Origin: Phycicoccus avicenniae
GTDB taxonomy: Bacteria > Actinomycetota > Actinomycetes > Actinomycetales > Dermatophilaceae
Length of the DNA stretch: 64,000 bases
Direction of reading: 5' to 3'
NCBI RefSeq assembly: GCF_018139485.1
Contig: NZ_JAGSNF010000001.1
Coordinates: 62,001 to 126,000, forward strand
Shown here: positions 1 to 64,000 of the stretch, piece after piece
How positions within the stretch are numbered: the first letter of the stretch is position 1
Layout of the letters: each line of letters begins with the position of its first letter
Notes under the pieces: model-generated
What the model saw: the letters and a program-made list of their open reading frames with translations, nothing else
Databases searched by the model: none
Told to the model about the DNA's origin: nothing
Translations under genes and position numbers: made by a program

Positions 1-1272
1 GGCATCCGGATGCTCGTCCTCGCCGAGTCCTTCAAGACCTCGGACTACGTCGCGATGCTCGAGCAGGCGCGTCCCGACTGCCCGGGTCTGGAGCAGGCGT
101 TCGTCATCGGGCAGGAGTCCTGGAACGCCCTCGTCGCCAGCGCCGACGAGGTGCCGGCCGAGCGGCTGGCGGAGGTCGCGGCGGGGCTCGACGCCGGCGA
201 GCCGATCAACATCCAGTACACCTCCGGGACGACCGGGTTCCCGAAGGGCGCGACCCTGTCGCACCGGAACATCCTCAACAACGGGTACATGGTCGGCGAG
301 ACGTGCCGGTACACCGAGGAGGACCGGATCTGCATCCCGGTGCCCTTCTACCACTGCTTCGGGATGGTCATGGGCAACCTCGCGGCCGTCACCCACGGCG
401 CCTGCATGGTCATCCCGGCGCCCGGCTTCGACCCGGCGGCGACGCTCGCGGCCGTCGCCCAGGAGCGGTGCACGTCGCTCTACGGCGTCCCGACGATGTT
501 CATCGCCGAGTGGAGCCTGCCGGACTTCGCCTCCTACGACCTGTCGTCGGTGCGCACCGGGATCATGGCCGGGTCCCCGTGCCCGGCGTCGATGATGACC
601 AAGCTCATCGAGTCCGGCATCGAGGAGGTGACGATCGCCTACGGGATGACGGAGACCTCCCCCGTCTCGACGCAGAACCGCACCGACGACACCTTCGAGC
701 AGAAGGTCGAGACGGTCGGCTCGGTGCATCCCCACCTCGAGATCAAGGTCGTCGACCCCGCCACCGGCGAGACGGTGCCGCGCGGGACGCCGGGGGAGTT
801 CTGCACGAAGGGGTACTCGGTGATGCTCGGCTACTGGGAGGAGCCGGAGAAGACGGCCGAGGTGCTCGTCGACGGCTGGATGCGGACCGGCGACATCGGC
901 GTCATGGACGACGAGGGGTTCGTGCGGATCACCGGCCGGATCAAGGACATGGTGATCCGCGGCGGCGAGAACGTCTACCCGCGCGAGATCGAGGAGTTCC
1001 TGTACACGCATCCCGACGTCCAGGACGTCCAGGTCATCGGGGTCCCCGACGAGCGCTACGGCGAGGAGCTGTGCGCCTGGGTGCGGATGAACGACGGCGC
1101 CGAGCCGCTCACCGCCGAGGTCGTCCGCGAGTTCTGCGCCGGCCGCCTGGCGCACTACAAGATCCCCCGGTACGTGCAGGTCGTCGACGAGTTCCCGATG
1201 ACGGTCACGGGCAAGGTCCGCAAGGTCGAGATGCGGGAGAGGACCGTCGCCGACCTGGGCCTGCGCGGGTGA
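1..1272 (+). CDS. AMP-binding acyl-CoA ligase, 3' part (5' end outside window)
   Basis: This is the C-terminal ~423 residues of an ANL-superfamily acyl-CoA synthetase, which activates a carboxylic acid with ATP to an acyl-adenylate and then to the CoA thioester. The reading frame is open back to base 1, so the ATG at 10 is probably internal; the family is usually about 540 residues. Visible motifs, numbered from that ATG, are the phosphate-binding loop [11 protein letters not shown] at 70-80, YGMTETSP at 211-218, the hinge region GWMRTGDIG at about 289-297 and [20 protein letters not shown] at 309-328. The catalytic-lysine motif TGK lies near the C-terminus. The sequence looks like a medium/long-chain fatty-acid type; the substrate cannot be read from the window. 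Confidence 0.93.
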
Positions 1273-1339
1273 CCGCCCCCGGGGCGCGGCGACGGTAGTT
1301 TGTCCCGGTGATCGTCCTGCCGCATCCCCGGGAGACCCG

Positions 1340-3481
1340 TTGAACACCACGCAGCTCCTCGTCCTCGTCCTCGTCGTGGTCCTCGCCGTGGCGCTCGTCT
1401 GGTTCCTCGTCCAGCGCTCCTCCGGCAAGAAGGACCAGGCCCGGGCCGAGGCGGCCGGGCTGCGGGCCGAGGCGGAGGAGGTCGGTGCAGGGCTCGCCGG
1501 CCAGGAGGCCTTCGCGGCCCAGGCGTCCGAGCGGGCCGACCTCGCCCGCGCGGAGGCCGACGAGGCCGCCCGCCGGGCCGCGGACCTCGGCGCCGAGGCC
1601 GAGCAGCAGCAGGCCGCCACCGACACCGCGCGCTCGCGCTACGAGGCGATGCTGCGCCAGGCCGACACCGTCGACCCCGACGTCGACACCCCGGACGAGC
1701 CCGCCCTGCCCCCGGCCCCCGAGGGCGTCGCCGTCGAGCCGGCGGCCGGCCCCGAGACGCCCTCGTCCACCGTCCCCCCGTCCGACGCGGGCTCGACCGA
1801 GGCCCTCACCGACGGTTCGGCCGCCCCGGCGACCCGCGCCGAGGCCCGACGGATGCGCGAGGAGGCCGAGCGGAACGCGTGGTCCGCCGCCCCGGCGGCC
1901 CCGGTGGCCGGGTCCGCGGTGGCCGTGCGGCCCGACGTCCCCGAGGACGACGTGGACCGCAGCGCGCGCATCGCGTCCGCCGCCGACTACCGCGACGAGG
2001 ACGACTGGGAGGCCCGGGCCATGGGCGAGCCCCAGGAGGTCATGACCCCGAGCGCCGGAGCGGTGCCGGAGGGCCCGGAGGAGCCGGCGCAACCCGCCGA
2101 GCCGGCGCCGTCCGCCGAGCAAGCGCAGCCCGGGGCGCCGGCCGAGGAGGCGGAGACGTCGGGTCAGGTGTGGCACACGTCCGCACCGGGTAACGAGCCC
2201 GGCATGACGACTTCCTGGGACGACGACGCCCGGTCCGACGCCGAGCAGGACACCGCGTCGAGCGAGGCCTCCGCCGAGGCGCGCTACTCGACGAACGACT
2301 GGGGCGGACCGCACGACCCCGAGACCGACCGGCCGGACGAGACCACCGACGACGCCGTGCCCGAGGGCACGGACCGCCCGGCGACGGACGGGACGTCGGA
2401 GGGCGCGTCGGACGACGGCACGAGCTCAGGGACGCAGACGCCGGGCGTCGTCGAGACCGCCGCAGCCCAGGACGACGAGCCGGTGACGGACTCCGGGACC
2501 GCGAGCCGGTCGACCTCCGACGACCCCTTCGACCCGACGCCGGGTCGGGACTGGGCCGCCGACGAGGGCACCCTGCTCGAGGAGAACGAGCGCCGGGCCG
2601 AGGACCTGGCCCGGGACCGCGCCGAGATGCGCCACGACGCGCAGGAGGCGGGCATCGCCGGGTCCGGCCTGCCGGGCGAGCCGACCGCGCCCGACGGCTC
2701 GCCGGCGACGACCGCCGCTGAGGAGGAGGCCGCGGCGACCGACGACGTCGTCACCGACCCCACGACCTCCGACCCGACGGCCCCGGCCGACGCGGCCCCG
2801 ACGACCGACGCCCCGGCCGATGACGCGACGAGCGAGGACACGACGGCCGACTCCACGCTCGAGGCGGAGACCGGAGGCGCCGGCGGGGAGGCCGCCGTCG
2901 CGGACGTCTCGCACGGCGAGGCCGTCGAGGAGGACGAGGTGTCCGCGTCCGACGACCCGGGCGCCGACGGGCGACCCGCCGCGGACGGCTCCACGAGCGA
3001 GGGCACGTCGACGCCGACCGGTGAGCCCGCCCCCGGCGAGCCGGACGTGGCCGACGAGCCGGCGACGCCGACCGTCGGGGACGAGCAGGAGACGGACGAC
3101 GACGGCGCCGTCACGACCGACGAGCCGGACGGCGGCACGACGGACAGCGGCGCGACGGAGAGGGTCACGACGGACGATGGGGACACCGGCACGACGGAGG
3201 CGCCGGACGACACCGCGAGCGACGCCCGGACCGACCATCTGGCCCGTGCTCCGCGTCGGGTGTCGGACTTCCACGAGATCCGGGACGGCGGCTACGGGAT
3301 GGGGTCCGCGGCGGCGATCGACGACGGCGCCCAACCGCTCGACCACCCCGTCGCCGCGTACCGCGACACGATGAGCTACCGCCTGCCGGGCGACGCCGGG
3401 TACGACGACGCCGAGGCCCACGTGTGGTTCTACGACGCCGCCGCGGCCGAGCGCTCCGGGTTCCACCGCTCCGACGGCTGA
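1340..3481 (+). CDS. Membrane-anchored, low-complexity Asp/Thr/Ala-rich protein with conserved C-terminal domain
   Basis: Start is TTG at 1340 behind GGGAGA. The 713-residue product has one N-terminal membrane segment (about residues 5-25) and then an Ala/Glu/Arg-rich coiled-coil-like stretch to about residue 105. A very long disordered acidic region rich in Asp, Thr, Ser, Pro and Gly runs to about 640. The last ~65 residues are compact and conserved-looking: GYGMGSAAAIDDGAQPLDHP, then DTMSYRLPG and AHVWFYDAAAAERSGF. That tail resembles the short 'sunset'-type domain (P-V/I-K-G-N ... Y-H-x-P ... WF ... A-x-x-A-G-F/Y) seen at the C-termini of other actinobacterial surface proteins; this assignment is from memory. 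Function is unknown. It stands alone and converges on glpK with a 6-base gap. Confidence 0.85.
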   Translation: MNTTQLLVLVLVVVLAVALVWFLVQRSSGKKDQARAEAAGLRAEAEEVGAGLAGQEAFAAQASERADLARAEADEAARRAADLGAEAEQQQAATDTARSRYEAMLRQADTVDPDVDTPDEPALPPAPEGVAVEPAAGPETPSSTVPPSDAGSTEALTDGSAAPATRAEARRMREEAERNAWSAAPAAPVAGSAVAVRPDVPEDDVDRSARIASAADYRDEDDWEARAMGEPQEVMTPSAGAVPEGPEEPAQPAEPAPSAEQAQPGAPAEEAETSGQVWHTSAPGNEPGMTTSWDDDARSDAEQDTASSEASAEARYSTNDWGGPHDPETDRPDETTDDAVPEGTDRPATDGTSEGASDDGTSSGTQTPGVVETAAAQDDEPVTDSGTASRSTSDDPFDPTPGRDWAADEGTLLEENERRAEDLARDRAEMRHDAQEAGIAGSGLPGEPTAPDGSPATTAAEEEAAATDDVVTDPTTSDPTAPADAAPTTDAPADDATSEDTTADSTLEAETGGAGGEAAVADVSHGEAVEEDEVSASDDPGADGRPAADGSTSEGTSTPTGEPAPGEPDVADEPATPTVGDEQETDDDGAVTTDEPDGGTTDSGATERVTTDDGDTGTTEAPDDTASDARTDHLARAPRRVSDFHEIRDGGYGMGSAAAIDDGAQPLDHPVAAYRDTMSYRLPGDAGYDDAEAHVWFYDAAAAERSGFHRSDG

Positions 3482-3487
3482 CGGGCG

Positions 3488-5008
3488 TCAGTCCACGTCG
3501 TCGTCCACCCAGTCGAGCGTCTTCGTCACGGCCTTCTTCCAGTTCCGGTAGAGCCGCTCGCGCTCGCCTTCGTCCATCCGCGGGCTCCAGCGCTTGCCCT
3601 CGCCCCAGTTCTGCGCGATCTCCTCCGTCGAGGACCAGTACCCGACGGCGAGCCCCGCGGCGTACGCCGCACCGAGCGCCGTCGTCTCGGCGACCTTCGG
3701 ACGCACGACGTCGACGCCGAGGATGTCGGCCTGGAACTGCATGAGCGTCTCGTTGACGACCATCCCGCCGTCGACCTTGAGCTCCTCGAGCGGCACCCCG
3801 GAGTCGGCGTTCATCGCGTCGAGCACCTCGCGGGTCTGGAACGCCGTGGACTCCAGGACGGCCCGCGCGACGTGCCCGCGGTTGACGTACCGGGTCAGCC
3901 CCACGAGCGCGCCGCGGGCGTCCGGACGCCAGTGCGGCGCGAACAGCCCGGAGAACGCGGGGACGAAGTACGCCCCGCCGTTGTCGTCGACGCTCGTCGC
4001 GAGCTCCTCGATCTCCGGCGCCTCGCGGATGAGCCCCAGGTTGTCGCGGACCCACTGCACGAGCGAGCCGGTGACGGCGATCGACCCCTCGAGGGCGTAG
4101 ACCGTCTCCTCCTCGCCCAGCTTGTAGCAGACCGTCGTGAGCAGCCCGTTCTCGCTCGGCACCGGCTCGGTGCCGGTGTTGAGGAGCATGAAGTTGCCCG
4201 TGCCGTACGTGTTCTTCGCGCTGCCCTTCTCGAGGCAGGCCTGCCCGAACGTCGCGGCCTGCTGGTCGCCGAGGATGCCGGCGACCGGCGCCCCCTTGAG
4301 GACGCCCGGTCGGCACTCTCCGTAGACCTCGGAGGAGGAGCGGATCTCCGGCAGCATCGACAGCGGGATGCCCATGTCCGCGGCGACGTCCTCGTCCCAC
4401 GCGAGGGTGCGCAGGTCCATGAGCATCGTCCGGGACGCGTTCGTCACGTCGGTGACGTGGACGCCGTCGTTCTCGGCGCCGCCGGTGAGGTTCCACAGCA
4501 CCCACGTGTCGGTGGTCCCGAACATCAGGTCCCCGGCCTCGGCCCGCTCCCGGGCGCCGTCGACGTTCTCGAGGACCCACATGACCTTCGGCCCGGCGAA
4601 GTACGTCGCGAGCGGCAGCCCGCAGACGTCCTTGTACCGGTCGGCGCCGCCGTCCTCGGCGAGCCGGTCGACGATCTTCTGGGTGCGGGTGTCCTGCCAG
4701 ACGATGGCGTTGTACACCGGCTCGCCGGTCGTGCGGTCCCACACGACGGCGGTCTCACGCTGGTTCGTGATGCCGACGGCGACGACGTCGTCCGGGTCGA
4801 GGTTCGCCTTCGACATCGCGCCGCCGATCACCTTGCGGGTGTTGTCCCAGATCTCGACGGGGTCGTGCTCGACCCAGCCTGCGCGGGGGAAGACCTGCTC
4901 GTGCTCCAGCTGGTCGCTGGCGACGATCGTGCCGGCGTGGTCGAAGACGATGGCGCGGCTGCTCGTCGTGCCCTGGTCGATCGCGAGGACGTACCTGCTG
5001 TCGGTCAT
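3488..5008 (-). CDS. glpK: Glycerol kinase
   Basis: FGGY-family kinase, 506 residues, the usual GlpK length, phosphorylating glycerol to sn-glycerol-3-phosphate in the cytoplasm. The N-terminus carries the phosphate-1 motif [13 protein letters not shown]; further motifs are [13 protein letters not shown] and the C-terminal [20 protein letters not shown] chose the ATG at 5008 ([13 protein letters not shown]) because the frame upstream, to 5110, lacks kinase homology and is Arg/Pro-rich. No glpF or glpD is adjacent. The gene is divergent from pntA across about 197 bases. Confidence 0.97.
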
Positions 5009-5205
5009 GCCCCGCACCCTTCCAGAGCCACCCGGGACGGGGAAGGTCCGCGGCGCGCGTCTCGCCCGGAGGTGACGCCGGGCGTCGGGACCGGACGCGT
5101 TGCCCGGCATCCGGACCGGGCCCGTGATCCCCGCGACGTCGGGTGTCGGTCGGGGGGTGCAGGCGCTAGGTTCGGTCCGGACCGACCCCGGCGAGAGGAT
5201 TCCCT

Positions 5206-6756
5206 GTGCGCATCGGCGTCCCCCGAGAGACCCGGCCCGGCGAGACGAGGGTCGCGGCGACGCCCGCGACCGTCGGCAAGCTCGTCGGACTGGGCTACAC
5301 GGTCTTCGTCGAGCAGGGCGCCGGCCGGCTCGCGAGCTTCGACGACGACGCGTACCGTGACGCGGGCGCCGACGTCATCGACGACGCGGTGTGGAACGCC
5401 GACGTCGTCCTCAAGGTCACCGCACCGACCGACGAGGAGGTCGGCCGCCTGCGCGCCGGCCAGGTCCTCGCCTGCCTCCTCGCTCCCGCGCTGAGCCCCG
5501 ACCTCGTCGCGGCCCTCGCCGAGCGGGGCGTCACCGCGCTCGCCATGGACGCCGTCCCGCGGATCTCGCGGGCGCAGTCGCTCGACGTCCTGTCCTCGAT
5601 GGCGAACATCGGCGGCTACCGGGCCGTCGTCGAGGCCGCCCACGAGTTCGGGTCGTTCTTCACCGGGCAGGTGACCGCCGCCGGCAAGGTGCCGCCCGCG
5701 AAGGTGCTCGTCGTCGGCGCCGGGGTGGCCGGGCTCGCCGCCATCGGCACCGCGAACAGCCTCGGCGCCGTCGTCCGGGCCTTCGACGCCCGTCCCGAGG
5801 TCGCCGAGCAGGTCGAGTCGATGGGGGCCGAGTTCCTCCGGGTCGACGTCGCCGACGACGGCCCGTCCGCCGACGGCTACGCCAAGGAGACGAGCGCCGA
5901 CTTCGACGCCGCCGCGGCCGCGCTCTACGCCGAGCAGGCCGCCGACGTCGACATCGTCGTCACGACCGCCCTCATCCCCGGCAAGCCGGCGCCCCGGCTG
6001 CTCACCGAGGAGATGGTCGCCTCGATGAAGCCCGGGTCCGTCGTCGTCGACATGGCCGCGGCCAACGGCGGCAACGTCGCCGGGACGGTCGCGGGGGAGC
6101 GGGTCGTCACGGACAACGGCGTGACGATCCTCGGCTACACCGACCTGCCGGGGCGGCTGCCGACGCAGGCCTCGCAGCTCTTCGGCACGAACCTCGTCAA
6201 CCTCATGACCCTCCTGACCCCCGAGAAGGACGGCGAGCTCGTCCTCGACCTCGACGACGTCGTCCAGCGCGGGATGACGGTCGTCCGCGAGGGCGAGGTG
6301 ATGTGGCCTCCGCCGCCGGTCCAGGTCTCCGCCGCGCCGACCCCCGGGACGGACGTCGCGACGGTCGACACCCCGGAGCCCACCCCGGCGAAGCAGCCGA
6401 TGACCCGGGAGCGCAAGCTCGGCCTGGCCGTCGTCGGCGCCCTGGCGTTCCTCGCCGTCTCGGCCGTCGCGCCGCCGCCGTTCCTCGGCCACCTCATGGT
6501 CTTCGTGCTGTCCGTCGTCATCGGCTTCTACGTCATCGGCAACGTCCACCACGCGCTGCACACCCCGCTCATGTCCGTGACGAACGCGATCAGCGGCATC
6601 ATCGTCGTCGGCGCCCTGCTCCAGGTCGGGCACGGGGCCGCGCAGACCGTCCTCGCGTTCGTCGCGATCCTCGTCGCGAGCATCAACGTCTTCGGCGGGT
6701 TCCGGGTCACCGAACGGATGCTCGGCATGTTCCAGCGCGAGGAGGCGACCCGATGA
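5206..6756 (+). CDS. pntA: NAD(P)+ transhydrogenase subunit alpha (fused alpha1/alpha2)
   Basis: Proton-translocating Re/Si-specific transhydrogenase alpha subunit, 516 residues, which binds NAD(H) in domain I and carries the first membrane helices of domain II. The GTG start at 5206 gives the canonical N-terminus MRIGVPRET. The Rossmann motif [21 protein letters not shown] is split around residues 165-185, and the RAQ loop is at [21 protein letters not shown]. About four hydrophobic helices follow residue 400. Many actinobacteria have separate pntAA and pntAB; here they are fused as in E. coli. The stop overlaps pntB by ATGA, so translation is coupled. Confidence 0.97.
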
Positions 6757-8159
6757 GCGCGACCCTCGTCCAGGGCGCGTACATCGTCGCCGGACTGCTC
6801 TTCATCCTCGCCCTCGCCGGGCTCTCCAAGCACGAGTCGGCCCGGAACGGCGTGCGCTACGGGATCGTCGGCATGGCGGTCGCCCTCGTCGCCACCGTGC
6901 TCGCGGCGACCGCGGGTGAGGACGGGTCCGGCTGGCTCGGGCTGCTCGTCATCGTCGCCGCGATGGGCATCGGCGCCGTCATCGGCCTCGACCGCGCCCG
7001 CAAGGTCCAGATGACCGGGATGCCCGAGCTCATCGCCCTGCTCCACAGCTTCGTGGGGCTCGCGGCCGTCCTCGTCGGCTGGAACAGCTCGTACGAGATC
7101 ACCGAGTACCCGACGATCCACGCCGTCGAGGTCGCCGTCGGGGTCTTCGTCGGCGCCGTGACGTTCACCGGGTCGATCGTCGCGTTCCTCAAGCTGTCGG
7201 CGCGCATCCCGTCGCGCCCGCTCATGCTGCCGTTCCGCAACCGGCTGAACCTCGGGGCGCTCGTCGTCTTCGTCGTGCTCACCGTCGTCTACGCCGTCCT
7301 GCCCGAGGGCGAGGCGGTCTTCGCCCGGCACCTCGTGCTCGGCCTGCTCACCGTGCTCGCGCTGGCGCTCGGGTGGCACCTCGTCGCGTCGATCGGCGGC
7401 GGGGACATGCCGGTCGTCGTCTCGATGCTCAACAGCTACTCGGGGTGGGCCGCGGCCGCGGCGGGCTTCCTCCTGAGCAACGACCTGCTCATCATCACCG
7501 GCGCCCTCGTCGGGTCCTCGGGTGCGTACCTGTCGTACATCATGTGCAAGGCCATGAACCGGTCGTTCGTCTCGGTCATCGCCGGTGGGTTCGGGGTCGA
7601 AGGCGGGTCCTCCGCCGCGGCCGACGCCGAGCACGGCGAGCACCGGGAGATCACGGCCGAGGGGGTCGCGGCGATGCTCGCCGACGCGTCGTCGGTCGTC
7701 ATCACGCCCGGCTACGGGATGGCGGTGGCGCAGGCGCAGTACCCCGTCGCGTCGCTGACGAAGGAGCTGCGGGCGCGGGGCGTCGACGTCCGGTTCGGCA
7801 TCCACCCGGTCGCCGGGCGGCTCCCGGGACACATGAACGTCCTGCTCGCCGAGGCGAAGGTCCCCTACGACATCGTCCTCGAGATGGACGAGGTCAACGA
7901 CGACCTCGCGGCGACCGACGTCGTCCTCGTCATCGGCGCCAACGACACGGTGAACCCCGCGGCGGCCGAGGACCCGACGTCGCCGATCGCCGGGATGCCG
8001 GTCCTCACCGTGTGGGACGCGACCGACGTCGTCGTCTTCAAGCGCTCGATGGCGACCGGGTACGCCGGCGTGCAGAACCCGCTCTTCTTCCGGGACAACA
8101 CGCAGATGCTCTTCGGCGACGCCCGCGAGCGGGTCGAGGACATCCTCAAGGCCCTCTGA
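6753..8159 (+). CDS. pntB: NAD(P)+ transhydrogenase subunit beta
   Basis: 468-residue integral membrane subunit. About eight or nine hydrophobic helices in the first 270 residues complete the proton channel (domain II). The soluble C-terminal domain III binds NADP(H); visible motifs are [31 protein letters not shown] and [10 protein letters not shown]. It starts at the ATG overlapping the pntA stop and ends just before a pair of 51-base repeats. With PntA it uses the proton motive force to make NADPH from NADH. Confidence 0.97.
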
Positions 8160-8169
8160 CCGCCCTCCA

Positions 8170-8271
8170 CCCCGCTTCTCGCACCAGGAACCGCACCTGG
8201 TGGCGAACCGGGTGTGATCGCCCCGCTTCTCGCGCCAGGAACCGCACCTGGTGGCGAACCGGGTGTGATCG
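8170..8271. repeat. Tandem direct repeat, two 51-bp copies with internal hairpin
   Basis: Two head-to-tail copies (8170-8220 and 8221-8271) differ at one base by eye. Each starts CCCCGCTTCTCG and ends GGGTGTGATCG. Inside each, ACCAGG or GCCAGG faces CCTGGTGGC seven bases later, so each copy can fold into a hairpin. The array lies directly after pntB, between converging genes, so it could serve as a double terminator. The bases 8272-8383 after it contain only a further imperfect pair of GATGTGGGGYGCGC motifs. Confidence 0.9.
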
Positions 8272-8383
8272 CCCCGGTCGCCGGTGTCCCCGCTGACGTC
8301 GCACGCTACGGCGCCGTCCTGGTCGTGATCACAACCATTCCGGCGATGTGGGGCGCGCTCCAGGTGGTGATGTGGGGTGCGCC

Positions 8384-8836
8384 TCAACGGGCGGCGGGCG
8401 CCTCGGCCTCGAGCCAGGTGCGCCGCAGGACGCTCACGACGACCCAGCCGACGGCGGCGATGACCAGCGCGTCGAGCGCCGCGACCAGCCCGCCCGCGTT
8501 CGTCAGCCCGACGAGCACCGCCGCGACCGTCGCCGGCCCGCACGCCGCGAGCAGCAGCCGGGAGCGGGTGGCGAGACCGGGGACGAACGCCGCAGCCACC
8601 GCCCCGACGAACCACACCGGCGCGGCGAACGCCATGAGCCCGGCGAGCTCCGCGGGGTGCGGCAGCAGGCCGAGCGCCCCCGAGGAGCCGGTGACGGCCT
8701 GGGGCCCGACCACCGCGCGCGCGAGCGCCGACAGCGTGCCGACGACGACGAAGGGCAGGGTCGTCAGCGCCGTGCAGAAGAGCGCGACGAACACCCACGG
8801 GCCGCCCCGGTCGGCGGCGGGCTGCTGCGTCGTCAC
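8384..8836 (-). CDS. Small integral membrane protein, unknown function
   Basis: 150 residues with four predicted membrane helices: about 15-40, 60-85, 88-112 and 118-138. The N-terminus is short and polar (MTTQQPAADRGG) and the C-terminus ends in an Arg/Glu/Ala tail. No catalytic motif is recognisable. It is transcribed divergently from purM, whose GTG start lies 57 bases away, and convergently to pntB. High-GC codon bias in phase with this frame supports it being real. Confidence 0.7.
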   Translation of the reverse strand: MTTQQPAADRGGPWVFVALFCTALTTLPFVVVGTLSALARAVVGPQAVTGSSGALGLLPHPAELAGLMAFAAPVWFVGAVAAAFVPGLATRSRLLLAACGPATVAAVLVGLTNAGGLVAALDALVIAAVGWVVVSVLRRTWLEAEAPAAR

Positions 8837-8892
8837 ACCCGGCAGCCTCCCACGGAGCGGCCGACACCCCGCCCGCCGGTAGGCTTCGCGGC

Positions 8893-10005
8893 GTGAGCGA
8901 GCCCATCACCTATGCCGCCGCCGGGGTCGACGTCGAGGCCGGTGACAAGGCCGTCGAGCTGATGAAGGAGTCGGTCCGCCGGGCCACCCGCCCCGAGGTC
9001 CTCGGCGGGCTCGGCGGCTTCGCCGGGATGTTCGACGCGAGCGCCCTCGCCGCCTACCGTCGTCCGGTGCTCGCGACGTCCACCGACGGCGTCGGGACGA
9101 AGGTGGCGATCGCCCAGGCCCTCGACCGGCACGACACGATCGGGTTCGACCTCGTCGGCATGGTCGTCGACGACATCGTCGTCACCGGCGCCGAGGCGCT
9201 CTTCATGACCGACTACATCGCGTGCGGCAAGGTCGTCCCCGAGCGGATCGCCGCCGTCGTCTCCGGCATCGCCGCCGCGTGCGAGCAGGCCCGGGTCGCC
9301 CTCGTCGGCGGCGAGACCGCCGAGCACCCCGGCCTCCTCGACCCCGACGAGTACGACGTCGCCGGGGCAGCGACCGGGGTCGTCGAGCACGACGACGTCC
9401 TCGGCCCGCACCGGGTCCGCCCGGGCGACGTCGTCCTCGGCCTCGCCTCGAGCGGCCTGCACTCCAACGGCTACTCCCTCGTCCGCCGCGTCGTCGCGCA
9501 CGCGGGCTGGGCCCTCGACCGCCACGTCGACGAGTTCGGCCGCACCCTCGGTGAGGAGCTGCTCGAGCCGACCCGGGTCTACGCCGCCGACCTCCTCGAC
9601 CTCGTCCGGGCCGACGTCGTCGACGTCCACGCCCTCTCGCACGTCACCGGCGGCGGACTCGCCGCGAACCTCGCCCGGGTCCTGCCGCCGGAGGTCCACG
9701 CCCGGGTCGACCGCGGCTGCTGGACCCCGCCCGCCGTCTTCTCGACCGTCGCCGACCTCGGCTCCGTCCCGCGCGACGACCTCGAGCGCACGCTCAACAT
9801 GGGCGTCGGGTTCGCCGCGGTCGTCCCGGCCGACGCCGTCGACGCGGCGACCGCCCACCTCACCGGGCGCGGCATCGACACGTGGGTCATGGGGGAGGTG
9901 TTCGACGCCTCGACCGCCGACCTCGCGCTGGGCGAGGTCGTCCGCGGGGCCAAGGGTGTCGAGGGCGGCTCCGTCGAGCTCGTCGGGGACCACCCCGCCG
10001 CCTGA
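8893..10005 (+). CDS. purM: Phosphoribosylformylglycinamidine cyclo-ligase (AIR synthetase)
   Basis: 370-residue PurM, the ATP-dependent fifth step of purine synthesis (FGAM to AIR). The GTG start gives MSEPITYAAAGVDVEAGDKAVELMK. Family motifs include GGLGGFAGMFD, STDGVGTKVAIA, FDLVGMVVDDIVVTGAEALFM split across residues 77-97, LVGGETAEHPG, GLASSGLHSNGYSL and HVTGGGLAANLARVLP. Length is normal for the family. purF is usually its neighbour in actinobacteria but is not downstream here. The gene ends before two tandem hairpins. Confidence 0.97.
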   Translation: MSEPITYAAAGVDVEAGDKAVELMKESVRRATRPEVLGGLGGFAGMFDASALAAYRRPVLATSTDGVGTKVAIAQALDRHDTIGFDLVGMVVDDIVVTGAEALFMTDYIACGKVVPERIAAVVSGIAAACEQARVALVGGETAEHPGLLDPDEYDVAGAATGVVEHDDVLGPHRVRPGDVVLGLASSGLHSNGYSLVRRVVAHAGWALDRHVDEFGRTLGEELLEPTRVYAADLLDLVRADVVDVHALSHVTGGGLAANLARVLPPEVHARVDRGCWTPPAVFSTVADLGSVPRDDLERTLNMGVGFAAVVPADAVDAATAHLTGRGIDTWVMGEVFDASTADLALGEVVRGAKGVEGGSVELVGDHPAA

Positions 10006-10033
10006 CCGCGACGGGCACGCGGCCCGCTCCGGG

Positions 10034-10138
10034 TCGAGGTGCGAGCGCGCGCCGATCCGCGCGGCATCACCTCGAGCGGGGGAGAGCGGGGCCGGATCGA
10101 GGTGTGAACGCGCGCCGATCCGCGCGGCGTCACCTCGA
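10034..10138. terminator. Pair of near-identical 42-bp hairpin repeats after purM
   Basis: Hairpin A (10034-10075) and hairpin B (10097-10138) both begin TCGAGGTG and end CACCTCGA, with a CGCGCGCCGATCCGCGCGG core. The two copies differ at three of 42 positions. They sit between the convergent purM and the nuclease gene, where a bidirectional terminator would be expected. No T-tract follows, as is common in GC-rich actinobacteria. Confidence 0.8.
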
Positions 10139-10179
10139 CAGAGGACTCCGGGGAGTGCGGGGATGCGCGCGGCCGGGCG

Positions 10180-11355
10180 TCAGCCCCAGATCGCCTCGGC
10201 CCACTCCGGGTGGTCGACGAACGGGTTGCGGTTGCCCTGCCACGTCGCGTGGATGCGGTCGTTCCGGCGCATCTCGAACGCGTCGACGGGGTCCTGGGCG
10301 TTCCACGCGAGCAGCTCGGAGATCCGCCCCATCCGAGGGGCGCTGCCGTTGTCGACGAGGTCGTTCACCTCGAGGTCGGGCCGGCCGGCGTCGCCCTCCC
10401 AGCGGACCGCCATGTAGAGGACCATCCGGGCGACGTCGCCCTTGACGGCGTCCGGCGGCTCGAAGGAGTCGGCGTCGGTGAGGCAGCCGGAGCATCCCGC
10501 GACCGCGCCGCCGCCCTCGTCGAAGTCCTTGTTGCCCCGGGTCCCGTTCACCTGGACGTCGGTCGGCCGCAGGTGGTGCACGTCGGTGCCGGGTCCGGTG
10601 GCGGTGCCGAAGTCGCCGTGCGACTTCGCCCAGACGTGCTCGCGGTTCCAGTCACCGACGTCGCCCCCGTTGAGCGACTTCGACCGGGACTCGCCGGAGT
10701 AGAGCAGCCGGACGTTCGCGCTGTTCGCCGGGTCCTCGTCGGTGTCCTTCAGCGCGTCCCAGACCTGGGAGTAGGACAGGGCTTGCGCGTCGTCGACGAT
10801 GTCGTGGAGCTCGGCCTTGAGCGCCGCGCCGGTGAGGCCGACCGCCGACGCGTAGTACGTGTCGTCCCAGGGGCCGTCACCGGTGGGCGGAGGGTCGCCG
10901 GGGTCCCCTGGGTCGCCCGGGTCACCGCCGTCGGCCCGCGCGATCGCCGTCGGGCTCTTGAGCCCGGCGTGCGAGAAGTAGGCCTCGAGAGGCCCCGTGA
11001 CGTCGACCCGGTCGCCGAGCAGGTCGGGGTTCGACCGCAGCCCCCAGGCGTCCCGGAACCCCGATGTCAGCTGGACGTAGAGCATCCGGCCCGGGTCGGT
11101 CTCGGACGCGGAGTCGGCGAGCGCGAGGGCGTAGTCGTTCGGGAAGCCCGAGCGGACGACCGTCGTCGTCGCCGTGGGCTGGCCGACGACGTAGCCGCGG
11201 ACCGTCTGCGCCGACCCGTCCTGCTGCGCGGCACCCTGGGCGACCGTGAGGGGGCCGGCGGCCTGGGAGGACGGTGCGGCGAGTCCGATGGAGAGGAGGA
11301 GGGCGGCCGCGAGGATGAGCCACGCGGGTCGGCGGGTGCTGGTGTCGGTCGTCAC
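10180..11355 (-). CDS. Secreted nuclease: OB-fold-like N-domain plus endonuclease I domain
   Basis: 391 residues from the GTG at 11355. That start places a basic N-terminus and hydrophobic signal peptide (about residues 11-32, cleavage near SQA) at the front; upstream frame to 11514 does not look coding. Residues ~35-140 resemble the OB-fold/DUF6359 domain of Bacillus-type extracellular nucleases (VRGYVVGQ, LADSASETDPGRMLYVQL, WGLRSNPDLLGDRVDVTGPL, EAYF). A GDPGDPGDPPP linker follows. Residues ~165-391 form an endonuclease I (PF04231-type) domain with NREHVWAKSHGDF, the His-containing HHLRPTD and NKDFDEGG. Likely role is non-specific extracellular DNA/RNA degradation. Confidence 0.88.
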   Translation of the reverse strand: MTTDTSTRRPAWLILAAALLLSIGLAAPSSQAAGPLTVAQGAAQQDGSAQTVRGYVVGQPTATTTVVRSGFPNDYALALADSASETDPGRMLYVQLTSGFRDAWGLRSNPDLLGDRVDVTGPLEAYFSHAGLKSPTAIARADGGDPGDPGDPGDPPPTGDGPWDDTYYASAVGLTGAALKAELHDIVDDAQALSYSQVWDALKDTDEDPANSANVRLLYSGESRSKSLNGGDVGDWNREHVWAKSHGDFGTATGPGTDVHHLRPTDVQVNGTRGNKDFDEGGGAVAGCSGCLTDADSFEPPDAVKGDVARMVLYMAVRWEGDAGRPDLEVNDLVDNGSAPRMGRISELLAWNAQDPVDAFEMRRNDRIHATWQGNRNPFVDHPEWAEAIWG

Positions 11356-11559
11356 GGTCGACGACCCTGCCGGACGGCGGGCCGTGGCGGGTGTCCCCCG
11401 GGTAAGCATCCGGTCAGGACTCCACCTCCGTCGGCCCAGGCGATGGTCAGGACATCCGTCCGAGGGCCCGAGACGCAGCCCGGCCGGGCCCCTGGGCCCA
11501 CCGCGGATGAGCACCGGGACTCATGTGCCGGGACCGGGGTGGCTGCGACGCTGGGCGGT

Positions 11560-11961
11560 ATGAGTGCAGCACCCCTGCCGGTGAGCGCGGGCGCGACGGC
11601 GCCGGTGCTACCGGTCGACACCGACCGCCTGCGTCACGTCGTCGCCCGCCGGTGGGCCGTCGCGGTGCTCAGCCTCGGGACGGCCGGTCTCGCGGCGTGG
11701 GCGGCAACCACGATGCTCGGCGCCTGGATCGTCCTCGCCGGGGTGCGCACGGTGACCGGATCGACCCTGGCCGAGGTCGACCCGACCGGTCTCGTGCCGT
11801 CTTTCCTCCCCGTGCTGCTCGCCGGGTGGTGCGTCGGGCTGGCTGCCACCGCCGCGATCTCCCGAGGCCGTGCCCTTCCCGCGGAGGTCGCCGGCGCGGG
11901 CGCGGGCGGGGTCGGCGTCCTCGCCGGCCTCCTCGTCCTCGTCGTCACCGGTGCGGCCTGA
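11560..11961 (+). CDS. Small membrane protein, unknown function
   Basis: 133 residues from the ATG at 11560, with three hydrophobic helices: about 31-60, 75-96 and 104-130. The N-terminal 25 residues are Ala/Pro-rich. No family is recognisable. The gene is isolated, divergent from the nuclease across about 200 bases in which I see no feature, and ends nine bases before the convergent isochorismatase-like gene. A longer upstream frame exists but lacks coding character. Confidence 0.65.
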   Translation: MSAAPLPVSAGATAPVLPVDTDRLRHVVARRWAVAVLSLGTAGLAAWAATTMLGAWIVLAGVRTVTGSTLAEVDPTGLVPSFLPVLLAGWCVGLAATAAISRGRALPAEVAGAGAGGVGVLAGLLVLVVTGAA

Positions 11962-11970
11962 GACCCGCCG

Positions 11971-12573
11971 TCAGACGACCGTGACCTGCGGCGCGTAGAG
12001 GGCCATCGCCTCGAGCGCCCGCTCGTGGTTCTCGACGCTCGATCCCGCGCACGCGTCGGCGACGACCTCGACGGTCATCCCGGCGTCGGCGAGCGGCAGC
12101 ACGGTCGACAGGACGCAGCAGTCCGTCGCGACGCCCGCGACCGTCACGCGGGCCCCAGCGGGCAGCACGTCCCGCAGGACCTGCCCCTTGCCGAAGGTCC
12201 CGGCGGTCACCGTCGTGCCGGCCGCACCGCGCAGCACCGGGACTACGGCGTAGAGCGGGTCCTCGTCGGGCACGAGCGCGAAGTCCCACTCCTCGTAGTA
12301 GGTCGACCACGAGCCGCCGATCGAGGGGTCGGCGACGAACCGGGTCGTGACGGTCCGGGCGGGCCCGAACCGCTCGGCGAGGGCGACGACGCGTGGCTCG
12401 ACGTCCGCCCACATCGGCGAGCCCCACGGCGAGGTCGTCGGGTCGGCGAAGACGACCTGCGGGTCGACGAGGACGAGACGGTCGGTGACCGCCGGGAGGG
12501 GGGTCGTCGGACGACGAGGGTCGTCGGACGGAGACGTCATCGGACGACGAGGGTCGTCGGACGGAGACGTCAT
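11971..12573 (-). CDS. Isochorismatase-like cysteine hydrolase
   Basis: Alpha/beta cysteine hydrolase (isochorismatase/nicotinamidase superfamily), 200 residues from the ATG at 12573 or 189 from the in-frame ATG at 12540. The catalytic Asp is in LVLVDPQVVF, the Lys in TFGKGQVL and the nucleophile Cys in GVATDCCVLSTVLPLADAG. The first ATG overlaps the permease stop (ATGA), so it is probably translated by coupling. An exact 33-bp duplication creates both starts and an 11-residue repeat, MTSPSDDPRRP. Given the coupled NCS1 permease, an amidase acting on a nucleobase-derived or related amide is plausible but unproven. Confidence 0.85.
   Translation of the reverse strand: MTSPSDDPRRPMTSPSDDPRRPTTPLPAVTDRLVLVDPQVVFADPTTSPWGSPMWADVEPRVVALAERFGPARTVTTRFVADPSIGGSWSTYYEEWDFALVPDEDPLYAVVPVLRGAAGTTVTAGTFGKGQVLRDVLPAGARVTVAGVATDCCVLSTVLPLADAGMTVEVVADACAGSSVENHERALEAMALYAPQVTVV
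12508..12573 (-). repeat. Exact 33-bp tandem duplication covering a start codon
   Basis: 12508-12540 and 12541-12573 are identical 33-base units. Read on the minus strand, each starts ATGACGTCTCCGTCCGACGA and encodes MTSPSDDPRRP. The unit length is divisible by three, so both ATGs are in frame with the hydrolase. The upstream copy overlaps the end of the permease gene by four bases. Confidence 0.95.
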
Positions 12574-14078
12574 CGGACGGCGGGGTCGGCGGCCGCGTCG
12601 GAGGCCGTCCCGGAGGGGTCCACCGGCGTGGCCTCCTGGCGCCGCACGGTGGCCCGCCGGAGCACGAGCGAGCCGAGCAGGCCGAGGACGAGCGCGACGA
12701 CGACGCCGATGTTCGCCGCCGCCCAGGTGCCCTCCCGACCGCCGAGCGGGCCGAGCAGGTAGCCCTGCCAGTTGTTCCAGGACGCGGCCTCCGCGAAGCC
12801 GTTGACGACCAGGCCCCAGCCGACGACCGACGCCACGACGAGGGTGACGGTGGCGACGACGTCCCACGACCCGTACCGCCCGCGGGTCGTGAAGAGGTCG
12901 TCGTCGGCGTAGTCGCGCCGGCGCAGCCAGATGTCACCGATCATCAGGCCGGCCCATGCGGCGAGCGGCACCCCGAGCGTGATGAGGAAGGACTGGAACG
13001 GGCCGATGAAGCTCTGGGCGAAGAAGACGACCCACACCGTGCCGGCGGTGAGGATCAGCCCGTCGACGAACGCCGCGGACGTCCGCGGGATGCGCACGCC
13101 GAGCGAGAGGAGGGTGAGCCCGGAGGAGTAGATGCCGAGGACCGCGCCCGAGACGAGCGAGAGGACGACGGCGACGAGGAAGAGGACGAGCATCCACGTG
13201 GGGAGCAGCGTCGCGAGGGTGCCGATCGGGTCGTCGCCGATGCCCTCGAGGAGCGCGGGGTCCGACCCGGCGAGCAGCAGACCGTAGACGACGAGGACGA
13301 CCGGGGCGACGGCGCCGCCGACGGTGTTCCACGCGACGACCGCCCCGCCGGAGGCGTCCCGGCGCTGGTAGCGCGACCAGTCCGCGGCGATGTTGATCCA
13401 GCCGAGACCGAAGCCGGTCATCACCATGACGAGCGCCCCGACCACAGCTTGCGGCGGCCCCGAGGGCAGCGCGGTGACGGCCGACCAGTCGACGTGGTCG
13501 AGGGTGAGGAGGACGTAGGCGAGCGTCACGGCCCCCGTCACCCACGTGAGGACCGACTGCATCCGCATGATGACGTGGTACCCGGCGACCGACGCGGCGA
13601 CGACGAGCCCGGCGACGACGGCCGCGGCGAGCACCTGGGTGGTCGTCCCCCCGCCCCAGCCGAGGCGCTCGAAGATCGTCGAGGTCGCGAGCACGGCGAG
13701 GATCGCGAGGAAGGTCTCCCAGCCGATCGAGGTGAGCCACGAGACGACGCCCGGCACCTTCTGGCCGGTGACCCCGAACGTGGCGCGGGAGAGGATCATC
13801 GTCGGGGCCGACCCCCGCTTGCCGGCGATGGCGATGACCCCGCACAGGGCGAACGAGGCGGTGATGCCGGCGACGGCGACGACCGCGCCCTGCCAGAACG
13901 AGATGCCGAAGTACAGGACGAAGGCGGCGTAGCTGATCCCGAAGACCGAGATGTTCGCCGCGAACCACGGCCAGAAGAGGTCGTGCGGGGAGGCGGTGCG
14001 CTCGGCCTCGTCGATGACCTCGATGCCGGTCGTCTCGACCCCGAGCCGCCGGGTCTCCGCTGCGCTGGAGGTGCTCAT
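12570..14078 (-). CDS. NCS1-family purine/cytosine permease
   Basis: 502-residue NCS1 transporter with about twelve membrane helices, which imports nucleobases or related compounds by proton or sodium symport. Family features are a hydrophilic N-terminus, FWPWFAANISVFGISYAAF near residues 36-54, the substrate/cation region with SRATFGVTGQKVPGVVSWL, NIAADWSRY, and IGDIWLRRRDY near the C-terminus. Length matches CodB-like permeases with an N-terminal extension. It is the first gene of a two-gene operon with the isochorismatase-like hydrolase. The substrate cannot be assigned from sequence alone. Confidence 0.93.
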   Translation of the reverse strand: MSTSSAAETRRLGVETTGIEVIDEAERTASPHDLFWPWFAANISVFGISYAAFVLYFGISFWQGAVVAVAGITASFALCGVIAIAGKRGSAPTMILSRATFGVTGQKVPGVVSWLTSIGWETFLAILAVLATSTIFERLGWGGGTTTQVLAAAVVAGLVVAASVAGYHVIMRMQSVLTWVTGAVTLAYVLLTLDHVDWSAVTALPSGPPQAVVGALVMVMTGFGLGWINIAADWSRYQRRDASGGAVVAWNTVGGAVAPVVLVVYGLLLAGSDPALLEGIGDDPIGTLATLLPTWMLVLFLVAVVLSLVSGAVLGIYSSGLTLLSLGVRIPRTSAAFVDGLILTAGTVWVVFFAQSFIGPFQSFLITLGVPLAAWAGLMIGDIWLRRRDYADDDLFTTRGRYGSWDVVATVTLVVASVVGWGLVVNGFAEAASWNNWQGYLLGPLGGREGTWAAANIGVVVALVLGLLGSLVLRRATVRRQEATPVDPSGTASDAAADPAVR

Positions 14079-14186
14079 GTCGCGAGCATGGCAGACCGGC
14101 GGCGGTCCGGACCGGGTGAAGTCGGCACGACGTCGACCGCCGGGCCGGGGCCCGGTGTCGCGAAGGGAGTCAGGCGGTCGGCGGCG

Positions 14187-14375
14187 TCACCGCTCGCCGG
14201 ACGCCCACTGACCGTAGTCGTCCTCGTCCTCCCAGTCGCTCGGCCGGGGCCGCTCGTCCTGGTCGGACTGTGAGTGCAGTTCTCGCTCAAGCGCTGAGAG
14301 ATCGGTGTCCGGGCTGAAGTACTTCAGCTCGCGGGCGACCTTCGTCTGCTTGGCCTTGGCTCGGCCGCGCCCCAT
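14187..14375 (-). CDS. DUF3073 family small protein
   Basis: 62 residues beginning MGRGRAKAKQTKVARELKY, the signature of the actinobacterial DUF3073 family. A basic N-terminus is followed by an acidic C-terminus (DWEDEDDYGQW). The ATG at 14375 is chosen because the family starts exactly there; a longer frame to 14498 is not conserved-looking. Function is unknown; members are widely conserved single-copy genes in actinobacteria. Between this gene and 14586 there is only the palindrome listed separately. Confidence 0.9.
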   Translation of the reverse strand: MGRGRAKAKQTKVARELKYFSPDTDLSALERELHSQSDQDERPRPSDWEDEDDYGQWASGER

Positions 14376-14473
14376 GGCGTGACCCCCTCGTGCGTCTGCC
14401 GGGGCGGCATCACTCGGTGGGACGACCCTGTCGGGGGTCATCCCACGTCGCGGAGCGGCTCCGGGGATGGTGT

Positions 14474-14500
14474 GCATATCGTGCCGCCAACGATACATGC
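14474..14500. promoter_or_regulatory. AT-richer imperfect palindrome upstream of DUF3073 gene
   Basis: GCATATCGT (14474-14482) faces ACGATACATGC (14490-14500) with two extra bases in the right arm. It is a local dip in GC about 100 bases upstream of the DUF3073 start, so it may be part of that promoter or an operator. No clear -35/-10 pair can be fixed. Confidence 0.4.
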
Positions 14501-14586
14501 CACGGGGACGGTTGGGCGACGCGACGTGGCGTCCCGCTCGCGCCGCGCGCCTCCCGACGTCCCGGGTGGCGGGCCGTCGTCCCGCT

Positions 14587-15675
14587 CTACGAGACGTCCG
14601 GGGAGGAGCGTGGCAGCCAGGGGGTCGCCCCGCCGCCCGCCATCCGCTCCTCGGCGAGCCGGTCCGCCGCGACGGCCGGGGTCGAGCCGTCGGCCTCGGC
14701 CGCCGCGAGCACCGCGAGGGTGCTGTCGAAGATCGCCTGGGTGCGCCCGGCCGCCCGCTCCATGTCGAAGCCGTGCAGCTCGTCGCTCACCTGGATGACG
14801 CCGCCCGCGTTGACGAGGAAGTCCGGGGTGTAGACGACGCCCCGTCGGGCGAGCAGGTCCGCGACGCCCGGGTGCGCGAGCTGGTTGTTGGCCCCGCCGC
14901 AGACGACCGTCGCCCGCAGGTCGGCGACGACGTCATCGTCGAGGGCGCCCCCGAGGGCGTTCGGGCTGAAGACGTCGAGCGGGGACCGGGCGAGGACGTC
15001 GGCGTCCTCAGCGGCGGCGACGTCGGGGTGGCGGGCGCGGACGGCGTCGACGGCGGCCGGGTCGACGTCGGTGACGACGATCTCGGCGCCGTCCTCGACG
15101 AGGTGGTCGACGAGCCGACGCCCGACCTTGCCGACGCCGGCGATCCCGACCCGTCGACCGGCGAGGGACGGCACGCCCCACAGGTGCTGCGCCGCGGCGC
15201 GCATGCCCTGGAACACCCCGAGGGCGGTGAGCACGGAGGAGTCCCCGGCGCCACCCCGCTCGGGGGAGCGGCCGGTCGCCCACCGGGTCTCCTCGGCGAC
15301 GACGTCCATGTCGGGGACGTAGGTGCCGACGTCGCACGCGGTGACGTAGCGCCCCGCGAGCGACTCGACGAACCGGCCGTACGCCCGCAGCAGCTGCGGG
15401 GTCTTCGCGGTGTGCGGGTCGCCGACGATGACCGCCTTGCCGCCCCCGTGGGCGAGGCCGGCGAGGGCGTTCTTGTACGACATCGCCCGGGACAGCCGCA
15501 GCACGTCGCCGACCGCCGCGTCGAGCGTCGGGTACGGATGGAAGCGGGTCCCGCCGAGGGCCGGGCCGAGGGCGGTGGAGTGGACCGCGATGACGGCGTG
15601 CAGCCCGGTGTCGGTGTCCGAGCAGAAGACGACCTGCTCGTGCCCGGCGAGGTCGACGAGGTCCGTGGGGGCCAT
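14587..15675 (-). CDS. Leucine/valine-type amino acid dehydrogenase
   Basis: 362-residue Glu/Leu/Phe/Val dehydrogenase family enzyme, catalysing NAD-dependent reversible deamination of a branched-chain amino acid to its 2-oxo acid. The two active-site lysines of leucine dehydrogenases fall at K68 ([12 protein letters not shown]) and K80 (HGGGKAVI), the same numbers as in Bacillus LeuDH. The glycine-rich dinucleotide motif is [12 protein letters not shown], and NPNALGGAL-like SPNALGG and [11 protein letters not shown] follow. The ATG at 15675 fits family length. Streptomyces valine dehydrogenase is the closest type I recall. It is monocistronic and divergent from the VOC gene. Confidence 0.92.
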
Positions 15676-15837
15676 GGCGTCCACGGTAGCCCCGTTCCCG
15701 CCCGCGGCCCTGTCCACGGCCCGTCCGCCGACCCCTCCGGCCGGACGGGGCCCGGACGCGGACGGCGCGATAGACCGGTGGGAGGAGCACCCGCGGTGGC
15801 GTCCGCCGCCCCGGGCCCCACGACGAAGGAGTCGACG

Positions 15838-16236
15838 ATGGCCTTCCCCGGCATCCAGCACGTCGCGGTGACCGTGAGCGACCTCGAGCGCAGCACCCGG
15901 TGGTACGCGGCGCTCTTCGACGCCGAGCCCGTGCTCGACGAGGACGAGGAGGGCGGCCGGTTCCACCACACGGTCTTCGCCCTCGACGGCGGTCAGCTGT
16001 TCGGGTTGCACACCCACCAGGGGCGCGAGTCCGGCGACACGTTCGACGAGGAGCGCACCGGCCTCGACCACGTCGGGTTCGCGGTCGGGTCGGTCGAGGA
16101 GCTGCACGACTGGGTCCGTCGGCTCGACGACCTCGGGGTGGCGCACGGGGAGGTGAAGTCCGCCGGCTACGGGACCGGCGTCTCCTTCCGCGACCCCGAC
16201 GGCATCGCCCTCGAGCTCTTCGTCGGCGCCGGCTGA
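15838..16236 (+). CDS. VOC-family (glyoxalase/dioxygenase fold) protein
   Basis: 132 residues forming one vicinal-oxygen-chelate domain with two beta-alpha-beta-beta-beta halves. It begins [20 protein letters not shown], the metal-ligand His region, with [18 protein letters not shown] in the second half and [12 protein letters not shown] at the end. Likely metal ligands are H8 in QHVAV, H77-region LDHVGF and the Glu in ALELF. The start is the ATG at 15838 behind AAGGAG. Substrate is unknown; possible roles are glyoxalase, antibiotic resistance or epimerase-like. Confidence 0.9.
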
Positions 16237-16293
16237 GCGTGGCGTCGCGCACGCCCCCTCGGATCCGTCGCGCGCCTGGGGCAGGATGGCGGC

Positions 16294-17331
16294 ATGACGG
16301 CATCGAGCGGGCTGCGGGTCGGGTACAAGGCGTCGGCGGAGCAGTTCGCCCCGGGTGAGCTGGCGGGGTTCGCGGTGCTGGCGGAGGAGGTGGGGCTGGA
16401 CTCGGTGACGATCAGTGACCACTTCCAGCCGTGGCGGCTGGAGGGTGGGCACGCGCCGAGCAGCCTGGCGTGGATGCCGTGGGTGCTGGCCCGTACGGAG
16501 CGGGTGATGGTCGGGACGTCGGTGCTGACCCCGACGTTCCGGTACAACCCGCCGGTGCTGGCGCAGGCGTTCGCGACGATGGCCTGCCTCGCCCCGGGCC
16601 GGGTGATGCTCGGTGTCGGGACCGGGGAGGCGTTGAACGAGATCGCGGTCGGGTCCGTCACCGGAGGGCAGTGGCCGGAGTTCAAGGAGCGGTTCGCCCG
16701 GCTGCGGGAGTCGGTGACCCTGATGCGGCGGCTGTGGAGCGAGGATCGGGTGAGCTTCGAGGGGGAGTACTACCGGACCGAGGACGCCGCGGTCTACGAC
16801 CGGCCCGAGGTCCCGGTGCCGGTGTACGTCGCCGCGGGTGGGCCGATGGTCGCCCGGTACGCCGGCCGGTACGGCGAGGGGTTCATCTGCACCTCCGGCA
16901 AGGGCGAGGAGCTCTACCGCGACCAGCTGCTCCCGGCGGTCGACGAAGGACTGGAGAAGAAGGGCCGGTCCCGTGGGGAGATCGACCGGATGATCGAGGT
17001 CAAGGTCTCCTGGGACCCCGACCCCGACAAGGCGCTGGAGAACTGCCGGTTCTGGGCGCCGCTGTCCCTCACGGCCGAGCAGAAGCACTCCATCCACTCC
17101 CCGGCACAGATGGAACACGCCGCCGACGCGCTCCCGATCGCGCAGGTCGCCAAGCGGTGGGTCGTCGCCTCCGACCCCCAGGACGTCGTCGACGCCCTGA
17201 AGTTCTACACCGACCTCGGGTTCGACCACCTCGTCGTCCACGGCCCCGGCCACGACCAGGAGCGCTTCCTGACCACCTTCGCCGAGCAGGTCCTGCCCGG
17301 CGTCCGCGAGCTCGTCCCCACCACCCGATGA
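16294..17331 (+). CDS. fgd: F420-dependent glucose-6-phosphate dehydrogenase
   Basis: 345-residue luciferase-like F420 oxidoreductase that oxidises glucose-6-phosphate to 6-phosphogluconolactone and makes F420H2. It matches mycobacterial Fgd1 closely from memory: [12 protein letters not shown]-like start, SDHFQPW (D42, H43, W47 correspond to the active-site Asp39/His40/Trp44), [24 protein letters not shown] (E112 for Glu109), [11 protein letters not shown] and [13 protein letters not shown]. The stop overlaps the next gene by ATGA. The first third uses CTG and GTG codons, whereas neighbours favour CTC and GTC, which hints at a different history. No F420 synthesis gene is in the window. Confidence 0.95.
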
Positions 17332-18482
17332 CCGAACCCGCCGGCGGTCCGGGGGGTGGGCCGCTCGCCGGCGTCCGGGTCGTCGAGCTGGGTGGCATCG
17401 GCCCCGGCCCCTTCGCGGCGACCTACCTCGCCGAGCTCGGGGCCGACGTCGTGCGCGTCGACCGGCCGGGCGACGACGGCCCGCTCGCCACCGGCAGCGG
17501 GCTGCGGCGCTCGCGCCCGAGCATCGCCGTCGACCTCAAGCACCCCGACGGCGTCACCGTCGTCCGGCGCCTCCTCGCGGACGCCGACGTCCTCCTCGAG
17601 GGGTTCCGGCCGGGCGTGCTCGAGCGCCTCGGGCTCGCGCCGGACGACCTCCTCGCGGACAACCCCGGCCTCGTCGTGGGGCGGATGACCGGGTGGGGAC
17701 AGGACGGGCCGTGGGCGCCGCGGGCCGGGCACGACATCACCTACGCGGCGGTGTCCGGGACGCTCCACGCGATGGGGACACCGGAGCGGCCGGTGGCCCC
17801 GCCGCCGGTCGTCGCCGACTTCGCGGGCGGCTCGATGTACCTCGTCGCCGGGGTGCTCGCGGCGCTGGTCTCCCGGGCCGGGACCGGGCGCGGGCAGGTC
17901 GTCGACACGGCGATGGTCGACGGGGCCGCGCACCTCCTCACGAGCGTCCACGCGATGCTCGGGCAGGGGACGTGGACCGACGCCCGGCAGGCCAACGTCC
18001 TCGACGGCGGTGCCCCCTTCTACGACGTGTACCCCTGCGCCGACGGCCGGTTCGTCGCGGTCGGCGCCCTGGAGCCGCAGTTCTTCGCCGAGCTCCTCGA
18101 CGTGCTCGGGGTCGAGGTCGACGGCGAGCAGTACGACCGCGCGACGTGGCCCGCCCAGCGCGCGGCGTTCACGGAGGCGTTCGCGGCGCGGACCCGGGAC
18201 GACTGGGCCGAGATGTTCGAGAGCACCGACGCGTGCGTCGCCCCGGTCCTGTCGCTCGACGAGGCGCGGGCGCACCCGCACCTCGCCGCCCGGGGGACGT
18301 TCGCCGACGGCGTGGGGTACCCGGTGCCGGTCGCGGGTCCGCGCTTCTCGGGGACGCCGGCCGCGCCTCCCGGCCGCGAGCCGGTCGTGGGCGCCGACAC
18401 CGAGCGGGTGCTGCGCGTGCGGGGGTTCTCCGCCGACGAGGTCGCCGCGCTCGTGGCCTCGGGCGCCGTGCACCAGGCCTGA
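17328..18482 (+). CDS. CaiB/BaiF family CoA transferase (alpha-methylacyl-CoA racemase-like)
   Basis: 384-residue class III CoA-transferase family protein. It begins with [34 protein letters not shown], split around residues 14-50, and has [13 protein letters not shown], the [17 protein letters not shown] block and [19 protein letters not shown]. The His and Asp in the last two correspond to catalytic residues of mycobacterial alpha-methylacyl-CoA racemase, so racemisation of 2-methylacyl-CoA is likelier than CoA transfer. It is translationally coupled to fgd. It ends before a strong hairpin shared with the convergent hydrolase. Confidence 0.9.
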
Positions 18483-18555
18483 CCGGCGCCGGCCGGGCCC
18501 CGGTGCCCGGTCCCCACCTCGTCCGCGTGCGCGCCGTGGGGACTCGTCGACGTCC

Positions 18556-18601
18556 CGCGTGGAGGATCTCCGGGGTCAGGACCCCGGGAGACCTCCACGC
18601 G
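18556..18601. terminator. Long inverted repeat overlapping the 3' end of the SGNH hydrolase gene
   Basis: CGCGTGGAGG...CTCCGGGGTC (from 18556) faces GACCCCGGGAG...CCTCCACGCG (to 18601), about 20 base pairs with small internal mismatches. The loop centre coincides with the hydrolase stop codon (18576-18578), so the right arm encodes that protein's last residues. It lies 74 bases past the convergent CoA-transferase stop and likely terminates both transcripts. Confidence 0.85.
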
Positions 18602-19736
18602 AGAGGACGTCGGCGAACCGCCGCCCGACGAGGCGCTGGGTCGCCGCGTCCGGGTGCAGCCCGTCCGGCAGCGGGTGCTGGTCCGTGTCGGCCTCCCCGT
18701 ACAGCGACGTCCCGTCGACGAGGTGGAGGTGCGGGTCGGCGCGGACGGCGACGACCTCGGCCGTCGCCTCCCGCACGGTTCGCAGGGTGAGCCGCCCGCG
18801 GGCGACCTCGGCCGGGTCGCCCGTCGCGGTGTACCGGACCCGCCCCGCGGCGAAGGCCCCCGGGTCCATGCTGCTCGGCCCGGGGACGTCCTCGTGCATG
18901 GGGCAGAGGATCGGCGTGACGACGAGGAGCGGGGTGTCCGGGTGACCGTCGCGCAGGGTGTCGAGGAAGCCGTGGAGCAGGGGGACGAAGGTCCGCATCC
19001 GCATCGTGTCGCCCCCCACGATGTTGATGCCGGCGGCGACGCTCAGCAGGTCGGCCGGCAGGTCTCGCATCGTCCGGGCGACGAACGGGTCGAGCATCGC
19101 GCTGCCGCCGAAGCCGAGGTTCGTGAGGTCGAGGCCCGCGAGGTCCGCGGCGAGCACCGGCCATGCGTCGGAGGGGTCGGCCGCGTTCGACCCCTGGCTG
19201 ATCGAGCTGCCGTGGTGGACCCAGCGCCGTCCGTGCTGCGGGGGGACCGGGGCGACCGGGGCGTCGGTCCGCAGCGCCCCGAGTGCCACGAGCTCGCCGT
19301 GCGGCAGGCGGACCTCGACGGTCTTCGGGCCGGCCGGAAGGTCGCCGACGACGACGGGGGAGGTCGCGGCCGCCGTGCGGTCGACGGTGCCGGCCGCGAG
19401 GTCGTAGGTGAGCAGGTCGCCGCCCGTGGGGACGACGGCGGTGTGTGGCCGCCCGTCGACGAGGACCTCGACCGCCGCCGCCGGGGCGGGCTCGAGGCCG
19501 GCGAACCGGCGCCGGGTCACGTGGGCGTCCAGCTCGACGAAGGTCGCCGCGGTCGAGAACCGGAGGCGGACCCCGGCGGGCATCGCCTCGACGGTGGCGA
19601 GCTGCGGGTCGAGCCCCCGCGCGCGGGCCCAGGCCGGCAGGCGGTGGACGGTGAGGCGTCCGGTGTCGTCGACGTCGGTGTCGACGGCGCCGTGGACGAG
19701 GTCGGGGGTGACCGGGTTGGTGGTGCGTGAGGTCAT
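18576..19736 (-). CDS. SGNH/GDSL-type hydrolase with N-terminal jelly-roll-like domain
   Basis: 386 residues. The C-terminal half is an SGNH hydrolase: block I is HHGSSISQGSNA (catalytic Ser), the oxyanion Gly/Asn region is NLGFGGSAMLD and AAGINIVGGD, and the Asp-x-x-His dyad is DGLHPDAATQ. The N-terminal ~170 residues are beta-rich (FSTAATFVELDAHVTRRRF), like two-domain GDSL carbohydrate esterases. No signal peptide is visible, so it acts in the cytoplasm. Its ATG overlaps the upstream TetR stop, so the two are co-transcribed and the regulator probably controls it. An acyl- or acetyl-ester substrate is likely. Confidence 0.88.
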   Translation of the reverse strand: MTSRTTNPVTPDLVHGAVDTDVDDTGRLTVHRLPAWARARGLDPQLATVEAMPAGVRLRFSTAATFVELDAHVTRRRFAGLEPAPAAAVEVLVDGRPHTAVVPTGGDLLTYDLAAGTVDRTAAATSPVVVGDLPAGPKTVEVRLPHGELVALGALRTDAPVAPVPPQHGRRWVHHGSSISQGSNAADPSDAWPVLAADLAGLDLTNLGFGGSAMLDPFVARTMRDLPADLLSVAAGINIVGGDTMRMRTFVPLLHGFLDTLRDGHPDTPLLVVTPILCPMHEDVPGPSSMDPGAFAAGRVRYTATGDPAEVARGRLTLRTVREATAEVVAVRADPHLHLVDGTSLYGEADTDQHPLPDGLHPDAATQRLVGRRFADVLSRGGLPGS

Positions 19737-20332
19737 CGGCCCTCCTCGGGCTCGGTCGTGGTGGTCGTCGCGGCCCAGCCGCGGAGCATCGCGTCGAGGC
19801 CGTCGAGCGCGCGCTCGAGGGAGGCGCCGGCGGCGGGGGTGCTGTGGTCGAAGGAGCCGGACGCCTCGAGGTCGACGAACCCGTGGACGAGGGCGCCGAC
19901 GACGCGGACGCCGTGGACGAGGTCGTCCCCGTCGACGCCGTACCCCTCGAGGACCGCCTGGGTGAGCGCGGCGTGCCGGGGGCCGGCGCTCCGCGCCGCC
20001 TGTGCGGGCGTCAGGGGGGTCCGGCTCGCGGCGTAGCGACCGGGGTGCTCGTGGGCGTAGTCGCGGTACGTCGCGGCGAGGGCGGTGAGCGCGGCGCGGC
20101 GGGAGCGCCCGGCGAGGGCGTCGGCCAGCCGCTCGGCCATCTCCTCGAGCGCGCGCAGGCACACACCGGTCCGCAGGTCGGGGGTGCCGCCGACGTGCGC
20201 GTAGACGCTCGCGGTCGCGACGCCGAACCGGCGGGCGACCGCGGACGCCGTGACGGCGGGCAGGCCCTCGGTGTCGGCGATCTCGGCCGCGGCGTCGACG
20301 AGCCGCTCCGGGGTGAGCCCGACACGTGGCAT
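19733..20332 (-). CDS. TetR-family transcriptional regulator
   Basis: 199 residues. The N-terminal HTH covers about residues 8-50 (TPERLVDAAAEIADTEGLPA, then VTASAVARRFGVATASVYAHV), a normal TetR DNA-binding domain. The C-terminal ligand domain contains WHG-type features (LVHGVRVVGALVHGFVDLE). It is the first gene of an operon with the SGNH hydrolase and divergent from an enoyl-CoA hydratase. The AT-rich palindrome directly upstream is a likely autoregulatory operator. Confidence 0.92.
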   Translation of the reverse strand: MPRVGLTPERLVDAAAEIADTEGLPAVTASAVARRFGVATASVYAHVGGTPDLRTGVCLRALEEMAERLADALAGRSRRAALTALAATYRDYAHEHPGRYAASRTPLTPAQAARSAGPRHAALTQAVLEGYGVDGDDLVHGVRVVGALVHGFVDLEASGSFDHSTPAAGASLERALDGLDAMLRGWAATTTTTEPEEGR

Positions 20333-20349
20333 GGCGTTCCTTCATCTAG

Positions 20350-20370
20350 TAGGTCTAAGCCTAAAGTATA
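20350..20370. promoter_or_regulatory. Putative TetR operator with tetR -10 element
   Basis: TAGGTCTAAGCCTA (20350-20363) is a 14-base imperfect palindrome with perfect TAGG/CCTA ends. On the minus strand TATACT (20365-20370) is a good -10 for tetR directly beside it, so a bound repressor would cover the start site. This AT-rich patch is exceptional in the window. The divergent enoyl-CoA hydratase could share it. Confidence 0.6.
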
Positions 20371-20412
20371 TAGGAACCATCGCCACGCGCGGTGATGGGG
20401 TTGGATGGGGTC

Positions 20413-21174
20413 ATGAGCACCCCCACGGTCCGCAGTGCCGCGGACGGCCCCGTCGGACGCATCACGATCGACGCCCCGGAGCGACTCGGCGCCGTCGACC
20501 CGGACATGTGCGACGCCATCACGGACGCCCTCACGGCCTTCGACGCCGACCCGGCGGTCCGGGTCGTCGCCCTCGGCGGGACCGGTCGGGGCTTCTGCTC
20601 CGGTGCCCCGCTGTCCGCCGAGGGCGCCCAGATGGGGGTCCTCGAGGCGGGGGAGCGGATGGTCCGCGCGATCGTCGGCTCCTCGACGCCCGTCGTCGCC
20701 CTCGTCCACGGGGTCGCGGCCGGCATCGGCGTCCCGATGGCCCTGGCCTGCGACTACGCCCTCACCGCCGACGAGGCGCCGTTCGTCCTCGCCTTCAGCC
20801 GGATCGGCCTCATGCCGGACGGTGGGGCGACCGCCCTCGTCACCGCAGCCGTCGGCCGGGCCCGGTCGATGCGCCTCGCGCTCACCGGGGAGGCACTCGA
20901 CGGCGCGACCGCCGCGCAGTGGGGCCTCGTCGCCGAGAGCGTGCCGACCGAGCGGTTCGAGGAGCGCGCCGGCGAGCTGCTCGCCGCGTTCGCCGCCGGC
21001 CCGCCGCTCGCGTACGCCGAGACGAAGGCGGCGGTCAACGCCGCTGCGCTCGACCTCGATGCCGCCTTCGCCCGCGAGGACGCCGGCCAGCGCCGGCTCG
21101 GCGCCACCGAGGACCACCGGGAAGGTGCGGCCGCGTTCGTCGGCAAGCGCCGTCCGACCTTCCACGGGCGCTGA
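20413..21174 (+). CDS. Enoyl-CoA hydratase/isomerase family protein
   Basis: 253-residue crotonase-fold protein, likely hydrating a 2-enoyl-CoA in beta-oxidation or a related route. Features are GRITIDAPERLGAVDPDMCD at the N-terminus, the oxyanion-hole stretch VALGGTGRGFCSG, and LVHGVAAGIGVPMALACDYALTAD. In the position of the first catalytic Glu the sequence reads FSRIGLMPDGGATALVTAAVG, with the second acidic residue not obvious, so chemistry is uncertain. The ATG at 20413 is preferred to the GTG at 20392 because the family core starts there. A hairpin follows its stop. Confidence 0.85.
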   Translation: MSTPTVRSAADGPVGRITIDAPERLGAVDPDMCDAITDALTAFDADPAVRVVALGGTGRGFCSGAPLSAEGAQMGVLEAGERMVRAIVGSSTPVVALVHGVAAGIGVPMALACDYALTADEAPFVLAFSRIGLMPDGGATALVTAAVGRARSMRLALTGEALDGATAAQWGLVAESVPTERFEERAGELLAAFAAGPPLAYAETKAAVNAAALDLDAAFAREDAGQRRLGATEDHREGAAAFVGKRRPTFHGR

Positions 21175-21207
21175 CCGCGCCACCCACCGGCCCTCACCGC
21201 GGCGTTC

Positions 21208-21229
21208 CCGGGGGCGCTCGAACCCCCGG
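21208..21229. terminator. Hairpin after enoyl-CoA hydratase gene
   Basis: CCGGGGG (21208-21214) pairs with CCCCCGG (21223-21229) across an eight-base loop, 34 bases after the enoyl-CoA hydratase stop. It is probably an intrinsic terminator isolating that gene from the downstream sugar-uptake operon. Confidence 0.55.
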
Positions 21230-21273
21230 AGCACCGGGCCACAGGGGCCTGTCGAGGCGGTTCGACGAAACCC

Positions 21274-21302
21274 TTGCGCCGGATTGAATCGTTTCGTACT
21301 GT
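21274..21302 (+). promoter_or_regulatory. Promoter with LacI-type operator for the rhamnoside uptake operon
   Basis: TTGCGC (21274-21279) and TACTGT (21297-21302) are spaced by 17 bases and could be -35 and -10 elements. Between them TGAATCGTTTCG (21285-21296) is a near-palindrome with a central CG, the hallmark of LacI-family sites. It resembles the TGAAACATTTCA palindrome upstream of rhaI, so both are probably bound by the LacI protein encoded at 30159-31190. Confidence 0.55.
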
Positions 21303-21349
21303 GTCCGGTACCCGCTCGCGGCGGGGTTTCGAGCCAAGGGAGTCTTGAT

Positions 21350-22678
21350 ATGAAACGCTTCATTGCGGCGTCCGCCGTCGCAGCCGTCGCCGGCCTGGCC
21401 GCGGCGTGCTCCAACCCGGGCGCCTCCGGTACTGAGTCCTCGAGCGACGTCCCCACCGACGGCACCGCCGAGATCCAGGCGCAGGAGCTCACCGTGTGGG
21501 TGAACCCCGCCGACCCCGACGCCGTGATGAACGTGTGGACGCGCTTCGAGGAGGAGACCGGCGTCAGCGTCGAGATCATCGAGATGCCCGCCGACGCGTT
21601 CGAGTCGGGTGTGCAGACGCGCTGGACCTCCGGCGAGCGTCCCGACATCCTCGAGTACCACGCGACGTCGCTGTTCTGGGCGCTCAACCCGGAGCAGAAC
21701 ATGTACGACCTGTCGAACATGCCGTTCGTCGAGCGCGAGCGGGAGGTGCTCGACGCCGCGGGCAGCCTCAACGGCAAGGTCTACGCCGCGATCACCGACA
21801 GCCCCTCGCTCTTCGGCATCTTCTACAACAAGAAGGTCTTCGAGGAGTACGGCCTCGACGTGCCGGAGACCTTCGACGACCTCTCGAGCATCTGCTCGAC
21901 CCTCCAGGACGAGGCACCGGACGTCACCCCGATCTGGGAGTCGGGAGGCTCCGGGTGGTCGACCCAGATCGTGCCCGGCCTCATGTACATGAGCACGGCG
22001 CAGCAGGACGGCAACTGGGCCCAGCAGGTCCTGGACCAGGAGACGACCTTCGACGGTGCGGACAGCCCCTTCGTCGACGGCCTCACCCGGTACAAGGACT
22101 TCCAGGACGAGGGGTGCTTCAACTCCGACGCCGTGACCGCGCAGTTCGAGGACGGCATCGCCGCCGTCTCGGGCGGAGACGCCGCGATGATCGCCCTGCC
22201 GACCGGTCTCATCGACCAGTTCCAGGCCCGCCTCGACGACGACCTCGAGCTGACCAACGAGACGATCGGGTTCGCCTACCCGTCCGCCGGCGGCGCGGTC
22301 TCGGCCTGGGCGCCCAACGTGGCCGGCACCTGGTACGTCCCCCGGACCGGTGACCCCGAGCGGGAGAGCACGGCGCTCGCGTTCATCCAGTGGGCCACCG
22401 AGGAGGGGTACCAGGACTTCGTCGACGAGTCCGGCAGCTTCCCGATCCTCGAGGGTGCCGACGCCCCCGACGTGAGCGGCTTCCGGGCCGAGGTCGCCGA
22501 CGCGTACGAGGAGAGCACCGCCTACGCGTTCAACAGCAACCTCGTCGGGTTCAACGTCGAGTTCCCCAACTACATGACCGGACTGCTGAGCGGTGCGGAG
22601 ACCCCGCAGAGCGTCGCCGAGCAGTCCCAGACCGCCTTCGAGCAGGCCGCCCGGGCGGCCGGCCTGCCCGGCTGGTGA
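21350..22678 (+). CDS. Carbohydrate ABC transporter substrate-binding lipoprotein
   Basis: 442 residues with a lipoprotein signal peptide: MKRF, a hydrophobic stretch, and the lipobox LAAAC with Cys at about residue 20. The mature protein is a family 1 extracellular solute-binding protein (LTVWVNPADPDAVMNVWTRF, GIFYNKKVFEEYGLDVPETF, AFIQWATEEGYQDFV). The RBS is AAGGGAG. It heads an operon with two permeases and downstream glycosidases. The neighbouring alpha-rhamnosidase and rhamnose catabolic genes suggest the ligand is a rhamnose-containing oligosaccharide or glycoside, but this is context inference. Confidence 0.93.
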   Translation: MKRFIAASAVAAVAGLAAACSNPGASGTESSSDVPTDGTAEIQAQELTVWVNPADPDAVMNVWTRFEEETGVSVEIIEMPADAFESGVQTRWTSGERPDILEYHATSLFWALNPEQNMYDLSNMPFVEREREVLDAAGSLNGKVYAAITDSPSLFGIFYNKKVFEEYGLDVPETFDDLSSICSTLQDEAPDVTPIWESGGSGWSTQIVPGLMYMSTAQQDGNWAQQVLDQETTFDGADSPFVDGLTRYKDFQDEGCFNSDAVTAQFEDGIAAVSGGDAAMIALPTGLIDQFQARLDDDLELTNETIGFAYPSAGGAVSAWAPNVAGTWYVPRTGDPERESTALAFIQWATEEGYQDFVDESGSFPILEGADAPDVSGFRAEVADAYEESTAYAFNSNLVGFNVEFPNYMTGLLSGAETPQSVAEQSQTAFEQAARAAGLPGW

Positions 22679-22688
22679 CCGACGGTCC

Positions 22689-23627
22689 ATGACCTCGACG
22701 ACCGAAGCACCCGCCGGACGGAGCGAGGCGCCCGCCTCCTCCGTCCGGCGGCGCCTCCGCCCCGGCCGGGCGGACCGACGCTGGTGGCCCTTCGCCGCCC
22801 CGACGATCGTCCTGACCGTCGCGTTCTTCATCCTCCCGTTCCTGCTCAACATCTACTTCGCGTTCACGCAGTGGACCGGCTTCTCCTCGGTCATCGCGCC
22901 GAACGGGCTCGACAACTTCCGCAACCTCGCCGACTCGGGCGTGCTCTGGACGGCGACGCGGGTGACCGTCACCTACGCCGTCATCGCGATGCTCCTGCAG
23001 AACGTCATCAGCCTCGGGCTGGCGCTGCTCATGCAGAACACGAGCCCGGTCAACTCGTTCTTCCGGGCGCTCTTCTTCCTCCCGGTGCTCATCTCGCCGC
23101 TCGCGGCCGGGTACATCTGGAGCGCGATCCTCGAGCCGCAGGGCCCGCTCAACGCGGTCATCGGGCTCGTGTCCCCCGGCTTCGACCACGCGTGGCTCGG
23201 GGACACCCGGACCGTCCTGGCGTCGGTCGCCTTCATCGACGTGTGGAAGTGGAGCGGCATCGTGACGCTCGTCTACATCGCCGGCCTCAACGCCATCCCG
23301 CAGTCGCTCGTCGAGGCCGCGCGCATCGACGGCGCCGGGGCGTGGAAGATCTTCTGGCTCGTGAAGTTCCGGCTGCTCGCCCCCGCGTTCACGTTCAGCG
23401 TCGTCGTGTCCTTCCTCGGGGCCCTCAACGCCTTCGACATCATCCAGGCGACCACCCGTGGAGGTCCCGGCTCGGCGAGCCTCGTCCTCAACGTCGCCCT
23501 CTACCGCCAGTACGCGGGAGGCTTCTTCGGCAACGCCAGCGCGATCAGCCTCACCATCGCGGCACTCGTCGTCGTCCTCGGCGTCCCGCTCATCGCCGCC
23601 CTACGCCGGAGGGAGCTCGAGGGATGA
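22689..23627 (+). CDS. Carbohydrate ABC transporter permease (MalF type)
   Basis: 312 residues, six predicted membrane helices after a ~35-residue basic cytoplasmic tail. The ATPase-contacting EAA loop reads VEAARIDGAGAWKIFWLVKF, the typical EAAxxDGA form. Start is the ATG at 22689, ten bases after the binding-protein stop; the frame open to 22593 overlaps the previous gene and is not used. It forms the importer channel with the next gene. No ATP-binding subunit is encoded nearby, so a shared MsmX-type ATPase elsewhere is expected. Confidence 0.94.
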   Translation: MTSTTEAPAGRSEAPASSVRRRLRPGRADRRWWPFAAPTIVLTVAFFILPFLLNIYFAFTQWTGFSSVIAPNGLDNFRNLADSGVLWTATRVTVTYAVIAMLLQNVISLGLALLMQNTSPVNSFFRALFFLPVLISPLAAGYIWSAILEPQGPLNAVIGLVSPGFDHAWLGDTRTVLASVAFIDVWKWSGIVTLVYIAGLNAIPQSLVEAARIDGAGAWKIFWLVKFRLLAPAFTFSVVVSFLGALNAFDIIQATTRGGPGSASLVLNVALYRQYAGGFFGNASAISLTIAALVVVLGVPLIAALRRRELEG

Positions 23628-24508
23628 GCACCACCACGGACACCGCACCCCCCACGACCCCGCCCCGCCGTCGTCGGCGGGTCAGCCGCGGCGACCTCGC
23701 GATGCAGGCGGGCCTCGCCTTCATCGCCCTGCCGTGGATCGTCGTGCCGGTCTGGCTCCTCGTCGTCAACTCGCTGAAGTCCTACGAGGAGGCGAGCCTG
23801 CTCGACCTGTCGCTCCCGTCGGAGTGGCGGTTCGATAACTACGCGACGGTCTTCGAGGAGGGCAACTACGGGATGGGGCTCTTCAACAGCCTCGTCATCG
23901 CCCTCCCGACGCTGGCGACGGTCATCGTCTTCGGCTCGATGGCCGCCTGGGCGTTCGCCCGCTCGCAGCGGGTGTCGATGAAGATCGCGTACAACATGTC
24001 GGTCCTGTCGATCCTGCTGCCGCCGGCGATCCTGCCGACGATCTACGAGCTGCAGGTGCTCGGCATCGACGGCTCGCGGCTCGGGTACTACCTCGTCCTC
24101 GTCGGGACCCGTCTCGGCGTCGTCGTCTTCCTCGCCACCGGGTTCGTCCGGGCCATGTCCCCGGACATCGAGGAGGCCGCGGCCATCGACGGGGCCTCGA
24201 AGCCGCAGATCTACCGGCTGCTCATCCTGCCCTCGCTGCTGCCGGTGCTGCTCGTCGGCGGGGTCATCCTCATCATCACGATCTGGAACGAGTTCCTCTT
24301 CGCCCTCTTCCTCCTGCGCGGCGGCGAACGGGCGACGCTCCCGCTCGGGCTCTTCCGGTTCGCGTCGGCGGCCCCCGAGGTCGCGTCGTTCCGCTGGGAC
24401 CTCGTGTTCGCGCACGTCACCCTGACGAGCCTGCCCATCGTCATCGTCTACTTCTTCGTGCAGCGCCGCCTCGTGCAGGGCCTGTCCGAGGGCGCGGTCA
24501 AGGGCTGA
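23624..24508 (+). CDS. Carbohydrate ABC transporter permease (MalG type)
   Basis: 294 residues with six membrane helices. The cytoplasmic EAA loop is IEEAAAIDGASKPQIYRLLI, and the protein ends with the family's LVQGLSEGAVKG tail. Its ATG overlaps the stop of the preceding permease (ATGA), and an HSL-type esterase starts eight bases after its stop. It pairs with the upstream permease to form the importer. Confidence 0.94.
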   Translation: MSTTTDTAPPTTPPRRRRRVSRGDLAMQAGLAFIALPWIVVPVWLLVVNSLKSYEEASLLDLSLPSEWRFDNYATVFEEGNYGMGLFNSLVIALPTLATVIVFGSMAAWAFARSQRVSMKIAYNMSVLSILLPPAILPTIYELQVLGIDGSRLGYYLVLVGTRLGVVVFLATGFVRAMSPDIEEAAAIDGASKPQIYRLLILPSLLPVLLVGGVILIITIWNEFLFALFLLRGGERATLPLGLFRFASAAPEVASFRWDLVFAHVTLTSLPIVIVYFFVQRRLVQGLSEGAVKG

Positions 24509-24516
24509 GCGCCGCG

Positions 24517-25470
24517 ATGCCCCTCGACCCGTACCTCGCCGACCGGCTCCACCTGCTCGACGGGGTGACCTGGCCACGGACGGTCGAGCCCGAGGTGGCC
24601 GCCCGCCTGGCCCGCTGGGCGGAGGACCCCGGCGCCTACCAGGCCCCGAAGGTCGCGACCGAGGACCGGGTCGTCCCCGGCGACGACGCGAACGTGCCCG
24701 TCCGCGTCTACCGGCCGGTGGGCGCGGGCGACCGACCGGCGGGTGACGGCGACCGGCTCGTCGTCTGGGTCCACGGGGGCGGCTTCGCGGCCGGGGACCT
24801 CGACATGCGCGAGTCCCACGTCGTGTCCCTCGAGCTCGCCGACCGGCTCGGGGCGACGGTCGTGTCCGTCGGCTACCGGCTCGTCGGCGGCGACGTCCGG
24901 TACCCGGCGCCCGTGGACGACGTGCAGTCGGTGTGGGAGTGGGCCACGACCCGGCTCGTCCCGCACCCGCGGACCGCCGTCCTCGGTGGGGCGAGCGCCG
25001 GGGCGTGCCTCGTCCTCTCGGTCGCGTGCCGCACGGTCGGAGGGGCCGGCACGCCCGACGGGCTGCTCCTCGTCTACCCCTTCGTGCACCACCCGGTGCC
25101 GCCCCTCGACGCGGCCCTGGCGGGCCAGATGGCGACGCTGCCCCCGCTGCTGCGCTTCACCGCCGAGGAGGTCGACCGGATGGCCAAGGAGTACGTCGGC
25201 CGCCTCGACGACCTCCCGGCCGAGGCGTTCCCCGGGTCCTCGGACCTGCACGGCCTGCCCCCGACGCACGTCGTCGTCAGCGAGTACGACGACCTCCGCC
25301 CCTCGGCGGAGCGCCTCGTGCACGACCTGCGCGAGGCCGGGGTCGCGACGTCCCGACACCTCGCGGTCGGGATGCCGCACGGTCACCTCGACCGGACGCC
25401 CGCCCTGCCCGAGGTCGACCGCAGCCTCGCCGCGATGGCCGGGTTCGTCCGCGGCCTCGGCGCCACCTGA
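24517..25470 (+). CDS. Alpha/beta hydrolase, HSL-type esterase
   Basis: 317-residue hormone-sensitive-lipase-family hydrolase. The oxyanion motif is HGGGFAAGD (about residues 88-96), the nucleophile elbow is GGASAGACL, and the acid/His pair is likely the Asp in SEYDDLRPSA and the His in GMPHGHLD. It has no signal peptide. Its position between sugar importer and rhamnosidase suggests removal of acyl or acetyl groups from an imported glycoside, a role inferred only from context. A conventional carboxylesterase is the alternative. Confidence 0.9.
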   Translation: MPLDPYLADRLHLLDGVTWPRTVEPEVAARLARWAEDPGAYQAPKVATEDRVVPGDDANVPVRVYRPVGAGDRPAGDGDRLVVWVHGGGFAAGDLDMRESHVVSLELADRLGATVVSVGYRLVGGDVRYPAPVDDVQSVWEWATTRLVPHPRTAVLGGASAGACLVLSVACRTVGGAGTPDGLLLVYPFVHHPVPPLDAALAGQMATLPPLLRFTAEEVDRMAKEYVGRLDDLPAEAFPGSSDLHGLPPTHVVVSEYDDLRPSAERLVHDLREAGVATSRHLAVGMPHGHLDRTPALPEVDRSLAAMAGFVRGLGAT

Positions 25471-25516
25471 GCACGCCTCCCCTCCCGTCCCGCCCGCCGC
25501 ACCAGGAAGGTCGCCG

Positions 25517-27787
25517 ATGACCCCGCCCGCCCAGATGATCGCCCCGGACGACGACCTGTGCGGTGCCCCGCTGCTCCGCAAGGCCTTCGCGCTGGAGCCG
25601 GGCCACGGCGACGTCGTGTCGGCGCGGCTGCTCGTCACGGCGCTCGGCGTCGTCGAGGCGACGCTCAACGGCGAGCCGGTGTCCGAGGACGTCCTCACGC
25701 CGGGGTGGAGCAGCTACGAGTGGCGGCTGCGCCAGGCCGAGGTGGACGTCCTGGCGATGCTGCGGGACACCAACGTCCTCGGGCTGCGGCTCGGCAACGG
25801 CTGGGCCCGCGGCCGCCTGGGCTGGACCGGGGGCCGGGCGCTCTACACCGACGAGCTCGGGGCCCTGGCCGAGCTCACCGTCCGCTACGCCGACGGTCAC
25901 GAGCAGGTCGTGCAGACGGACGGGACGTGGCGGGCCGGGCCGAGCGACACGACGAGCAACGACCTCTACGACGGCCAGACGATCGACGCCGGGCGTCGGA
26001 CGCCCGGCTGGGACGCGCCGGGCTTCGACGACGCGGGCTGGTCCGGTGTCCACGTGCTGCCCTTCGACCACGCACGGCTCACCCCCTACGTCGGTCCGCC
26101 GGTCGTCCGGCACGAGGAGGTGCCGGCGCAGCGGGTCTGGACCTCACCGAGCGGCCGGACCCTCGTCGACTTCGGGCAGAACCTCGTCGGCTGGGTGCGG
26201 CTGTCGGTGACCGGCCCCGCCGGGCACGAGATCGTGCTGCGGCACGCCGAGGTGCTCGAGGACGGCGAGCTGGGGACCCGCCCCCTGCGCAGCGCCCGGG
26301 CGACCGACCGCTACGTGCTGAGCGGTGCGCAGGACCGGTTCGAGCCCACCCTCACGCTCCACGGGTTCCGCTACGTCGAGGTCGAGGGGTGGCCGGGCGA
26401 GGTCCGGCCCGAGGACCTCGTCGCGGTCGTCGTTGGGTCCCGCGTCGAGCGGACGGGACGCTTCGAGTGCTCCTCCGACCTGCTCACCCGCTTCCACCGC
26501 AACGTCGTGTGGGGCATGCGCGGCAACTTCGTCGACGTCCCGACGGACTGTCCGCAGCGGGACGAGCGGCTCGGCTGGACCGGCGACATCTCGGTCTTCG
26601 CACCGACCGCCGCCTACCTCTTCGACGTCGCGGACTTCCTGCGCGACTGGCTGGCCGACCTCGCCGCCGAGCAGCGGCACGCCGACGGCGTCGTCCCCTT
26701 CGTCGTCCCGGACACCCTGAAGTCCGACCCGTTCCCGTTCCGACCCGACCAGCTCGGGGCCACGGCCGTCTGGGGGGACGCCGCGGTGTGGGTCCCCTGG
26801 GCGCTCTGGTGGGCGTACGGCGACGAGGCGGTCGTGCGGGACCAGCTGGGCTCGATGCTCGGGCATCTGCGCCGCGTCCAGGCCTCGCTGTCCCCGACCG
26901 GTGTGTGGGACACCGGCTTCCAGTTCGGCGACTGGCTCGACCCGGACGCCCCGCCGGACGACCCGGCCCGCGCCAAGGCCGACCCGGGGGTCGTCGCCAC
27001 CGCCTGCGCCCACCGGACCGCGTCGATGCTCGAGCGGATGGCGTCGGCGGTCGGCGCGGACGACGTCGCCCGCGAGGCCGGCGAGACCGCGACGGCGCTG
27101 CGCGAGGCCTTCGGGCGGGAGTACGTGCGCGGTGGTCGGGTGCACAGCGACTGCGTCACCGTGTACGCCCTCACGCTCGTCTTCGGTCTCCTCGACGAGG
27201 AGGACCGCACGGTGGCCGGTGAGCGGCTCGACGAGCTCGTCCGGGAGTCCGGCCACCTGATCTCGACCGGTTTCGCCGGCACCCCCTTCGTCCTCGACGC
27301 ACTCACGGACACCGGCCACCTCGACACCGCCTACGGACTGCTCATGCAGCAGGAGTGCCCGTCCTGGCTCTACCCCGTGACCATGGGGGCGACGACGGTG
27401 TGGGAGCGCTGGGACTCGATGCTGCCGGACGGGTCCGTGAACCCGGGAGAGATGACGAGCTTCAACCACTACGCCCTCGGAGCGGTCGCCGACTGGATGC
27501 ATCGGACCGTCGGCGGGCTGGCGCCCGCCGAGCCCGGGTACCGGAGGATCCTCGTCCGCCCACGCCCGGGCGGGGGGCTCACCCGGGCGGAGACCTCGCT
27601 CGACACCCCGCACGGTCGGGCCGCGGTCGCCTGGCGGGTCGACGGCGACGCCCTGCTGGTCGACGTCGAGGTCCCCGAGGGGACGGTCGCGGTCGTCATG
27701 CTCCCCGGTCGGCCCGAGGAGGAGGTCGGCCCCGGCCGGCACCACCTGCGCGGTGACGCCGTGGCCGGGACGGAGGTCCGGGCATGA
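25517..27787 (+). CDS. Alpha-L-rhamnosidase, GH78
   Basis: 756-residue GH78 enzyme releasing terminal alpha-L-rhamnose. Order: an N-terminal beta domain with TLNGEPVSEDVLTPGW (about 49-64), then FGQNLVGWVRL (219-229), and the (alpha/alpha)6 catalytic barrel from about 310. The signature DCPQRDERLGWTGD lies at 344-357, with catalytic Glu candidates there and in GATTVWERWDS. The C-terminal beta domain contains GGLTRAETSLDTPHG. There is no signal peptide, so it works on imported substrate. The ATG at 25517 follows AGGAAGG. The stop overlaps the GH3 gene. Confidence 0.95.
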   Translation: MTPPAQMIAPDDDLCGAPLLRKAFALEPGHGDVVSARLLVTALGVVEATLNGEPVSEDVLTPGWSSYEWRLRQAEVDVLAMLRDTNVLGLRLGNGWARGRLGWTGGRALYTDELGALAELTVRYADGHEQVVQTDGTWRAGPSDTTSNDLYDGQTIDAGRRTPGWDAPGFDDAGWSGVHVLPFDHARLTPYVGPPVVRHEEVPAQRVWTSPSGRTLVDFGQNLVGWVRLSVTGPAGHEIVLRHAEVLEDGELGTRPLRSARATDRYVLSGAQDRFEPTLTLHGFRYVEVEGWPGEVRPEDLVAVVVGSRVERTGRFECSSDLLTRFHRNVVWGMRGNFVDVPTDCPQRDERLGWTGDISVFAPTAAYLFDVADFLRDWLADLAAEQRHADGVVPFVVPDTLKSDPFPFRPDQLGATAVWGDAAVWVPWALWWAYGDEAVVRDQLGSMLGHLRRVQASLSPTGVWDTGFQFGDWLDPDAPPDDPARAKADPGVVATACAHRTASMLERMASAVGADDVAREAGETATALREAFGREYVRGGRVHSDCVTVYALTLVFGLLDEEDRTVAGERLDELVRESGHLISTGFAGTPFVLDALTDTGHLDTAYGLLMQQECPSWLYPVTMGATTVWERWDSMLPDGSVNPGEMTSFNHYALGAVADWMHRTVGGLAPAEPGYRRILVRPRPGGGLTRAETSLDTPHGRAAVAWRVDGDALLVDVEVPEGTVAVVMLPGRPEEEVGPGRHHLRGDAVAGTEVRA

Positions 27788-30123
27788 GCGCGCGGACCGC
27801 CGGGGGCGTGCCGGGGGGCGGCGACCTCGACGCCTGGGTGGCCGACGTGCTGGGCCGGCTGACCGTCCGGCAGAAGGCGGCCCTGACGATCGGGGGCGAC
27901 TTCTGGCACACCGCGGCCTTCGAGAGTCCCGAGGTCCCGGCGGTGACGATGGCCGACGGGCCGCACGGACTGCGGGTCCAGCCGCGGTCGGAGGACCAGG
28001 GCGGCTACACCGGCAGCCTGCCGTCCACGTGCTTCCCGACGGCGTCGGCGCTCGCGTCCTCCTTCGACGTCGGCCTCCTCGAGGAGGTCGGTCGCGCCCT
28101 CGGGCGGGAGGCCGACGACCTCGGGGTGCACGTCCTCCTCGGCCCGGGGGTGAACATCAAGAGGTCGCCGCTGTGCGGGCGCAACTTCGAGTACTTCTCC
28201 GAGGACCCGTACGTCGCGGGGGTGCTGGGGTCCGCACTCGTCCGTGGGATCCAGGAGAACGGCACGGGCGCCTGCGTCAAGCACTACGCCGCGAACAACC
28301 AGGAGACCGACCGCCTGCGCGTCTCCGCCGAGGTCGACGAGCGGACGCTCCGCGAGATCTACCTGCCGGCCTTCGAGCGGGTCGTGCGGGAGGCGTCCCC
28401 GGCGATGGTCATGTGCGCCTACAACCGCGTCAACGGGGAGTTCGCCTCGCAGCACCACTGGCTGCTCACCGAGGTGCTGCGCGAGGAGTGGGGCTTCGAC
28501 GGGGTCGTCGTCTCGGACTGGGGAGCGGTCCACGACCGCGTCGCGGCCCTGGCGGCCGGCCTCGACCTCGAGATGCCCCCGAACCTCGGGCACAGCGAGC
28601 TGGCCGTGGAGGCCGCCGTCCGGTCGGGTGCCCTCGACCCCGCAGACCTCGACCGGACGGTCGAGCGGATCCTGCGGCTCGTCGGGGCCCGGGCCGGACG
28701 GTCGGCGGACGCGGACACGCCGGAGCGGAGCGCGCGCCTGGACCGGCACCACCGGCTCGCCCGGGTGGCCGCGGCCCGCAGCGCGGTCCTGCTGCGGAAC
28801 GACGGTGACCTGCTCCCCCTGGAGCTCGCCGCGGGCGCGACCGTCGCCGTCGTCGGGCCCTTCGCGGTCGAGCCGCGGTACCAGGGGGCCGGCAGCTCGC
28901 GGGTGAACGCGACCCGTACGGACGGCTCGCTGGAGGCACTGCGGGCCGGGGTCCCGCCGGGCGTCCGGGTCGAGTACGCGGAGGGCTTCGTCACCGACTC
29001 CGAGGAGGGACGGGAGGACCTGGTCCGCGAGGCGGTCGCCCTCGCGGCGAAGGCGGATGTGGCCGTCGTCCACCTCGGGCTCCCGTCGCACGCCGAGTCC
29101 GAGGGCTTCGACCGCACCCACCTCGACCTGCCCGGCAACCAGGTCGCCCTGCTCGCCGCGCTCAGGGAGGTCTGCGACCGGGTCGTCGTCGTCCTCATGA
29201 ACGGCTCCGTCGTGCGCACCGCCCCGTGGGAGTCGCACGCCGACGCGGTGCTCGAGATGTGGCTCGGCGGGCAAGCCGTCGGGGGAGCCGTGGCCGACCT
29301 GCTGCTCGGGGTCGCCTCCCCCGGTGGACGGCTCCCCGAGAGCATCCCGCTCGCGCTGTCGGACACGACGTCCTTCGTCGGCTTCCCCGGGGAGGAGGGG
29401 CGGGTCCACTACGGGGAAGGGGTCATGGTCGGGTACCGGGGTCTGGACCTCACCGGACGGGAGGTCTCCTACCCCTTCGGCCACGGCCTCGCGTACACGA
29501 CGTTCACCCACGAGGACCTCGAGGTGACGACGAGCGGCTCCGTGGACGGTGGCGACCTGGCGCTCGACGTCCGCTGCACCGTCCGCAACACCGGTCCTCG
29601 CGCCGGGCGGGAGGTCGTGCAGGTCTACGTCGGCGACCCCGAGGCGTCCGTCGCCCGTCCGCCGCGCGAGCTGCGGGCGTTCGTCGCCGTCGACCTGGAG
29701 CCCGGCGAGTCCGCCCCGGTGCACGTCCGGCTCACCTCACGCGACCTCGCGTTCTGGTCGACGGTCGTCGACGACTGGGTCGTCGAGGCCGGCACGTTCG
29801 TCGTCGAGGTCGGGGCGTCCTCGCGTGACATCCGGCTCGAGGCCCGGGTCGTGCTCGAGGCGACGCCGCGCCGCCGACCGCTGTCGACGATGTCGACGCT
29901 CTGCGAGTGGCTGGAGGACCCGCGGGGCCGACCGCTGCTCCTCGCGATGATCGGTGCGGGCGAGGACGGACGGCCCGGCGGGATCCTCGGCGACGACGAG
30001 CACCTGAGCGTCATCGGCAACTTCCCCCTGGAGTCGCTCGCGACGTTCCCCGGCACCGGCGTGACGAACGCGTCGCTGCGCGGGCTGCTGGCGGACCTCG
30101 GCCGGGACGGGGGCGAGGGATGA
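27784..30123 (+). CDS. Beta-glycosidase, GH3 with fibronectin-III-like C-domain
   Basis: 779-residue GH3 enzyme. The TIM-barrel domain includes KHYAANNQETDR (166-177) and the nucleophile motif VVVSDWGAVHD with D245. The second alpha/beta sandwich follows, then an Fn3-like domain (VRNTGPRAGREVVQVYVGDPE) and a ~75-residue C-terminal extension (MSTLCEWLEDPRGRPL onward). It lacks a signal peptide. Coupled to the rhamnosidase by ATGA, it probably removes beta-glucose after rhamnose is cut from rutinoside-, neohesperidoside- or saponin-like glycosides; the sugar specificity is inferred. Confidence 0.94.
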   Translation: MSARTAGGVPGGGDLDAWVADVLGRLTVRQKAALTIGGDFWHTAAFESPEVPAVTMADGPHGLRVQPRSEDQGGYTGSLPSTCFPTASALASSFDVGLLEEVGRALGREADDLGVHVLLGPGVNIKRSPLCGRNFEYFSEDPYVAGVLGSALVRGIQENGTGACVKHYAANNQETDRLRVSAEVDERTLREIYLPAFERVVREASPAMVMCAYNRVNGEFASQHHWLLTEVLREEWGFDGVVVSDWGAVHDRVAALAAGLDLEMPPNLGHSELAVEAAVRSGALDPADLDRTVERILRLVGARAGRSADADTPERSARLDRHHRLARVAAARSAVLLRNDGDLLPLELAAGATVAVVGPFAVEPRYQGAGSSRVNATRTDGSLEALRAGVPPGVRVEYAEGFVTDSEEGREDLVREAVALAAKADVAVVHLGLPSHAESEGFDRTHLDLPGNQVALLAALREVCDRVVVVLMNGSVVRTAPWESHADAVLEMWLGGQAVGGAVADLLLGVASPGGRLPESIPLALSDTTSFVGFPGEEGRVHYGEGVMVGYRGLDLTGREVSYPFGHGLAYTTFTHEDLEVTTSGSVDGGDLALDVRCTVRNTGPRAGREVVQVYVGDPEASVARPPRELRAFVAVDLEPGESAPVHVRLTSRDLAFWSTVVDDWVVEAGTFVVEVGASSRDIRLEARVVLEATPRRRPLSTMSTLCEWLEDPRGRPLLLAMIGAGEDGRPGGILGDDEHLSVIGNFPLESLATFPGTGVTNASLRGLLADLGRDGGEG

Positions 30124-30158
30124 GTGGGGGGCCGGTGGTGGCCGCCCCCGCCCCTCGC

Positions 30159-31190
30159 TCAGCCGGCGGCCGTCGAGCGCCGGGCCACGAGGCGCGGGTC
30201 GAACTCGACCTGCTGGTGGGCGTGCCCGGGGTCGTTCTGCTCCTCGATGAGCAGCCGCGCGGCCGTGTACCCGAGCTCGTAGCGGGGCTGCGAGACCGAC
30301 GTGAGCGGGACCGCGGCCGCCGCCGCGAAGTCGATGTCGTCGTAGCCGACGATCGCGAGGTCCTCGGGCACGCGACCGCCGTCCTCGATGCAGCGCTGCA
30401 GCACGCCGAGGGCGACGAGGTCGTTCGCGCAGAACGCCGCGGTCGGCCGCTCGGACGCGGGCATCGACAGGAGCCGGTGGGCGGCGCGTCGTCCCTCCTC
30501 GACGCTCAGCGAGTCGGTCGCGAGCTCGACGAGGTCCTGCGCCGGGAGCCCCGACTCGGCGAACACCTCGCGGGCGCCCGCGCGCCGGTCGCGGACCTGC
30601 CCGAGGCGGGCGGGCCCGCCGATGAAGGCGATCCGCCGGTGACCCCGGGCGAGCAGGTGCTCGACGGCGAGGCGGCCCCCGAGGACGTCGTTGACCGTGA
30701 CCCAGCACCCGCCCCAGTCGGAGAGCTCGCGGGTCCGGTCGACGAGCACGACGGGGGTGCCCCGGCCGGGCAGCTCGTCGAGCAGCGGCGTCGTGGGGTC
30801 GACGGGGGTGATGAGCACGCCCTGCACCCGCTGCTCCCCGAGCTTGTGGAGGTAGGCCGCCTCGCGGACCGCGTCCTCCCGGCTGTCGCACATGAAGAGG
30901 GAGAGACCCGCGTCGCTCGTCGCGTCCTCGATGCCCCGGGCCACGTCGGTGAAGAACGGGTTGCGGGCGTCGAGCAGGACGTAGGCGAGGACGCTGCTGC
31001 GGCCGGCGCGCAGCTGACGGGCCGACTCGTTGCGCACGAAGCCGAGCTCGGCGATCGCGGCCTCGACCTTGGCGCGCGTGGACTCGCGCACGAGGCTCGG
31101 CCGGTTGAGCACGTTCGAGACGGTGCCGAGGGAGACCCCCGCGCGCTCCGCGACGTCCTTGACGCTCGCCGCCCGCGACACCGCGCTCAT
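30159..31190 (-). CDS. LacI-family regulator of the rhamnose genes
   Basis: 343 residues. The N-terminal LacI HTH (SVKDVAERAGVSLGTVSNVL) is at about 9-28, followed by the hinge helix region ARQLRAG and a periplasmic-binding-protein-like effector domain (AYVLLDARNPFFTDVARGIE, IAFIGGP, IVGYDDIDFAAAAAVPLTSV). The ATG at 31190 places the HTH at the N-terminus; the frame upstream to 31310 overlaps the promoter. It sits between the importer/glycosidase operon and the divergent rha-lut operon, and LacI-type palindromes precede both. Likely a repressor relieved by rhamnose or a derivative. Confidence 0.93.
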   Translation of the reverse strand: MSAVSRAASVKDVAERAGVSLGTVSNVLNRPSLVRESTRAKVEAAIAELGFVRNESARQLRAGRSSVLAYVLLDARNPFFTDVARGIEDATSDAGLSLFMCDSREDAVREAAYLHKLGEQRVQGVLITPVDPTTPLLDELPGRGTPVVLVDRTRELSDWGGCWVTVNDVLGGRLAVEHLLARGHRRIAFIGGPARLGQVRDRRAGAREVFAESGLPAQDLVELATDSLSVEEGRRAAHRLLSMPASERPTAAFCANDLVALGVLQRCIEDGGRVPEDLAIVGYDDIDFAAAAAVPLTSVSQPRYELGYTAARLLIEEQNDPGHAHQQVEFDPRLVARRSTAAG

Positions 31191-31263
31191 TCTCTGTCTC
31201 CCACCGTGGAACCGGACCGGACCCCCATCGTGGCACGGTCCCGCCGCCATCGGCGGCGCGCGG

Positions 31264-31309
31264 TTGACCCGGTCCGGGGGGGCTCGTACATTGTGCATGA
31301 AACATTTCA
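31264..31309 (+). promoter_or_regulatory. rhaI promoter and LacI-type operator
   Basis: TTGACC (31264-31269) and TACATT (31287-31292) are separated by exactly 17 bases, a strong promoter by actinobacterial standards. The inverted repeat TGAAACATTTCA (31298-31309) lies just downstream, over the expected transcription start, where a LacI-family repressor would block initiation. Only its two central bases are non-symmetric. Confidence 0.75.
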
Positions 31310-31372
31310 AATCACGCCCGCGCGACGTCGTCGTGCCGCCCGGCGGGACCCCGACGTCACAGGAGAGTCGCG

Positions 31373-32536
31373 ATGAGAGCCTTCGCCGACATCACGGAGG
31401 CGCTCTCGGCGCTCGCCGTCGAGGTGCCCTCGTGGGCCTACGGGAACTCCGGGACCCGGTTCAAGGTGTTCGGCTCGCCCGGCACGCCGCGGACGGTCGA
31501 GGAGAAGGTCGCCGACGCGGCGACGGTCCACCGCTTCACGGGTCTCGCGCCGAGCGTCGCGCTGCACATCCCGTGGGACCTCGTCGACGACTTCGGGGCG
31601 CTGCGCCGGAACGCCGAGGACCTCGGCGTGCGCATCGGGACCATCAACAGCAACACGTTCCAGGACGACGACTACAAGCTCGGCGCCCTGACGCACACGG
31701 ACCCGAAGATCCGGCAGAAGGCGATCGACCACCACTTCGAGTGCATCGACGTCATGCACGCGACGGGGTCGCGCGACCTGAAGATCTGGCTCGCGGAGGG
31801 AACGAACTACCCGGGGCAGGGCGACCTGCGGGCGCGCCAGGACCGCCTCCACGAGGGGCTGTCGACGATCTACGACCGGCTCGCCGACGACCAGCGCCTC
31901 GTGCTCGAGTACAAGTTCTTCGAGCCGGCGTTCTACCACACGGACGTCCCGGACTGGGGCACGTCCTACGTGCAGGTGGCGGCCCTCGGCGAGCGCGCGA
32001 TGGTGTGCCTCGACACCGGCCACCACGCGCCCGGGACGAACATCGAGTTCATCGTCGCCCAGCTGCTGCGGCTGGGGAAGCTCGGCTCGTTCGACTTCAA
32101 CAGCCGCTTCTACGCCGACGACGACCTCATCGTCGGGGCGGCCGACCCCTACCAGCTGTACCGGATCCTCGTCGAGGTCGTGCGCGGCGGCGGGTACGGC
32201 CCGGGCAGCGACGTCGCGCTCATGCTCGACCAGTGCCACAACATCGAGAAGAAGATCCCCGGCCAGATCCGCTCGGTGCTCAACGTCCAGGAGATGCTCG
32301 CCCGGGCGCTGCTCCTGGACCGGGAGGCGCTCGCCGCCGCTCAGGAGGAGGGCGACGTCCTCCTCGCGAACGAGATCTTCATGGACGCCTTCTACACCGA
32401 CGTCCGGGCCGACCTCGCGCACTGGCGCGAGGAGCGCGGCCTGCCGGGCGACCCGATGCGGGCGTACGTCGGGAGCGGGCACCAGGAACGGATCGAGGAC
32501 GAGCGGGTCGGTGGGACCCAGGCAGGATGGGGCTGA
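31373..32536 (+). CDS. rhaI: L-rhamnose isomerase
   Basis: 387-residue TIM-barrel isomerase of the RhaI type, converting L-rhamnose to L-rhamnulose; it differs from enterobacterial RhaA. Family features are EVPSWAYGNSGTRFKVF, INSNTFQDDDYKLG, the metal-binding block LVLEYKFFEPAFYHTDVPDWG, CLDTGHHAPGTNIE, FDFNSRFYADDDLIVG and MLDQCHNIEKKIPGQI. The ATG has AGGAGAG upstream. First gene of a six-gene operon rhaI-rhaEW-rhaB-lutABC; rhaEW starts four bases after its stop. No rhamnose mutarotase gene (rhaM) is present. Confidence 0.95.
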   Translation: MRAFADITEALSALAVEVPSWAYGNSGTRFKVFGSPGTPRTVEEKVADAATVHRFTGLAPSVALHIPWDLVDDFGALRRNAEDLGVRIGTINSNTFQDDDYKLGALTHTDPKIRQKAIDHHFECIDVMHATGSRDLKIWLAEGTNYPGQGDLRARQDRLHEGLSTIYDRLADDQRLVLEYKFFEPAFYHTDVPDWGTSYVQVAALGERAMVCLDTGHHAPGTNIEFIVAQLLRLGKLGSFDFNSRFYADDDLIVGAADPYQLYRILVEVVRGGGYGPGSDVALMLDQCHNIEKKIPGQIRSVLNVQEMLARALLLDREALAAAQEEGDVLLANEIFMDAFYTDVRADLAHWREERGLPGDPMRAYVGSGHQERIEDERVGGTQAGWG

Positions 32537-32540
32537 GCAC

Positions 32541-34592
32541 GTGAGCGGGACGAACGAGACGGTCGAGGCACTCGTCGAGCGGTCCAACCGCCTGGGCGCC
32601 GACCCGAGGACGACGAACTACGCCGGCGGCAACACCTCGGCGAAGGGGTCGGCCACCGACCCCGTGACGGGCCGGGACGTCGAGCTGCTGTGGGTCAAGG
32701 GGTCCGGTGGCGACCTCGGGACCCTGACCCCCGCCGGGTTGGCCGTCCTGCGCCTGGACCGGGTCCGGGCGCTCACCGAGGTCTACCCCGGGGTCGAGCG
32801 CGAGGACGAGATGGTCGCCGCGTTCGACCACTGCCTCTTCGGCACGGGCGGGGCGGCCCCGTCGATCGACACCGCGATGCACGGGCTCGTCGACGCGCCG
32901 CACGTGGACCACCTGCACCCCGACGCGGGCATCGCGATCGCCACGGCGGCCGACGGCGAGGCGCTGACCCGGACCATCTACGGCGACAAGGTCGTCTGGG
33001 TGCCCTGGCGCCGGCCCGGCTTCCAGCTCGGCCTCGACATCGCCGCGATCAAGGAGGAGAACCCGCAGGCCGTGGGCTGCATCCTCGGCGGGCACGGCAT
33101 CACCGCCTGGGGCGAGAGCTCCGAGCAGTGCCGCAGGAACTCGTTGTGGGTCATCCGCACCGCGGAAAGGTACATCAAGGCCCACAGCGGCAAGGACCCG
33201 TTCGGGGCGCCGCTGAAGAAGTACGCACCGCTGAGCCCGGCCAGGCGCCGCGCGCGGGCCGCGGAGCTCGCGCCGTTGCTGCGGGGCGTCGCCTCCACGG
33301 ACCGGCCGATGGTCGGCCACTTCACGGACAGCAAGGTCGTCCTCGACTTCCTCGCCGCCCGCAACCACCCGCGGCTCGCCGGGCTCGGGACCTCCTGCCC
33401 CGACCACTTCCTGCGGACCAAGGTCAAGCCGATGGTCCTCGACCTGCCACCGGACGCCCCGATGGACAAGGTCCGGGCCCGGGTCGAGGAGCTGCACGAG
33501 CAGTACCGCGAGGACTACCGCGGCTACTACGAGCGCAACGCGACCGCCCTCGGTGGGGACTGGCCGGCGATGCGCGGCGCCGACCCGCTCGTCGTCCTCG
33601 TCCCCGGCATCGGGATGTTCACCTACGGCAAGGACAAGCAGACCGCGCGGGTCGCCGGCGAGTTCTACGTCAACGCGATCAACGTCATGCGCGGCGCCGA
33701 GGGCCTGTCGAGCTACGCCCCGATCGACGAGTCCGAGAAGTTCCGCATCGAGTACTGGGCGCTCGAGGAGGCCAAGCTGCAGCGGATGCCGCGGCCCAAG
33801 CCGCTCGCCACCCGGGTGGCGCTCGTCACCGGCGCGGCGAGCGGGATCGGCAAGGCGATCGCGACCCGGCTCGCCGCCGAGGGCGCGTGCGTCGTCGTCG
33901 CCGACCTCGACGAGGACAAGGCGGTCGCCGCGGCCGCGGAGATCGGCGGAGCCGATGTCGCCCTCGGCATCGCCGCGGACGTCGCCGACGCCGCCCAGGT
34001 ACGGGCGATGGTCGACGCCACGGTGCTCCGGTTCGGCGGACTCGACCTCGTCGTCAACAACGCCGGGCTGTCGCTGTCGAAGTCGCTGCTTGAGACGACC
34101 GAGGCCGACTGGGACCGGCAGCACGACGTCATGGCGAAGGGGTCCTTCCTCGTGAGCCAGGCGGCGGCCCGGGTGCTCGTCGAGCAGGGGATGGGCGGGG
34201 ACATCGTCTACATCTCCTCGAAGAACTCGGTCTTCGCCGGCCCCAACAACATCGCCTACTCGGCGGTCAAGGCCGACCAGGCCCACCAGGTGCGGCTGCT
34301 CGCGGCCGAGCTCGGCGAGCACGGGGTCCGGGTCAACGGCGTCAACCCCGACGGGGTCGTGCGCGGGTCCGGGATCTTCGCCGGCGGCTGGGGCGCCAAC
34401 CGTGCCAAGGTCTACGGCGTCGACGAGGAGGACCTCGGCGCGTTCTACGCCCAGCGGACCCTCCTCAAGCAGGAGGTCCTGCCGGAGCACTGCGCCGCCG
34501 CGGTCCTCGCGCTCGTGGGGCCGGACATGAGCCGGACGACGGGGCTGCACGTGCCCGTCGACTCCGGTGTGGCGGCGGCCTTCCTCCGATGA
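32541..34592 (+). CDS. rhaEW: Bifunctional rhamnulose-1-phosphate aldolase / lactaldehyde dehydrogenase
   Basis: 683 residues. The N-terminal half is a class II (zinc) aldolase/adducin-type domain with NYAGGNTSAKG (26-36), VDHLHPDAGIA (HLH zinc ligands at 124-126) and GGHGITAWG. It cleaves L-rhamnulose-1-phosphate to dihydroxyacetone phosphate and L-lactaldehyde. The C-terminal half is a short-chain dehydrogenase with VTGAASGIGKAIA near 428-440 and YSAVK near 573, oxidising lactaldehyde to lactate. GTG start at 32541. The fusion channels lactaldehyde and is typical of non-enteric rhamnose pathways. ATGA overlap with rhaB. Confidence 0.95.
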   Translation: MSGTNETVEALVERSNRLGADPRTTNYAGGNTSAKGSATDPVTGRDVELLWVKGSGGDLGTLTPAGLAVLRLDRVRALTEVYPGVEREDEMVAAFDHCLFGTGGAAPSIDTAMHGLVDAPHVDHLHPDAGIAIATAADGEALTRTIYGDKVVWVPWRRPGFQLGLDIAAIKEENPQAVGCILGGHGITAWGESSEQCRRNSLWVIRTAERYIKAHSGKDPFGAPLKKYAPLSPARRRARAAELAPLLRGVASTDRPMVGHFTDSKVVLDFLAARNHPRLAGLGTSCPDHFLRTKVKPMVLDLPPDAPMDKVRARVEELHEQYREDYRGYYERNATALGGDWPAMRGADPLVVLVPGIGMFTYGKDKQTARVAGEFYVNAINVMRGAEGLSSYAPIDESEKFRIEYWALEEAKLQRMPRPKPLATRVALVTGAASGIGKAIATRLAAEGACVVVADLDEDKAVAAAAEIGGADVALGIAADVADAAQVRAMVDATVLRFGGLDLVVNNAGLSLSKSLLETTEADWDRQHDVMAKGSFLVSQAAARVLVEQGMGGDIVYISSKNSVFAGPNNIAYSAVKADQAHQVRLLAAELGEHGVRVNGVNPDGVVRGSGIFAGGWGANRAKVYGVDEEDLGAFYAQRTLLKQEVLPEHCAAAVLALVGPDMSRTTGLHVPVDSGVAAAFLR

Positions 34593-36076
34593 CGACCGGC
34601 GGGCTGCGGCTCGTCGCCGTCGACCTCGGCGCGACGAGCGGCCGGGTCATGGTGGGACGCGTCGCGCCCGGCGTGCTCGACCTCGAGGAGGTGCACCGCT
34701 TCCCCAACGGGGCCGTGCGGCTCGGCGGCTCGCTGCACTGGGACGTCGTCGGGCTCTACCGCGAGGTCCTCACCGGGCTGCGGGAGGCCGCCGGCGGCGG
34801 ACCGGTCGACGGCGTCGGCATCGACGGGTGGGCCGTCGACCACGGGCTCCTCGACCGGGACGGGGCGCTCGTCGGGACCCCGTTCAGCCACCGCGACCGC
34901 CGGACCGACGGGGTGCCGGCCCGGGTGCTCGAGGTCGTCCCCGCCGACGAGCTCTACGCCGTGACCGGGCTCCAGCTCCTCGACTTCAACACCCTCTTCC
35001 AGCTCGTCGCCGCGCGGGGGACCGCGGCCCTCGGGGCGGCCGAGACCCTGCTGCTCCTGCCGGACCTGCTCGGGCACTGGCTCACCGGCGCCGTGGGGGC
35101 GGAGCGGACGAACGCGTCGACGACCCAGCTGTACGACGTGCGGACCGGACGATGGGCGACCTCGCTGCTGGACCGGCTCGGGCTGCCTGCCGGCATCCTC
35201 CCGCCGATCCGCGAGCCGGGCTCGGTGCTCGGCCCGGTCCGGGCGGACGTGGCGCGCGAGGTCGGGCTCACCGACGACGTCCCCGTCGTCGCGGTCGGGT
35301 CGCACGACACCGCCTCGGCCGTCGTCGCCGTGCCGTCCGAGGGCCCGGGAACGGCGTACGTCTCGTCCGGCACGTGGTCGCTCGTCGGCCTCGAGCTCGA
35401 CGCACCGGTGCTCACCGAGGACGCCCGGGCCGCGGACTTCACGAACGAGACGGGGGTCGACGGCACGGTCCGCTTCCTCAAGAACGTCATGGGCCTCTGG
35501 GTGCTCGGCGAGTGCCTCCGGGCGTGGGCCGACGCCGGCGAGCCGGGGGCGACGCTCGAGGCCGTCCTCGTGGCGGCGGTGGACGTCCCCGCCCTGCGGA
35601 CCGTCGTCGACGTCGACGACCCCTCGCTCCTGCCGCCCGGCACGGCGGACGACCCGATGCCGGACCGGCTGCGCGCCCTCGCCCGCGCGGCCGGCGAGCC
35701 CGAGCCGGTCACCCCGGCGGAGGTCACCCGCTGCGTCCTCGACGGCCTCGCCCTCGCGTACCGGCGACACCTGAGGACGGCCGCCCGCCTCGCCGGCCGC
35801 GACGTGCGGACCGTCCACGTCGTCGGCGGTGGGTCGCTCAACGCCCTCCTGTGCCGGCTCACCGCCGACGCGTGCGGGGCCCCCGTCCTCGCCGGTCCGG
35901 TCGAGGCGGCCGCGCTCGGCAACGTCCTCGTCCAGGCCCGGGCCCTCGGCGCGGACCTGCCCGACCTCGCGGCGATGCGGGGCCTCGTCCGGGCCACGCA
36001 CCGGATCACGCGGTACGAGCCGGAGGGGATCGCCGACTGGGAGGCTGCCGAAGGGCGCCTTCCTCGGGGAGGATGA
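34589..36076 (+). CDS. rhaB: Rhamnulokinase
   Basis: 495-residue FGGY-family kinase, phosphorylating L-rhamnulose to L-rhamnulose-1-phosphate. Motifs are the N-terminal phosphate loop AVDLGATSGRVMVG, GIDGWAVDHGLLD, the substrate region TGLQLLDFNTLFQL, VAVGSHDTASAVVAVP, YVSSGTWSLVGLE and the adenosine motif VHVVGGGSLNALLCRLTADA. TheVSSGTWSLVG and NTLFQL blocks separate rhamnulokinases from xylulo- or glycerol kinases. It starts inside the rhaEW stop and lies four bases upstream of lutA. Confidence 0.95.
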   Translation: MTTGGLRLVAVDLGATSGRVMVGRVAPGVLDLEEVHRFPNGAVRLGGSLHWDVVGLYREVLTGLREAAGGGPVDGVGIDGWAVDHGLLDRDGALVGTPFSHRDRRTDGVPARVLEVVPADELYAVTGLQLLDFNTLFQLVAARGTAALGAAETLLLLPDLLGHWLTGAVGAERTNASTTQLYDVRTGRWATSLLDRLGLPAGILPPIREPGSVLGPVRADVAREVGLTDDVPVVAVGSHDTASAVVAVPSEGPGTAYVSSGTWSLVGLELDAPVLTEDARAADFTNETGVDGTVRFLKNVMGLWVLGECLRAWADAGEPGATLEAVLVAAVDVPALRTVVDVDDPSLLPPGTADDPMPDRLRALARAAGEPEPVTPAEVTRCVLDGLALAYRRHLRTAARLAGRDVRTVHVVGGGSLNALLCRLTADACGAPVLAGPVEAAALGNVLVQARALGADLPDLAAMRGLVRATHRITRYEPEGIADWEAAEGRLPRGG

Positions 36077-36080
36077 GGCG

Positions 36081-36830
36081 ATGAGGGTCGCGCTGCTCGT
36101 CACGTGCGTCAACGACGCGATGTTCCCCGACGTCGGGAAGGCCACGGTGCGGCTCCTGCGCCGGCTCGGGGTGGACGTCGAGTTCCCCGCCGCCCAGACG
36201 TGCTGCGGGCAGCCGATGGTGAACACCGGCTACCTCGACGAGGCGGTCCCCGCCGTCCGCCGGTTCGTCGAGGCGTTCGAGGGCTACGACGCCGTCGTCA
36301 CCCCGTCCGGGTCGTGCGCCGGGTCGGCCCGCCACCAGCAGGGCCTCGTCGCCGCGCGGGCCGGGGACGACGCGCTCGCGTCCGCCGTCGAGCGCACGTC
36401 GCCGCTCGTCCACGAGCTGTCCGAGTTCCTCGTCGACGTCCTCGGCGTCACCGACGTCGGCGCCTACTTCCCGCACACGGTGACGTACCACCCGACGTGC
36501 CACTCGCTGCGGATGCTCGGTGTCGGCGACAAGCCGCGACGCCTGCTCGAGTCGGTCCGCGGCCTGCGCCTGCGTGAGCTGCCGGCGGCCGCCGAGTGCT
36601 GCGGGTTCGGCGGCACGTTCGCCGTGAAGAACGCCGACACCTCCGTCGCGATGGGCTCCGACAAGGCCCGCCACGTCCGCGACACCGGAGCCGAGGTCCT
36701 CGTCGCCGGCGACTCCTCCTGCCTCATGCACATCGGCGGGCTGCTGTCCCGGCAGCGTGCGGGGGTGCGCACGATGCACCTCGCCGAGGTGCTCGCCGCG
36801 ACCGAGGACCGGGCGGAGGCGCTGCGATGA
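36081..36830 (+). CDS. lutA: Lactate utilisation Fe-S protein LutA (LldE-like)
   Basis: 249-residue CCG-domain protein, one subunit of the LutABC L-lactate dehydrogenase. Two cysteine-rich CCG modules are visible: AAQTCCGQPMVNTG (about 34-47) with GSCAGSARHQ, and HPTCHSLR with AECCGFGGTFAVKN and GDSSCLMHIGG. These bind Fe-S clusters. In the rha operon the enzyme would oxidise lactate made from rhamnose-derived lactaldehyde to pyruvate. It overlaps lutB by ATGA. Confidence 0.94.
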   Translation: MRVALLVTCVNDAMFPDVGKATVRLLRRLGVDVEFPAAQTCCGQPMVNTGYLDEAVPAVRRFVEAFEGYDAVVTPSGSCAGSARHQQGLVAARAGDDALASAVERTSPLVHELSEFLVDVLGVTDVGAYFPHTVTYHPTCHSLRMLGVGDKPRRLLESVRGLRLRELPAAAECCGFGGTFAVKNADTSVAMGSDKARHVRDTGAEVLVAGDSSCLMHIGGLLSRQRAGVRTMHLAEVLAATEDRAEALR

Positions 36831-38395
36831 GCCGCACCTTCGTCGGCATGCCGGCCTTCCCCGAGGCGGCCCGGGCCGCGCTCGGGGACACCCGGCTGCG
36901 GCACAACCTCGCGCACGCCACCGGGACGATCCGCGCGAAGCGGGCCCGCGTCGTCGAGGAGGTCGACGGGTGGGAGGACCTGCGCGTCGCCGGCGCAGCC
37001 GTCAAGGACCGGGCGCTGCACGGCCTCGACGAGCACCTGCTGACCCTCGAGCGGACGCTCACGGAGGCGGGGGCGACCGTCCACTGGGCCCGCGACGCCG
37101 CCGAGGCGTGCGCCGTCGTCGCCCGTGTCGCGAAGGACCACGACGCCCGCGAGGTCGTCAAGGTGAAGTCGATGGCGACCCAGGAGATCGGGCTCGAGGA
37201 GGCGCTCGCCGCCGAGGGCGTCGCCGCGTGGGAGACCGACCTCGCCGAGCTCATCGTCCAGCTCGGCGAGGACCTGCCGAGCCACATCCTCGTCCCCGCG
37301 ATCCACAAGGGTCGGGCCGAGATCCGCGAGATCTTCCTCCGCCGGATGGCCGCCGCCGGGCGCCCCGCCCCCGACGACCTCACCGACGAGCCGGCCGTCC
37401 TCGCCGCCGCCGCCCGCGAGCACCTGCGGGAGAAGTTCCTCCGCGCGAGGGTCGCAGTCTCCGGGGCGAACTTCGCGGTCGCCGAGACCGGCACGCTCGT
37501 CGTCGTCGAGTCCGAGGGCAACGGCCGGATGTGCCTCACCCTGCCGGAGGTCCTCGTCTCCGTCGTCGGCATCGAGAAGGTCGTCCCGACGTGGGCCGAG
37601 CTCGACCCGCTGCTGCGGCTGCTGCCGCGCTCCTCGACCGGGGAGCGGATGAACCCGTACACCTCGTCGTGGTCCGGGGTGACGCCCGGTGACGGGCCGC
37701 AGGAGGTGCACGTCGTCCTCCTCGACAACGGCCGCACCCGGGCGCTCGCCGACGAGGTCGGACGGCAGGCGCTGCGCTGCATCCGCTGCTCGGCCTGCCT
37801 CAACGTGTGCCCGGTCTACGAGCGGGTCGGCGGGCACGCCTACGGCTCGGTGTACCCCGGGCCGATCGGGGCGATCCTGAACCCGCTGCTCCACGGACCG
37901 GGTGATCCGCGCGACGACGCCCTGCCGTACGCGTCCTCGCTCTGCGGCGCGTGCTTCGAGGTGTGCCCGGTCCGGATCGACATCCCCGAGGTCCTCGTCC
38001 ACCTGCGCACACAGGTCGTCGACGCCCACCGCGACGACCCCGTGCCCAAGCCCGAGGCGCTCGCGATGCGCGGGACCGGCTGGGCCTTCGGCGACGCCTC
38101 GCGGCTCGGGCTCGCGGAGAAGGCGTCCGGCCTCGCCGGGCGGGTGCTCGGCCGGCTCGGCCGGTCCGCCCTCCCGGGTGGGCGCCGGGCGGCCGGACGG
38201 CTGCCGGGTCCGGGGGCGGCGTGGACCGGGGCGCGGGACCTGCCGGCGCCGCCCGCCGAGTCCTTCCGCGACTGGTGGGCCCGCACCGACGGCGGCCGGA
38301 CCGAGGAGGACCGGCTCGAGGAAGGCCGAGCCGGGGAGGGTCCGGCCGTGCGTGGCCGTACCGAGGCCGACGACGAGCCCGGAGGTGCCCGATGA
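36827..38395 (+). CDS. lutB: Lactate utilisation Fe-S protein LutB (LldF-like)
   Basis: 522 residues. The N-terminal LUD domain (about 60-300) has REVVKVKSMATQEIGLEEAL and ETDLAELIVQLGEDLPSHIL, each 20 residues or fewer. Two 4Fe-4S clusters follow: CIRCSACLNVCPVY near residue 318 and CGACFEVCPVRI near 370. The C-terminus carries a disordered Gly/Arg/Glu tail longer than in Bacillus LutB (family about 475). It forms the electron-transfer subunit with LutA and LutC. Overlaps lutC by ATGA. Confidence 0.94.
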   Translation: MSRTFVGMPAFPEAARAALGDTRLRHNLAHATGTIRAKRARVVEEVDGWEDLRVAGAAVKDRALHGLDEHLLTLERTLTEAGATVHWARDAAEACAVVARVAKDHDAREVVKVKSMATQEIGLEEALAAEGVAAWETDLAELIVQLGEDLPSHILVPAIHKGRAEIREIFLRRMAAAGRPAPDDLTDEPAVLAAAAREHLREKFLRARVAVSGANFAVAETGTLVVVESEGNGRMCLTLPEVLVSVVGIEKVVPTWAELDPLLRLLPRSSTGERMNPYTSSWSGVTPGDGPQEVHVVLLDNGRTRALADEVGRQALRCIRCSACLNVCPVYERVGGHAYGSVYPGPIGAILNPLLHGPGDPRDDALPYASSLCGACFEVCPVRIDIPEVLVHLRTQVVDAHRDDPVPKPEALAMRGTGWAFGDASRLGLAEKASGLAGRVLGRLGRSALPGGRRAAGRLPGPGAAWTGARDLPAPPAESFRDWWARTDGGRTEEDRLEEGRAGEGPAVRGRTEADDEPGGAR

Positions 38396-38994
38396 GCGAC
38401 GCCCGCGAGGAGATCCTCGACCGGGTGCGGTCCGCGCTCGCCGGGACGACGGCGTCGCCCGAGCCCGTGGCCTCGCCGCCCGGTGTGGCGGCCGGTCCGG
38501 ACACGCTCGACGTCTTCTGCGAGCGGGTCGCCGACTACCGTGCCGTCGTCGAGCGCTGCAGCCCGGACGAGGTCGCCGCCCGGGTGACCGCCGCCCTGCC
38601 GGAGGGCGACGTCGTCGTCCCGGAGGGGCTGTCCGTCGAGGTGCCCGGCGCCCGGGTCGACGACGGGCTGTCGGCGACCGACCTCGACGCCGTCGCCGCG
38701 GTCGTCACCGACTGCCGGGTCGCGGTCGCCGAGACCGGGACGATCGTCCTCGACCACGGCCTCGGCCAGGGCCGGCGGGCCATCAGTCTCGTCCCGGACG
38801 TCCACGTGTGCGTCGTCCGCGCCGACCAGGTCGTCCCCGACGTCCCCGACGCGCTCGCGCTCCTCGACGCCGGGCGGCCGCAGACGTGGGTCAGCGGGCC
38901 GTCGGCGACGAGCGACATCGAGCTCGACCGGGTCGAGGGCGTCCACGGCCCGCGGACCCTCCACGTCGTCGTCGTGGAGACCGCCGGGGGCTAG
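38392..38994 (+). CDS. lutC: Lactate utilisation protein LutC (LldG-like)
   Basis: 200-residue LUD-domain protein, third subunit of the LutABC lactate-oxidising complex. Recognisable are VADYRAVVERCS, CRVAVAETGTIVLDHGLGQG, RAISLVPDVHVCVVRADQVV and the C-terminal block WVSGPSATSDIELDRVEGVHGP, split here because of its length. It closes the operon. Its TAG stop shares the CTAG palindrome with the stop of the convergent dehalogenase gene. Confidence 0.94.
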   Translation: MSDAREEILDRVRSALAGTTASPEPVASPPGVAAGPDTLDVFCERVADYRAVVERCSPDEVAARVTAALPEGDVVVPEGLSVEVPGARVDDGLSATDLDAVAAVVTDCRVAVAETGTIVLDHGLGQGRRAISLVPDVHVCVVRADQVVPDVPDALALLDAGRPQTWVSGPSATSDIELDRVEGVHGPRTLHVVVVETAGG

Positions 38995-39677
38995 TCCGCG
39001 AACCGGTCGGCGAGGTCGGTGAGCGAGGAGACGGTGAGCTCCGGCGAGCGCATCGTGTCGTGCGGGTACGGCGCCCCGGACCGGGCGACGTAGGCGGTCC
39101 GCATCCCGGCGGTGGCGGCGCCGTGCACGTCCCAGGGGTGGACGGCGACGAGCATCGCGTCCTCCGGCTCGACCTCGCACGTCGACAGGGCGTATTTGTA
39201 GGCGAGCGGGTCCGGCTTCCACAGCGGGGCGTCCGTCACCGACAACAGCTCGTCGAGGACGCCGCCGAGGTCGTTGCGCTCGACGAGGCCCTGCGCGACC
39301 TCGACCGACCCGTTGCTCAGCGTCACGAGCCGGATGCCGAGGTCGTCGAGGGCGCGCAGCCCGGGCTCGACGTCGGGGTGGAGCGGCAGGGTCGTGAAGG
39401 CCTCGAGCACCTGGTCCGCGGCGGCGTCGAGGTCGTCCGGGGCGTCGGCGCGACCCCCGACGAGGGAGTGGAAGGAGGCCCGGGCCAGGTCGGCGAACAC
39501 CGGGTTCTCCCCGACGACGGTGAGCGCCATCCCGTCCCGCAGCGTGCCCGCGAACCACGTCGCGGCGAGGTGGTCGGGCAGCCCGAGGTCGGTGAAGGCG
39601 GTCGCGACCGGGGAGAGGTCGGAGAGCGTCTCGTTGACGTCGAGCACGATGAGGGCCGGCAGCGGTGCGTGGCTCAT
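38991..39677 (-). CDS. Haloacid dehalogenase, type II (HAD superfamily)
   Basis: 228-residue HAD hydrolase of the L-2-haloacid dehalogenase subfamily. Motif I is LIVLDVNETLSDL, with nucleophile Asp in LDVNET; motif II is LVTLSNGS; motif III is the Lys in LWKPDPLAYKYAL; motif IV is VAVHPWDVHGAATAG. The dehalogenase-type VNETL after the Asp favours haloacid or related carboxylate chemistry over phosphatase activity. Start ATG at 39677. It converges on lutC with overlapping stop codons. Confidence 0.92.
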   Translation of the reverse strand: MSHAPLPALIVLDVNETLSDLSPVATAFTDLGLPDHLAATWFAGTLRDGMALTVVGENPVFADLARASFHSLVGGRADAPDDLDAAADQVLEAFTTLPLHPDVEPGLRALDDLGIRLVTLSNGSVEVAQGLVERNDLGGVLDELLSVTDAPLWKPDPLAYKYALSTCEVEPEDAMLVAVHPWDVHGAATAGMRTAYVARSGAPYPHDTMRSPELTVSSLTDLADRFAD

Positions 39678-39780
39678 CCCCTCATCCTGGTGCCCCGGAC
39701 CGGGCCGGCGGAACCCCGGGTGGGTCCCGCCGAGCGGCCCCACCCCGGACGGGTGCCGGGCCGGAGCCGCTGAGGGTGGC

Positions 39781-40242
39781 TCAGTCGACGGCCGCGGCGA
39801 GCGAGGCCAGGCTGTTCTCCATCTGCTCCTGGGACACGAGCGGGAAGGAGACCTTCTTCAGCAGCTCCTTGTCGGTGACCGCGCTCCAGTCGTAGGTGCA
39901 GCTCACCTCGGTGCTGTCCGGGCCCTGCGGGGTGAGCTCCCAGACCCACTCCCAGCCGGGCGGCTCGGTGCCGGCGGGCGCGGTCTTCCAGGCGAGGAGC
40001 TTGTTCGGCTCGAAGCCGACGACGTGGTTGTCCGTCTTGTACTCGCCACCCATGTGGTCGCCGGTCATGTTCATCGTGAACACCTGGCCGGTCCCGGTGA
40101 TGCGGTCGGCGTGCTCGTCGGAGACGACGAACCCGGAGCCGTCGAGCTGCACGTGGTTGCGGGGGAGGGTGAGCACGTCGAACACCTCGGCGGCGGGGGC
40201 GTCGATCGTGCGGCTGACCGTGATCTTCGTGTCGTGGTCCAT
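39781..40242 (-). CDS. SRPBCC-family protein
   Basis: 153 residues with a START/Bet v1-like fold: ITVSRTIDAPAAEVFDVLTL at the N-terminus, the beta-rich core with HVVGFEPNKLLAWKTAP and WEWVWELTPQGPDSTEVSCTYDWS, and a long C-terminal helix (MENSLASLAAAVD). Such proteins bind hydrophobic ligands or act as polyketide cyclase-like enzymes. No neighbour gives a specific role. The same-strand dehalogenase gene lies 103 bases downstream. Confidence 0.88.
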   Translation of the reverse strand: MDHDTKITVSRTIDAPAAEVFDVLTLPRNHVQLDGSGFVVSDEHADRITGTGQVFTMNMTGDHMGGEYKTDNHVVGFEPNKLLAWKTAPAGTEPPGWEWVWELTPQGPDSTEVSCTYDWSAVTDKELLKKVSFPLVSQEQMENSLASLAAAVD

Positions 40243-40358
40243 GCCCCCACCCTGCCTCCTCGGGCGCCGGCGTGGGGCGGCGGGGGCGGCCGGGTTCGTG
40301 CCGATCGGTCTCGGAGGGGAGCCGCTGCCTCGGGACCCGCCTGCGCGAGGATGGGCTG

Positions 40359-40793
40359 ATGACCGTCGTCCGCTCCGCCCCGACCCGCGAGCTGTCCGCC
40401 GCCGTCCTGCACGACGTGCTGCGGCTGCGCCAGGACGTCTTCGTCCTCGAGCAGGAGTGCCTCTACCCGGACATCGACGGGCGTGACCTGGAAGCGGGGA
40501 CGGTCCAGTTCTGGGCCGAGTCGGCGGGCGGCTCGGTCGTCGCGACCCTGCGCGTCCTCGACGAGGGCGACGGGGTGACCCGGATGGGGCGGGTGGCGAC
40601 GGCAGGGGTGGCGCGTGGCGCGGGCGTGGCGGCGCAGATGGTGCAGGCGGCGCTCGCGACCCGGCGGGGACCGGTCGTCATCGACGCCCAGACCCACCTC
40701 GAGCACTGGTACGCGCGCTTCGGGTTCGTCCGGGACGGCGCCGAGTTCGTCGAGGACGGCATCCCGCACCTCCCGATGCGTCTCGACGGCTGA
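40359..40793 (+). CDS. GNAT family N-acetyltransferase (ElaA-like)
   Basis: 144-residue GNAT protein. LHDVLRLRQDVFVLEQECLY near the N-terminus is the ElaA-type signature. MGRVATAGVARGAGVAAQM is the acetyl-CoA pyrophosphate-binding loop in slightly degenerate form, and HLEHWYARFGFVRDG lies near the C-terminus. It is divergent from the SRPBCC gene. The ATG at 40359 is chosen to begin at the domain edge. Substrate unknown. Confidence 0.9.
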   Translation: MTVVRSAPTRELSAAVLHDVLRLRQDVFVLEQECLYPDIDGRDLEAGTVQFWAESAGGSVVATLRVLDEGDGVTRMGRVATAGVARGAGVAAQMVQAALATRRGPVVIDAQTHLEHWYARFGFVRDGAEFVEDGIPHLPMRLDG

Positions 40794-40831
40794 GCGGCCC
40801 GACGGCTGAGCGCCTCGACGGCTGACGGTCC
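40784..40831 (+). repeat. Three-copy 16-bp tandem repeat at a stop codon
   Basis: Units begin at 40784, 40800 and 40816, each starting CGACGGCTGA. Because 16 is not a multiple of three, the TGAs at 40791, 40807 and 40823 fall in three different frames, so the repeat stops translation in every frame directly after the GNAT gene. The last six bases of the units diverge. Confidence 0.9.
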
Positions 40832-40882
40832 GGCTCGTCCGTCGGCACGACCGGTGTCGGTGCGGGGGAGCAGGATGAGGGG

Positions 40883-42436
40883 ATGACGGACGACGCCCCC
40901 ACCCGCGGTGCCGTGACGCTCGCCGACCTCGTCGAGGTGTCCCGGACCGCCGCCGCCACGCGCTCCCGCACGGCGAAGACCGAGGCCATCGCCGGTCTGC
41001 TCGCCCGGGCCTCGGACGCCGACGTGGGGACGGTCGTCGCCTTCCTGTCCGGGGTGCTCCCGCAGCGCCGGCTCGGGGTCGGGTACCGCTCGCTCTCGTC
41101 ACTGCCCGACCCGGCCGGGGAGCCGTCGCTCTCGGTCGCGGAGGTGGACGCCGCGTTCGACCGGCTCGCCGCCTCCGCCGGGGCCGGGTCGACCGCCGCC
41201 CGTCGGGCCGAGGTCGCCCGGCTGTTCGAGCGGGCGACGGCGGACGAGCAGCGGTTCCTGCGCGACCTCATGACGGGGAACCTCCGCCAGGGCGCGCTCG
41301 ACGGCGTCGTCACCGCCGCGGTCGGGAGCGCCTACGGGGTGCCCGACGTGGTCGTGCGGCGCGCCGTCATGCTCGCCGGGGTGACGCACGAGGTCGCCCG
41401 GATCGCCGCGGCCGGCGGGCAGGAGGCGCTCGAGGCGGTGCGGCTCGTCGTCGGTCGGCCGCTGCGGCCGATGCTCGCCGCGTCGGCGAAGACCGTCGAG
41501 GAGGCGGTGGAGGGGTTCGCCGGCGCGCCGATGCTCGTCGACGGCAAGCTCGACGGCATCCGGGTCCAGGTCCACCGGCGCGACGGGGACGTCAGCGTCC
41601 TCACCCGCAGCCTCGACGTCATCACCGACCGGGTGCCCGAGGTCGTCGAGGCCGTCGCCGGGCTCCCAGGCGGGGACCTCGTCCTCGACGGGGAGGCCAT
41701 CGCGCTCGGCGAGGGCGGCCGGCCGCAGCCGTTCCAGGTGACCGGCGCCCGGACCGCGAGCTCGGCGGACGTCGACCGGCTGCGCGCGGAGGTCCCGCTC
41801 ACGACGTTCCTCTTCGACGTGCTGCACGCCGACGGGCGCGACCTCGTCGACGCCCCCGCAGCCGAGCGGGACGAGGTGCTCACGGCGCTCGCCCCCGACC
41901 TCGTCGTCCCGCGGCTGCGGACCGCCGACCCGGCCGAGGCGCGGCGGTTCTTCGACGACCTCGTCGCGGCCGGTCACGAGGGTGTCGTCGTCAAGGACGC
42001 CGCGAGCCCGTACGCCGCCGGTCGACGGGGCAGCGGCTGGGTCAAGGTGAAGCCGGTGCACACCCTCGACCTCGTCGTCCTCGCCGTCGAGCGGGGGTCC
42101 GGCCGCCGGAAGGGATGGCTGTCGAACATCCACCTCGGCGCGCGCGACGGCGACGGGTTCGTCATGGTCGGCAAGACGTTCAAGGGGATGACCGACGAGA
42201 TGCTCAGCTGGCAGACGCAGCGGTTCACCGACCTCGCCGACGGGCCGACGGACGGCTACGTCGTGACGGTGCGGCCGGAGCAGGTCGTCGAGATCGCGCT
42301 CGACGGCATCCAGCGGTCCTCGCGCTACCCCGGCGGCGTCGCGCTCCGCTTCGCGCGCGTCCTGCGCTACCGCGACGACAAGACCGTCGCCGAGGCGGAC
42401 ATCCTCGACGCGGTCCGCGCCCTCGGCCCGGCCTGA
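40883..42436 (+). CDS. ligB: ATP-dependent DNA ligase, LigB type
   Basis: 517-residue ATP-dependent DNA ligase like mycobacterial LigB, which seals nicks through an AMP-lysine intermediate. The N-terminal DNA-binding domain (about 1-195) is followed by the adenylation domain with MLVDGKLDGIRVQVHRRDG, nucleophile K222 in the KxDG motif I. Other motifs are DGEAIAL (motif III), FDVLHADG, HEGVVVKD (motif IV) and SGWVKVKPVHTLDLVVLAVE (motif V). The C-terminal OB-fold contains MVGKTFKGMTDEML. Likely a repair ligase accessory to the NAD-dependent replicative enzyme. Monocistronic. Confidence 0.95.
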   Translation: MTDDAPTRGAVTLADLVEVSRTAAATRSRTAKTEAIAGLLARASDADVGTVVAFLSGVLPQRRLGVGYRSLSSLPDPAGEPSLSVAEVDAAFDRLAASAGAGSTAARRAEVARLFERATADEQRFLRDLMTGNLRQGALDGVVTAAVGSAYGVPDVVVRRAVMLAGVTHEVARIAAAGGQEALEAVRLVVGRPLRPMLAASAKTVEEAVEGFAGAPMLVDGKLDGIRVQVHRRDGDVSVLTRSLDVITDRVPEVVEAVAGLPGGDLVLDGEAIALGEGGRPQPFQVTGARTASSADVDRLRAEVPLTTFLFDVLHADGRDLVDAPAAERDEVLTALAPDLVVPRLRTADPAEARRFFDDLVAAGHEGVVVKDAASPYAAGRRGSGWVKVKPVHTLDLVVLAVERGSGRRKGWLSNIHLGARDGDGFVMVGKTFKGMTDEMLSWQTQRFTDLADGPTDGYVVTVRPEQVVEIALDGIQRSSRYPGGVALRFARVLRYRDDKTVAEADILDAVRALGPA

Positions 42437-42504
42437 CCCGGGGCGTCCGGCCCGGGGGCGCGGCCGGGCGTCGCTCCGTCCGGGCCGCTGCGAGGATGGG
42501 CGGC

Positions 42505-43227
42505 ATGGACGTGAGCCGCGGGATCTGGACGAGCACGGCCGACCTCGACCTGCTCCGGCGCCTCGTCCGCGCAGGGTTCGACTGGCTCGCCGTCGACGCG
42601 CAGCACGGGCCGGTCGACCGCGGCCGGCTGCACGCCGTCGGCCGGGCGCTCGCCGACGCGCCGGTGCCGTGGCTCGTCCGGGTCCCGGGCGTCGACCCGG
42701 CGTGGATCGGGGCGGCGCTCGACGCCGGGGCGTCGGGCGTCGTCGTCCCCTCGGTCACCGGTCGGACCGACGCCGAGCGGGCCGCCCTCGCCGCGCGGTA
42801 CCCGCCGCTCGGTGAGCGCAGCTGGGGGCCGTTCCCGCCGCTCTGGGGCGGGGACGCCCCGGACGTCGAGGCGGCGAACGAGGCCGTCCGCTGCTGGGTC
42901 ATGGTCGAGACCCCCGGTGCGCTCGACGACGTCGACGGCATCGCGGCCACCCCGGGCGTCGACGGGCTCTTCGTCGGTCCGCTCGACCTCGCGCTCTCGC
43001 ACGGGACGACGCCCGAGGCGCTCCTCGCCGACCGGAGCGAGGGCGCACCGGTCCCGCGGGTCGTCGCAGCGGCCGAGCGCCAGGGCATCGCCGTCGGCGC
43101 CTTCGCGGGGACCCCGGAGAACACCGCGCTGCTGCGTGCGCAGGGCATCGGGTTCGTCGCGGTGACCTCCGACGCCGCCGTCGTCGCGGCCGGTGCACGG
43201 GCCGTCCTCGACGCGACGGCGCGCTGA
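42505..43227 (+). CDS. HpcH/HpaI family aldolase
   Basis: 240-residue class II pyruvate aldolase of the 2-oxo-3-deoxy acid type. Family blocks are FDWLAVDAQHGPVDRGRL (metal/His motif), VRVPGVDPAWIGAALDAGA, GVVVPSVTGRTDAERA, CWVMVETPGALDDVDGIAA (metal Glu) and VDGLFVGPLDLALSHG (metal Asp). It is slightly shorter than the usual ~255. Two in-frame ATGs lie at 42496 and 42505; I chose the second. Cleaves or forms 4-hydroxy-2-oxoacids; pathway unknown. Confidence 0.9.
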   Translation: MDVSRGIWTSTADLDLLRRLVRAGFDWLAVDAQHGPVDRGRLHAVGRALADAPVPWLVRVPGVDPAWIGAALDAGASGVVVPSVTGRTDAERAALAARYPPLGERSWGPFPPLWGGDAPDVEAANEAVRCWVMVETPGALDDVDGIAATPGVDGLFVGPLDLALSHGTTPEALLADRSEGAPVPRVVAAAERQGIAVGAFAGTPENTALLRAQGIGFVAVTSDAAVVAAGARAVLDATAR

Positions 43228-43282
43228 CCCCTCGACGACGGACCGGGCCATCCACCGGCGGTCGACACGACGAACCAGCAGC

Positions 43283-44182
43283 ATGACCGCCTGGGACGAC
43301 GTGCGCGCGTGGCTCATGCAGCGGTCGGCGCCGTACACCGTCCGCTACGGCGACCCGCTGCGGTTCGCCGGCCAGGACCTCCCCGCACCCGAGCGGCTGC
43401 GCGTCCCCACCCGGCACGGCTCCGTCCCGGTGCACCTGTACCGGCCTGTCGGCTCCGCCGAGCCGCCGCCGGTCGTCGTCCACCTCCACGGCGGGGCCTT
43501 CGTCATGCGCTACCCCGAGATGGACGACTGGTGGTGCCGCTACCTCGTCGCGACGACCGGCGCAGCCGTCGCGAACGTCGACTGGTCCGTCGCTCCGCAG
43601 GTCCGCTACCCCGTCGGGCACGAGCAGGCCGCCGACGTCACCGCGGAGCTCGCGGCACACGGCGGCGAGTACGGCGTCGACGGCCGTCGCCTCGTCGTCA
43701 GCGGGTTCAGCGCCGGCGGCAACGTCGCCGCGTCGGTGTGCCTGCAGGTCCGGGACGAGGGCACCGCCAGCCCGGTCCTCCAGGTCCTCGGGGTCCCCGC
43801 CCTCGACCTCGCAGCGGACGTGCCCGACGGCCCGGGCATGGTCGACCCCGGCCTGCGCCGGCTGGTGCGCCGGGTGTACTTCCCCGACGCCGCCCGTCGG
43901 GCCGAGGCCTACGCCTCACCCCTGCTCGCCGAGGACCTGTCCGGCCTGCCGCCGACCGTCGTCATGACGGGGGAGCGCGACGCCCTGCGCCCCGACGGCG
44001 ACCGGTACGCCGCGCGGCTGCGTGACGCCGGCGTCGACGTCACGCACGACGTGTCGCCCGGCTGCGACCACTACTTCCTCACCGAGGACCCCGTGCGTGC
44101 TCGATCGACAATGGCGATGGTCGCCGAGCACGTGCGCGCCGCGTGCGGCCTCCCGCCCCCGGAGGGCCGGCAGGGCCACTGA
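43283..44182 (+). CDS. Alpha/beta hydrolase, HSL-type esterase
   Basis: 299 residues with HLHGGAFVMRYPEMD (HGGAF oxyanion motif near residue 70), GFSAGGNVAASV (Ser nucleophile), and the probable acid/His pair in TGERDALRPDGD and CDHYFL. It begins at the ATG at 43283, 55 bases after the aldolase gene, so the two may be co-transcribed. No signal peptide. Related in family but not in context to the esterase at 24517. Confidence 0.9.
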   Translation: MTAWDDVRAWLMQRSAPYTVRYGDPLRFAGQDLPAPERLRVPTRHGSVPVHLYRPVGSAEPPPVVVHLHGGAFVMRYPEMDDWWCRYLVATTGAAVANVDWSVAPQVRYPVGHEQAADVTAELAAHGGEYGVDGRRLVVSGFSAGGNVAASVCLQVRDEGTASPVLQVLGVPALDLAADVPDGPGMVDPGLRRLVRRVYFPDAARRAEAYASPLLAEDLSGLPPTVVMTGERDALRPDGDRYAARLRDAGVDVTHDVSPGCDHYFLTEDPVRARSTMAMVAEHVRAACGLPPPEGRQGH

Positions 44183-44483
44183 CCACGAGGGACGAGCGGC
44201 CGGGCAACCGCCCACCGACATCGAGGGACGGATGGATCCGGCGACCCGCGGGCCGGTAGGGCGGTTGACCGGCGGCGGCGGCGGTCGTCGGCGGACCCCG
44301 GACAAGGGGTCTCACGGAATGCTCCGGATCCGGTGGATCCCCTCCGGATCCGGAGCGTTCCGCGGCAGACACCCGTCCGGGAGGCCGGCCGCCCTCGCTC
44401 CGAGCGCCCGCCCACCCCCATCCCGAGCACCCGCCCACCAGGTCCCCGACCGAGTCGTGGTCCGTGCAGCCCGGGGACGGGGC
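44183..44483. other. 301-base gene-free convergent interval
   Basis: No convincing small gene is visible in any frame. The interval separates the convergent esterase and aldo/keto reductase genes. Its only clear structure is the 46-base perfect-looking hairpin at 44316-44361, plus Gly/Arg-coding GC repeats such as GGCGGCGGCGG near 44272. Confidence 0.7.
44316..44361. terminator. 18-bp-stem hairpin between convergent genes
   Basis: GGAATGCTCCGGATCCGG (44316-44333) pairs with CCGGATCCGGAGCGTTCC (44344-44361) over a ten-base loop, with a single T/G mismatch. Each arm contains a further GGATCC, and so does the loop. It most likely terminates both flanking transcripts. Confidence 0.85.
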
Positions 44484-45452
44484 TCAGAAGCCGGTGGGCT
44501 CGCGCGGGGTGTAGGCGGCCTCGAGCGCGTCGACCTCGTCGTCGGTGAGGTCGACGTCCAGGGCGGCGACGGCGTCGACGAGGTGGTGCTCCTTCGTCGC
44601 GCCGACGATCGGGGCGTCGACGACGGGATTGCGCAGGACCCAGGCCAACGCGACCGCCGCCATCGGGACACCGCGGTCCGTGGCGATCCGCTCGACGGCC
44701 CCGACGATGTCGGCATCGCTGTCCTGGAACAGGCGCTTGCCGAACTCGTCCGTGCCGGAGCGGTTCGTCTGCTCACCCCACGGGCGTGCCACCCGGCCGC
44801 GCGCCAGAGGGCTCCACGGGATCGACCCGACGCCCTGCGCGGCGAGGAGCGGGAACATCTCGCGCTCCTCCTCGCGCATGAGGAGGCTGTACTGGTCCTG
44901 CATCGAGACGAACCGGGTCCAGCCGTTCAGGTCGGCGGCGTGCTGCATCGTCGCGAACTGCCAGGCGTACATCGACGAGGCGCCGATGTACCGGGCCTTG
45001 CCGGCCTTGACGACGTCGTGCAGCGCCTCCATCGTCTCCTCGACCGGGACCTCGGGGTCGAGCCGGTGGATCTGGTAGAGGTCCACGTAGTCGGTGCCCA
45101 ACCGGGTCAGCGAGGCGTCGACCTGCTCGAGGATCGCCTTGCGGGACAGGCCCGACCCGCCCGGGCCGACGTGCATGCGGCCGTGGACCTTCGTCGCGAG
45201 CACGACGTCCTCGCGGCGGCTGTACTCGCGGATCGCACGCCCGACGAACTCCTCGGACGTGCCCGCGCTGTAGACGTTCGCGGTGTCCCAGAACGTGATG
45301 CCGAGCTCGACGGCCTGGCGGAAGAAGGCGCCGGACGTCTCCTCGTCGAGGGCCCACGGGTGGTTGCCCTTCGAGGCGTCGGCGTACGTCATGCAGCCGA
45401 GCGCGATGCGGCTCACGGTCAGGCCGGTGCTGCCGAGTCGGGTGTACTCCAT
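44484..45452 (-). CDS. Aldo/keto reductase
   Basis: 322-residue NADPH-dependent AKR. The tetrad is visible as Asp and Tyr in FWDTANVYSAGTSEE, Lys in LATKVHGRM and His in YQIHRLDPE. YIGASSMYAWQF and the C-terminal cofactor region PIVGATKEHHLVDA are typical of the YdhF/IolS-like subgroup with sugar or quinone aldehyde substrates. Start ATG at 45452 with AAGGAG upstream. The 118 bases to the next gene hold nothing recognisable. Confidence 0.93.
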   Translation of the reverse strand: MEYTRLGSTGLTVSRIALGCMTYADASKGNHPWALDEETSGAFFRQAVELGITFWDTANVYSAGTSEEFVGRAIREYSRREDVVLATKVHGRMHVGPGGSGLSRKAILEQVDASLTRLGTDYVDLYQIHRLDPEVPVEETMEALHDVVKAGKARYIGASSMYAWQFATMQHAADLNGWTRFVSMQDQYSLLMREEEREMFPLLAAQGVGSIPWSPLARGRVARPWGEQTNRSGTDEFGKRLFQDSDADIVGAVERIATDRGVPMAAVALAWVLRNPVVDAPIVGATKEHHLVDAVAALDVDLTDDEVDALEAAYTPREPTGF

Positions 45453-45570
45453 GGTGCGGCTCCTTCGCGTCGGGGTCTCCTCGCATCATGCGCCCCGAGG
45501 CGTACCACCGCGCGGCCGGGGCGGCCGGGTCGAGACCGGACCCGCGACGCCGGGCCTCGACGCCGAGGAG

Positions 45571-45783
45571 TCAGCGGCGGCTGCGCTGCTCGTCACGCGC
45601 GCGGCGACGCGGCTCGATGACCTTGGCCTCGTAGACGACGATCGCGGCCAGCGCGATGCCGCCGCCGACCTGGAACCAGCCGGTACCCGTCCGTCCCTCC
45701 GAGAGCCCCACGATGCCGGCCGTCACGATGAGGGCGCTGACGCCCAGCATGATGAGGGGCTGCACCCGCTTCCACGTGCTCAT
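45571..45783 (-). CDS. Small two-helix membrane protein
   Basis: 70 residues: two hydrophobic helices at about 9-26 and 38-55 separated by a Gly-rich turn, ending in a strongly basic tail (EPRRRARDEQRSRR). No family is recognised. It lies downstream of tRNA-Phe on the same strand, so the two may share a transcript. Coding bias and topology make it credible; function unknown. Confidence 0.65.
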   Translation of the reverse strand: MSTWKRVQPLIMLGVSALIVTAGIVGLSEGRTGTGWFQVGGGIALAAIVVYEAKVIEPRRRARDEQRSRR

Positions 45784-45867
45784 CCGGCCTTTCGCCCGGT
45801 GCCGTCGGCGGCACCGTGTCGGTCGTAACCAGGAAGCCGCAGGACCCGGGGGTCGCTGCGGCTCCAG

Positions 45868-45944
45868 TGGTGGCCAGGGGCGGGGTCGAACCGCCGACCT
45901 TCCGATTTTCAGTCGGACGCTCGTACCAACTGAGCTACCTGGCC
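45868..45944 (-). tRNA. tRNA-Phe (GAA)
   Basis: A 77-base cloverleaf on the minus strand: acceptor GGCCAGG/CCTGGCC, D-arm GCTC...GAGC, anticodon stem TCCGA/TCGGA with loop CTGAAAA (anticodon GAA at 45908-45910), a five-base variable loop, T-arm GGCGG/CCGCC with loop TTCGACC, and an encoded CCA end (45868-45870). The 256 bases from 45945 to 46200 upstream contain no gene that I can support. Confidence 0.98.
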
Positions 45945-46200
45945 GGGTGTGCGCTGTACGCACGTCCGCGACGGGTCCGATTCGGGGTGATTCCCCGTCT
46001 AGGCCTGTCGCGCGGTGACGAGAGTACCGCATGCACAGGGCCACGACCGACGCCGGTCTGTGCTGCCCGAGGGAGCCGACCTTCCACACGACGACTTCCG
46101 GAGGGGGTGCGGTGCTCCAGCCACAGGACCCGAGCGAAGCCGCCATCAAGGGTCCGACGGAGGGTCCGGGCATGTCCGATGGGTCGGCAGCGGCCGCCCC

Positions 46201-48366
46201 TCACGGACGGTTGGCTGCTTCGACGGGTGCGACGTCGACGTAGGCCCGGGCCAGAACGGTGCCGTCCTCGTCGAGCGCCCACAGGTGAGCTCGACACATC
46301 ACCGCCGGAGGCTCGGGAAGTGTGATCGTGGAGGGTTCGCTGAGGACGAAAGGCCACACCTCCGTCGCCTCGGTGTGCGTCGAGCCCTCGGCAGGGGCCG
46401 GCGGGACCGGCTGTCCGTAGGGCGCCCAGCTTCCGGCCACGCGGATGTGTGCTCGCCCGCCGTGATGCGAGACGTGCACATCGAGGCGCACCGGATCGTC
46501 GGTCGGAGGGAGGTCGGCTCCCGCGGCTGCCGGGACGAGGTCGATGACGAGAACCGTGCGGGCGTTGACGTCGGCGACGCTCACACCGCCGTGGTCCTTC
46601 GGCCGGCGGTCGGCGTCGACGATCCCCGCCATCTCGTGCTCCACGTCCGTGAGCTCGGTGTAGACGTACCCGGCGAACCGGTCGTGTCGCCGCAGCTCCT
46701 GGGTCTGCCACCGCAGGTGCCATCCTCGCTCGAGGCTGGTGAAGCCGGCCCCGTACTCGCTGTTGAGCAGCGGAAGGCCCGTCCGCGGGTGCTGGGGTCC
46801 TGAGTAGAGAGCCTTGTCCACGAGGTAGTCCGGCCCGAGCCTCACGGGGAAGGTCTCGCGTGAGCCGTCGGCGAGGCCTGCGACGTTCGTCGCCCACGCG
46901 GCGGGGTCCTCGTCGTAGTAGTGCCAGTCGACCAGGTCCGTGCGCACGTGGGCCCATCCGGAGTTGTCGACGACCGGGCGGGTGTCATCAAGGGATCGGA
47001 GCAGGTCGTACGCGCTCACCGCCGCGGACGCACGCTCGTCGCTCCCGGGGATGTTCCAGTCCAGGCCCCACTCCTCGTTGTAGAGGCCCCAGATGACGAT
47101 GCAGGGATGGTTGCCGTCGCGCTCGACCATCGGGGCCAGCTGGTCCTCGAACCGGCGCGCGGCGTCGAGGCTCCAGCGGCTCGGGCCCGGAGGCTCGGCC
47201 CAGACGAGGACGCCCAAGCGGTCGGCGTGGTGCAGCCATCGGGGGTCCTCGAGCTTGATGTGCTTCCGGACGAGGTTGTAGCCGAGCTCCTTGGCCAGCT
47301 CGAGGTCTGCGACGAGTGCGGTGTCGTCGGGAGCGGTCATGCCGGTCTCCGGCCAGTACCCCTGGTCCAGGACCCCGCGGACGTAGAGACGCTCTCCGTT
47401 GAGCGTGAGGTGTCCTCCGTCCGCGGCGATGCTGCGGAGGCCGGCCGTGTACGTGACGAGCTCTCCCGGGGAGGTGTCGTCGCCCGCCGTCGTGACGGTC
47501 AAGGAGTAGAGGTGAGGATCGGCCGGTGCCCACAGCCTCGGAGTGGTGATGTCGAGTCGCCCGGAGAAGGTGCCCTCGTCGTCGGGGACCAGCTCCACAG
47601 CCTCGGAAGCGTCGGAGCCGGACGTGACGGCGACGATGACCGGTGTCTCCCCGGACGCCGCGTCGCCGGCGAGTCGTCCCTGGAGGTCGAAACCGGTGAG
47701 GGAGTCGCCTCGGATCTCCAGCTGCTCGACGTACGTCCGGGCGCGTCCTTCGAGCCAGACGCTCTGCCAGATGCCGGACGTGGGAGTGAACGAGACGCCG
47801 TCGTAGTCGTCGCGCGGTACCGACCGCTGCTTGCCATGGGGGATCTGCCGCTTGTCGGCGGGGGCGGCGACGTCGACGACGAGGTCCACCGACGGGCGTC
47901 CTGCCACCTGGTCGGTGACGTCGACCTCGAAGGAGGTGTGCCCGCCCTCGTGTGACGCGACGAGCACGCCGTCGAGGCGGACGTCGGCGCGGTGGTGCAC
48001 GGCACCGAAGCAGAGGACGGTCCGCATGCCCCCCCAGTCGGGGACGTCGAACCGGCGACGGTAGGTGGCGTGCTCGACCCACGTCCGGCCGATGCCCGAC
48101 GCCTGCGTCTCCCAGGAGAACGGCACGAGGACCTGGATCGTCTCGTCCTCGACGCGCAGGTCCCACGGCCCGTTGAGGGACATCCAGCGCTGAGACCGGT
48201 CGCGGTCCGGTCGGGGGTACTCGGGCCTGGGATGCTCCGTCGTCGCGGCGTGGGGGGACGCGGGACCGTAGTCCGTCGGAACGGCGGATACCCGGCTCAC
48301 GCCCGTGCGGAACGGGGCGTCCTGGTGGTCCTCGGCGACGGTCGGGTTGGTGGACGTGGCGCTCAT
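46201..48366 (-). CDS. Glycoside hydrolase family 2 protein
   Basis: 721-residue GH2 enzyme (beta-galactosidase/glucuronidase/mannosidase superfamily). The N-terminal sugar-binding jelly roll contains WMSLNGPWDLRVEDE and VPFSWE; the Ig-like domain spans about 215-310. The TIM barrel has the acid/base Glu in WGLYNEEWG (N430-E431) and nucleophile E537 in LNSEYGAG. No signal peptide, so it acts on imported oligosaccharide. It is the last gene of a minus-strand operon after a binding protein and two permeases, 109 bases downstream of the second. The exact sugar is not readable. Confidence 0.92.
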   Translation of the reverse strand: MSATSTNPTVAEDHQDAPFRTGVSRVSAVPTDYGPASPHAATTEHPRPEYPRPDRDRSQRWMSLNGPWDLRVEDETIQVLVPFSWETQASGIGRTWVEHATYRRRFDVPDWGGMRTVLCFGAVHHRADVRLDGVLVASHEGGHTSFEVDVTDQVAGRPSVDLVVDVAAPADKRQIPHGKQRSVPRDDYDGVSFTPTSGIWQSVWLEGRARTYVEQLEIRGDSLTGFDLQGRLAGDAASGETPVIVAVTSGSDASEAVELVPDDEGTFSGRLDITTPRLWAPADPHLYSLTVTTAGDDTSPGELVTYTAGLRSIAADGGHLTLNGERLYVRGVLDQGYWPETGMTAPDDTALVADLELAKELGYNLVRKHIKLEDPRWLHHADRLGVLVWAEPPGPSRWSLDAARRFEDQLAPMVERDGNHPCIVIWGLYNEEWGLDWNIPGSDERASAAVSAYDLLRSLDDTRPVVDNSGWAHVRTDLVDWHYYDEDPAAWATNVAGLADGSRETFPVRLGPDYLVDKALYSGPQHPRTGLPLLNSEYGAGFTSLERGWHLRWQTQELRRHDRFAGYVYTELTDVEHEMAGIVDADRRPKDHGGVSVADVNARTVLVIDLVPAAAGADLPPTDDPVRLDVHVSHHGGRAHIRVAGSWAPYGQPVPPAPAEGSTHTEATEVWPFVLSEPSTITLPEPPAVMCRAHLWALDEDGTVLARAYVDVAPVEAANRP

Positions 48367-48475
48367 GGCGTCCTCTCGAGTCGGGTCAGGGTCAGTCGGG
48401 GGTGTGAGTGGGAGTCGGCCCGCCGATGCGGCGAACCGACGTCCGGCCGGGTCAGGTCACGCGGAGGTTCTGGGG

Positions 48476-49384
48476 TCACCCCTTCACGCTCCCGGCGAGG
48501 ATCCCGTTGACGAAGTGCCGCTGGAGTGCGACGAATGCGACGAGCAGCGGGACCAGGGCGACCGACGCCGCGGCGAGCAGCTCGCCGGTGACCGTGGCGT
48601 AGTCGGCGCCGATCCGGTTGCCCGTGATGTTCTGCGCCAGGTTGGCCAGGACCACCTGGAGCGTCGACATGCGGTCCGAGTTGGCGACCACGACCGGCCA
48701 GACGAAGTCGTTGTAGATGTTCATGACGGTCAGCACCGCCAGCCCCGCGATCGCAGGCCGGATGCAGGGCAGCACGATCCGCCAGAAGATCCCGAACTCG
48801 CTGCAGCCGTCGACGCGAGCCGCGGCCAGGAGCTCGTCCGGGATGGCGGCGATGACCTGCCGCATCCAGAAGACGGCGAAGGCGTCGATCGCGCCCGGCA
48901 GGATGAGCGCGGGGTAGGTGTTCACCCAGCCCAGCTCCTTCATCTGAAGAAGGAGGGGGATGATGAGCACGACGGTCGGGAGCATGAGGGTGACGAGTAC
49001 CGTGCCGAAGAGCAGCGAGCGTCCCCGGAAGTCGTACTTGGCGAACCCGTAGGCCGCCAGCGGGGCGAAGAAGAGCGTCAGCGCTCCCTTGGTGACGAGC
49101 ACGACGGCCGTGTTGGCGAAGCCACGAGCCATCGGGACGTCCTGGAACATCGCTCGGAAGTTGTCGAGCCCGAGTGTCGAGGGGTCCAGGCCAAGGGGGT
49201 CGGCGACGATCTGGTTGGCCGGCTTGAAGGCCGATACGACGGCCCATGCGACCGGAGCGAGCGCCAGGGCGGCCAGTAGCCCCAGGAAGAGCTGCCCCAC
49301 GAGGGCGGCGCCACGGCCGCTGTCGGCAGGGCGACGTCGTGAGACGCGACCCGACCTGCGCATCGACGATCCGACAGTGGTCAT
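48476..49384 (-). CDS. Carbohydrate ABC transporter permease (MalG type)
   Basis: 302 residues, six membrane helices after a basic cytoplasmic tail. The EAA-like loop is LLAAARVDGCSEFGIFWRIV, and the protein ends with HFVNGILAGSVKG as the family does. ATG at 49384 is chosen because it sits one base after the preceding permease's stop; the longer frame to 49672 lies inside that gene. It forms the channel with the 49386-50324 product. Confidence 0.93.
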   Translation of the reverse strand: MTTVGSSMRRSGRVSRRRPADSGRGAALVGQLFLGLLAALALAPVAWAVVSAFKPANQIVADPLGLDPSTLGLDNFRAMFQDVPMARGFANTAVVLVTKGALTLFFAPLAAYGFAKYDFRGRSLLFGTVLVTLMLPTVVLIIPLLLQMKELGWVNTYPALILPGAIDAFAVFWMRQVIAAIPDELLAAARVDGCSEFGIFWRIVLPCIRPAIAGLAVLTVMNIYNDFVWPVVVANSDRMSTLQVVLANLAQNITGNRIGADYATVTGELLAAASVALVPLLVAFVALQRHFVNGILAGSVKG

Positions 49385-49385
49385 G

Positions 49386-50324
49386 TCAGTCCTCCGATCG
49401 CAGGAGCCGGACGAAGACGAGCGACATCGCCATGACGAGGACGACGAGCAGGAAAGAGTTCGCCGCCCCTGTCCCAAGATCGGCCCGGGTGATGTGGTTG
49501 TACAGGTGCAGGCCCGCGGTCGTCGTCGACCCGTACGGGCCTCCCTGGGTGACGACGAAGGGCTCCGCGAACATCTGGAACACCGCCAGCGTCTGGAGGA
49601 CCACGGCGAAGAGCAGGGTGCGCCGCAGGAGCGGCACCGTGATCGACCACAGCCGACGTGCTCTGCCGGCACCGTCCAGGGATGCGGCCTCGTACACGTC
49701 CCCGTCGATGGCCTGCAGTCCGGACAGCAGGATGATGACGATGAACCCCGTGGTCTTCCAGATGAAGAGCAGGGCCAGGGTCGGTTTGGCCCAGGTGCTC
49801 GTCGTGAGCCACCCGATGTCGGGCAGCCCCACCGCGCCGAGCGCCGCGTTCACGGCGCCGTAGTTCTCGTCGAAGACGACGACCCAGATCTGGGCGACGG
49901 CGACGAGCGGTGTCACGAACGGCACGAGGAACGCCACCCGGTAGAACGCTCGGAGCCGGGTCCGACCGCTGTCGAGCAGCACCGCGGCGACCAGGGCGAT
50001 GACCAGCTGCGCGGGGATCACCAGCAGCCACAGCACCGCGGAGTTGCCGAGAGAGGACCAGAAGGCGGGGTTCGTCAGCAGGTAGGTGTAGTTGTCCACG
50101 CCGACCCAGCTCGCGGCACCCGAGCCGCGCCAGTCCGTGAAGCTGAGCCGCAGCGTGAACGCCATGGGGTAGACGCCGAAGGCCGCGAAGAGCAGCACGA
50201 ACGGCGCCACGAAGACGTACGGCGCGAGACGGTTCCGTCGGCGCCTCGACGGCGGGGAAGGGCGGGTGGAGCCGGCGGTGACGGCCGGGGCCGTCACCAC
50301 CGGCGACGAGGTCGTCGTCGACAC
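49386..50324 (-). CDS. Carbohydrate ABC transporter permease (MalF type)
   Basis: 312 residues, GTG start at 50324, six membrane helices after a Pro/Ser/Arg-rich tail. The EAA loop is VYEAASLDGAGRARRLWSIT. It follows the binding-protein gene by 35 bases and precedes the second permease by one. As in the rhamnoside operon, no ATPase gene accompanies it. Confidence 0.93.
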   Translation of the reverse strand: MSTTTSSPVVTAPAVTAGSTRPSPPSRRRRNRLAPYVFVAPFVLLFAAFGVYPMAFTLRLSFTDWRGSGAASWVGVDNYTYLLTNPAFWSSLGNSAVLWLLVIPAQLVIALVAAVLLDSGRTRLRAFYRVAFLVPFVTPLVAVAQIWVVVFDENYGAVNAALGAVGLPDIGWLTTSTWAKPTLALLFIWKTTGFIVIILLSGLQAIDGDVYEAASLDGAGRARRLWSITVPLLRRTLLFAVVLQTLAVFQMFAEPFVVTQGGPYGSTTTAGLHLYNHITRADLGTGAANSFLLVVLVMAMSLVFVRLLRSED

Positions 50325-50359
50325 GGGTCAGCGGTCCCGGGCCGTACCGGTACGCGGGC

Positions 50360-51781
50360 TCACTGACGGTCCACGAGGTTGGTCTGGATGTCGCCGCCCG
50401 CGGACTCGATCACCTGAGCCGGATCGAGGTCCCCGTCGAGCATGCGCTGCACGTCCGCGCCGAGGTAGTCCACGGCGCCCGCCCACCACGCGGGGATCGG
50501 CGTTCCTTCGGGGATCTGGTCGCCGGCCTCGACCGCGATGGTCCAGAGGTCCTGGTCGCCGAGGGCCTCGACCGGGCCGAAGAGCGGATCCGCGGGGTCG
50601 GCGGCCGGTCGGTAGCTCGGGACCGACGTGTTGAGCCCGTCGGGGTAGACCTCGTTCGGACCCCACACGGCGGAGTAGCCGGCCTCGTCGAACATGAGGA
50701 ACTCGTAGAAGAGCCAGGCCAGATCCGCGTTCTCGCCGTCCTTGGGCAGGACGAACGACGAGCCGCCCATGGCCCCGGACCGTGCGCCACCCGCCTCCCA
50801 GGCCGGCAGCGGCATCGCCCGCCAGTCGCCGGCGGTCTCGGGCAGCAGCTGCTGCGGGGCGAAGCTGAACCAGATGGCCCAGGGGTAGAACACCTGGTCA
50901 CCGGACTCGAGAGGTTCGATGTCGCTGGGGCTCAGATACTCGGCACGGGTCCCGAGGTTCTCGCTTCGCACCGTGTCGAGGAACGACAGGATCTGCTGGT
51001 ACTCGGGGGAGTCGAGCCGGAGCTCACCGTCCGCGTCCGCGATGCTCGTCCCGAGCTGGGAGGCGTACATCTCCAGCTGCAGCTGACCGAGGAACGCGCT
51101 CTGCTCGAGGTGGATCGGCCCGGAGTCCGGGCGGGCCTCCTTATAGGCGCGGGCGGCGTCGAGGAGGTTGTCGTACGTCTCGATGCTGCCGGCGTCCACG
51201 CCGGCCTCGCTCAGCGCCGCCTCGTTGTAGTAGAGAAGCCCCGGGTCGAGGTCGAACGGCACGCCGTAGGTTGCCCCGTCGACCGTGTTGACGCCGAGCT
51301 TCTGCGGTGCGATGTCGGCAGCGTACGGCTGCAGCACGCCACTGACGTCCCAGAGGTAGTCTGCGAATCCCGCGACCTTCGCGTCGTCGAGAAACACACC
51401 GTCGGGCACGTCCGTCCCGGTGATGAGGGTGTTCTGGAGCTTGGCGTCGATGTCGATGGCGACGTGGTCGACCGTGATGTCGGGGTACACCTCGTTGAAA
51501 TCGTCGATGGCAGCGTCGAACACCTCGTACAAGTCGCCCGACCGGTCCCAGATGGTGATCTCTCCCGACGGGGACTCCCCCTCCGGCGGCTGCAGCACGT
51601 TCTCGGCAGCGGCCGTGCGATCACCCGTCGTCTCCTCGGAGGCGGTGATCGTCGGCCCGCACCCGGCGAGCACGATCGTCGCCGAACAGAGGCCGGACAC
51701 ACCGAGCGTCAGCGACCGATGACGTCGCGGACGGCGATTCGGAGCAGCGGCCCCGGGGGTGGGGGCTGGTCGATCGAGCAT
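50360..51781 (-). CDS. Carbohydrate ABC transporter substrate-binding lipoprotein
   Basis: 473 residues. The signal peptide runs from an Arg-rich start (RRPRRHRSL) through a hydrophobic core to the lipobox VLAGC near residue 39. The mature protein is a family 1 solute-binding protein (ITIWDRSGDLYEVFDAAIDD, GVPFDLDPGLLYYNEAALSE). The ATG at 51781 has a good GAAGGAG ribosome site; the frame upstream to 52087 crosses the operator region and is rejected. First gene of the GH2 operon, divergent from the LacI gene. Confidence 0.93.
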   Translation of the reverse strand: MLDRPAPTPGAAAPNRRPRRHRSLTLGVSGLCSATIVLAGCGPTITASEETTGDRTAAAENVLQPPEGESPSGEITIWDRSGDLYEVFDAAIDDFNEVYPDITVDHVAIDIDAKLQNTLITGTDVPDGVFLDDAKVAGFADYLWDVSGVLQPYAADIAPQKLGVNTVDGATYGVPFDLDPGLLYYNEAALSEAGVDAGSIETYDNLLDAARAYKEARPDSGPIHLEQSAFLGQLQLEMYASQLGTSIADADGELRLDSPEYQQILSFLDTVRSENLGTRAEYLSPSDIEPLESGDQVFYPWAIWFSFAPQQLLPETAGDWRAMPLPAWEAGGARSGAMGGSSFVLPKDGENADLAWLFYEFLMFDEAGYSAVWGPNEVYPDGLNTSVPSYRPAADPADPLFGPVEALGDQDLWTIAVEAGDQIPEGTPIPAWWAGAVDYLGADVQRMLDGDLDPAQVIESAGGDIQTNLVDRQ

Positions 51782-51860
51782 GAGCACTCCTTCGTGCTGG
51801 GCGATCAAGGGTGCGAGGGTCCGGCCGTATGGCCGGTGTCCCGTTGGGCACCTGTCGGCG

Positions 51861-51906
51861 TTTGCCAACGTATGCAAAGTAGACGCAGACTTGCACACGT
51901 TGCAAG
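51861..51906. promoter_or_regulatory. Two LacI-type operators in the divergent control region
   Basis: TTTGCCAACGTATGCAAA (51861-51878) and CTTGCACACGTTGCAAG (51890-51906) are related palindromes with a central ACGT. Read on the minus strand, TTGCAA and TACTTT, 18 bases apart, could form the binding-protein promoter, so both sites would cover it. The adjacent LacI-family gene at 51966 is the obvious regulator. Confidence 0.7.
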
Positions 51907-51965
51907 GCCTATGCTGATCCTCGTTCCCGAGGGCCCGGCGTCGAGCTGGCCGGATGGAGGTCGGT

Positions 51966-52988
51966 GTGCCTGCGACGCTGCGTGACGTGGCCGCGCACGC
52001 GAACGTGTCAGTCCGCACGGTGTCCAACGTCGTGGCGGGCCACCCCCACGTGAGCGACGCGATGCGGCGCCTCGTCCTCGGCGCCATCGCGGAGCTGGAC
52101 TACCGGCCGAACCCGGTCGCCCGCACGTTGCGGACCGGCCGGACCGGAGTCCTCGCCCTGGTCGTCCCCGAGATCGACGTTCCCTACTTCGCCGAGCTCG
52201 CGCGAGAGATCATCGACGCCGCCAGCGGACTGGGGTACCGCGTGATGATCGACCAGACCGGGCACGATCACGACCGCGAGCGGGCCCTGCTCACGGGCGC
52301 CGACCGCACGATGCTCTTCGACGGCATCCTGTTCAGTCCGCTGGTGACGCGCTCCGAGCTGCTGGAGATGCATCCGACGACCGCGATGCCGTTGGTGCTG
52401 CTCGGCGAGCACGAGTTCGACGGGCGCTACGACCATGTCGCCATCGACAACCACCAGGCGGCGGCCGACGCGACGCAGCACCTGGTGCAGACCGGCCGGT
52501 CCAAGATCGCCGCGATCGGCGCGCAGCCGACTCAGGCCTTCGCCACTCCTCGCCAGCGGGGCGCCGGCTACCTGGCGGCGCTGGACGAGGCGGGGATCGG
52601 GCCTCGGCCGGAGTACCTCGAGTCGGCCGCGCGGTATCACCGGGCCGATGGGTACGCCGCCGCCGAGCGATTGCTCGACCTGGCGGACCCTCCCGAGGCG
52701 ATCCTGTGCTTCTCGGACTTGCTCGCCATGGGCGCGATGCGTGCCGCAGCGGACCGCGGTCTCCGCATCCCGGAGGACCTCGCCGTGGCCGGTATCGATG
52801 ACATCGAGGAGGGCCGCTACTCGAGGCCGAGCCTGACGACGGTGTCGCTGGACACCCCGTTCATCGCCCGTGAGGCCGTTTCTCGCATTGCGGCTCGGAT
52901 CGACGACCCGACGGCGCCAGCGGCGGAGATCGTCGCCCCGCACGCGGTGCTGGTCCGCGAGAGCACGACGGCGTCGACTCCCCTCTGA
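51966..52988 (+). CDS. LacI-family regulator of the GH2/ricin-hydrolase locus
   Basis: 340 residues. The HTH is PATLRDVAAHANVSVRTVSN (residues 2-21), then the hinge RTLRTGRTGV, and an effector-binding domain (LALVVPEIDVPYFAELAREI, VAGIDDIEEGRYSRPSLTTV). I chose the GTG at 51966 because GGAGG lies five bases upstream; the ATG at 51954 adds four residues. It is divergent from the uptake operon and upstream of the secreted hydrolase, each with a similar palindrome. Confidence 0.93.
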   Translation: MPATLRDVAAHANVSVRTVSNVVAGHPHVSDAMRRLVLGAIAELDYRPNPVARTLRTGRTGVLALVVPEIDVPYFAELAREIIDAASGLGYRVMIDQTGHDHDRERALLTGADRTMLFDGILFSPLVTRSELLEMHPTTAMPLVLLGEHEFDGRYDHVAIDNHQAAADATQHLVQTGRSKIAAIGAQPTQAFATPRQRGAGYLAALDEAGIGPRPEYLESAARYHRADGYAAAERLLDLADPPEAILCFSDLLAMGAMRAAADRGLRIPEDLAVAGIDDIEEGRYSRPSLTTVSLDTPFIAREAVSRIAARIDDPTAPAAEIVAPHAVLVRESTTASTPL

Positions 52989-53070
52989 TCGCTCGGCTCT
53001 CCCCGGTCCTCGGGGCGCTCTCCTGGGAGATGGGCAGAGTCGACCACTTCCGACCATCTACCGCTCCTGC

Positions 53071-53087
53071 CTTGCAACGTCGGCAAA
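53071..53087. promoter_or_regulatory. Third LacI-type operator, upstream of the secreted hydrolase
   Basis: CTTGCAACGTCGGCAAA; its reverse, TTTGCCGACGTTGCAAG, combines the left half of the first and the right half of the second site in the 51861-51906 region. It lies 68 bases before the hydrolase start. This suggests one LacI protein controls both arms of the locus. Confidence 0.65.
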
Positions 53088-53154
53088 TGGTGGGCACCCT
53101 GTTCTTGCCATCGTGCGCAACCCGGGCAGCGTCGCCCTTCGGAACGGAGACGGC

Positions 53155-55272
53155 ATGAGCAGACACGACCTTCGAACTACTCCTGTCCCACTCGGTCAGC
53201 CGGTCCCGCGGCGAGACCCGTCCTCTCGTGGTCGCCGTCCTCGGAGGCCCTCTTCGATCGTCGTGCTGATGATGGTGACGGCCCTGGTCGTCGCCATGTC
53301 GGGCGCCGTCGCCGGATCCCCGGCGGCGCAAGCAGCACGCGCCGGCTCGGTGTTGTACAGCCCGAACCTGGCGACGTACCCCAGCGGTACAGCTGGGTAC
53401 CCGCGGGCGATCAGGCTCGATCAGGACGGGTCGCCGAACGAGACGATGCTGGCGACCTTCGCTCGTGGCGCGCACAACGGGCCGACGACGATGCCCGTGT
53501 ATCGGAGCACCGACGGCGGTGGCAGCTGGGCGCAGATCTCCTCCATCTCCAGCAACACCCCCGGGTGGGACATCGAGGCGCCGACCCTGTTCGAGGTTCC
53601 GAGGTCCATCCCCGGCCTGGCAGCGGGCACGATCCTGGCGGCCGGGACCGCGTGGCAGGTCGGCGACTACACGGCCCAGAAGGTGGAGGTGTTCAAGAGC
53701 ACGAACGGCGGCTCCAGCTGGACGTTCCTGTCGAACTGCACCAGCACCTCGGGGCAGCCGAACGGGTGGGGTCACGGCATCTGGGAGCCGACCTTCCTCG
53801 TGGCCGACAACGACGCGCTGGCGTGTTTCATCTCCGACGAACGCCCTGCGAACACCCCGACCAACAACCAGCTCATCGGTCACTACACCTCGACCGACGG
53901 CGGAGTGACGTGGGGCAGCACGCTCACCCAGGACGTCGCCTTCCCAGCCGACAACCTGCTGCGCCCGGGCATGCAGACGTTCGCCGAGCTGCCGAACGGC
54001 GAGTTCGTCATGACCTACGAGATGTGCCGGGACGCGACTGATCCCGACGACGCGTGCGAGGTGTACCTCAAGCGGAGCGCCGACGGACTCAACTGGGGTC
54101 CGCTGGGCGACCGCGGGACACTCGTTCGGACGACCGACGACCGTGAGCTCTTGCACACGCCTTACGTGGCCTGGGTGCCGGGCGGCGGGCCGGACGGGAC
54201 GCTCATGGTCTCGGGACAGCGTGTCGTCTCCGGTCCAACCGGCAACAAGACCGTGCTCGCCGAGTCGGGTTCGGTCCTCTTCGTCAACAGGGCTCTGGGG
54301 AACGGGCCATGGACCGAGGCCGAGACCCCCGTCACGGTCGACCCGACAGGCGGCTACGCCGCAGGGGTGGCGTCGTGCCCCGGCTATTCCACACCGATGG
54401 TGCCTCGCCAGGACGGCACCAGCTACGTGTACTTCGCCGCCACCCTGCTGACCGGCAGCCAATGCGAGCTCCGGACCGGTATCGGCACTCTTCCGGGGCC
54501 GACCGGCGCGATCATCGGGGCCGGTGGCAAGTGCCTCGACGTGGACACGAACACAGCCGTCAACGGACGCCCGGCGCAGCTCTGGACCTGTGGCACGGCG
54601 ACCGGCCAGGACTGGTCCGTCGACGCCGATGGGACCGTGCGCGCCTTCGGTCGCTGCCTGGACGTCGACGCCAACGGCACGACGAACGGCACCAAGGTCC
54701 AGTTGTGGGAATGCAACGGTGCCGGCGCCCAGCAGTGGCGAGCCCAGTCCGATGGCACCCTGCTCAACCCGCAGTCCGGCAAGTGTCTCGATGTCCCCTC
54801 CGGCAACACCGCCGACGGGACCGACCTGCAGATCTACACGTGCAACGGGTCTCCCGCCCAGGCATGGGTGCTGCCCGGCTTCCCGACCGGCCGCATCACG
54901 GGACCAGACACCGCCCCGAAGTGCGTCGACGTCGACACGAACACGCCCACGAGCGGCAACCGTGTCGGTCTGTGGGACTGCTCCGGGGTGCCGGGGCAAC
55001 AGTGGACGATGCGGCCCGACGGCACGGTCCGTGCCTTCGGCAAGTGCCTGGACGTGCAGGGCAACGGTGTCGCCAATGCCACCCCGGTGCAGCTGTGGGA
55101 CTGCAACGGGGGTGGCGCCCAAGTGTGGGTACCCCAGGCCAACGGATCGCTTCGCAACCCCCAGTCCGGACGATGCCTGGACGCTCCCGCCGGGTCTGCC
55201 AGCAACGGGACGAAGCTCCAGATCTACGACTGCAACGGTCAGGCTCCCCAACGTTGGACGGTGCCGGTGTGA
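53155..55272 (+). CDS. Secreted sialidase-fold glycoside hydrolase with two ricin-type domains
   Basis: 705 residues. A basic, twin-Arg-like N-terminus and hydrophobic segment (about 34-57) end at AQA, residue 60, so it is exported. The catalytic part (about 65-440) is a beta-propeller with Asp-boxes STDGGGSW (118-125), STNGGSSW (182-189) and STDGGVTW (246-253). Candidate catalytic Glu are E211 in GIWEP and E289 in MTYEM, an arrangement recalling GH93 exo-arabinanases more than GH33 sialidases. Two ricin B/CBM13 trefoils follow (about 453-582 and 588-705), each with three QxW repeats. ATG at 53155 follows GGAACGGAGA. Confidence 0.88.
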   Translation: MSRHDLRTTPVPLGQPVPRRDPSSRGRRPRRPSSIVVLMMVTALVVAMSGAVAGSPAAQAARAGSVLYSPNLATYPSGTAGYPRAIRLDQDGSPNETMLATFARGAHNGPTTMPVYRSTDGGGSWAQISSISSNTPGWDIEAPTLFEVPRSIPGLAAGTILAAGTAWQVGDYTAQKVEVFKSTNGGSSWTFLSNCTSTSGQPNGWGHGIWEPTFLVADNDALACFISDERPANTPTNNQLIGHYTSTDGGVTWGSTLTQDVAFPADNLLRPGMQTFAELPNGEFVMTYEMCRDATDPDDACEVYLKRSADGLNWGPLGDRGTLVRTTDDRELLHTPYVAWVPGGGPDGTLMVSGQRVVSGPTGNKTVLAESGSVLFVNRALGNGPWTEAETPVTVDPTGGYAAGVASCPGYSTPMVPRQDGTSYVYFAATLLTGSQCELRTGIGTLPGPTGAIIGAGGKCLDVDTNTAVNGRPAQLWTCGTATGQDWSVDADGTVRAFGRCLDVDANGTTNGTKVQLWECNGAGAQQWRAQSDGTLLNPQSGKCLDVPSGNTADGTDLQIYTCNGSPAQAWVLPGFPTGRITGPDTAPKCVDVDTNTPTSGNRVGLWDCSGVPGQQWTMRPDGTVRAFGKCLDVQGNGVANATPVQLWDCNGGGAQVWVPQANGSLRNPQSGRCLDAPAGSASNGTKLQIYDCNGQAPQRWTVPV

Positions 55273-55562
55273 TGGCTGGCGACACTGTTCGCGACCACGG
55301 TGTGCCCGTGACGAGAGCGGGGTCAGGTGCGGCGGACACTGGTCCTGGCTCTCAGCTGCCCGTGGTCCGGCTCCTGATGATCGAGGACATGCTCCGCGCG
55401 CAGGGAGCCGTGCGGACGATGGAGGTCGCGACGCGGCTCGCGGTCAGTCCGATGACGGCCCGACGTGCACTGGCCGCGCTGGCTCAACGGGGCCACGAGT
55501 ACCAGAGAGTTCACGGCGGCATGGTCCTGCGTCGTGACAGGTCGAGCGCGTCACCCTCCTGA
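55272..55562 (+). CDS. DeoR-type HTH-only protein
   Basis: 96 residues. The ATG overlaps the TGA of the secreted hydrolase by one base (TGATG), so it is coupled to it. After a ~28-residue unstructured start, residues 32-90 form a DeoR-like winged helix: RLLMIEDMLRAQGAVRTMEV, ATRLAVSPMTARRALAAL and YQRVHGGMVLRR, matching the family's ...VSxMTxRRDLxxL...RVHGG pattern. The sugar-phosphate sensor domain of DeoR proteins (another ~160 residues) is absent, and the following DNA does not encode it. It is either a remnant or a stand-alone DNA-binding protein. Confidence 0.75.
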   Translation: MAGDTVRDHGVPVTRAGSGAADTGPGSQLPVVRLLMIEDMLRAQGAVRTMEVATRLAVSPMTARRALAALAQRGHEYQRVHGGMVLRRDRSSASPS

Positions 55563-55825
55563 CAGCCCGTCACCCGTCCGGAGTTGATGCCGGCGGACTC
55601 CTCGACACGAACAGCGGATCTGCCCGCGATGTGGTGGTCGGCAGGCGGTGACGTCCCGGTCGCGTTCCCGTGGTCGCCCCGTTCCGGTCGGATGCGTCGG
55701 CACCAGCGAGCGGTCCGGGCGCCGGGTGGTTACCGTTCGACCTCGACACGTCCGACCGGGAGGGTGTGGGCTCCCCGGGTCTCGGGTGCCGGACCGCCCC
55801 GTGGCCCTGCGGCGACTCGGTGACG

Positions 55826-56755
55826 ATGGGCGCGGTGGAAGGCATCGTGCTCGGGTTCGTCACGGTCGCGGCCGTCATCGCGGTCGGGGCCCTCTCGGCG
55901 CACCTCGGGGTCCTCGGCGCCGAGGCGCAGGCGGTCCTGGCCCGCACGGCCTTCTTCATCGGCTCGCCCGCGCTCCTCATGACGACGGTGGCGGACGCGG
56001 ACGTCGGCGACGTCATCTCGGGCGGCCTCGTCGCGACCGCCGCGGGGGTCGCGGTCGCGGCCGTCCTCTACGTCGTCGCCGCACGCTGGGTCTGGCGCCG
56101 CCGGGGTGCCGACCTCGTCGTGGGGGCCCTCTGCTCGTCGTACGTCAACGCCGGCAACCTCGGTCTGCCGATCGCCGCCTACGTCCTCGGGGACGCGGCG
56201 TACGTCGCGCCGACGCTGCTCCTCCAGCTCCTCGTCCTCCAACCGCTCGCGCTCGGGCTGCTCGAGGGCGGGGCGCCCGGCCGGTCGTCGTCTCTCGGGG
56301 CGGTGCTCGGGCGGGCCCTGTCGAACCCCATCACCGTCGGGACGCTCCTGGGGCTCCTGATGTCGGTCACCGGGTGGCGCCTGCCCGAGATCGTCGCCGC
56401 CCCCGTCGGGCTCGTCGCCGACCTGGCCGTCCCCGCGATGCTCCTCGCCTACGGCGTCGCACTGCGGCTGGGCCCGCGCCTCGGGGGTCAGGACCCGGCG
56501 GCGGAGGTCACGGTGGTCGTCGCCCTCAAGGTCGTCGTGCAGCCGGTCGTCGTCTGGGTGGCGGCGACCGCGCTCGGGCTCGACGGCGCGACGGTCCTCG
56601 CCGTCACGGTCTGCTCGGCCCTTCCGACGGCGCAGAACGTCTTCGTCATAGCGACCCGCTACGGCCGCCGGCCGAGCCTGGCCCGCGACACCGTGCTGCT
56701 CTCGACCGTGGCGTCGACGGCCTCGATCGCCGGCGTCGTCGCGCTGCTCGGCTGA
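55826..56755 (+). CDS. AEC-family transporter (auxin efflux carrier-like permease)
   Basis: 309 residues with about ten membrane helices in two inverted halves. Family hallmarks are the half-one motif SSYVNAGNLGLPIAAYVLGD and the half-two stretch VAVTVCSALPTAQNVFVIAT. Such proteins move organic acids or small metabolites; MdcF and MleP are relatives. GTG at 55820 or ATG at 55826 could be the start. The 263 bases before it, after the DeoR-like gene, contain nothing recognisable. Codon use returns to the window norm here. Confidence 0.9.
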   Translation: MGAVEGIVLGFVTVAAVIAVGALSAHLGVLGAEAQAVLARTAFFIGSPALLMTTVADADVGDVISGGLVATAAGVAVAAVLYVVAARWVWRRRGADLVVGALCSSYVNAGNLGLPIAAYVLGDAAYVAPTLLLQLLVLQPLALGLLEGGAPGRSSSLGAVLGRALSNPITVGTLLGLLMSVTGWRLPEIVAAPVGLVADLAVPAMLLAYGVALRLGPRLGGQDPAAEVTVVVALKVVVQPVVVWVAATALGLDGATVLAVTVCSALPTAQNVFVIATRYGRRPSLARDTVLLSTVASTASIAGVVALLG

Positions 56756-56947
56756 ACCTCGACGGCAGCGCGGCACGCGCAGTCGCTCGCCGGCAGGAAC
56801 ACGGCCCCGCCGTGACCTGTACGGGGTCGGACTGCTGGCGGACGGCGGTGAGGTCGTCGATCGGCACGTGCCGTGAGTAGCCGGGCCGTGACGGTTGAGC
56901 GGTCCGCGCCCGGGTAGGAAGCCGTGATCCCCGATGGAGGAGGCACG

Positions 56948-57796
56948 ATGCCCGAGGTACCCGCACAGGAGCAGCAGTGGCCGGGCCGCACCGACGAGCT
57001 GACACCGGCCCCCGACCACGGGGAGGAGTCCTGGGTCGGGCGCGAGCGGCTCACCGGCAGACGGGTCCTCGTGACCGGCGGCGACTCCGGCATCGGCCGG
57101 GCCGTGTGCGTCACGTTCGCCAAGGAGGGCGCCGAGGTGCTGTTCACGCACCTGCCCCAGGAGGAGGACGACGCGGCGGCCACCGTCGACGCTGTCGCGG
57201 CTGCGGGCGGACGGGCCCGCGCGGTCGAGGCCGACCTGCGGACCCACGACGCGGTCCGGTCCGTGGCCGACCGGGTCCGGGAGGACCTGGGCGGGCTCGA
57301 CGTCCTCGTGTGCAACGCCGCCTACCAGATGACGCACGACCTCCTCGAGGACTTCCCGCCCGAGCAGGTGAAGCGGACCTTCGCGACGAACGTCTTCCCG
57401 GTCTTCTGGCTCGTCCGCGAGCTCGCCGAGGAGCTGGAGGCCGCCGGCGGCAACGTCGTCGTGACGACCTCGGTGCAGGCCTACCAGCCCGCCGACCACC
57501 TCCTCGACTACGCGGCGAGCAAGGCGGCGCTGACCAACCTCGTCGTCAACCTCGCGCAGGAGCTCGGGCCTCGCGGCGTCCGGGTCAACGCCGTGGCGCC
57601 CGGGCCGATCTGGACCCCGCTCATCCCGTCGACGATGAGCGGCGACAAGGTCGAGGGCTTCGGCTCGAGCACGCCGCTCGGACGGGTCGGTCAACCCGTC
57701 GAGGTGGCGGCCGCCTTCGTCTTCCTCGCCTCGGACGAGGCCGGATACGTCTCCGGGTCCGTGCTCGGGGTGACCGGTGGGAAGCCGGTCTTCTGA
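56948..57796 (+). CDS. Short-chain dehydrogenase/reductase (YghA-like extended N-terminus)
   Basis: 282-residue SDR oxidoreductase. A ~40-residue N-terminal extension precedes the cofactor motif VLVTGGDSGIGRAV; NAAYQM is the NNAG-like motif; the catalytic Ser and YxxxK are in VVVTTSVQAYQPADHLLDYAASKAAL, broken around residues 178-203; VNAVAPGPIWTPLIP follows. This pattern matches the YghA/glucose-dehydrogenase-like SDR group often linked to stress. ATG at 56948 has GGAGGAGG upstream. It converges on the LuxR regulator with ten bases between stops. Confidence 0.93.
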   Translation: MPEVPAQEQQWPGRTDELTPAPDHGEESWVGRERLTGRRVLVTGGDSGIGRAVCVTFAKEGAEVLFTHLPQEEDDAAATVDAVAAAGGRARAVEADLRTHDAVRSVADRVREDLGGLDVLVCNAAYQMTHDLLEDFPPEQVKRTFATNVFPVFWLVRELAEELEAAGGNVVVTTSVQAYQPADHLLDYAASKAALTNLVVNLAQELGPRGVRVNAVAPGPIWTPLIPSTMSGDKVEGFGSSTPLGRVGQPVEVAAAFVFLASDEAGYVSGSVLGVTGGKPVF

Positions 57797-57806
57797 GGGC
57801 TGCGGG

Positions 57807-58466
57807 TCACGCGTCGGCGTCGGGACCGGGATGACGCGCGACGTCCGGCTCGAACCCGTGCCGGACCCCCCACAGGACGGCCTGGGGGCGCCGGTCCACG
57901 CCGATCTTGCGGTACGCGCTGCGGATGTAGGACTTCACCGAGTTGATCGACAGGTACGTGCGCGCCGCGATGTCGTCGTTGCGCAGACCCTGGGTGATGA
58001 GGGCGAGGACCTCGGCCTCGCGCGCCGACAGGCCGTGGTCGCGTCCCGGCCAGTCGCCGGTGTCGTCGTCGTCCGTGGCGGTGCGGTCGACGACCCGCTC
58101 TCCCGCGTGCACCCGCTCGAGGGCGTCGACGAGGTCGGCCGCGGACATCCCCTTGGACAGGTAGCCCGAGGCGCCGCGCTCCAGGGCGGTGCGGGCGAGG
58201 TCGTCCTGGGTGTTCCAGCTGTAGAGGACGACCTTCTCGGCGCCGCCCCGGGCGAGCAGGTCGGGGATCGCGGCGCGGTCCGCCTGGTCCTGGGCGAAGG
58301 TGTCGTACAGGAGGACGTCGACCGACCGCTCGACGGGCATCCGGGAGTCGAGCTCGACGAGGTGGACGCGGTCGCGGAACGGCTCGAACATCCGGGCCAG
58401 CCCCTGGACGACGATCTCGTAGTCGTTGACCAGTGCCACCCGCACCGGCCGCCTGTCCTGCGCCAT
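57807..58466 (-). CDS. LuxR-type (NarL) response regulator, orphan
   Basis: 219 residues. The receiver domain (about 8-120) has the phospho-acceptor D55 in VLLYDTF, the Ser in VLYSWN and Lys in YLSKGMSA. The usual N-terminal acidic pair reads Asn-Asp (VALVNDYE). The C-terminal LuxR HTH is LSAREAEVLALITQGLRNDD, IAARTYLSINSVKSYIRSAY, RKIGVDRR. No histidine kinase gene is adjacent. It is divergent from the glycosyltransferase cluster across 106 bases containing a palindrome, so it may regulate that cluster. Confidence 0.92.
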   Translation of the reverse strand: MAQDRRPVRVALVNDYEIVVQGLARMFEPFRDRVHLVELDSRMPVERSVDVLLYDTFAQDQADRAAIPDLLARGGAEKVVLYSWNTQDDLARTALERGASGYLSKGMSAADLVDALERVHAGERVVDRTATDDDDTGDWPGRDHGLSAREAEVLALITQGLRNDDIAARTYLSINSVKSYIRSAYRKIGVDRRPQAVLWGVRHGFEPDVARHPGPDADA

Positions 58467-58520
58467 GGCGTCAACGTAGTCCACGAGCCGTGCCGGCCCG
58501 CACGGCCGAGCCGGCGCACC

Positions 58521-58534
58521 CACCCTTTGGGGTG
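58521..58534. promoter_or_regulatory. Palindrome CACCCTTTGGGGTG in the divergent region
   Basis: CACCC and GGGTG flank a TTTG centre, with additional flanking similarity (CCACCCTTTGGGGTGTGG). It lies midway between the response regulator and the first glycosyltransferase start. It is a plausible binding site for the LuxR-type regulator. Confidence 0.45.
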
Positions 58535-58572
58535 TGGCGGGCCCCGTCGGCGACACGTGAGGGTGGTCGAAT

Positions 58573-59661
58573 GTGCCTGCCAGTGACCAGGACGTGAGCA
58601 TCCGCGTCGCCTCCGTCCCGACCGACCACGTGTACGTGCGTCACCTCGACCCCCCCGACGGGCCCGCCACGGTGCACCGGCTCCCCGACCCGACGTCCGG
58701 CGGCAGCGCCGCGGGCGCCCCGTGGTGGCCGCCCCGGGTCCTCGAGCCCGACTGGCTGCTCGAGAACGCGGACCGGTTCGACGTCGTCCACGTCCACTTC
58801 GGCTACGACGCCAAGAGCCCCGAGGACCTCGTGCGCTGGACCGGGGTGCTGCGCGACCTCGGCACGCCCCTCGTCCTCACCGTGCACGACCTGCGCAACC
58901 CGCACCACGAGGACGCCGCCCTCCACGACGCGCAGCTCGAGGTGCTGCTCGAGGCCGCCGACGCGGTCCTCACCCTCACCGACGGGGCAGCCGCCGAGAT
59001 CCTGCGCCGGCACCGCCGGCCGGCGCGGGTCGTGCCGCACCCGCACGTCGTGCCGCTGGAGCGGGTGGCCCGCCCGCGGGAGCCGCACGACGGCTTCGTC
59101 GTCGGGGTCCACTGCAAGAGCCTGCGGGCGAGCATGGACCCCCTGCCCGTCGTCGAGACCCTCGCCGAGGTCGTCCCGACCATCCCCGGGGGCAGCCTGC
59201 GGGTCGACGTGCACACCGACGTGATGACCGGGACCTCGCCCCGCAGCGACGCCCGTCTCGTCGAGCGTCTCCTCGCCTTGTCCGCGGACCGCCGCATCGA
59301 CCTCGCCGTCCACGACTTCTTCACCGACGACGAGCTCTTCGACTACCTCGGCTCGCTCGACGTGTCCGTGCTGCCGTACCGGTTCGGGACGCACTCGGGC
59401 TGGCTCGAGGCGTGCCACGACCTCGGGACGACCGTCGTCGCGCCCGACTGCGGCCACTACGCCGACCAGCGACCGGTCCTGCTGCACCGCACGGGGGACC
59501 CCGGGGCTCTCGCCTCCGCCGTCCGTCGGGCCCACGCGGAGGGGCCGTTGCCGCGGGCCACCGTCGAGGGCCGCCGGGCCGAGCGGGTCGAGCTCGCGGC
59601 GACCCACGAGCAGGTCTACCGCGGGGTCCTCGCCCGGGGGGTGCTCGCGTGCACGTCGTAG
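58573..59661 (+). CDS. Glycosyltransferase, GT-B fold (GT4-like)
   Basis: 362 residues, GTG start at 58573. The N-terminal domain has FDVVHVHFGYDAKSPEDLVR and LVLTVHDLRNPHHED, typical of glycosyltransferase acceptor domains; the C-terminal domain has VGVHCKSLRASMDPLPVVET and DLAVHDFFTDDELFDYLGSL, then SVLPYRFGTHSGWLEACHDLG, split to stay short. That last stretch matches the donor-binding E-x7-E region only loosely. First gene of a six-gene run with overlapping ends. Donor and acceptor sugars unknown. Confidence 0.85.
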   Translation: MPASDQDVSIRVASVPTDHVYVRHLDPPDGPATVHRLPDPTSGGSAAGAPWWPPRVLEPDWLLENADRFDVVHVHFGYDAKSPEDLVRWTGVLRDLGTPLVLTVHDLRNPHHEDAALHDAQLEVLLEAADAVLTLTDGAAAEILRRHRRPARVVPHPHVVPLERVARPREPHDGFVVGVHCKSLRASMDPLPVVETLAEVVPTIPGGSLRVDVHTDVMTGTSPRSDARLVERLLALSADRRIDLAVHDFFTDDELFDYLGSLDVSVLPYRFGTHSGWLEACHDLGTTVVAPDCGHYADQRPVLLHRTGDPGALASAVRRAHAEGPLPRATVEGRRAERVELAATHEQVYRGVLARGVLACTS

Positions 59662-60728
59662 TCCTCGCGGCGGCCGCCCACCCGGTCGTCGAGCCGTTCG
59701 CCGGCGGGCTGGAGTCGCTCACCTGGCACCTCGTCAGCGGGCTGCGTCGGCGGGGTGTCGACGTCACCGTCTTCGCGGGGGCGGGCAGCGACCCCGACCT
59801 GCGGGCCCATGTCCTGCGCACCCGGCCGCTGCGGCTCAGCGACGCGGCCCGCTCCGACGTGAGCATGGTGCCCGAGCCGTGGCTGCGCGAGCACCACGCC
59901 TACCTCCAGGTCATGCTCCAGCTGCAGCGGCGCGACGACGTCGACGTCGTCCACAACAACAGCCTCCACCACCTGCCCGTCGCGATGGCGGCGTCGGTCC
60001 CCGCGTCCACCCTCACGACGCTGCACACCCCGCCCACCCCGTGGCTCGAGCCGGCCATCGGGATCGCGGCCGCCGACCCGGCCCACTGCTCGCGGCTCGT
60101 CGGGGTGAGCGAGCACACCGCCGCCGCCTGGCGACACGTCGGGACCGTCGACGTCGTGCGCAACGGCGTCGACGTCGACCGCTGGCGTCCGGGCCCCGGC
60201 GGGACCGACCTGGCGTGGGCGGGACGCATCGTGCCCGAGAAGGCGCCGCACCTCGCGGTCGCCATGGCCCGCGCGGCCGGCCGGCGGCTGCGGCTCGCCG
60301 GGCCCGTCGGCGACCGGGACTACATGGAGCGCTGCGTGGTACCCCTGCTCGGCGACGGGGTCGAGCACGTCGGGCACCTCGACACGACGGGCCTCGCCCG
60401 CCTCTTCGGGGAGAGCGCCGTCACCCTCGTCACCCCGGACTGGGACGAGCCGTACGGGCTCGTCGCGGCGGAGTCGCTCGCGTGCGGCACCCCCGTCGTC
60501 GCCCTCGACCGCGGAGGGCTGTCCGAGGTCGTCGACGAGGCCACCGGCGTCCTCGTCGACCCCGCGTCGCCCGACCTCGCGGCGGCCGGCGCGGACGCGG
60601 TGCTCCTCGCCGAGCGCCTCGAGCGGCGTGCGTGCCGGCAGCGCGCCGAGCGGGAGTGCTCCGTCGACCGGATGGTCGGCGAGTACCTCGCGCGGTACGA
60701 AGGGCTGTCAGCCGGGCGGGTCGCATGA
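59649..60728 (+). CDS. Glycosyltransferase, GT4-like
   Basis: 359 residues from the GTG at 59649, 13 bases inside the previous gene. It has the classic GT4 layout: the Gly-rich N-terminal loop HPVVEPFAGGLESLTWHLVS, STLTTLHTPPTPWLEP, RNGVDVDRWRPGPGG, LAWAGRIVPEKAPHLAVAMA, and the donor motif TPDWDEPYGLVAAESLACGT with E-x7-E, followed by PVVALDRGGLSEVVD. Nucleotide-sugar dependent retaining transferase. Coupled by ATGA to the next gene. Confidence 0.93.
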   Translation: MHVVVLAAAAHPVVEPFAGGLESLTWHLVSGLRRRGVDVTVFAGAGSDPDLRAHVLRTRPLRLSDAARSDVSMVPEPWLREHHAYLQVMLQLQRRDDVDVVHNNSLHHLPVAMAASVPASTLTTLHTPPTPWLEPAIGIAAADPAHCSRLVGVSEHTAAAWRHVGTVDVVRNGVDVDRWRPGPGGTDLAWAGRIVPEKAPHLAVAMARAAGRRLRLAGPVGDRDYMERCVVPLLGDGVEHVGHLDTTGLARLFGESAVTLVTPDWDEPYGLVAAESLACGTPVVALDRGGLSEVVDEATGVLVDPASPDLAAAGADAVLLAERLERRACRQRAERECSVDRMVGEYLARYEGLSAGRVA

Positions 60729-61738
60729 TCGCCTGGTACGTCCACCACGTCGGGCGGGGGCACGCCGCCCGGGCGGCCGCGGTCGCCCGTCACCTGCGGC
60801 ACGACGTCGTCGGGCTCGGCTCCGGCCCGGCGCCGCGGCCGTGGCCCGGCGCGTGGGAGCCGCTCGAGCGCGACGACCTGGGAGCGGCGCCCGCCGACGT
60901 CACCGCCCGCGGCACCCTGCACTGGGTGCCGCGCCACGACCGGGGACTGGCGGACCGCTCCGCCCGGATCGTCGAGCGCCTGACGACCCTGCGGCCCGCG
61001 CTCGTCGTCGTCGACGTGTCCGTCGAGGTCGCGCTCCTCGCCCGGCTCTGCGGCATCCCCGTCGTCGTCGTCGCCCTGCCGGGCGACCGGGACGACCGGG
61101 TCCACGGGCTCGCCTACGAGGCGGCCGAGGCGCTGCTCGCCCCCTGGCCACCCGGGACGCACGACGTGTCCTGGCCCGACCGGCTGCGCGAGCGGACCTG
61201 GGCCGTGGGGGCCTTCGGCCGGCTCGACGGGATGCCGGTCCGCCCGACCTCGCGCGGCCCGGTCGGGCGCGTCCTCCTGCTGTGGGGCGGCGGCGGACGG
61301 AGCACGACGGACGCCGACGTCGCCGCCGCGCGGGCGGCCACGCCCGGCTGGGAGTGGACCGAGTGCTCCGGCGACGACCCCGCGGACGTCGTGCACGACC
61401 GGCTCGCGGCGGCCGACGTCGTCGTCACCCACGGAGGGCAGAACGCGGTCGCGGAGGTCGCCGCAGCGCGCCGCCCGGCGGTCGTCGTGGCCCAGGAGCG
61501 TCCCTTCGACGAGCAGCGCGCCACCGCGCGCGTCGTCGACCGGATGGGTATCGCGGTCGGCCTGGAGGCCTGGCCGGACGCCGCGGAGTGGCCGGACGTC
61601 CTGCGCCGGGCCGAGGCCCGTGGCGGTGAGGGCTGGGCGGCGTGGAGCAGCGGCACCGGTGCGCTCGAGGCGGCCACGCGGCTCGACGCCCTCGCGGAGG
61701 AGCGGTCCCCGGTCCGGGTCCCGGAGGCGGCCCGATGA
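60725..61738 (+). CDS. Glycosyltransferase, GT-B fold (MurG/GT1/GT28-like)
   Basis: 337 residues. The start MIAWYVHHVGRGHAARAAAV resembles the Gly-rich acceptor loop of MurG/UDP-glycosyltransferase proteins. The C-terminal half carries VLLLWGGGGRST and the donor-loop stretch ADVVVTHGGQNAVAEVAAAR, RRPAVVVAQERPFDEQRATA, typical of GT1/GT28. An inverting nucleotide-sugar transferase is likely. ATGA overlap at both ends. Confidence 0.88.
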   Translation: MIAWYVHHVGRGHAARAAAVARHLRHDVVGLGSGPAPRPWPGAWEPLERDDLGAAPADVTARGTLHWVPRHDRGLADRSARIVERLTTLRPALVVVDVSVEVALLARLCGIPVVVVALPGDRDDRVHGLAYEAAEALLAPWPPGTHDVSWPDRLRERTWAVGAFGRLDGMPVRPTSRGPVGRVLLLWGGGGRSTTDADVAAARAATPGWEWTECSGDDPADVVHDRLAAADVVVTHGGQNAVAEVAAARRPAVVVAQERPFDEQRATARVVDRMGIAVGLEAWPDAAEWPDVLRRAEARGGEGWAAWSSGTGALEAATRLDALAEERSPVRVPEAAR

Positions 61739-62622
61739 TGCCGCGGGTCGCCGTCGTCACCGTGGTCCACGGGCGGCATCGTCACCTGCGCGGCCAGCGC
61801 TGGGGGCTCGCCCGGCAGTCCCGGCCGGCCGACACCCACGTCGTCGTCGCGATGGGCGACCCCGACGTCGCGGCCGTGCTCGACGACACGCCGGGACCGC
61901 CGGCCGTCGTCGTCGACGTCCCCGTGGAGGACGACCGGCTCCCGCTCGCGGCGGCCCGTAACGCCGGGGTCGAGGCGGCCCGCAGGTCCGCCGCGGACGT
62001 CGTCGTCCTCCTGGACGTCGACTGCGTGCCCGCGGCGGACCTCGTGGAGCGCTACGTCGCCGCGCTCGCCCCCGACGTCGTCCGGGGCCGCCGCCCCGCC
62101 GTGGCCTGCGGGACGGTGCGCTACCTCGACGAGGAGACGACCGCCCGGCCCCGGGACGACTGGGACGAGGACCTGCTGCTGCGCGGCTCCCGGCCGCACC
62201 CGGCCCGGCCGTCCCCTCCCGAGGGGGCGGCCGTCGCCGGGCGCGACGCGCGGCTCTTCTGGTCCCTGTCCTTCGCGACGACCGTCGAGGACTGGTCGGC
62301 CGTCGGCGGCTTCGACGAGGGCTACCTGGGGTACGGAGGGGAGGACACCGACTTCGGTCAGCGGGTCATCGCCGCCGACGGGCACCTCTTCTGGCTCGGC
62401 GGCGGCACCGCGTTCCACCAGCACCACGGCGGGGGCGGCCTCCCGGTCGAGCACGTCGACGACATCGTGACCAACGGAGCCCGGTTCGCCGGGAGATGGG
62501 GATGGTGGCCCATGCAGGGCTGGCTGGACGCGTTCGAGGACCTGGGCCTCGTCGAGTCGGACGGGCGGGGCGGGTACGCCGTCACCGGCCGGCGCTCGCC
62601 GCGGGAGAGGAGCGGGCGGTGA
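61735..62622 (+). CDS. Glycosyltransferase family 2-like (GT-A)
   Basis: 295 residues. PRVAVVTVVHGRHRHLRGQR begins a GT-A fold, with LPLAAARNAGVEAAR and the DxD metal/nucleotide motif in VVLLDVDCVPAADLVERY. The C-terminal block AVGGFDEGYLGYGGEDTDFG matches the galactosyltransferase C-terminal (GT7C-like) signature. Two adjacent ATGs at 61735 and 61738; the first overlaps the upstream stop. Coupled by GTGA to the flavoprotein gene. Confidence 0.92.
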   Translation: MMPRVAVVTVVHGRHRHLRGQRWGLARQSRPADTHVVVAMGDPDVAAVLDDTPGPPAVVVDVPVEDDRLPLAAARNAGVEAARRSAADVVVLLDVDCVPAADLVERYVAALAPDVVRGRRPAVACGTVRYLDEETTARPRDDWDEDLLLRGSRPHPARPSPPEGAAVAGRDARLFWSLSFATTVEDWSAVGGFDEGYLGYGGEDTDFGQRVIAADGHLFWLGGGTAFHQHHGGGGLPVEHVDDIVTNGARFAGRWGWWPMQGWLDAFEDLGLVESDGRGGYAVTGRRSPRERSGR

Positions 62623-63689
62623 ACGGCGCGTGGCGGGCGGCGGAGTGGGCCGACCCGTCGGTCGAGGCCGTGCCGTCCGGGGTCGGGCAGGCGCTGGACC
62701 TCGCACGCTCGCTCGAGCCCGCGGCCCGCGCGTTCCGGAAGGAGCCGTGGACGATGCTCTCCGTGCTCGCGACGCTCGGCGCCGGGGACCTCGGGGTCGC
62801 GCGGACCGCGGAGCCGCACCTCGACGCGGTCGCCATCCGGGCCCAGGCGGGGGACCCCGACCTCACGGCCGTCGGCGTCGACGACCGCTCCACCTTCGGT
62901 GTGTACGCCGCCCGGGCCCCCGGTGCCGGCCTCGCGTCGGTCTCCGACGAAGCCGGCGGGTGGACCGTGACCGGGCGCAAGGCCTGGTGCTCGCTCGCCC
63001 CCTGTGTGTCGCACGCTCTCGTCACGGTCGACGACGGGGAGCGCCCGGGGCTGTACGCCGTGGCCCTGCGCGACCCGGGCGTCGAGGTCGAGGACGGCCG
63101 GTGGGTCTCGCGCGGGCTCGCCGACGTCACGACGGGACCGGTGGCGTTCGACGCCGTGCCGGCCGTGCCCGTCGGCGAGCCCGGCTGGTACCTCGAGCGA
63201 CCGGGGTTCGCCTGGGGCGGCATCGGTGTCGCCGCCGTGTGGTTCGGCGGGGCGGCGGCCGTCGCGGGACGCCTGCTCGACGCGGCCGACCGCCGGACCC
63301 CGGACCAGGTGGCGCTCGCCCACCTCGGGACCGCCGACCGGCTGCTCCACGTCGCCCTGCTGGCGCTGCGCGGGGCGGCCGACGACATCGCCTCGGGCGC
63401 CGCGGACGGGGCCGCGGGTGCCCTGCTCGCCGGCCGGGTGCGGGCCGTCGTCGCCGACGCCGCCGAGGAGGTGCTGCGGGTCGTCGGGCACGGGCTCGGC
63501 CCCGGGCCGCTCACCGGCGACGAGGAGCACGCCCGACGGGTCGCCGACCTCACCGTCTACCTCCGCCAGCACCACGCGGAGCGTGACCTGGCCCGCCTCG
63601 GGTCGCTCGTCCTCGAGCACCGGACGTCCGCCGAGCCCTCCCCGTCGTCCGAGCGTCCTGCGTTTGCCGGGCGCCGCGGGCCGTCGTGA
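62619..63689 (+). CDS. Acyl-CoA dehydrogenase-like flavoprotein
   Basis: 356 residues from the GTG at 62619. The middle shows acyl-CoA dehydrogenase features: GGWTVTGRKAWCSLAPCVSH (FAD-binding beta domain) and GPVAFDAVPAVPVG, with an all-helical C-terminal domain (VVADAAEEVLRVVGHGLGPG). It is shorter than the usual ~380-400 and the normal N-terminal substrate helix region is divergent. The canonical Glu base is not recognisable, so the reaction may not be acyl-CoA oxidation. Its position inside a glycosyltransferase cluster is unusual. Confidence 0.82.
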   Translation: MNGAWRAAEWADPSVEAVPSGVGQALDLARSLEPAARAFRKEPWTMLSVLATLGAGDLGVARTAEPHLDAVAIRAQAGDPDLTAVGVDDRSTFGVYAARAPGAGLASVSDEAGGWTVTGRKAWCSLAPCVSHALVTVDDGERPGLYAVALRDPGVEVEDGRWVSRGLADVTTGPVAFDAVPAVPVGEPGWYLERPGFAWGGIGVAAVWFGGAAAVAGRLLDAADRRTPDQVALAHLGTADRLLHVALLALRGAADDIASGAADGAAGALLAGRVRAVVADAAEEVLRVVGHGLGPGPLTGDEEHARRVADLTVYLRQHHAERDLARLGSLVLEHRTSAEPSPSSERPAFAGRRGPS

Positions 63690-64000
63690 GCGCGGCCGTG
63701 GCGCCCGCCGTCGCCTTCCGCCACGACGACGCGGGCACACCGGAACCGGACTGGCTCCTGGACCCGCGGTGGTCCGGCGTCGCCGCCGTGGACGTCGACG
63801 TCTTGCCGGCGCTCTTCGACGACGTCGTCGTCGCGTCGGCGCACCCCGACGACGAGACGCTCGCCGTCGGCGGTCTCGTCGCGCTGGCGCACCGCGCCGG
63901 TCTGGCGGTCCGGGTGCTCGTCGTGACGGACGGGGCGGCATCCCATCCGGACGCCTCCACCTGGACGCCGGCCGCCCTCTCCGCGGTCCGCAGGGCCGAG
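63686..64000 (+). CDS. PIG-L family deacetylase, 5' part (cut by window end)
   Basis: The first 105 codons from the GTG at 63686, which overlaps the previous stop. VVVASAHPDDETLAVGGLVA (about residues 47-66) is the zinc-binding AHPDDE motif of LmbE/PIG-L deacetylases such as MshB, which remove acetyl from N-acetylglucosaminyl substrates. A ~45-residue N-terminal extension precedes it. With four glycosyltransferases upstream, deacetylation of an amino-sugar intermediate is the natural reading. The rest lies outside the window. Confidence 0.9.
   Translation, partial: MSAAVAPAVAFRHDDAGTPEPDWLLDPRWSGVAAVDVDVLPALFDDVVVASAHPDDETLAVGGLVALAHRAGLAVRVLVVTDGAASHPDASTWTPAALSAVRRAE

Follow-up and report, generated by a model that had tools for sequence, protein, structure and literature searches.

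The end of the window, by which we mean the whole 64,000-nucleotide stretch of Phycicoccus avicenniae DNA that was analysed, raises the question of what product could call for an overlapping run of glycosyltransferases, a short flavoprotein of the acyl-CoA-dehydrogenase (ACAD) fold, and a PIG-L deacetylase, and whether those genes constitute a single pathway. The run comprises seven genes (58573-65781 in the window numbering) in the order GT4, GT4, MurG-like GT-B, GT2, short ACAD-fold flavoprotein, fusion of PIG-L with a NodS-type methyltransferase, and second GT2, the cluster being truncated by the window at position 64000. That the genes overlap, as the preliminary description had stated, was confirmed, the first junction sharing 13 bases and each of the next five sharing 4; but the number of six given there was too low, the sixth gene running past the window edge and a seventh lying beyond it. 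Its catalogue of three GT-B enzymes, one GT-A enzyme, a divergent ACAD-like protein, and PIG-L agrees with the Pfam domains, and the extension past position 64000 that it had proposed, in search of a methyltransferase or further sugar genes, brought to light the NodS-type methyltransferase and a fifth glycosyltransferase; the complete run thus totals five glycosyltransferases plus one methyltransferase. The GC content at third codon positions was 0.92-0.98 for the first GT4, the first GT2, the ACAD, and the PIG-L genes (longer starts being used for two of these). A codon-model (log-odds) caller recovered 7/7 cluster genes, which calls are not independent because the caller was trained on tblastn hits to those same genes. 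Only 75 bases separate the last gene from one for a Zn-alcohol dehydrogenase (65857-67059).

The LuxR-type gene that had been described as an orphan regulator accompanying the cluster encodes a NarL-type response regulator (57807..~58484, reverse strand; Pfam GerE at 49.9 bits, with a receiver domain that at 21.7 bits stays under the cut-off), which is transcribed divergently and is not conserved with the cluster. A phmmer search of the called genes found no relative in 20 stretches belonging to 15 related genomes, nor in two Rhodococcus stretches, and in the 58 other stretches the sole match was one of 28 bits in locus L141. The absence of relatives from the related stretches ruled out this gene as a conserved regulator of the cluster, of which the gene is probably not a part.

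Two separable modules

The cluster consists of two separable modules rather than one fixed pathway. Module A contains a GT4, the MurG-like glycosyltransferase, and a GT2, sometimes with an extra GT4; module B contains the ACAD, the PIG-L, the methyltransferase, and a GT2. On the forward strand of the window, module A begins with GT4a (58573..59661, start predicted; Pfam Glyco_transf_4 28.5 bits, at the cut-off), which member is not always present, and continues with the core genes GT4b (59649..60728; Glycos_transf_1 63.8 bits), GTC, a MurG/UGT-like GT-B enzyme (60725..61738; Glyco_tran_28_C 27.8 bits), and GT2, a GT-A enzyme with a galactosyltransferase-type C domain (61735..62622; Glyco_transf_7C 38.3 bits). 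A GT4a homologue is likewise the first gene of module A in L182, L164, L165, and L198; GT4b matches, at 298 bits, the corresponding member of L142, a locus whose phylum is that of a Pseudomonas genome; GTC shares 31-46% identity with five homologues from two phyla; and homologues of GT2 occur in L073, L136, L139, L140, L142, and L147. For GTC and for GT2b, the second GT2 of the run (65080-65781, overlapping the fusion gene by 4 bases) and a member of module B, the comparisons returned ordinary glycosyltransferases only, and no sugar specificity could be assigned from either GT2 or GT2b.

Module B is widespread: among 40 loci picked by the ACAD alone, 37 had a methyltransferase no more than 5 kb from that gene, which count starts from 43 such loci, leaves aside L130, L134, and L140, and excludes the window as well as the seven loci found with a PIG-L/methyltransferase query (L079-L083, L086, L093). 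When we clustered 51 stretches, after dropping eight Microbacterium-type loci (L084, L085, L087-L092), and considered the 48 that remain without those same three (in which the ACAD was uncalled, L134 being of low GC with zero genes called), the same-strand genes within 5 kb of the ACAD included the methyltransferase in 45, GT2b in 37, PIG-L in 34, and all three in 28. The neighbourhood tests, which could have refuted the grouping of these genes, therefore did not do so; what did not stand is the idea of a single biosynthetic pathway, since the run splits into two modules that are each also found apart.

How closely the two modules are bound to each other is a separate matter. Both occur together in L181-L184, L193-L195, L073, L139, L142, and L147, and Novosphingobium carries the two in one operon; module A is also found on its own. 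Across 39 genomes, the markers of both modules were present in 16, of A only in 2, of B only in 7, and of neither in 14 (Fisher P 8e-4, kinship ignored), which co-occurrence, together with the single run that holds A and B in L142 and again in L147, argues against the view that each module has a product of its own and that their proximity merely reflects joint shuffling and transfer of the regions to which both belong. That view, which we judge somewhat unlikely, is nonetheless favoured by the markers being more than 10 kb apart or on different contigs in 8 of the 16 genomes having both, as against no more than 10 kb apart in the other 8; by two Rhodococcus plasmid stretches that carry A and show no B gene; and by the module-A marker GTC having been labelled in only 5 of the 51 stretches. 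As A and B are often apart, a shared product is not required.

A predicted sugar deacetylase coupled to a methyltransferase

The telling feature of the cluster is the coupling of PIG-L to a NodS-type methyltransferase. In the window cluster the two form one polypeptide of 465 aa (63686..65083, forward strand, of which 63686..64000 is inside the window), as they do in five further loci of the clustered set. The PIG-L domain spans residues 49-171 (79.3 bits against a Pfam cut-off of 28.2), and its metal-site residues, HPDDE at 53-57 and HPDH at 159-162, are 92-100% conserved across 39 sequences. The NodS domain spans residues 283-411 (54.5 bits against a cut-off of 24), the methyltransferase nevertheless falling far under the NCBIfam equivalog cut-off for NodS (58.2 versus 300 bits). 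Its closest solved relative by PDB profile, 4isc (229 bits), is titled just 'Methyltransferase', NodS at 112 bits being the nearest named relative; the single-sequence list includes a gentamicin N-3'' methyltransferase and dTDP-3-amino-sugar N,N-dimethyltransferases, but also non-sugar methyltransferases.

In the seven loci L074-L080, a polysaccharide deacetylase of the NodB class lies directly upstream of the ACAD (PF01522 in the 4/4 members tested), and the PIG-L HMM found no match among their called genes; two unrelated families of sugar N-deacetylase therefore fill the one slot, which exchange provides a chemical handle on the product, namely N-deacetylation followed by methylation. The exchange accounts for a part only of the 14 loci without a labelled PIG-L, which tells against the reading: six of these contain neither that family of deacetylase nor, by HMM among called genes, PIG-L, or contain it elsewhere (none in L069, L073, L136, L137, and L141; one of 32 bits in L097 and in L131).

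The nearest analogy is the synthesis of Nod factors, in which NodB carries out an N-deacetylation and NodS methylates the freed amine. The present cluster resembles that system in coupling a sugar N-deacetylase to a NodS-family methyltransferase and, in seven loci, in the very class of deacetylase; but it differs in that PIG-L replaces NodB in most loci and is fused to the methyltransferase in the window cluster, in the added flavoprotein, and in an occurrence far beyond the rhizobia. Neither the chitin synthase NodC nor the acyltransferase NodA is present among nine Pfam-annotated proteins at the locus.

Mycothiol and bacillithiol synthesis likewise combine a GT4 with a PIG-L deacetylase, and both GT4b (54.5 bits to MshA) and the PIG-L domain (33.1 bits to BshB2) bear some likeness to their enzymes. 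The equivalog cut-offs are nonetheless so distant (MshA 54.5 of 462.5 bits, MshB 16.9 of 224.35; BshA 40.6 of 273.7, BshB2 33.1 of 195.25, BshB1 32.3 of 182.5) that these pathways are rejected on score, the probability of the cluster being a variant of either one appearing negligible; and the cluster adds a methyltransferase, a flavoprotein, and further glycosyltransferases. On this point the earlier judgement that the known PIG-L pathways do not fit was borne out by the scores.

The ACAD-fold flavoprotein

The flavoprotein, a core member of module B (62619..63689, forward strand), was modelled by AlphaFold with a mean pLDDT of 91. The catalytic base of acyl-CoA dehydrogenases is the Glu at the YEGT position; in one profile alignment the corresponding residue of the window protein is His318, and a Glu is found there in 1 of 33 sequences, the window's own included. 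The protein is unlikely to be an acyl-CoA dehydrogenase of the usual kind. In the PDB profile search the first nine matches were DszC (3), 5z8t, 5gj7, KijD3 (2), TdsC, and a methanesulfinate monooxygenase; dehydrogenases followed from rank 10, with the nitrososynthase ORF36 at 25 and DnmZ at 29. The first five Foldseek matches were 5gj7, whose title is putative acyl-CoA dehydrogenase, KijD3 (2), and DnmZ (2). Because of these profile and Foldseek rankings we lean to a flavin monooxygenase as more likely than an acyl-CoA dehydrogenase, although the Pfam matches and two of the four single-sequence PDB searches point otherwise.

Those contrary indications bear on the alternative that the flavoprotein is a true dehydrogenase acting on an acyl chain by desaturation or oxidation, in which instance the product would be a glycolipid, its amino sugar being acylated once PIG-L has freed the amine. 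PF00441 matches the C-terminal part in 6/33 members (PF08028 in 2/33), its cut-off is exceeded by the protein from Novosphingobium, and for L139 and L093 the best PDB match is a dehydrogenase. We nevertheless consider this alternative unlikely: apart from the rarity of the Glu, the window protein matches a single ACAD domain, and that below the cut-off (Acyl-CoA_dh_M, 25.4 of 33.3 bits), and acyltransferase, acyl carrier, and ETF are absent among the nine Pfam-annotated proteins around the cluster.

The proposed pathway

We propose, as a reasonably probable interpretation, that the product of the cluster is a small glycoside containing an amino sugar. Module A would build or extend a glycan or glycoside, which product module B would then decorate: GT2b may add an N-acetylated amino sugar or work beside one; PIG-L, as one half of the fusion, would take off the N-acetyl group; the NodS-like half would methylate the freed amine, though the methyl group might instead go on oxygen; and the flavoprotein, more likely as a flavin monooxygenase, would oxidise the sugar either before or after the deacetylation and methylation. 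Each catalytic step, each substrate, and the order of the steps we infer; the gene order, the domains, the fusion, the recurrence of A and B, the NodB-class replacement, and, in the alignment, the loss of the catalytic Glu are direct observations. Between the amino-sugar glycoside and the glycolipid that the preliminary description had offered as uncharacterised products, the former is retained as the best reading, the latter being a possibility only, since nothing in the analysis indicates a lipid product.

A more specific version would have module B make an N-oxidised amino-sugar glycoside, the nitrogen being deacetylated, methylated, and oxygenated by the ACAD-fold enzyme to a hydroxylamine, nitrone, or nitroso sugar, which outcome we hold to be quite improbable. 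With Foldseek, the flavoprotein has the ACAD-fold amino-sugar N-oxygenases KijD3, ORF36, and DnmZ among its best matches, KijD3 also standing high in the profile list, and an amino-sugar substrate would suit the proposed pathway; but the identity is 17-19% (in the Foldseek rows), the window chain has 356 residues as opposed to about 388-407, and sulfur monooxygenases score equal or better, with dehydrogenases close behind. Were this version true, the product would be a redox-active protectant, which property would explain the presence of large catalases, DUF892 proteins, and trehalose genes around the cassette in unrelated bacteria, and would represent a new class among bacterial stress metabolites, one found in several phyla.

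Distribution and neighbourhood

The cassette was found in Actinomycetota, Pseudomonadota, and Deinococcota, as well as on a Nostoc plasmid, and some copies sit on plasmids classified as conjugative or mobilizable (5/8 plasmid records having been examined in one listing and 10/79 in another, with genome G326 left out). Such a spread across phyla implies a widely used metabolite, of which no description was found in the titles and abstract openings of the open-licence papers listed as matches, in agreement with the earlier statement that no described product was known for this gene set; this negative is a weak test because PIG-L (or LmbE) is mentioned in none of the matches listed.

The general-stress (EcfG-type) promoter has the pattern GGAAC-N15..17-CGTT, for which the scan of 20 stretches belonging to the same phylum as genome G296 gave no match before any cassette gene. 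Large catalases lay within 25 kb of the cassette in 6 of 41 genomes, as compared with 0.37 copies expected. From these neighbours, together with the DUF892 and trehalose genes, we would guess that the product protects against stress; and if that protection were against oxidants or drying, the product would join catalase and trehalose as a further component of the means by which bacteria survive stress.

Gene Organization and Conservation

The cluster is a run of seven plus-strand genes, comprising GT4a (58573-59661), with which the run begins; GT4b (59649-60728); a MurG/UGT-like glycosyltransferase, here GTC (60725-61738); GT2 (61735-62622); an acyl-CoA-dehydrogenase-fold (ACAD-like) flavoprotein (62619-63689); a fusion of a PIG-L deacetylase with a NodS-type methyltransferase (63686-65083); and a second GT2, GT2b (65080-65781); the six junctions overlap by 13, 4, 4, 4, 4, and 4 bases. 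Since the sequence beyond the window (G000:C8:62001-126000, in an assembly of 3.54 Mb) was also read, the extension past 64000 proposed in the preliminary description supplied both the methyltransferase half of the fusion, which gene crosses the window end, and GT2b. A Zn-alcohol dehydrogenase gene starts 75 bases after GT2b and is followed by a gene that, by eye, is phytoene-desaturase-like; the two together span 65857-68672 (11857-14672 of stretch L009).

We refer to GT4b, GTC, and GT2, in places with GT4a, as module A, and to the ACAD, PIG-L, methyltransferase, and GT2b genes as module B. Of 296 genomes of the phylum searched with both queries, 19 matched the ACAD and 32 the PIG-L/methyltransferase at the limits used, and each count includes the own genome. 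Searching named genomes at the protein level yielded 13 loci, which belong to Phycicoccus, Kocuria, Microbacterium and its family, and a single Pseudomonas; the ACAD of this Pseudomonas in turn matched 22 of 299 genomes of its phylum, its own included. Neighborhoods were called in 51 stretches, with eight near-duplicates removed, and an ACAD was called in 48. On the same strand and no more than 5 kb from the ACAD, 45 of these carried a labeled methyltransferase, 37 GT2b, and 34 PIG-L; 28 had the three together. Among the 40 loci selected by the ACAD alone, the methyltransferase lay within that distance and on that strand in 37, the exceptions being L062, L069, and L137. The finding is real and conserved, and the earlier expectation that the genes stay together was borne out. 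As separate observations, L069 carries a lone ACAD-like gene (9601-10902) adjoined by a ferritin-like gene (PF00210; 10945-11445), with neither PIG-L nor methyltransferase labeled within 5 kb, and in L073 a DNA photolyase gene (11032-12393) lies inside the cassette run, between the methyltransferase and GT2.

The Deacetylase Position

In seven loci (L074-L080) an HMM built from 39 PIG-L sequences found no PIG-L among the called genes, and directly upstream of the ACAD stood a gene family of 187-215 aa, all four tested members of which were polysaccharide deacetylases (PF01522, 80-93 bits), the class to which NodB belongs. Because two unrelated families of sugar N-deacetylases fill one position beside a NodS-type methyltransferase, N-deacetylation of a sugar would most likely be the chemistry, and methylation of the freed amine would come next. 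Five loci (L069, L073, L136, L137, and L141), having neither a called PIG-L nor a labeled member of the 187-215 aa family, argue against a simple rule for this position. Locus L078 is cut by a contig end; in the other six of L074-L080 the methyltransferase is followed by a pyridine-nucleotide FAD oxidoreductase (all three tested match PF07992), which could supply electrons to the flavoprotein.

The ACAD-Fold Flavoprotein

For the structure model of the window protein (mean pLDDT 91), the best Foldseek matches in the PDB were 5gj7, whose title calls it a putative acyl-CoA dehydrogenase, together with KijD3 and DnmZ; a steroid ACAD, TdsC, and ORF36 came next. A 38-sequence profile placed at the top of its PDB list DszC, 5z8t/5gj7, KijD3, TdsC, and a methanesulfinate monooxygenase, with dehydrogenases from rank 10 on, ORF36 at rank 25, and DnmZ at rank 29. 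In a global profile alignment, the catalytic Glu of acyl-CoA dehydrogenases from the same genome fell on His318, at which position only one of 33 aligned sequences has Glu. Counted against a monooxygenase were the C-terminal Pfam matches among 33 sequences (PF00441 in six, PF08028 in two) and the PF00441 matches of the Novosphingobium and Deinococcus relatives, the latter matching PF08028 as well; four single-sequence PDB searches were divided, a nitrososynthase or TdsC leading in two and dehydrogenases in two. We take the protein to be an ACAD-fold oxidase or oxygenase and probably not a normal acyl-CoA dehydrogenase; its preliminary description as a divergent acyl-CoA-dehydrogenase-like flavoprotein stands as regards the fold, and it may be an N-oxygenase.

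Two Separable Modules and the Overall Reading

GTC and the ACAD served as markers of modules A and B in 39 genomes, made up of the window's own genome plus 38 relatives. Of these, 18 contained GTC and 23 the ACAD; 16 had both markers and 14 had neither (Fisher P 8e-4, ignoring kinship). In eight of the 16, the own included, the markers lay on one contig within 10 kb. Among 20 stretches from 15 relatives, the modules formed one run in L181-L184, were adjacent but differently ordered or oriented in L193-L195, and were apart in L185/186, L187/188, L189/190, L196/197, and L198/199; in two Rhodococcus plasmid stretches module A was present and no module B gene was seen. The best reading, which we consider moderately probable, is that an amino-sugar glycoside is N-deacetylated and N-methylated; the amino-sugar glycoside proposed at the outset is thereby retained, but the single fixed pathway gives way to two separable modules. 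The enzymes are of known kinds, unlike their combination and product, and literature searches, a weak test, found no description, in agreement with the preliminary statement. The alcohol dehydrogenase that follows the cluster has homologs behind module B in Microbacterium loci as well; on a Rhodococcus plasmid, a weaker homolog (38%) is located downstream of module A.

Occurrence on Plasmids

The annotated order on the Novosphingobium resinovorum plasmid pSA2 is catalase, GT4, GT-A, GT, ACAD, PIG-L, methyltransferase, GT, and all seven cassette genes were matched by the reference sets in tblastn; the same gene set lies on one strand in locus L142 and in two convergent runs in L139. When 72,556 plasmid records were searched by tblastn with the L139 ACAD, 79 matched, including Deinococcus, Sulfitobacter, Methylobacterium, Bradyrhizobium, Komagataeibacter, Acinetobacter, and Nostoc. 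PIG-L and the methyltransferase were downstream of the ACAD in nine of ten of these records examined, separated from each other by another gene in D. radiodurans, the exception being Methylobacterium FF17, whose ACAD lacks the other cassette genes. In a second set of five records both followed the ACAD directly in four; in the fifth, Cupriavidus, the methyltransferase did so, and PIG-L lay 3 kb upstream on the opposite strand.

Stress-Related Neighbors

The ACAD searches of the two phyla together gave 41 matching genomes. In these the large-catalase domain PF18011 had 35 matches, five of which fall in reading frames of about 200 aa that could not hold such a catalase; six of the 35, in six genomes, lay within 25 kb of the ACAD, whereas uniform placement predicts 0.37 copies (P 3e-6). 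DUF892 had 30 matches, of which five, in three genomes, were that near, and the expectation was 0.32 copies (P 0.004 for three). Both P values assume independence and were computed with rounded genome sizes. The window's own genome had no match to PF18011 or DUF892. Of 15 hand-chosen plasmid records examined for module B, four have a catalase close to the cassette (Cupriavidus, Novosphingobium, Sulfitobacter, and Acinetobacter), three have trehalose genes there (two Comamonas and the Acinetobacter), and one, Bradyrhizobium, has Ku/LigD; the remaining records, of which one is unannotated, show none of the three. Such proximity is a positional correlation and does not amount to a function.

Genes for a CinA-family protein and an NAD synthetase were further neighbors, of the cassette in Sulfitobacter (L148, 6339-8902) and of module A in Rhodococcus (L164, 3268-6165). 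By-eye readings gave, past the window end (77070-86452; L009 and L010), cyclopropane-synthase-like, MerR-type, FAD oxidoreductase, and photolyase-like genes and, at 54001-55272 in the window, the end of a protein whose translation has repeated, carbohydrate-binding-looking segments.
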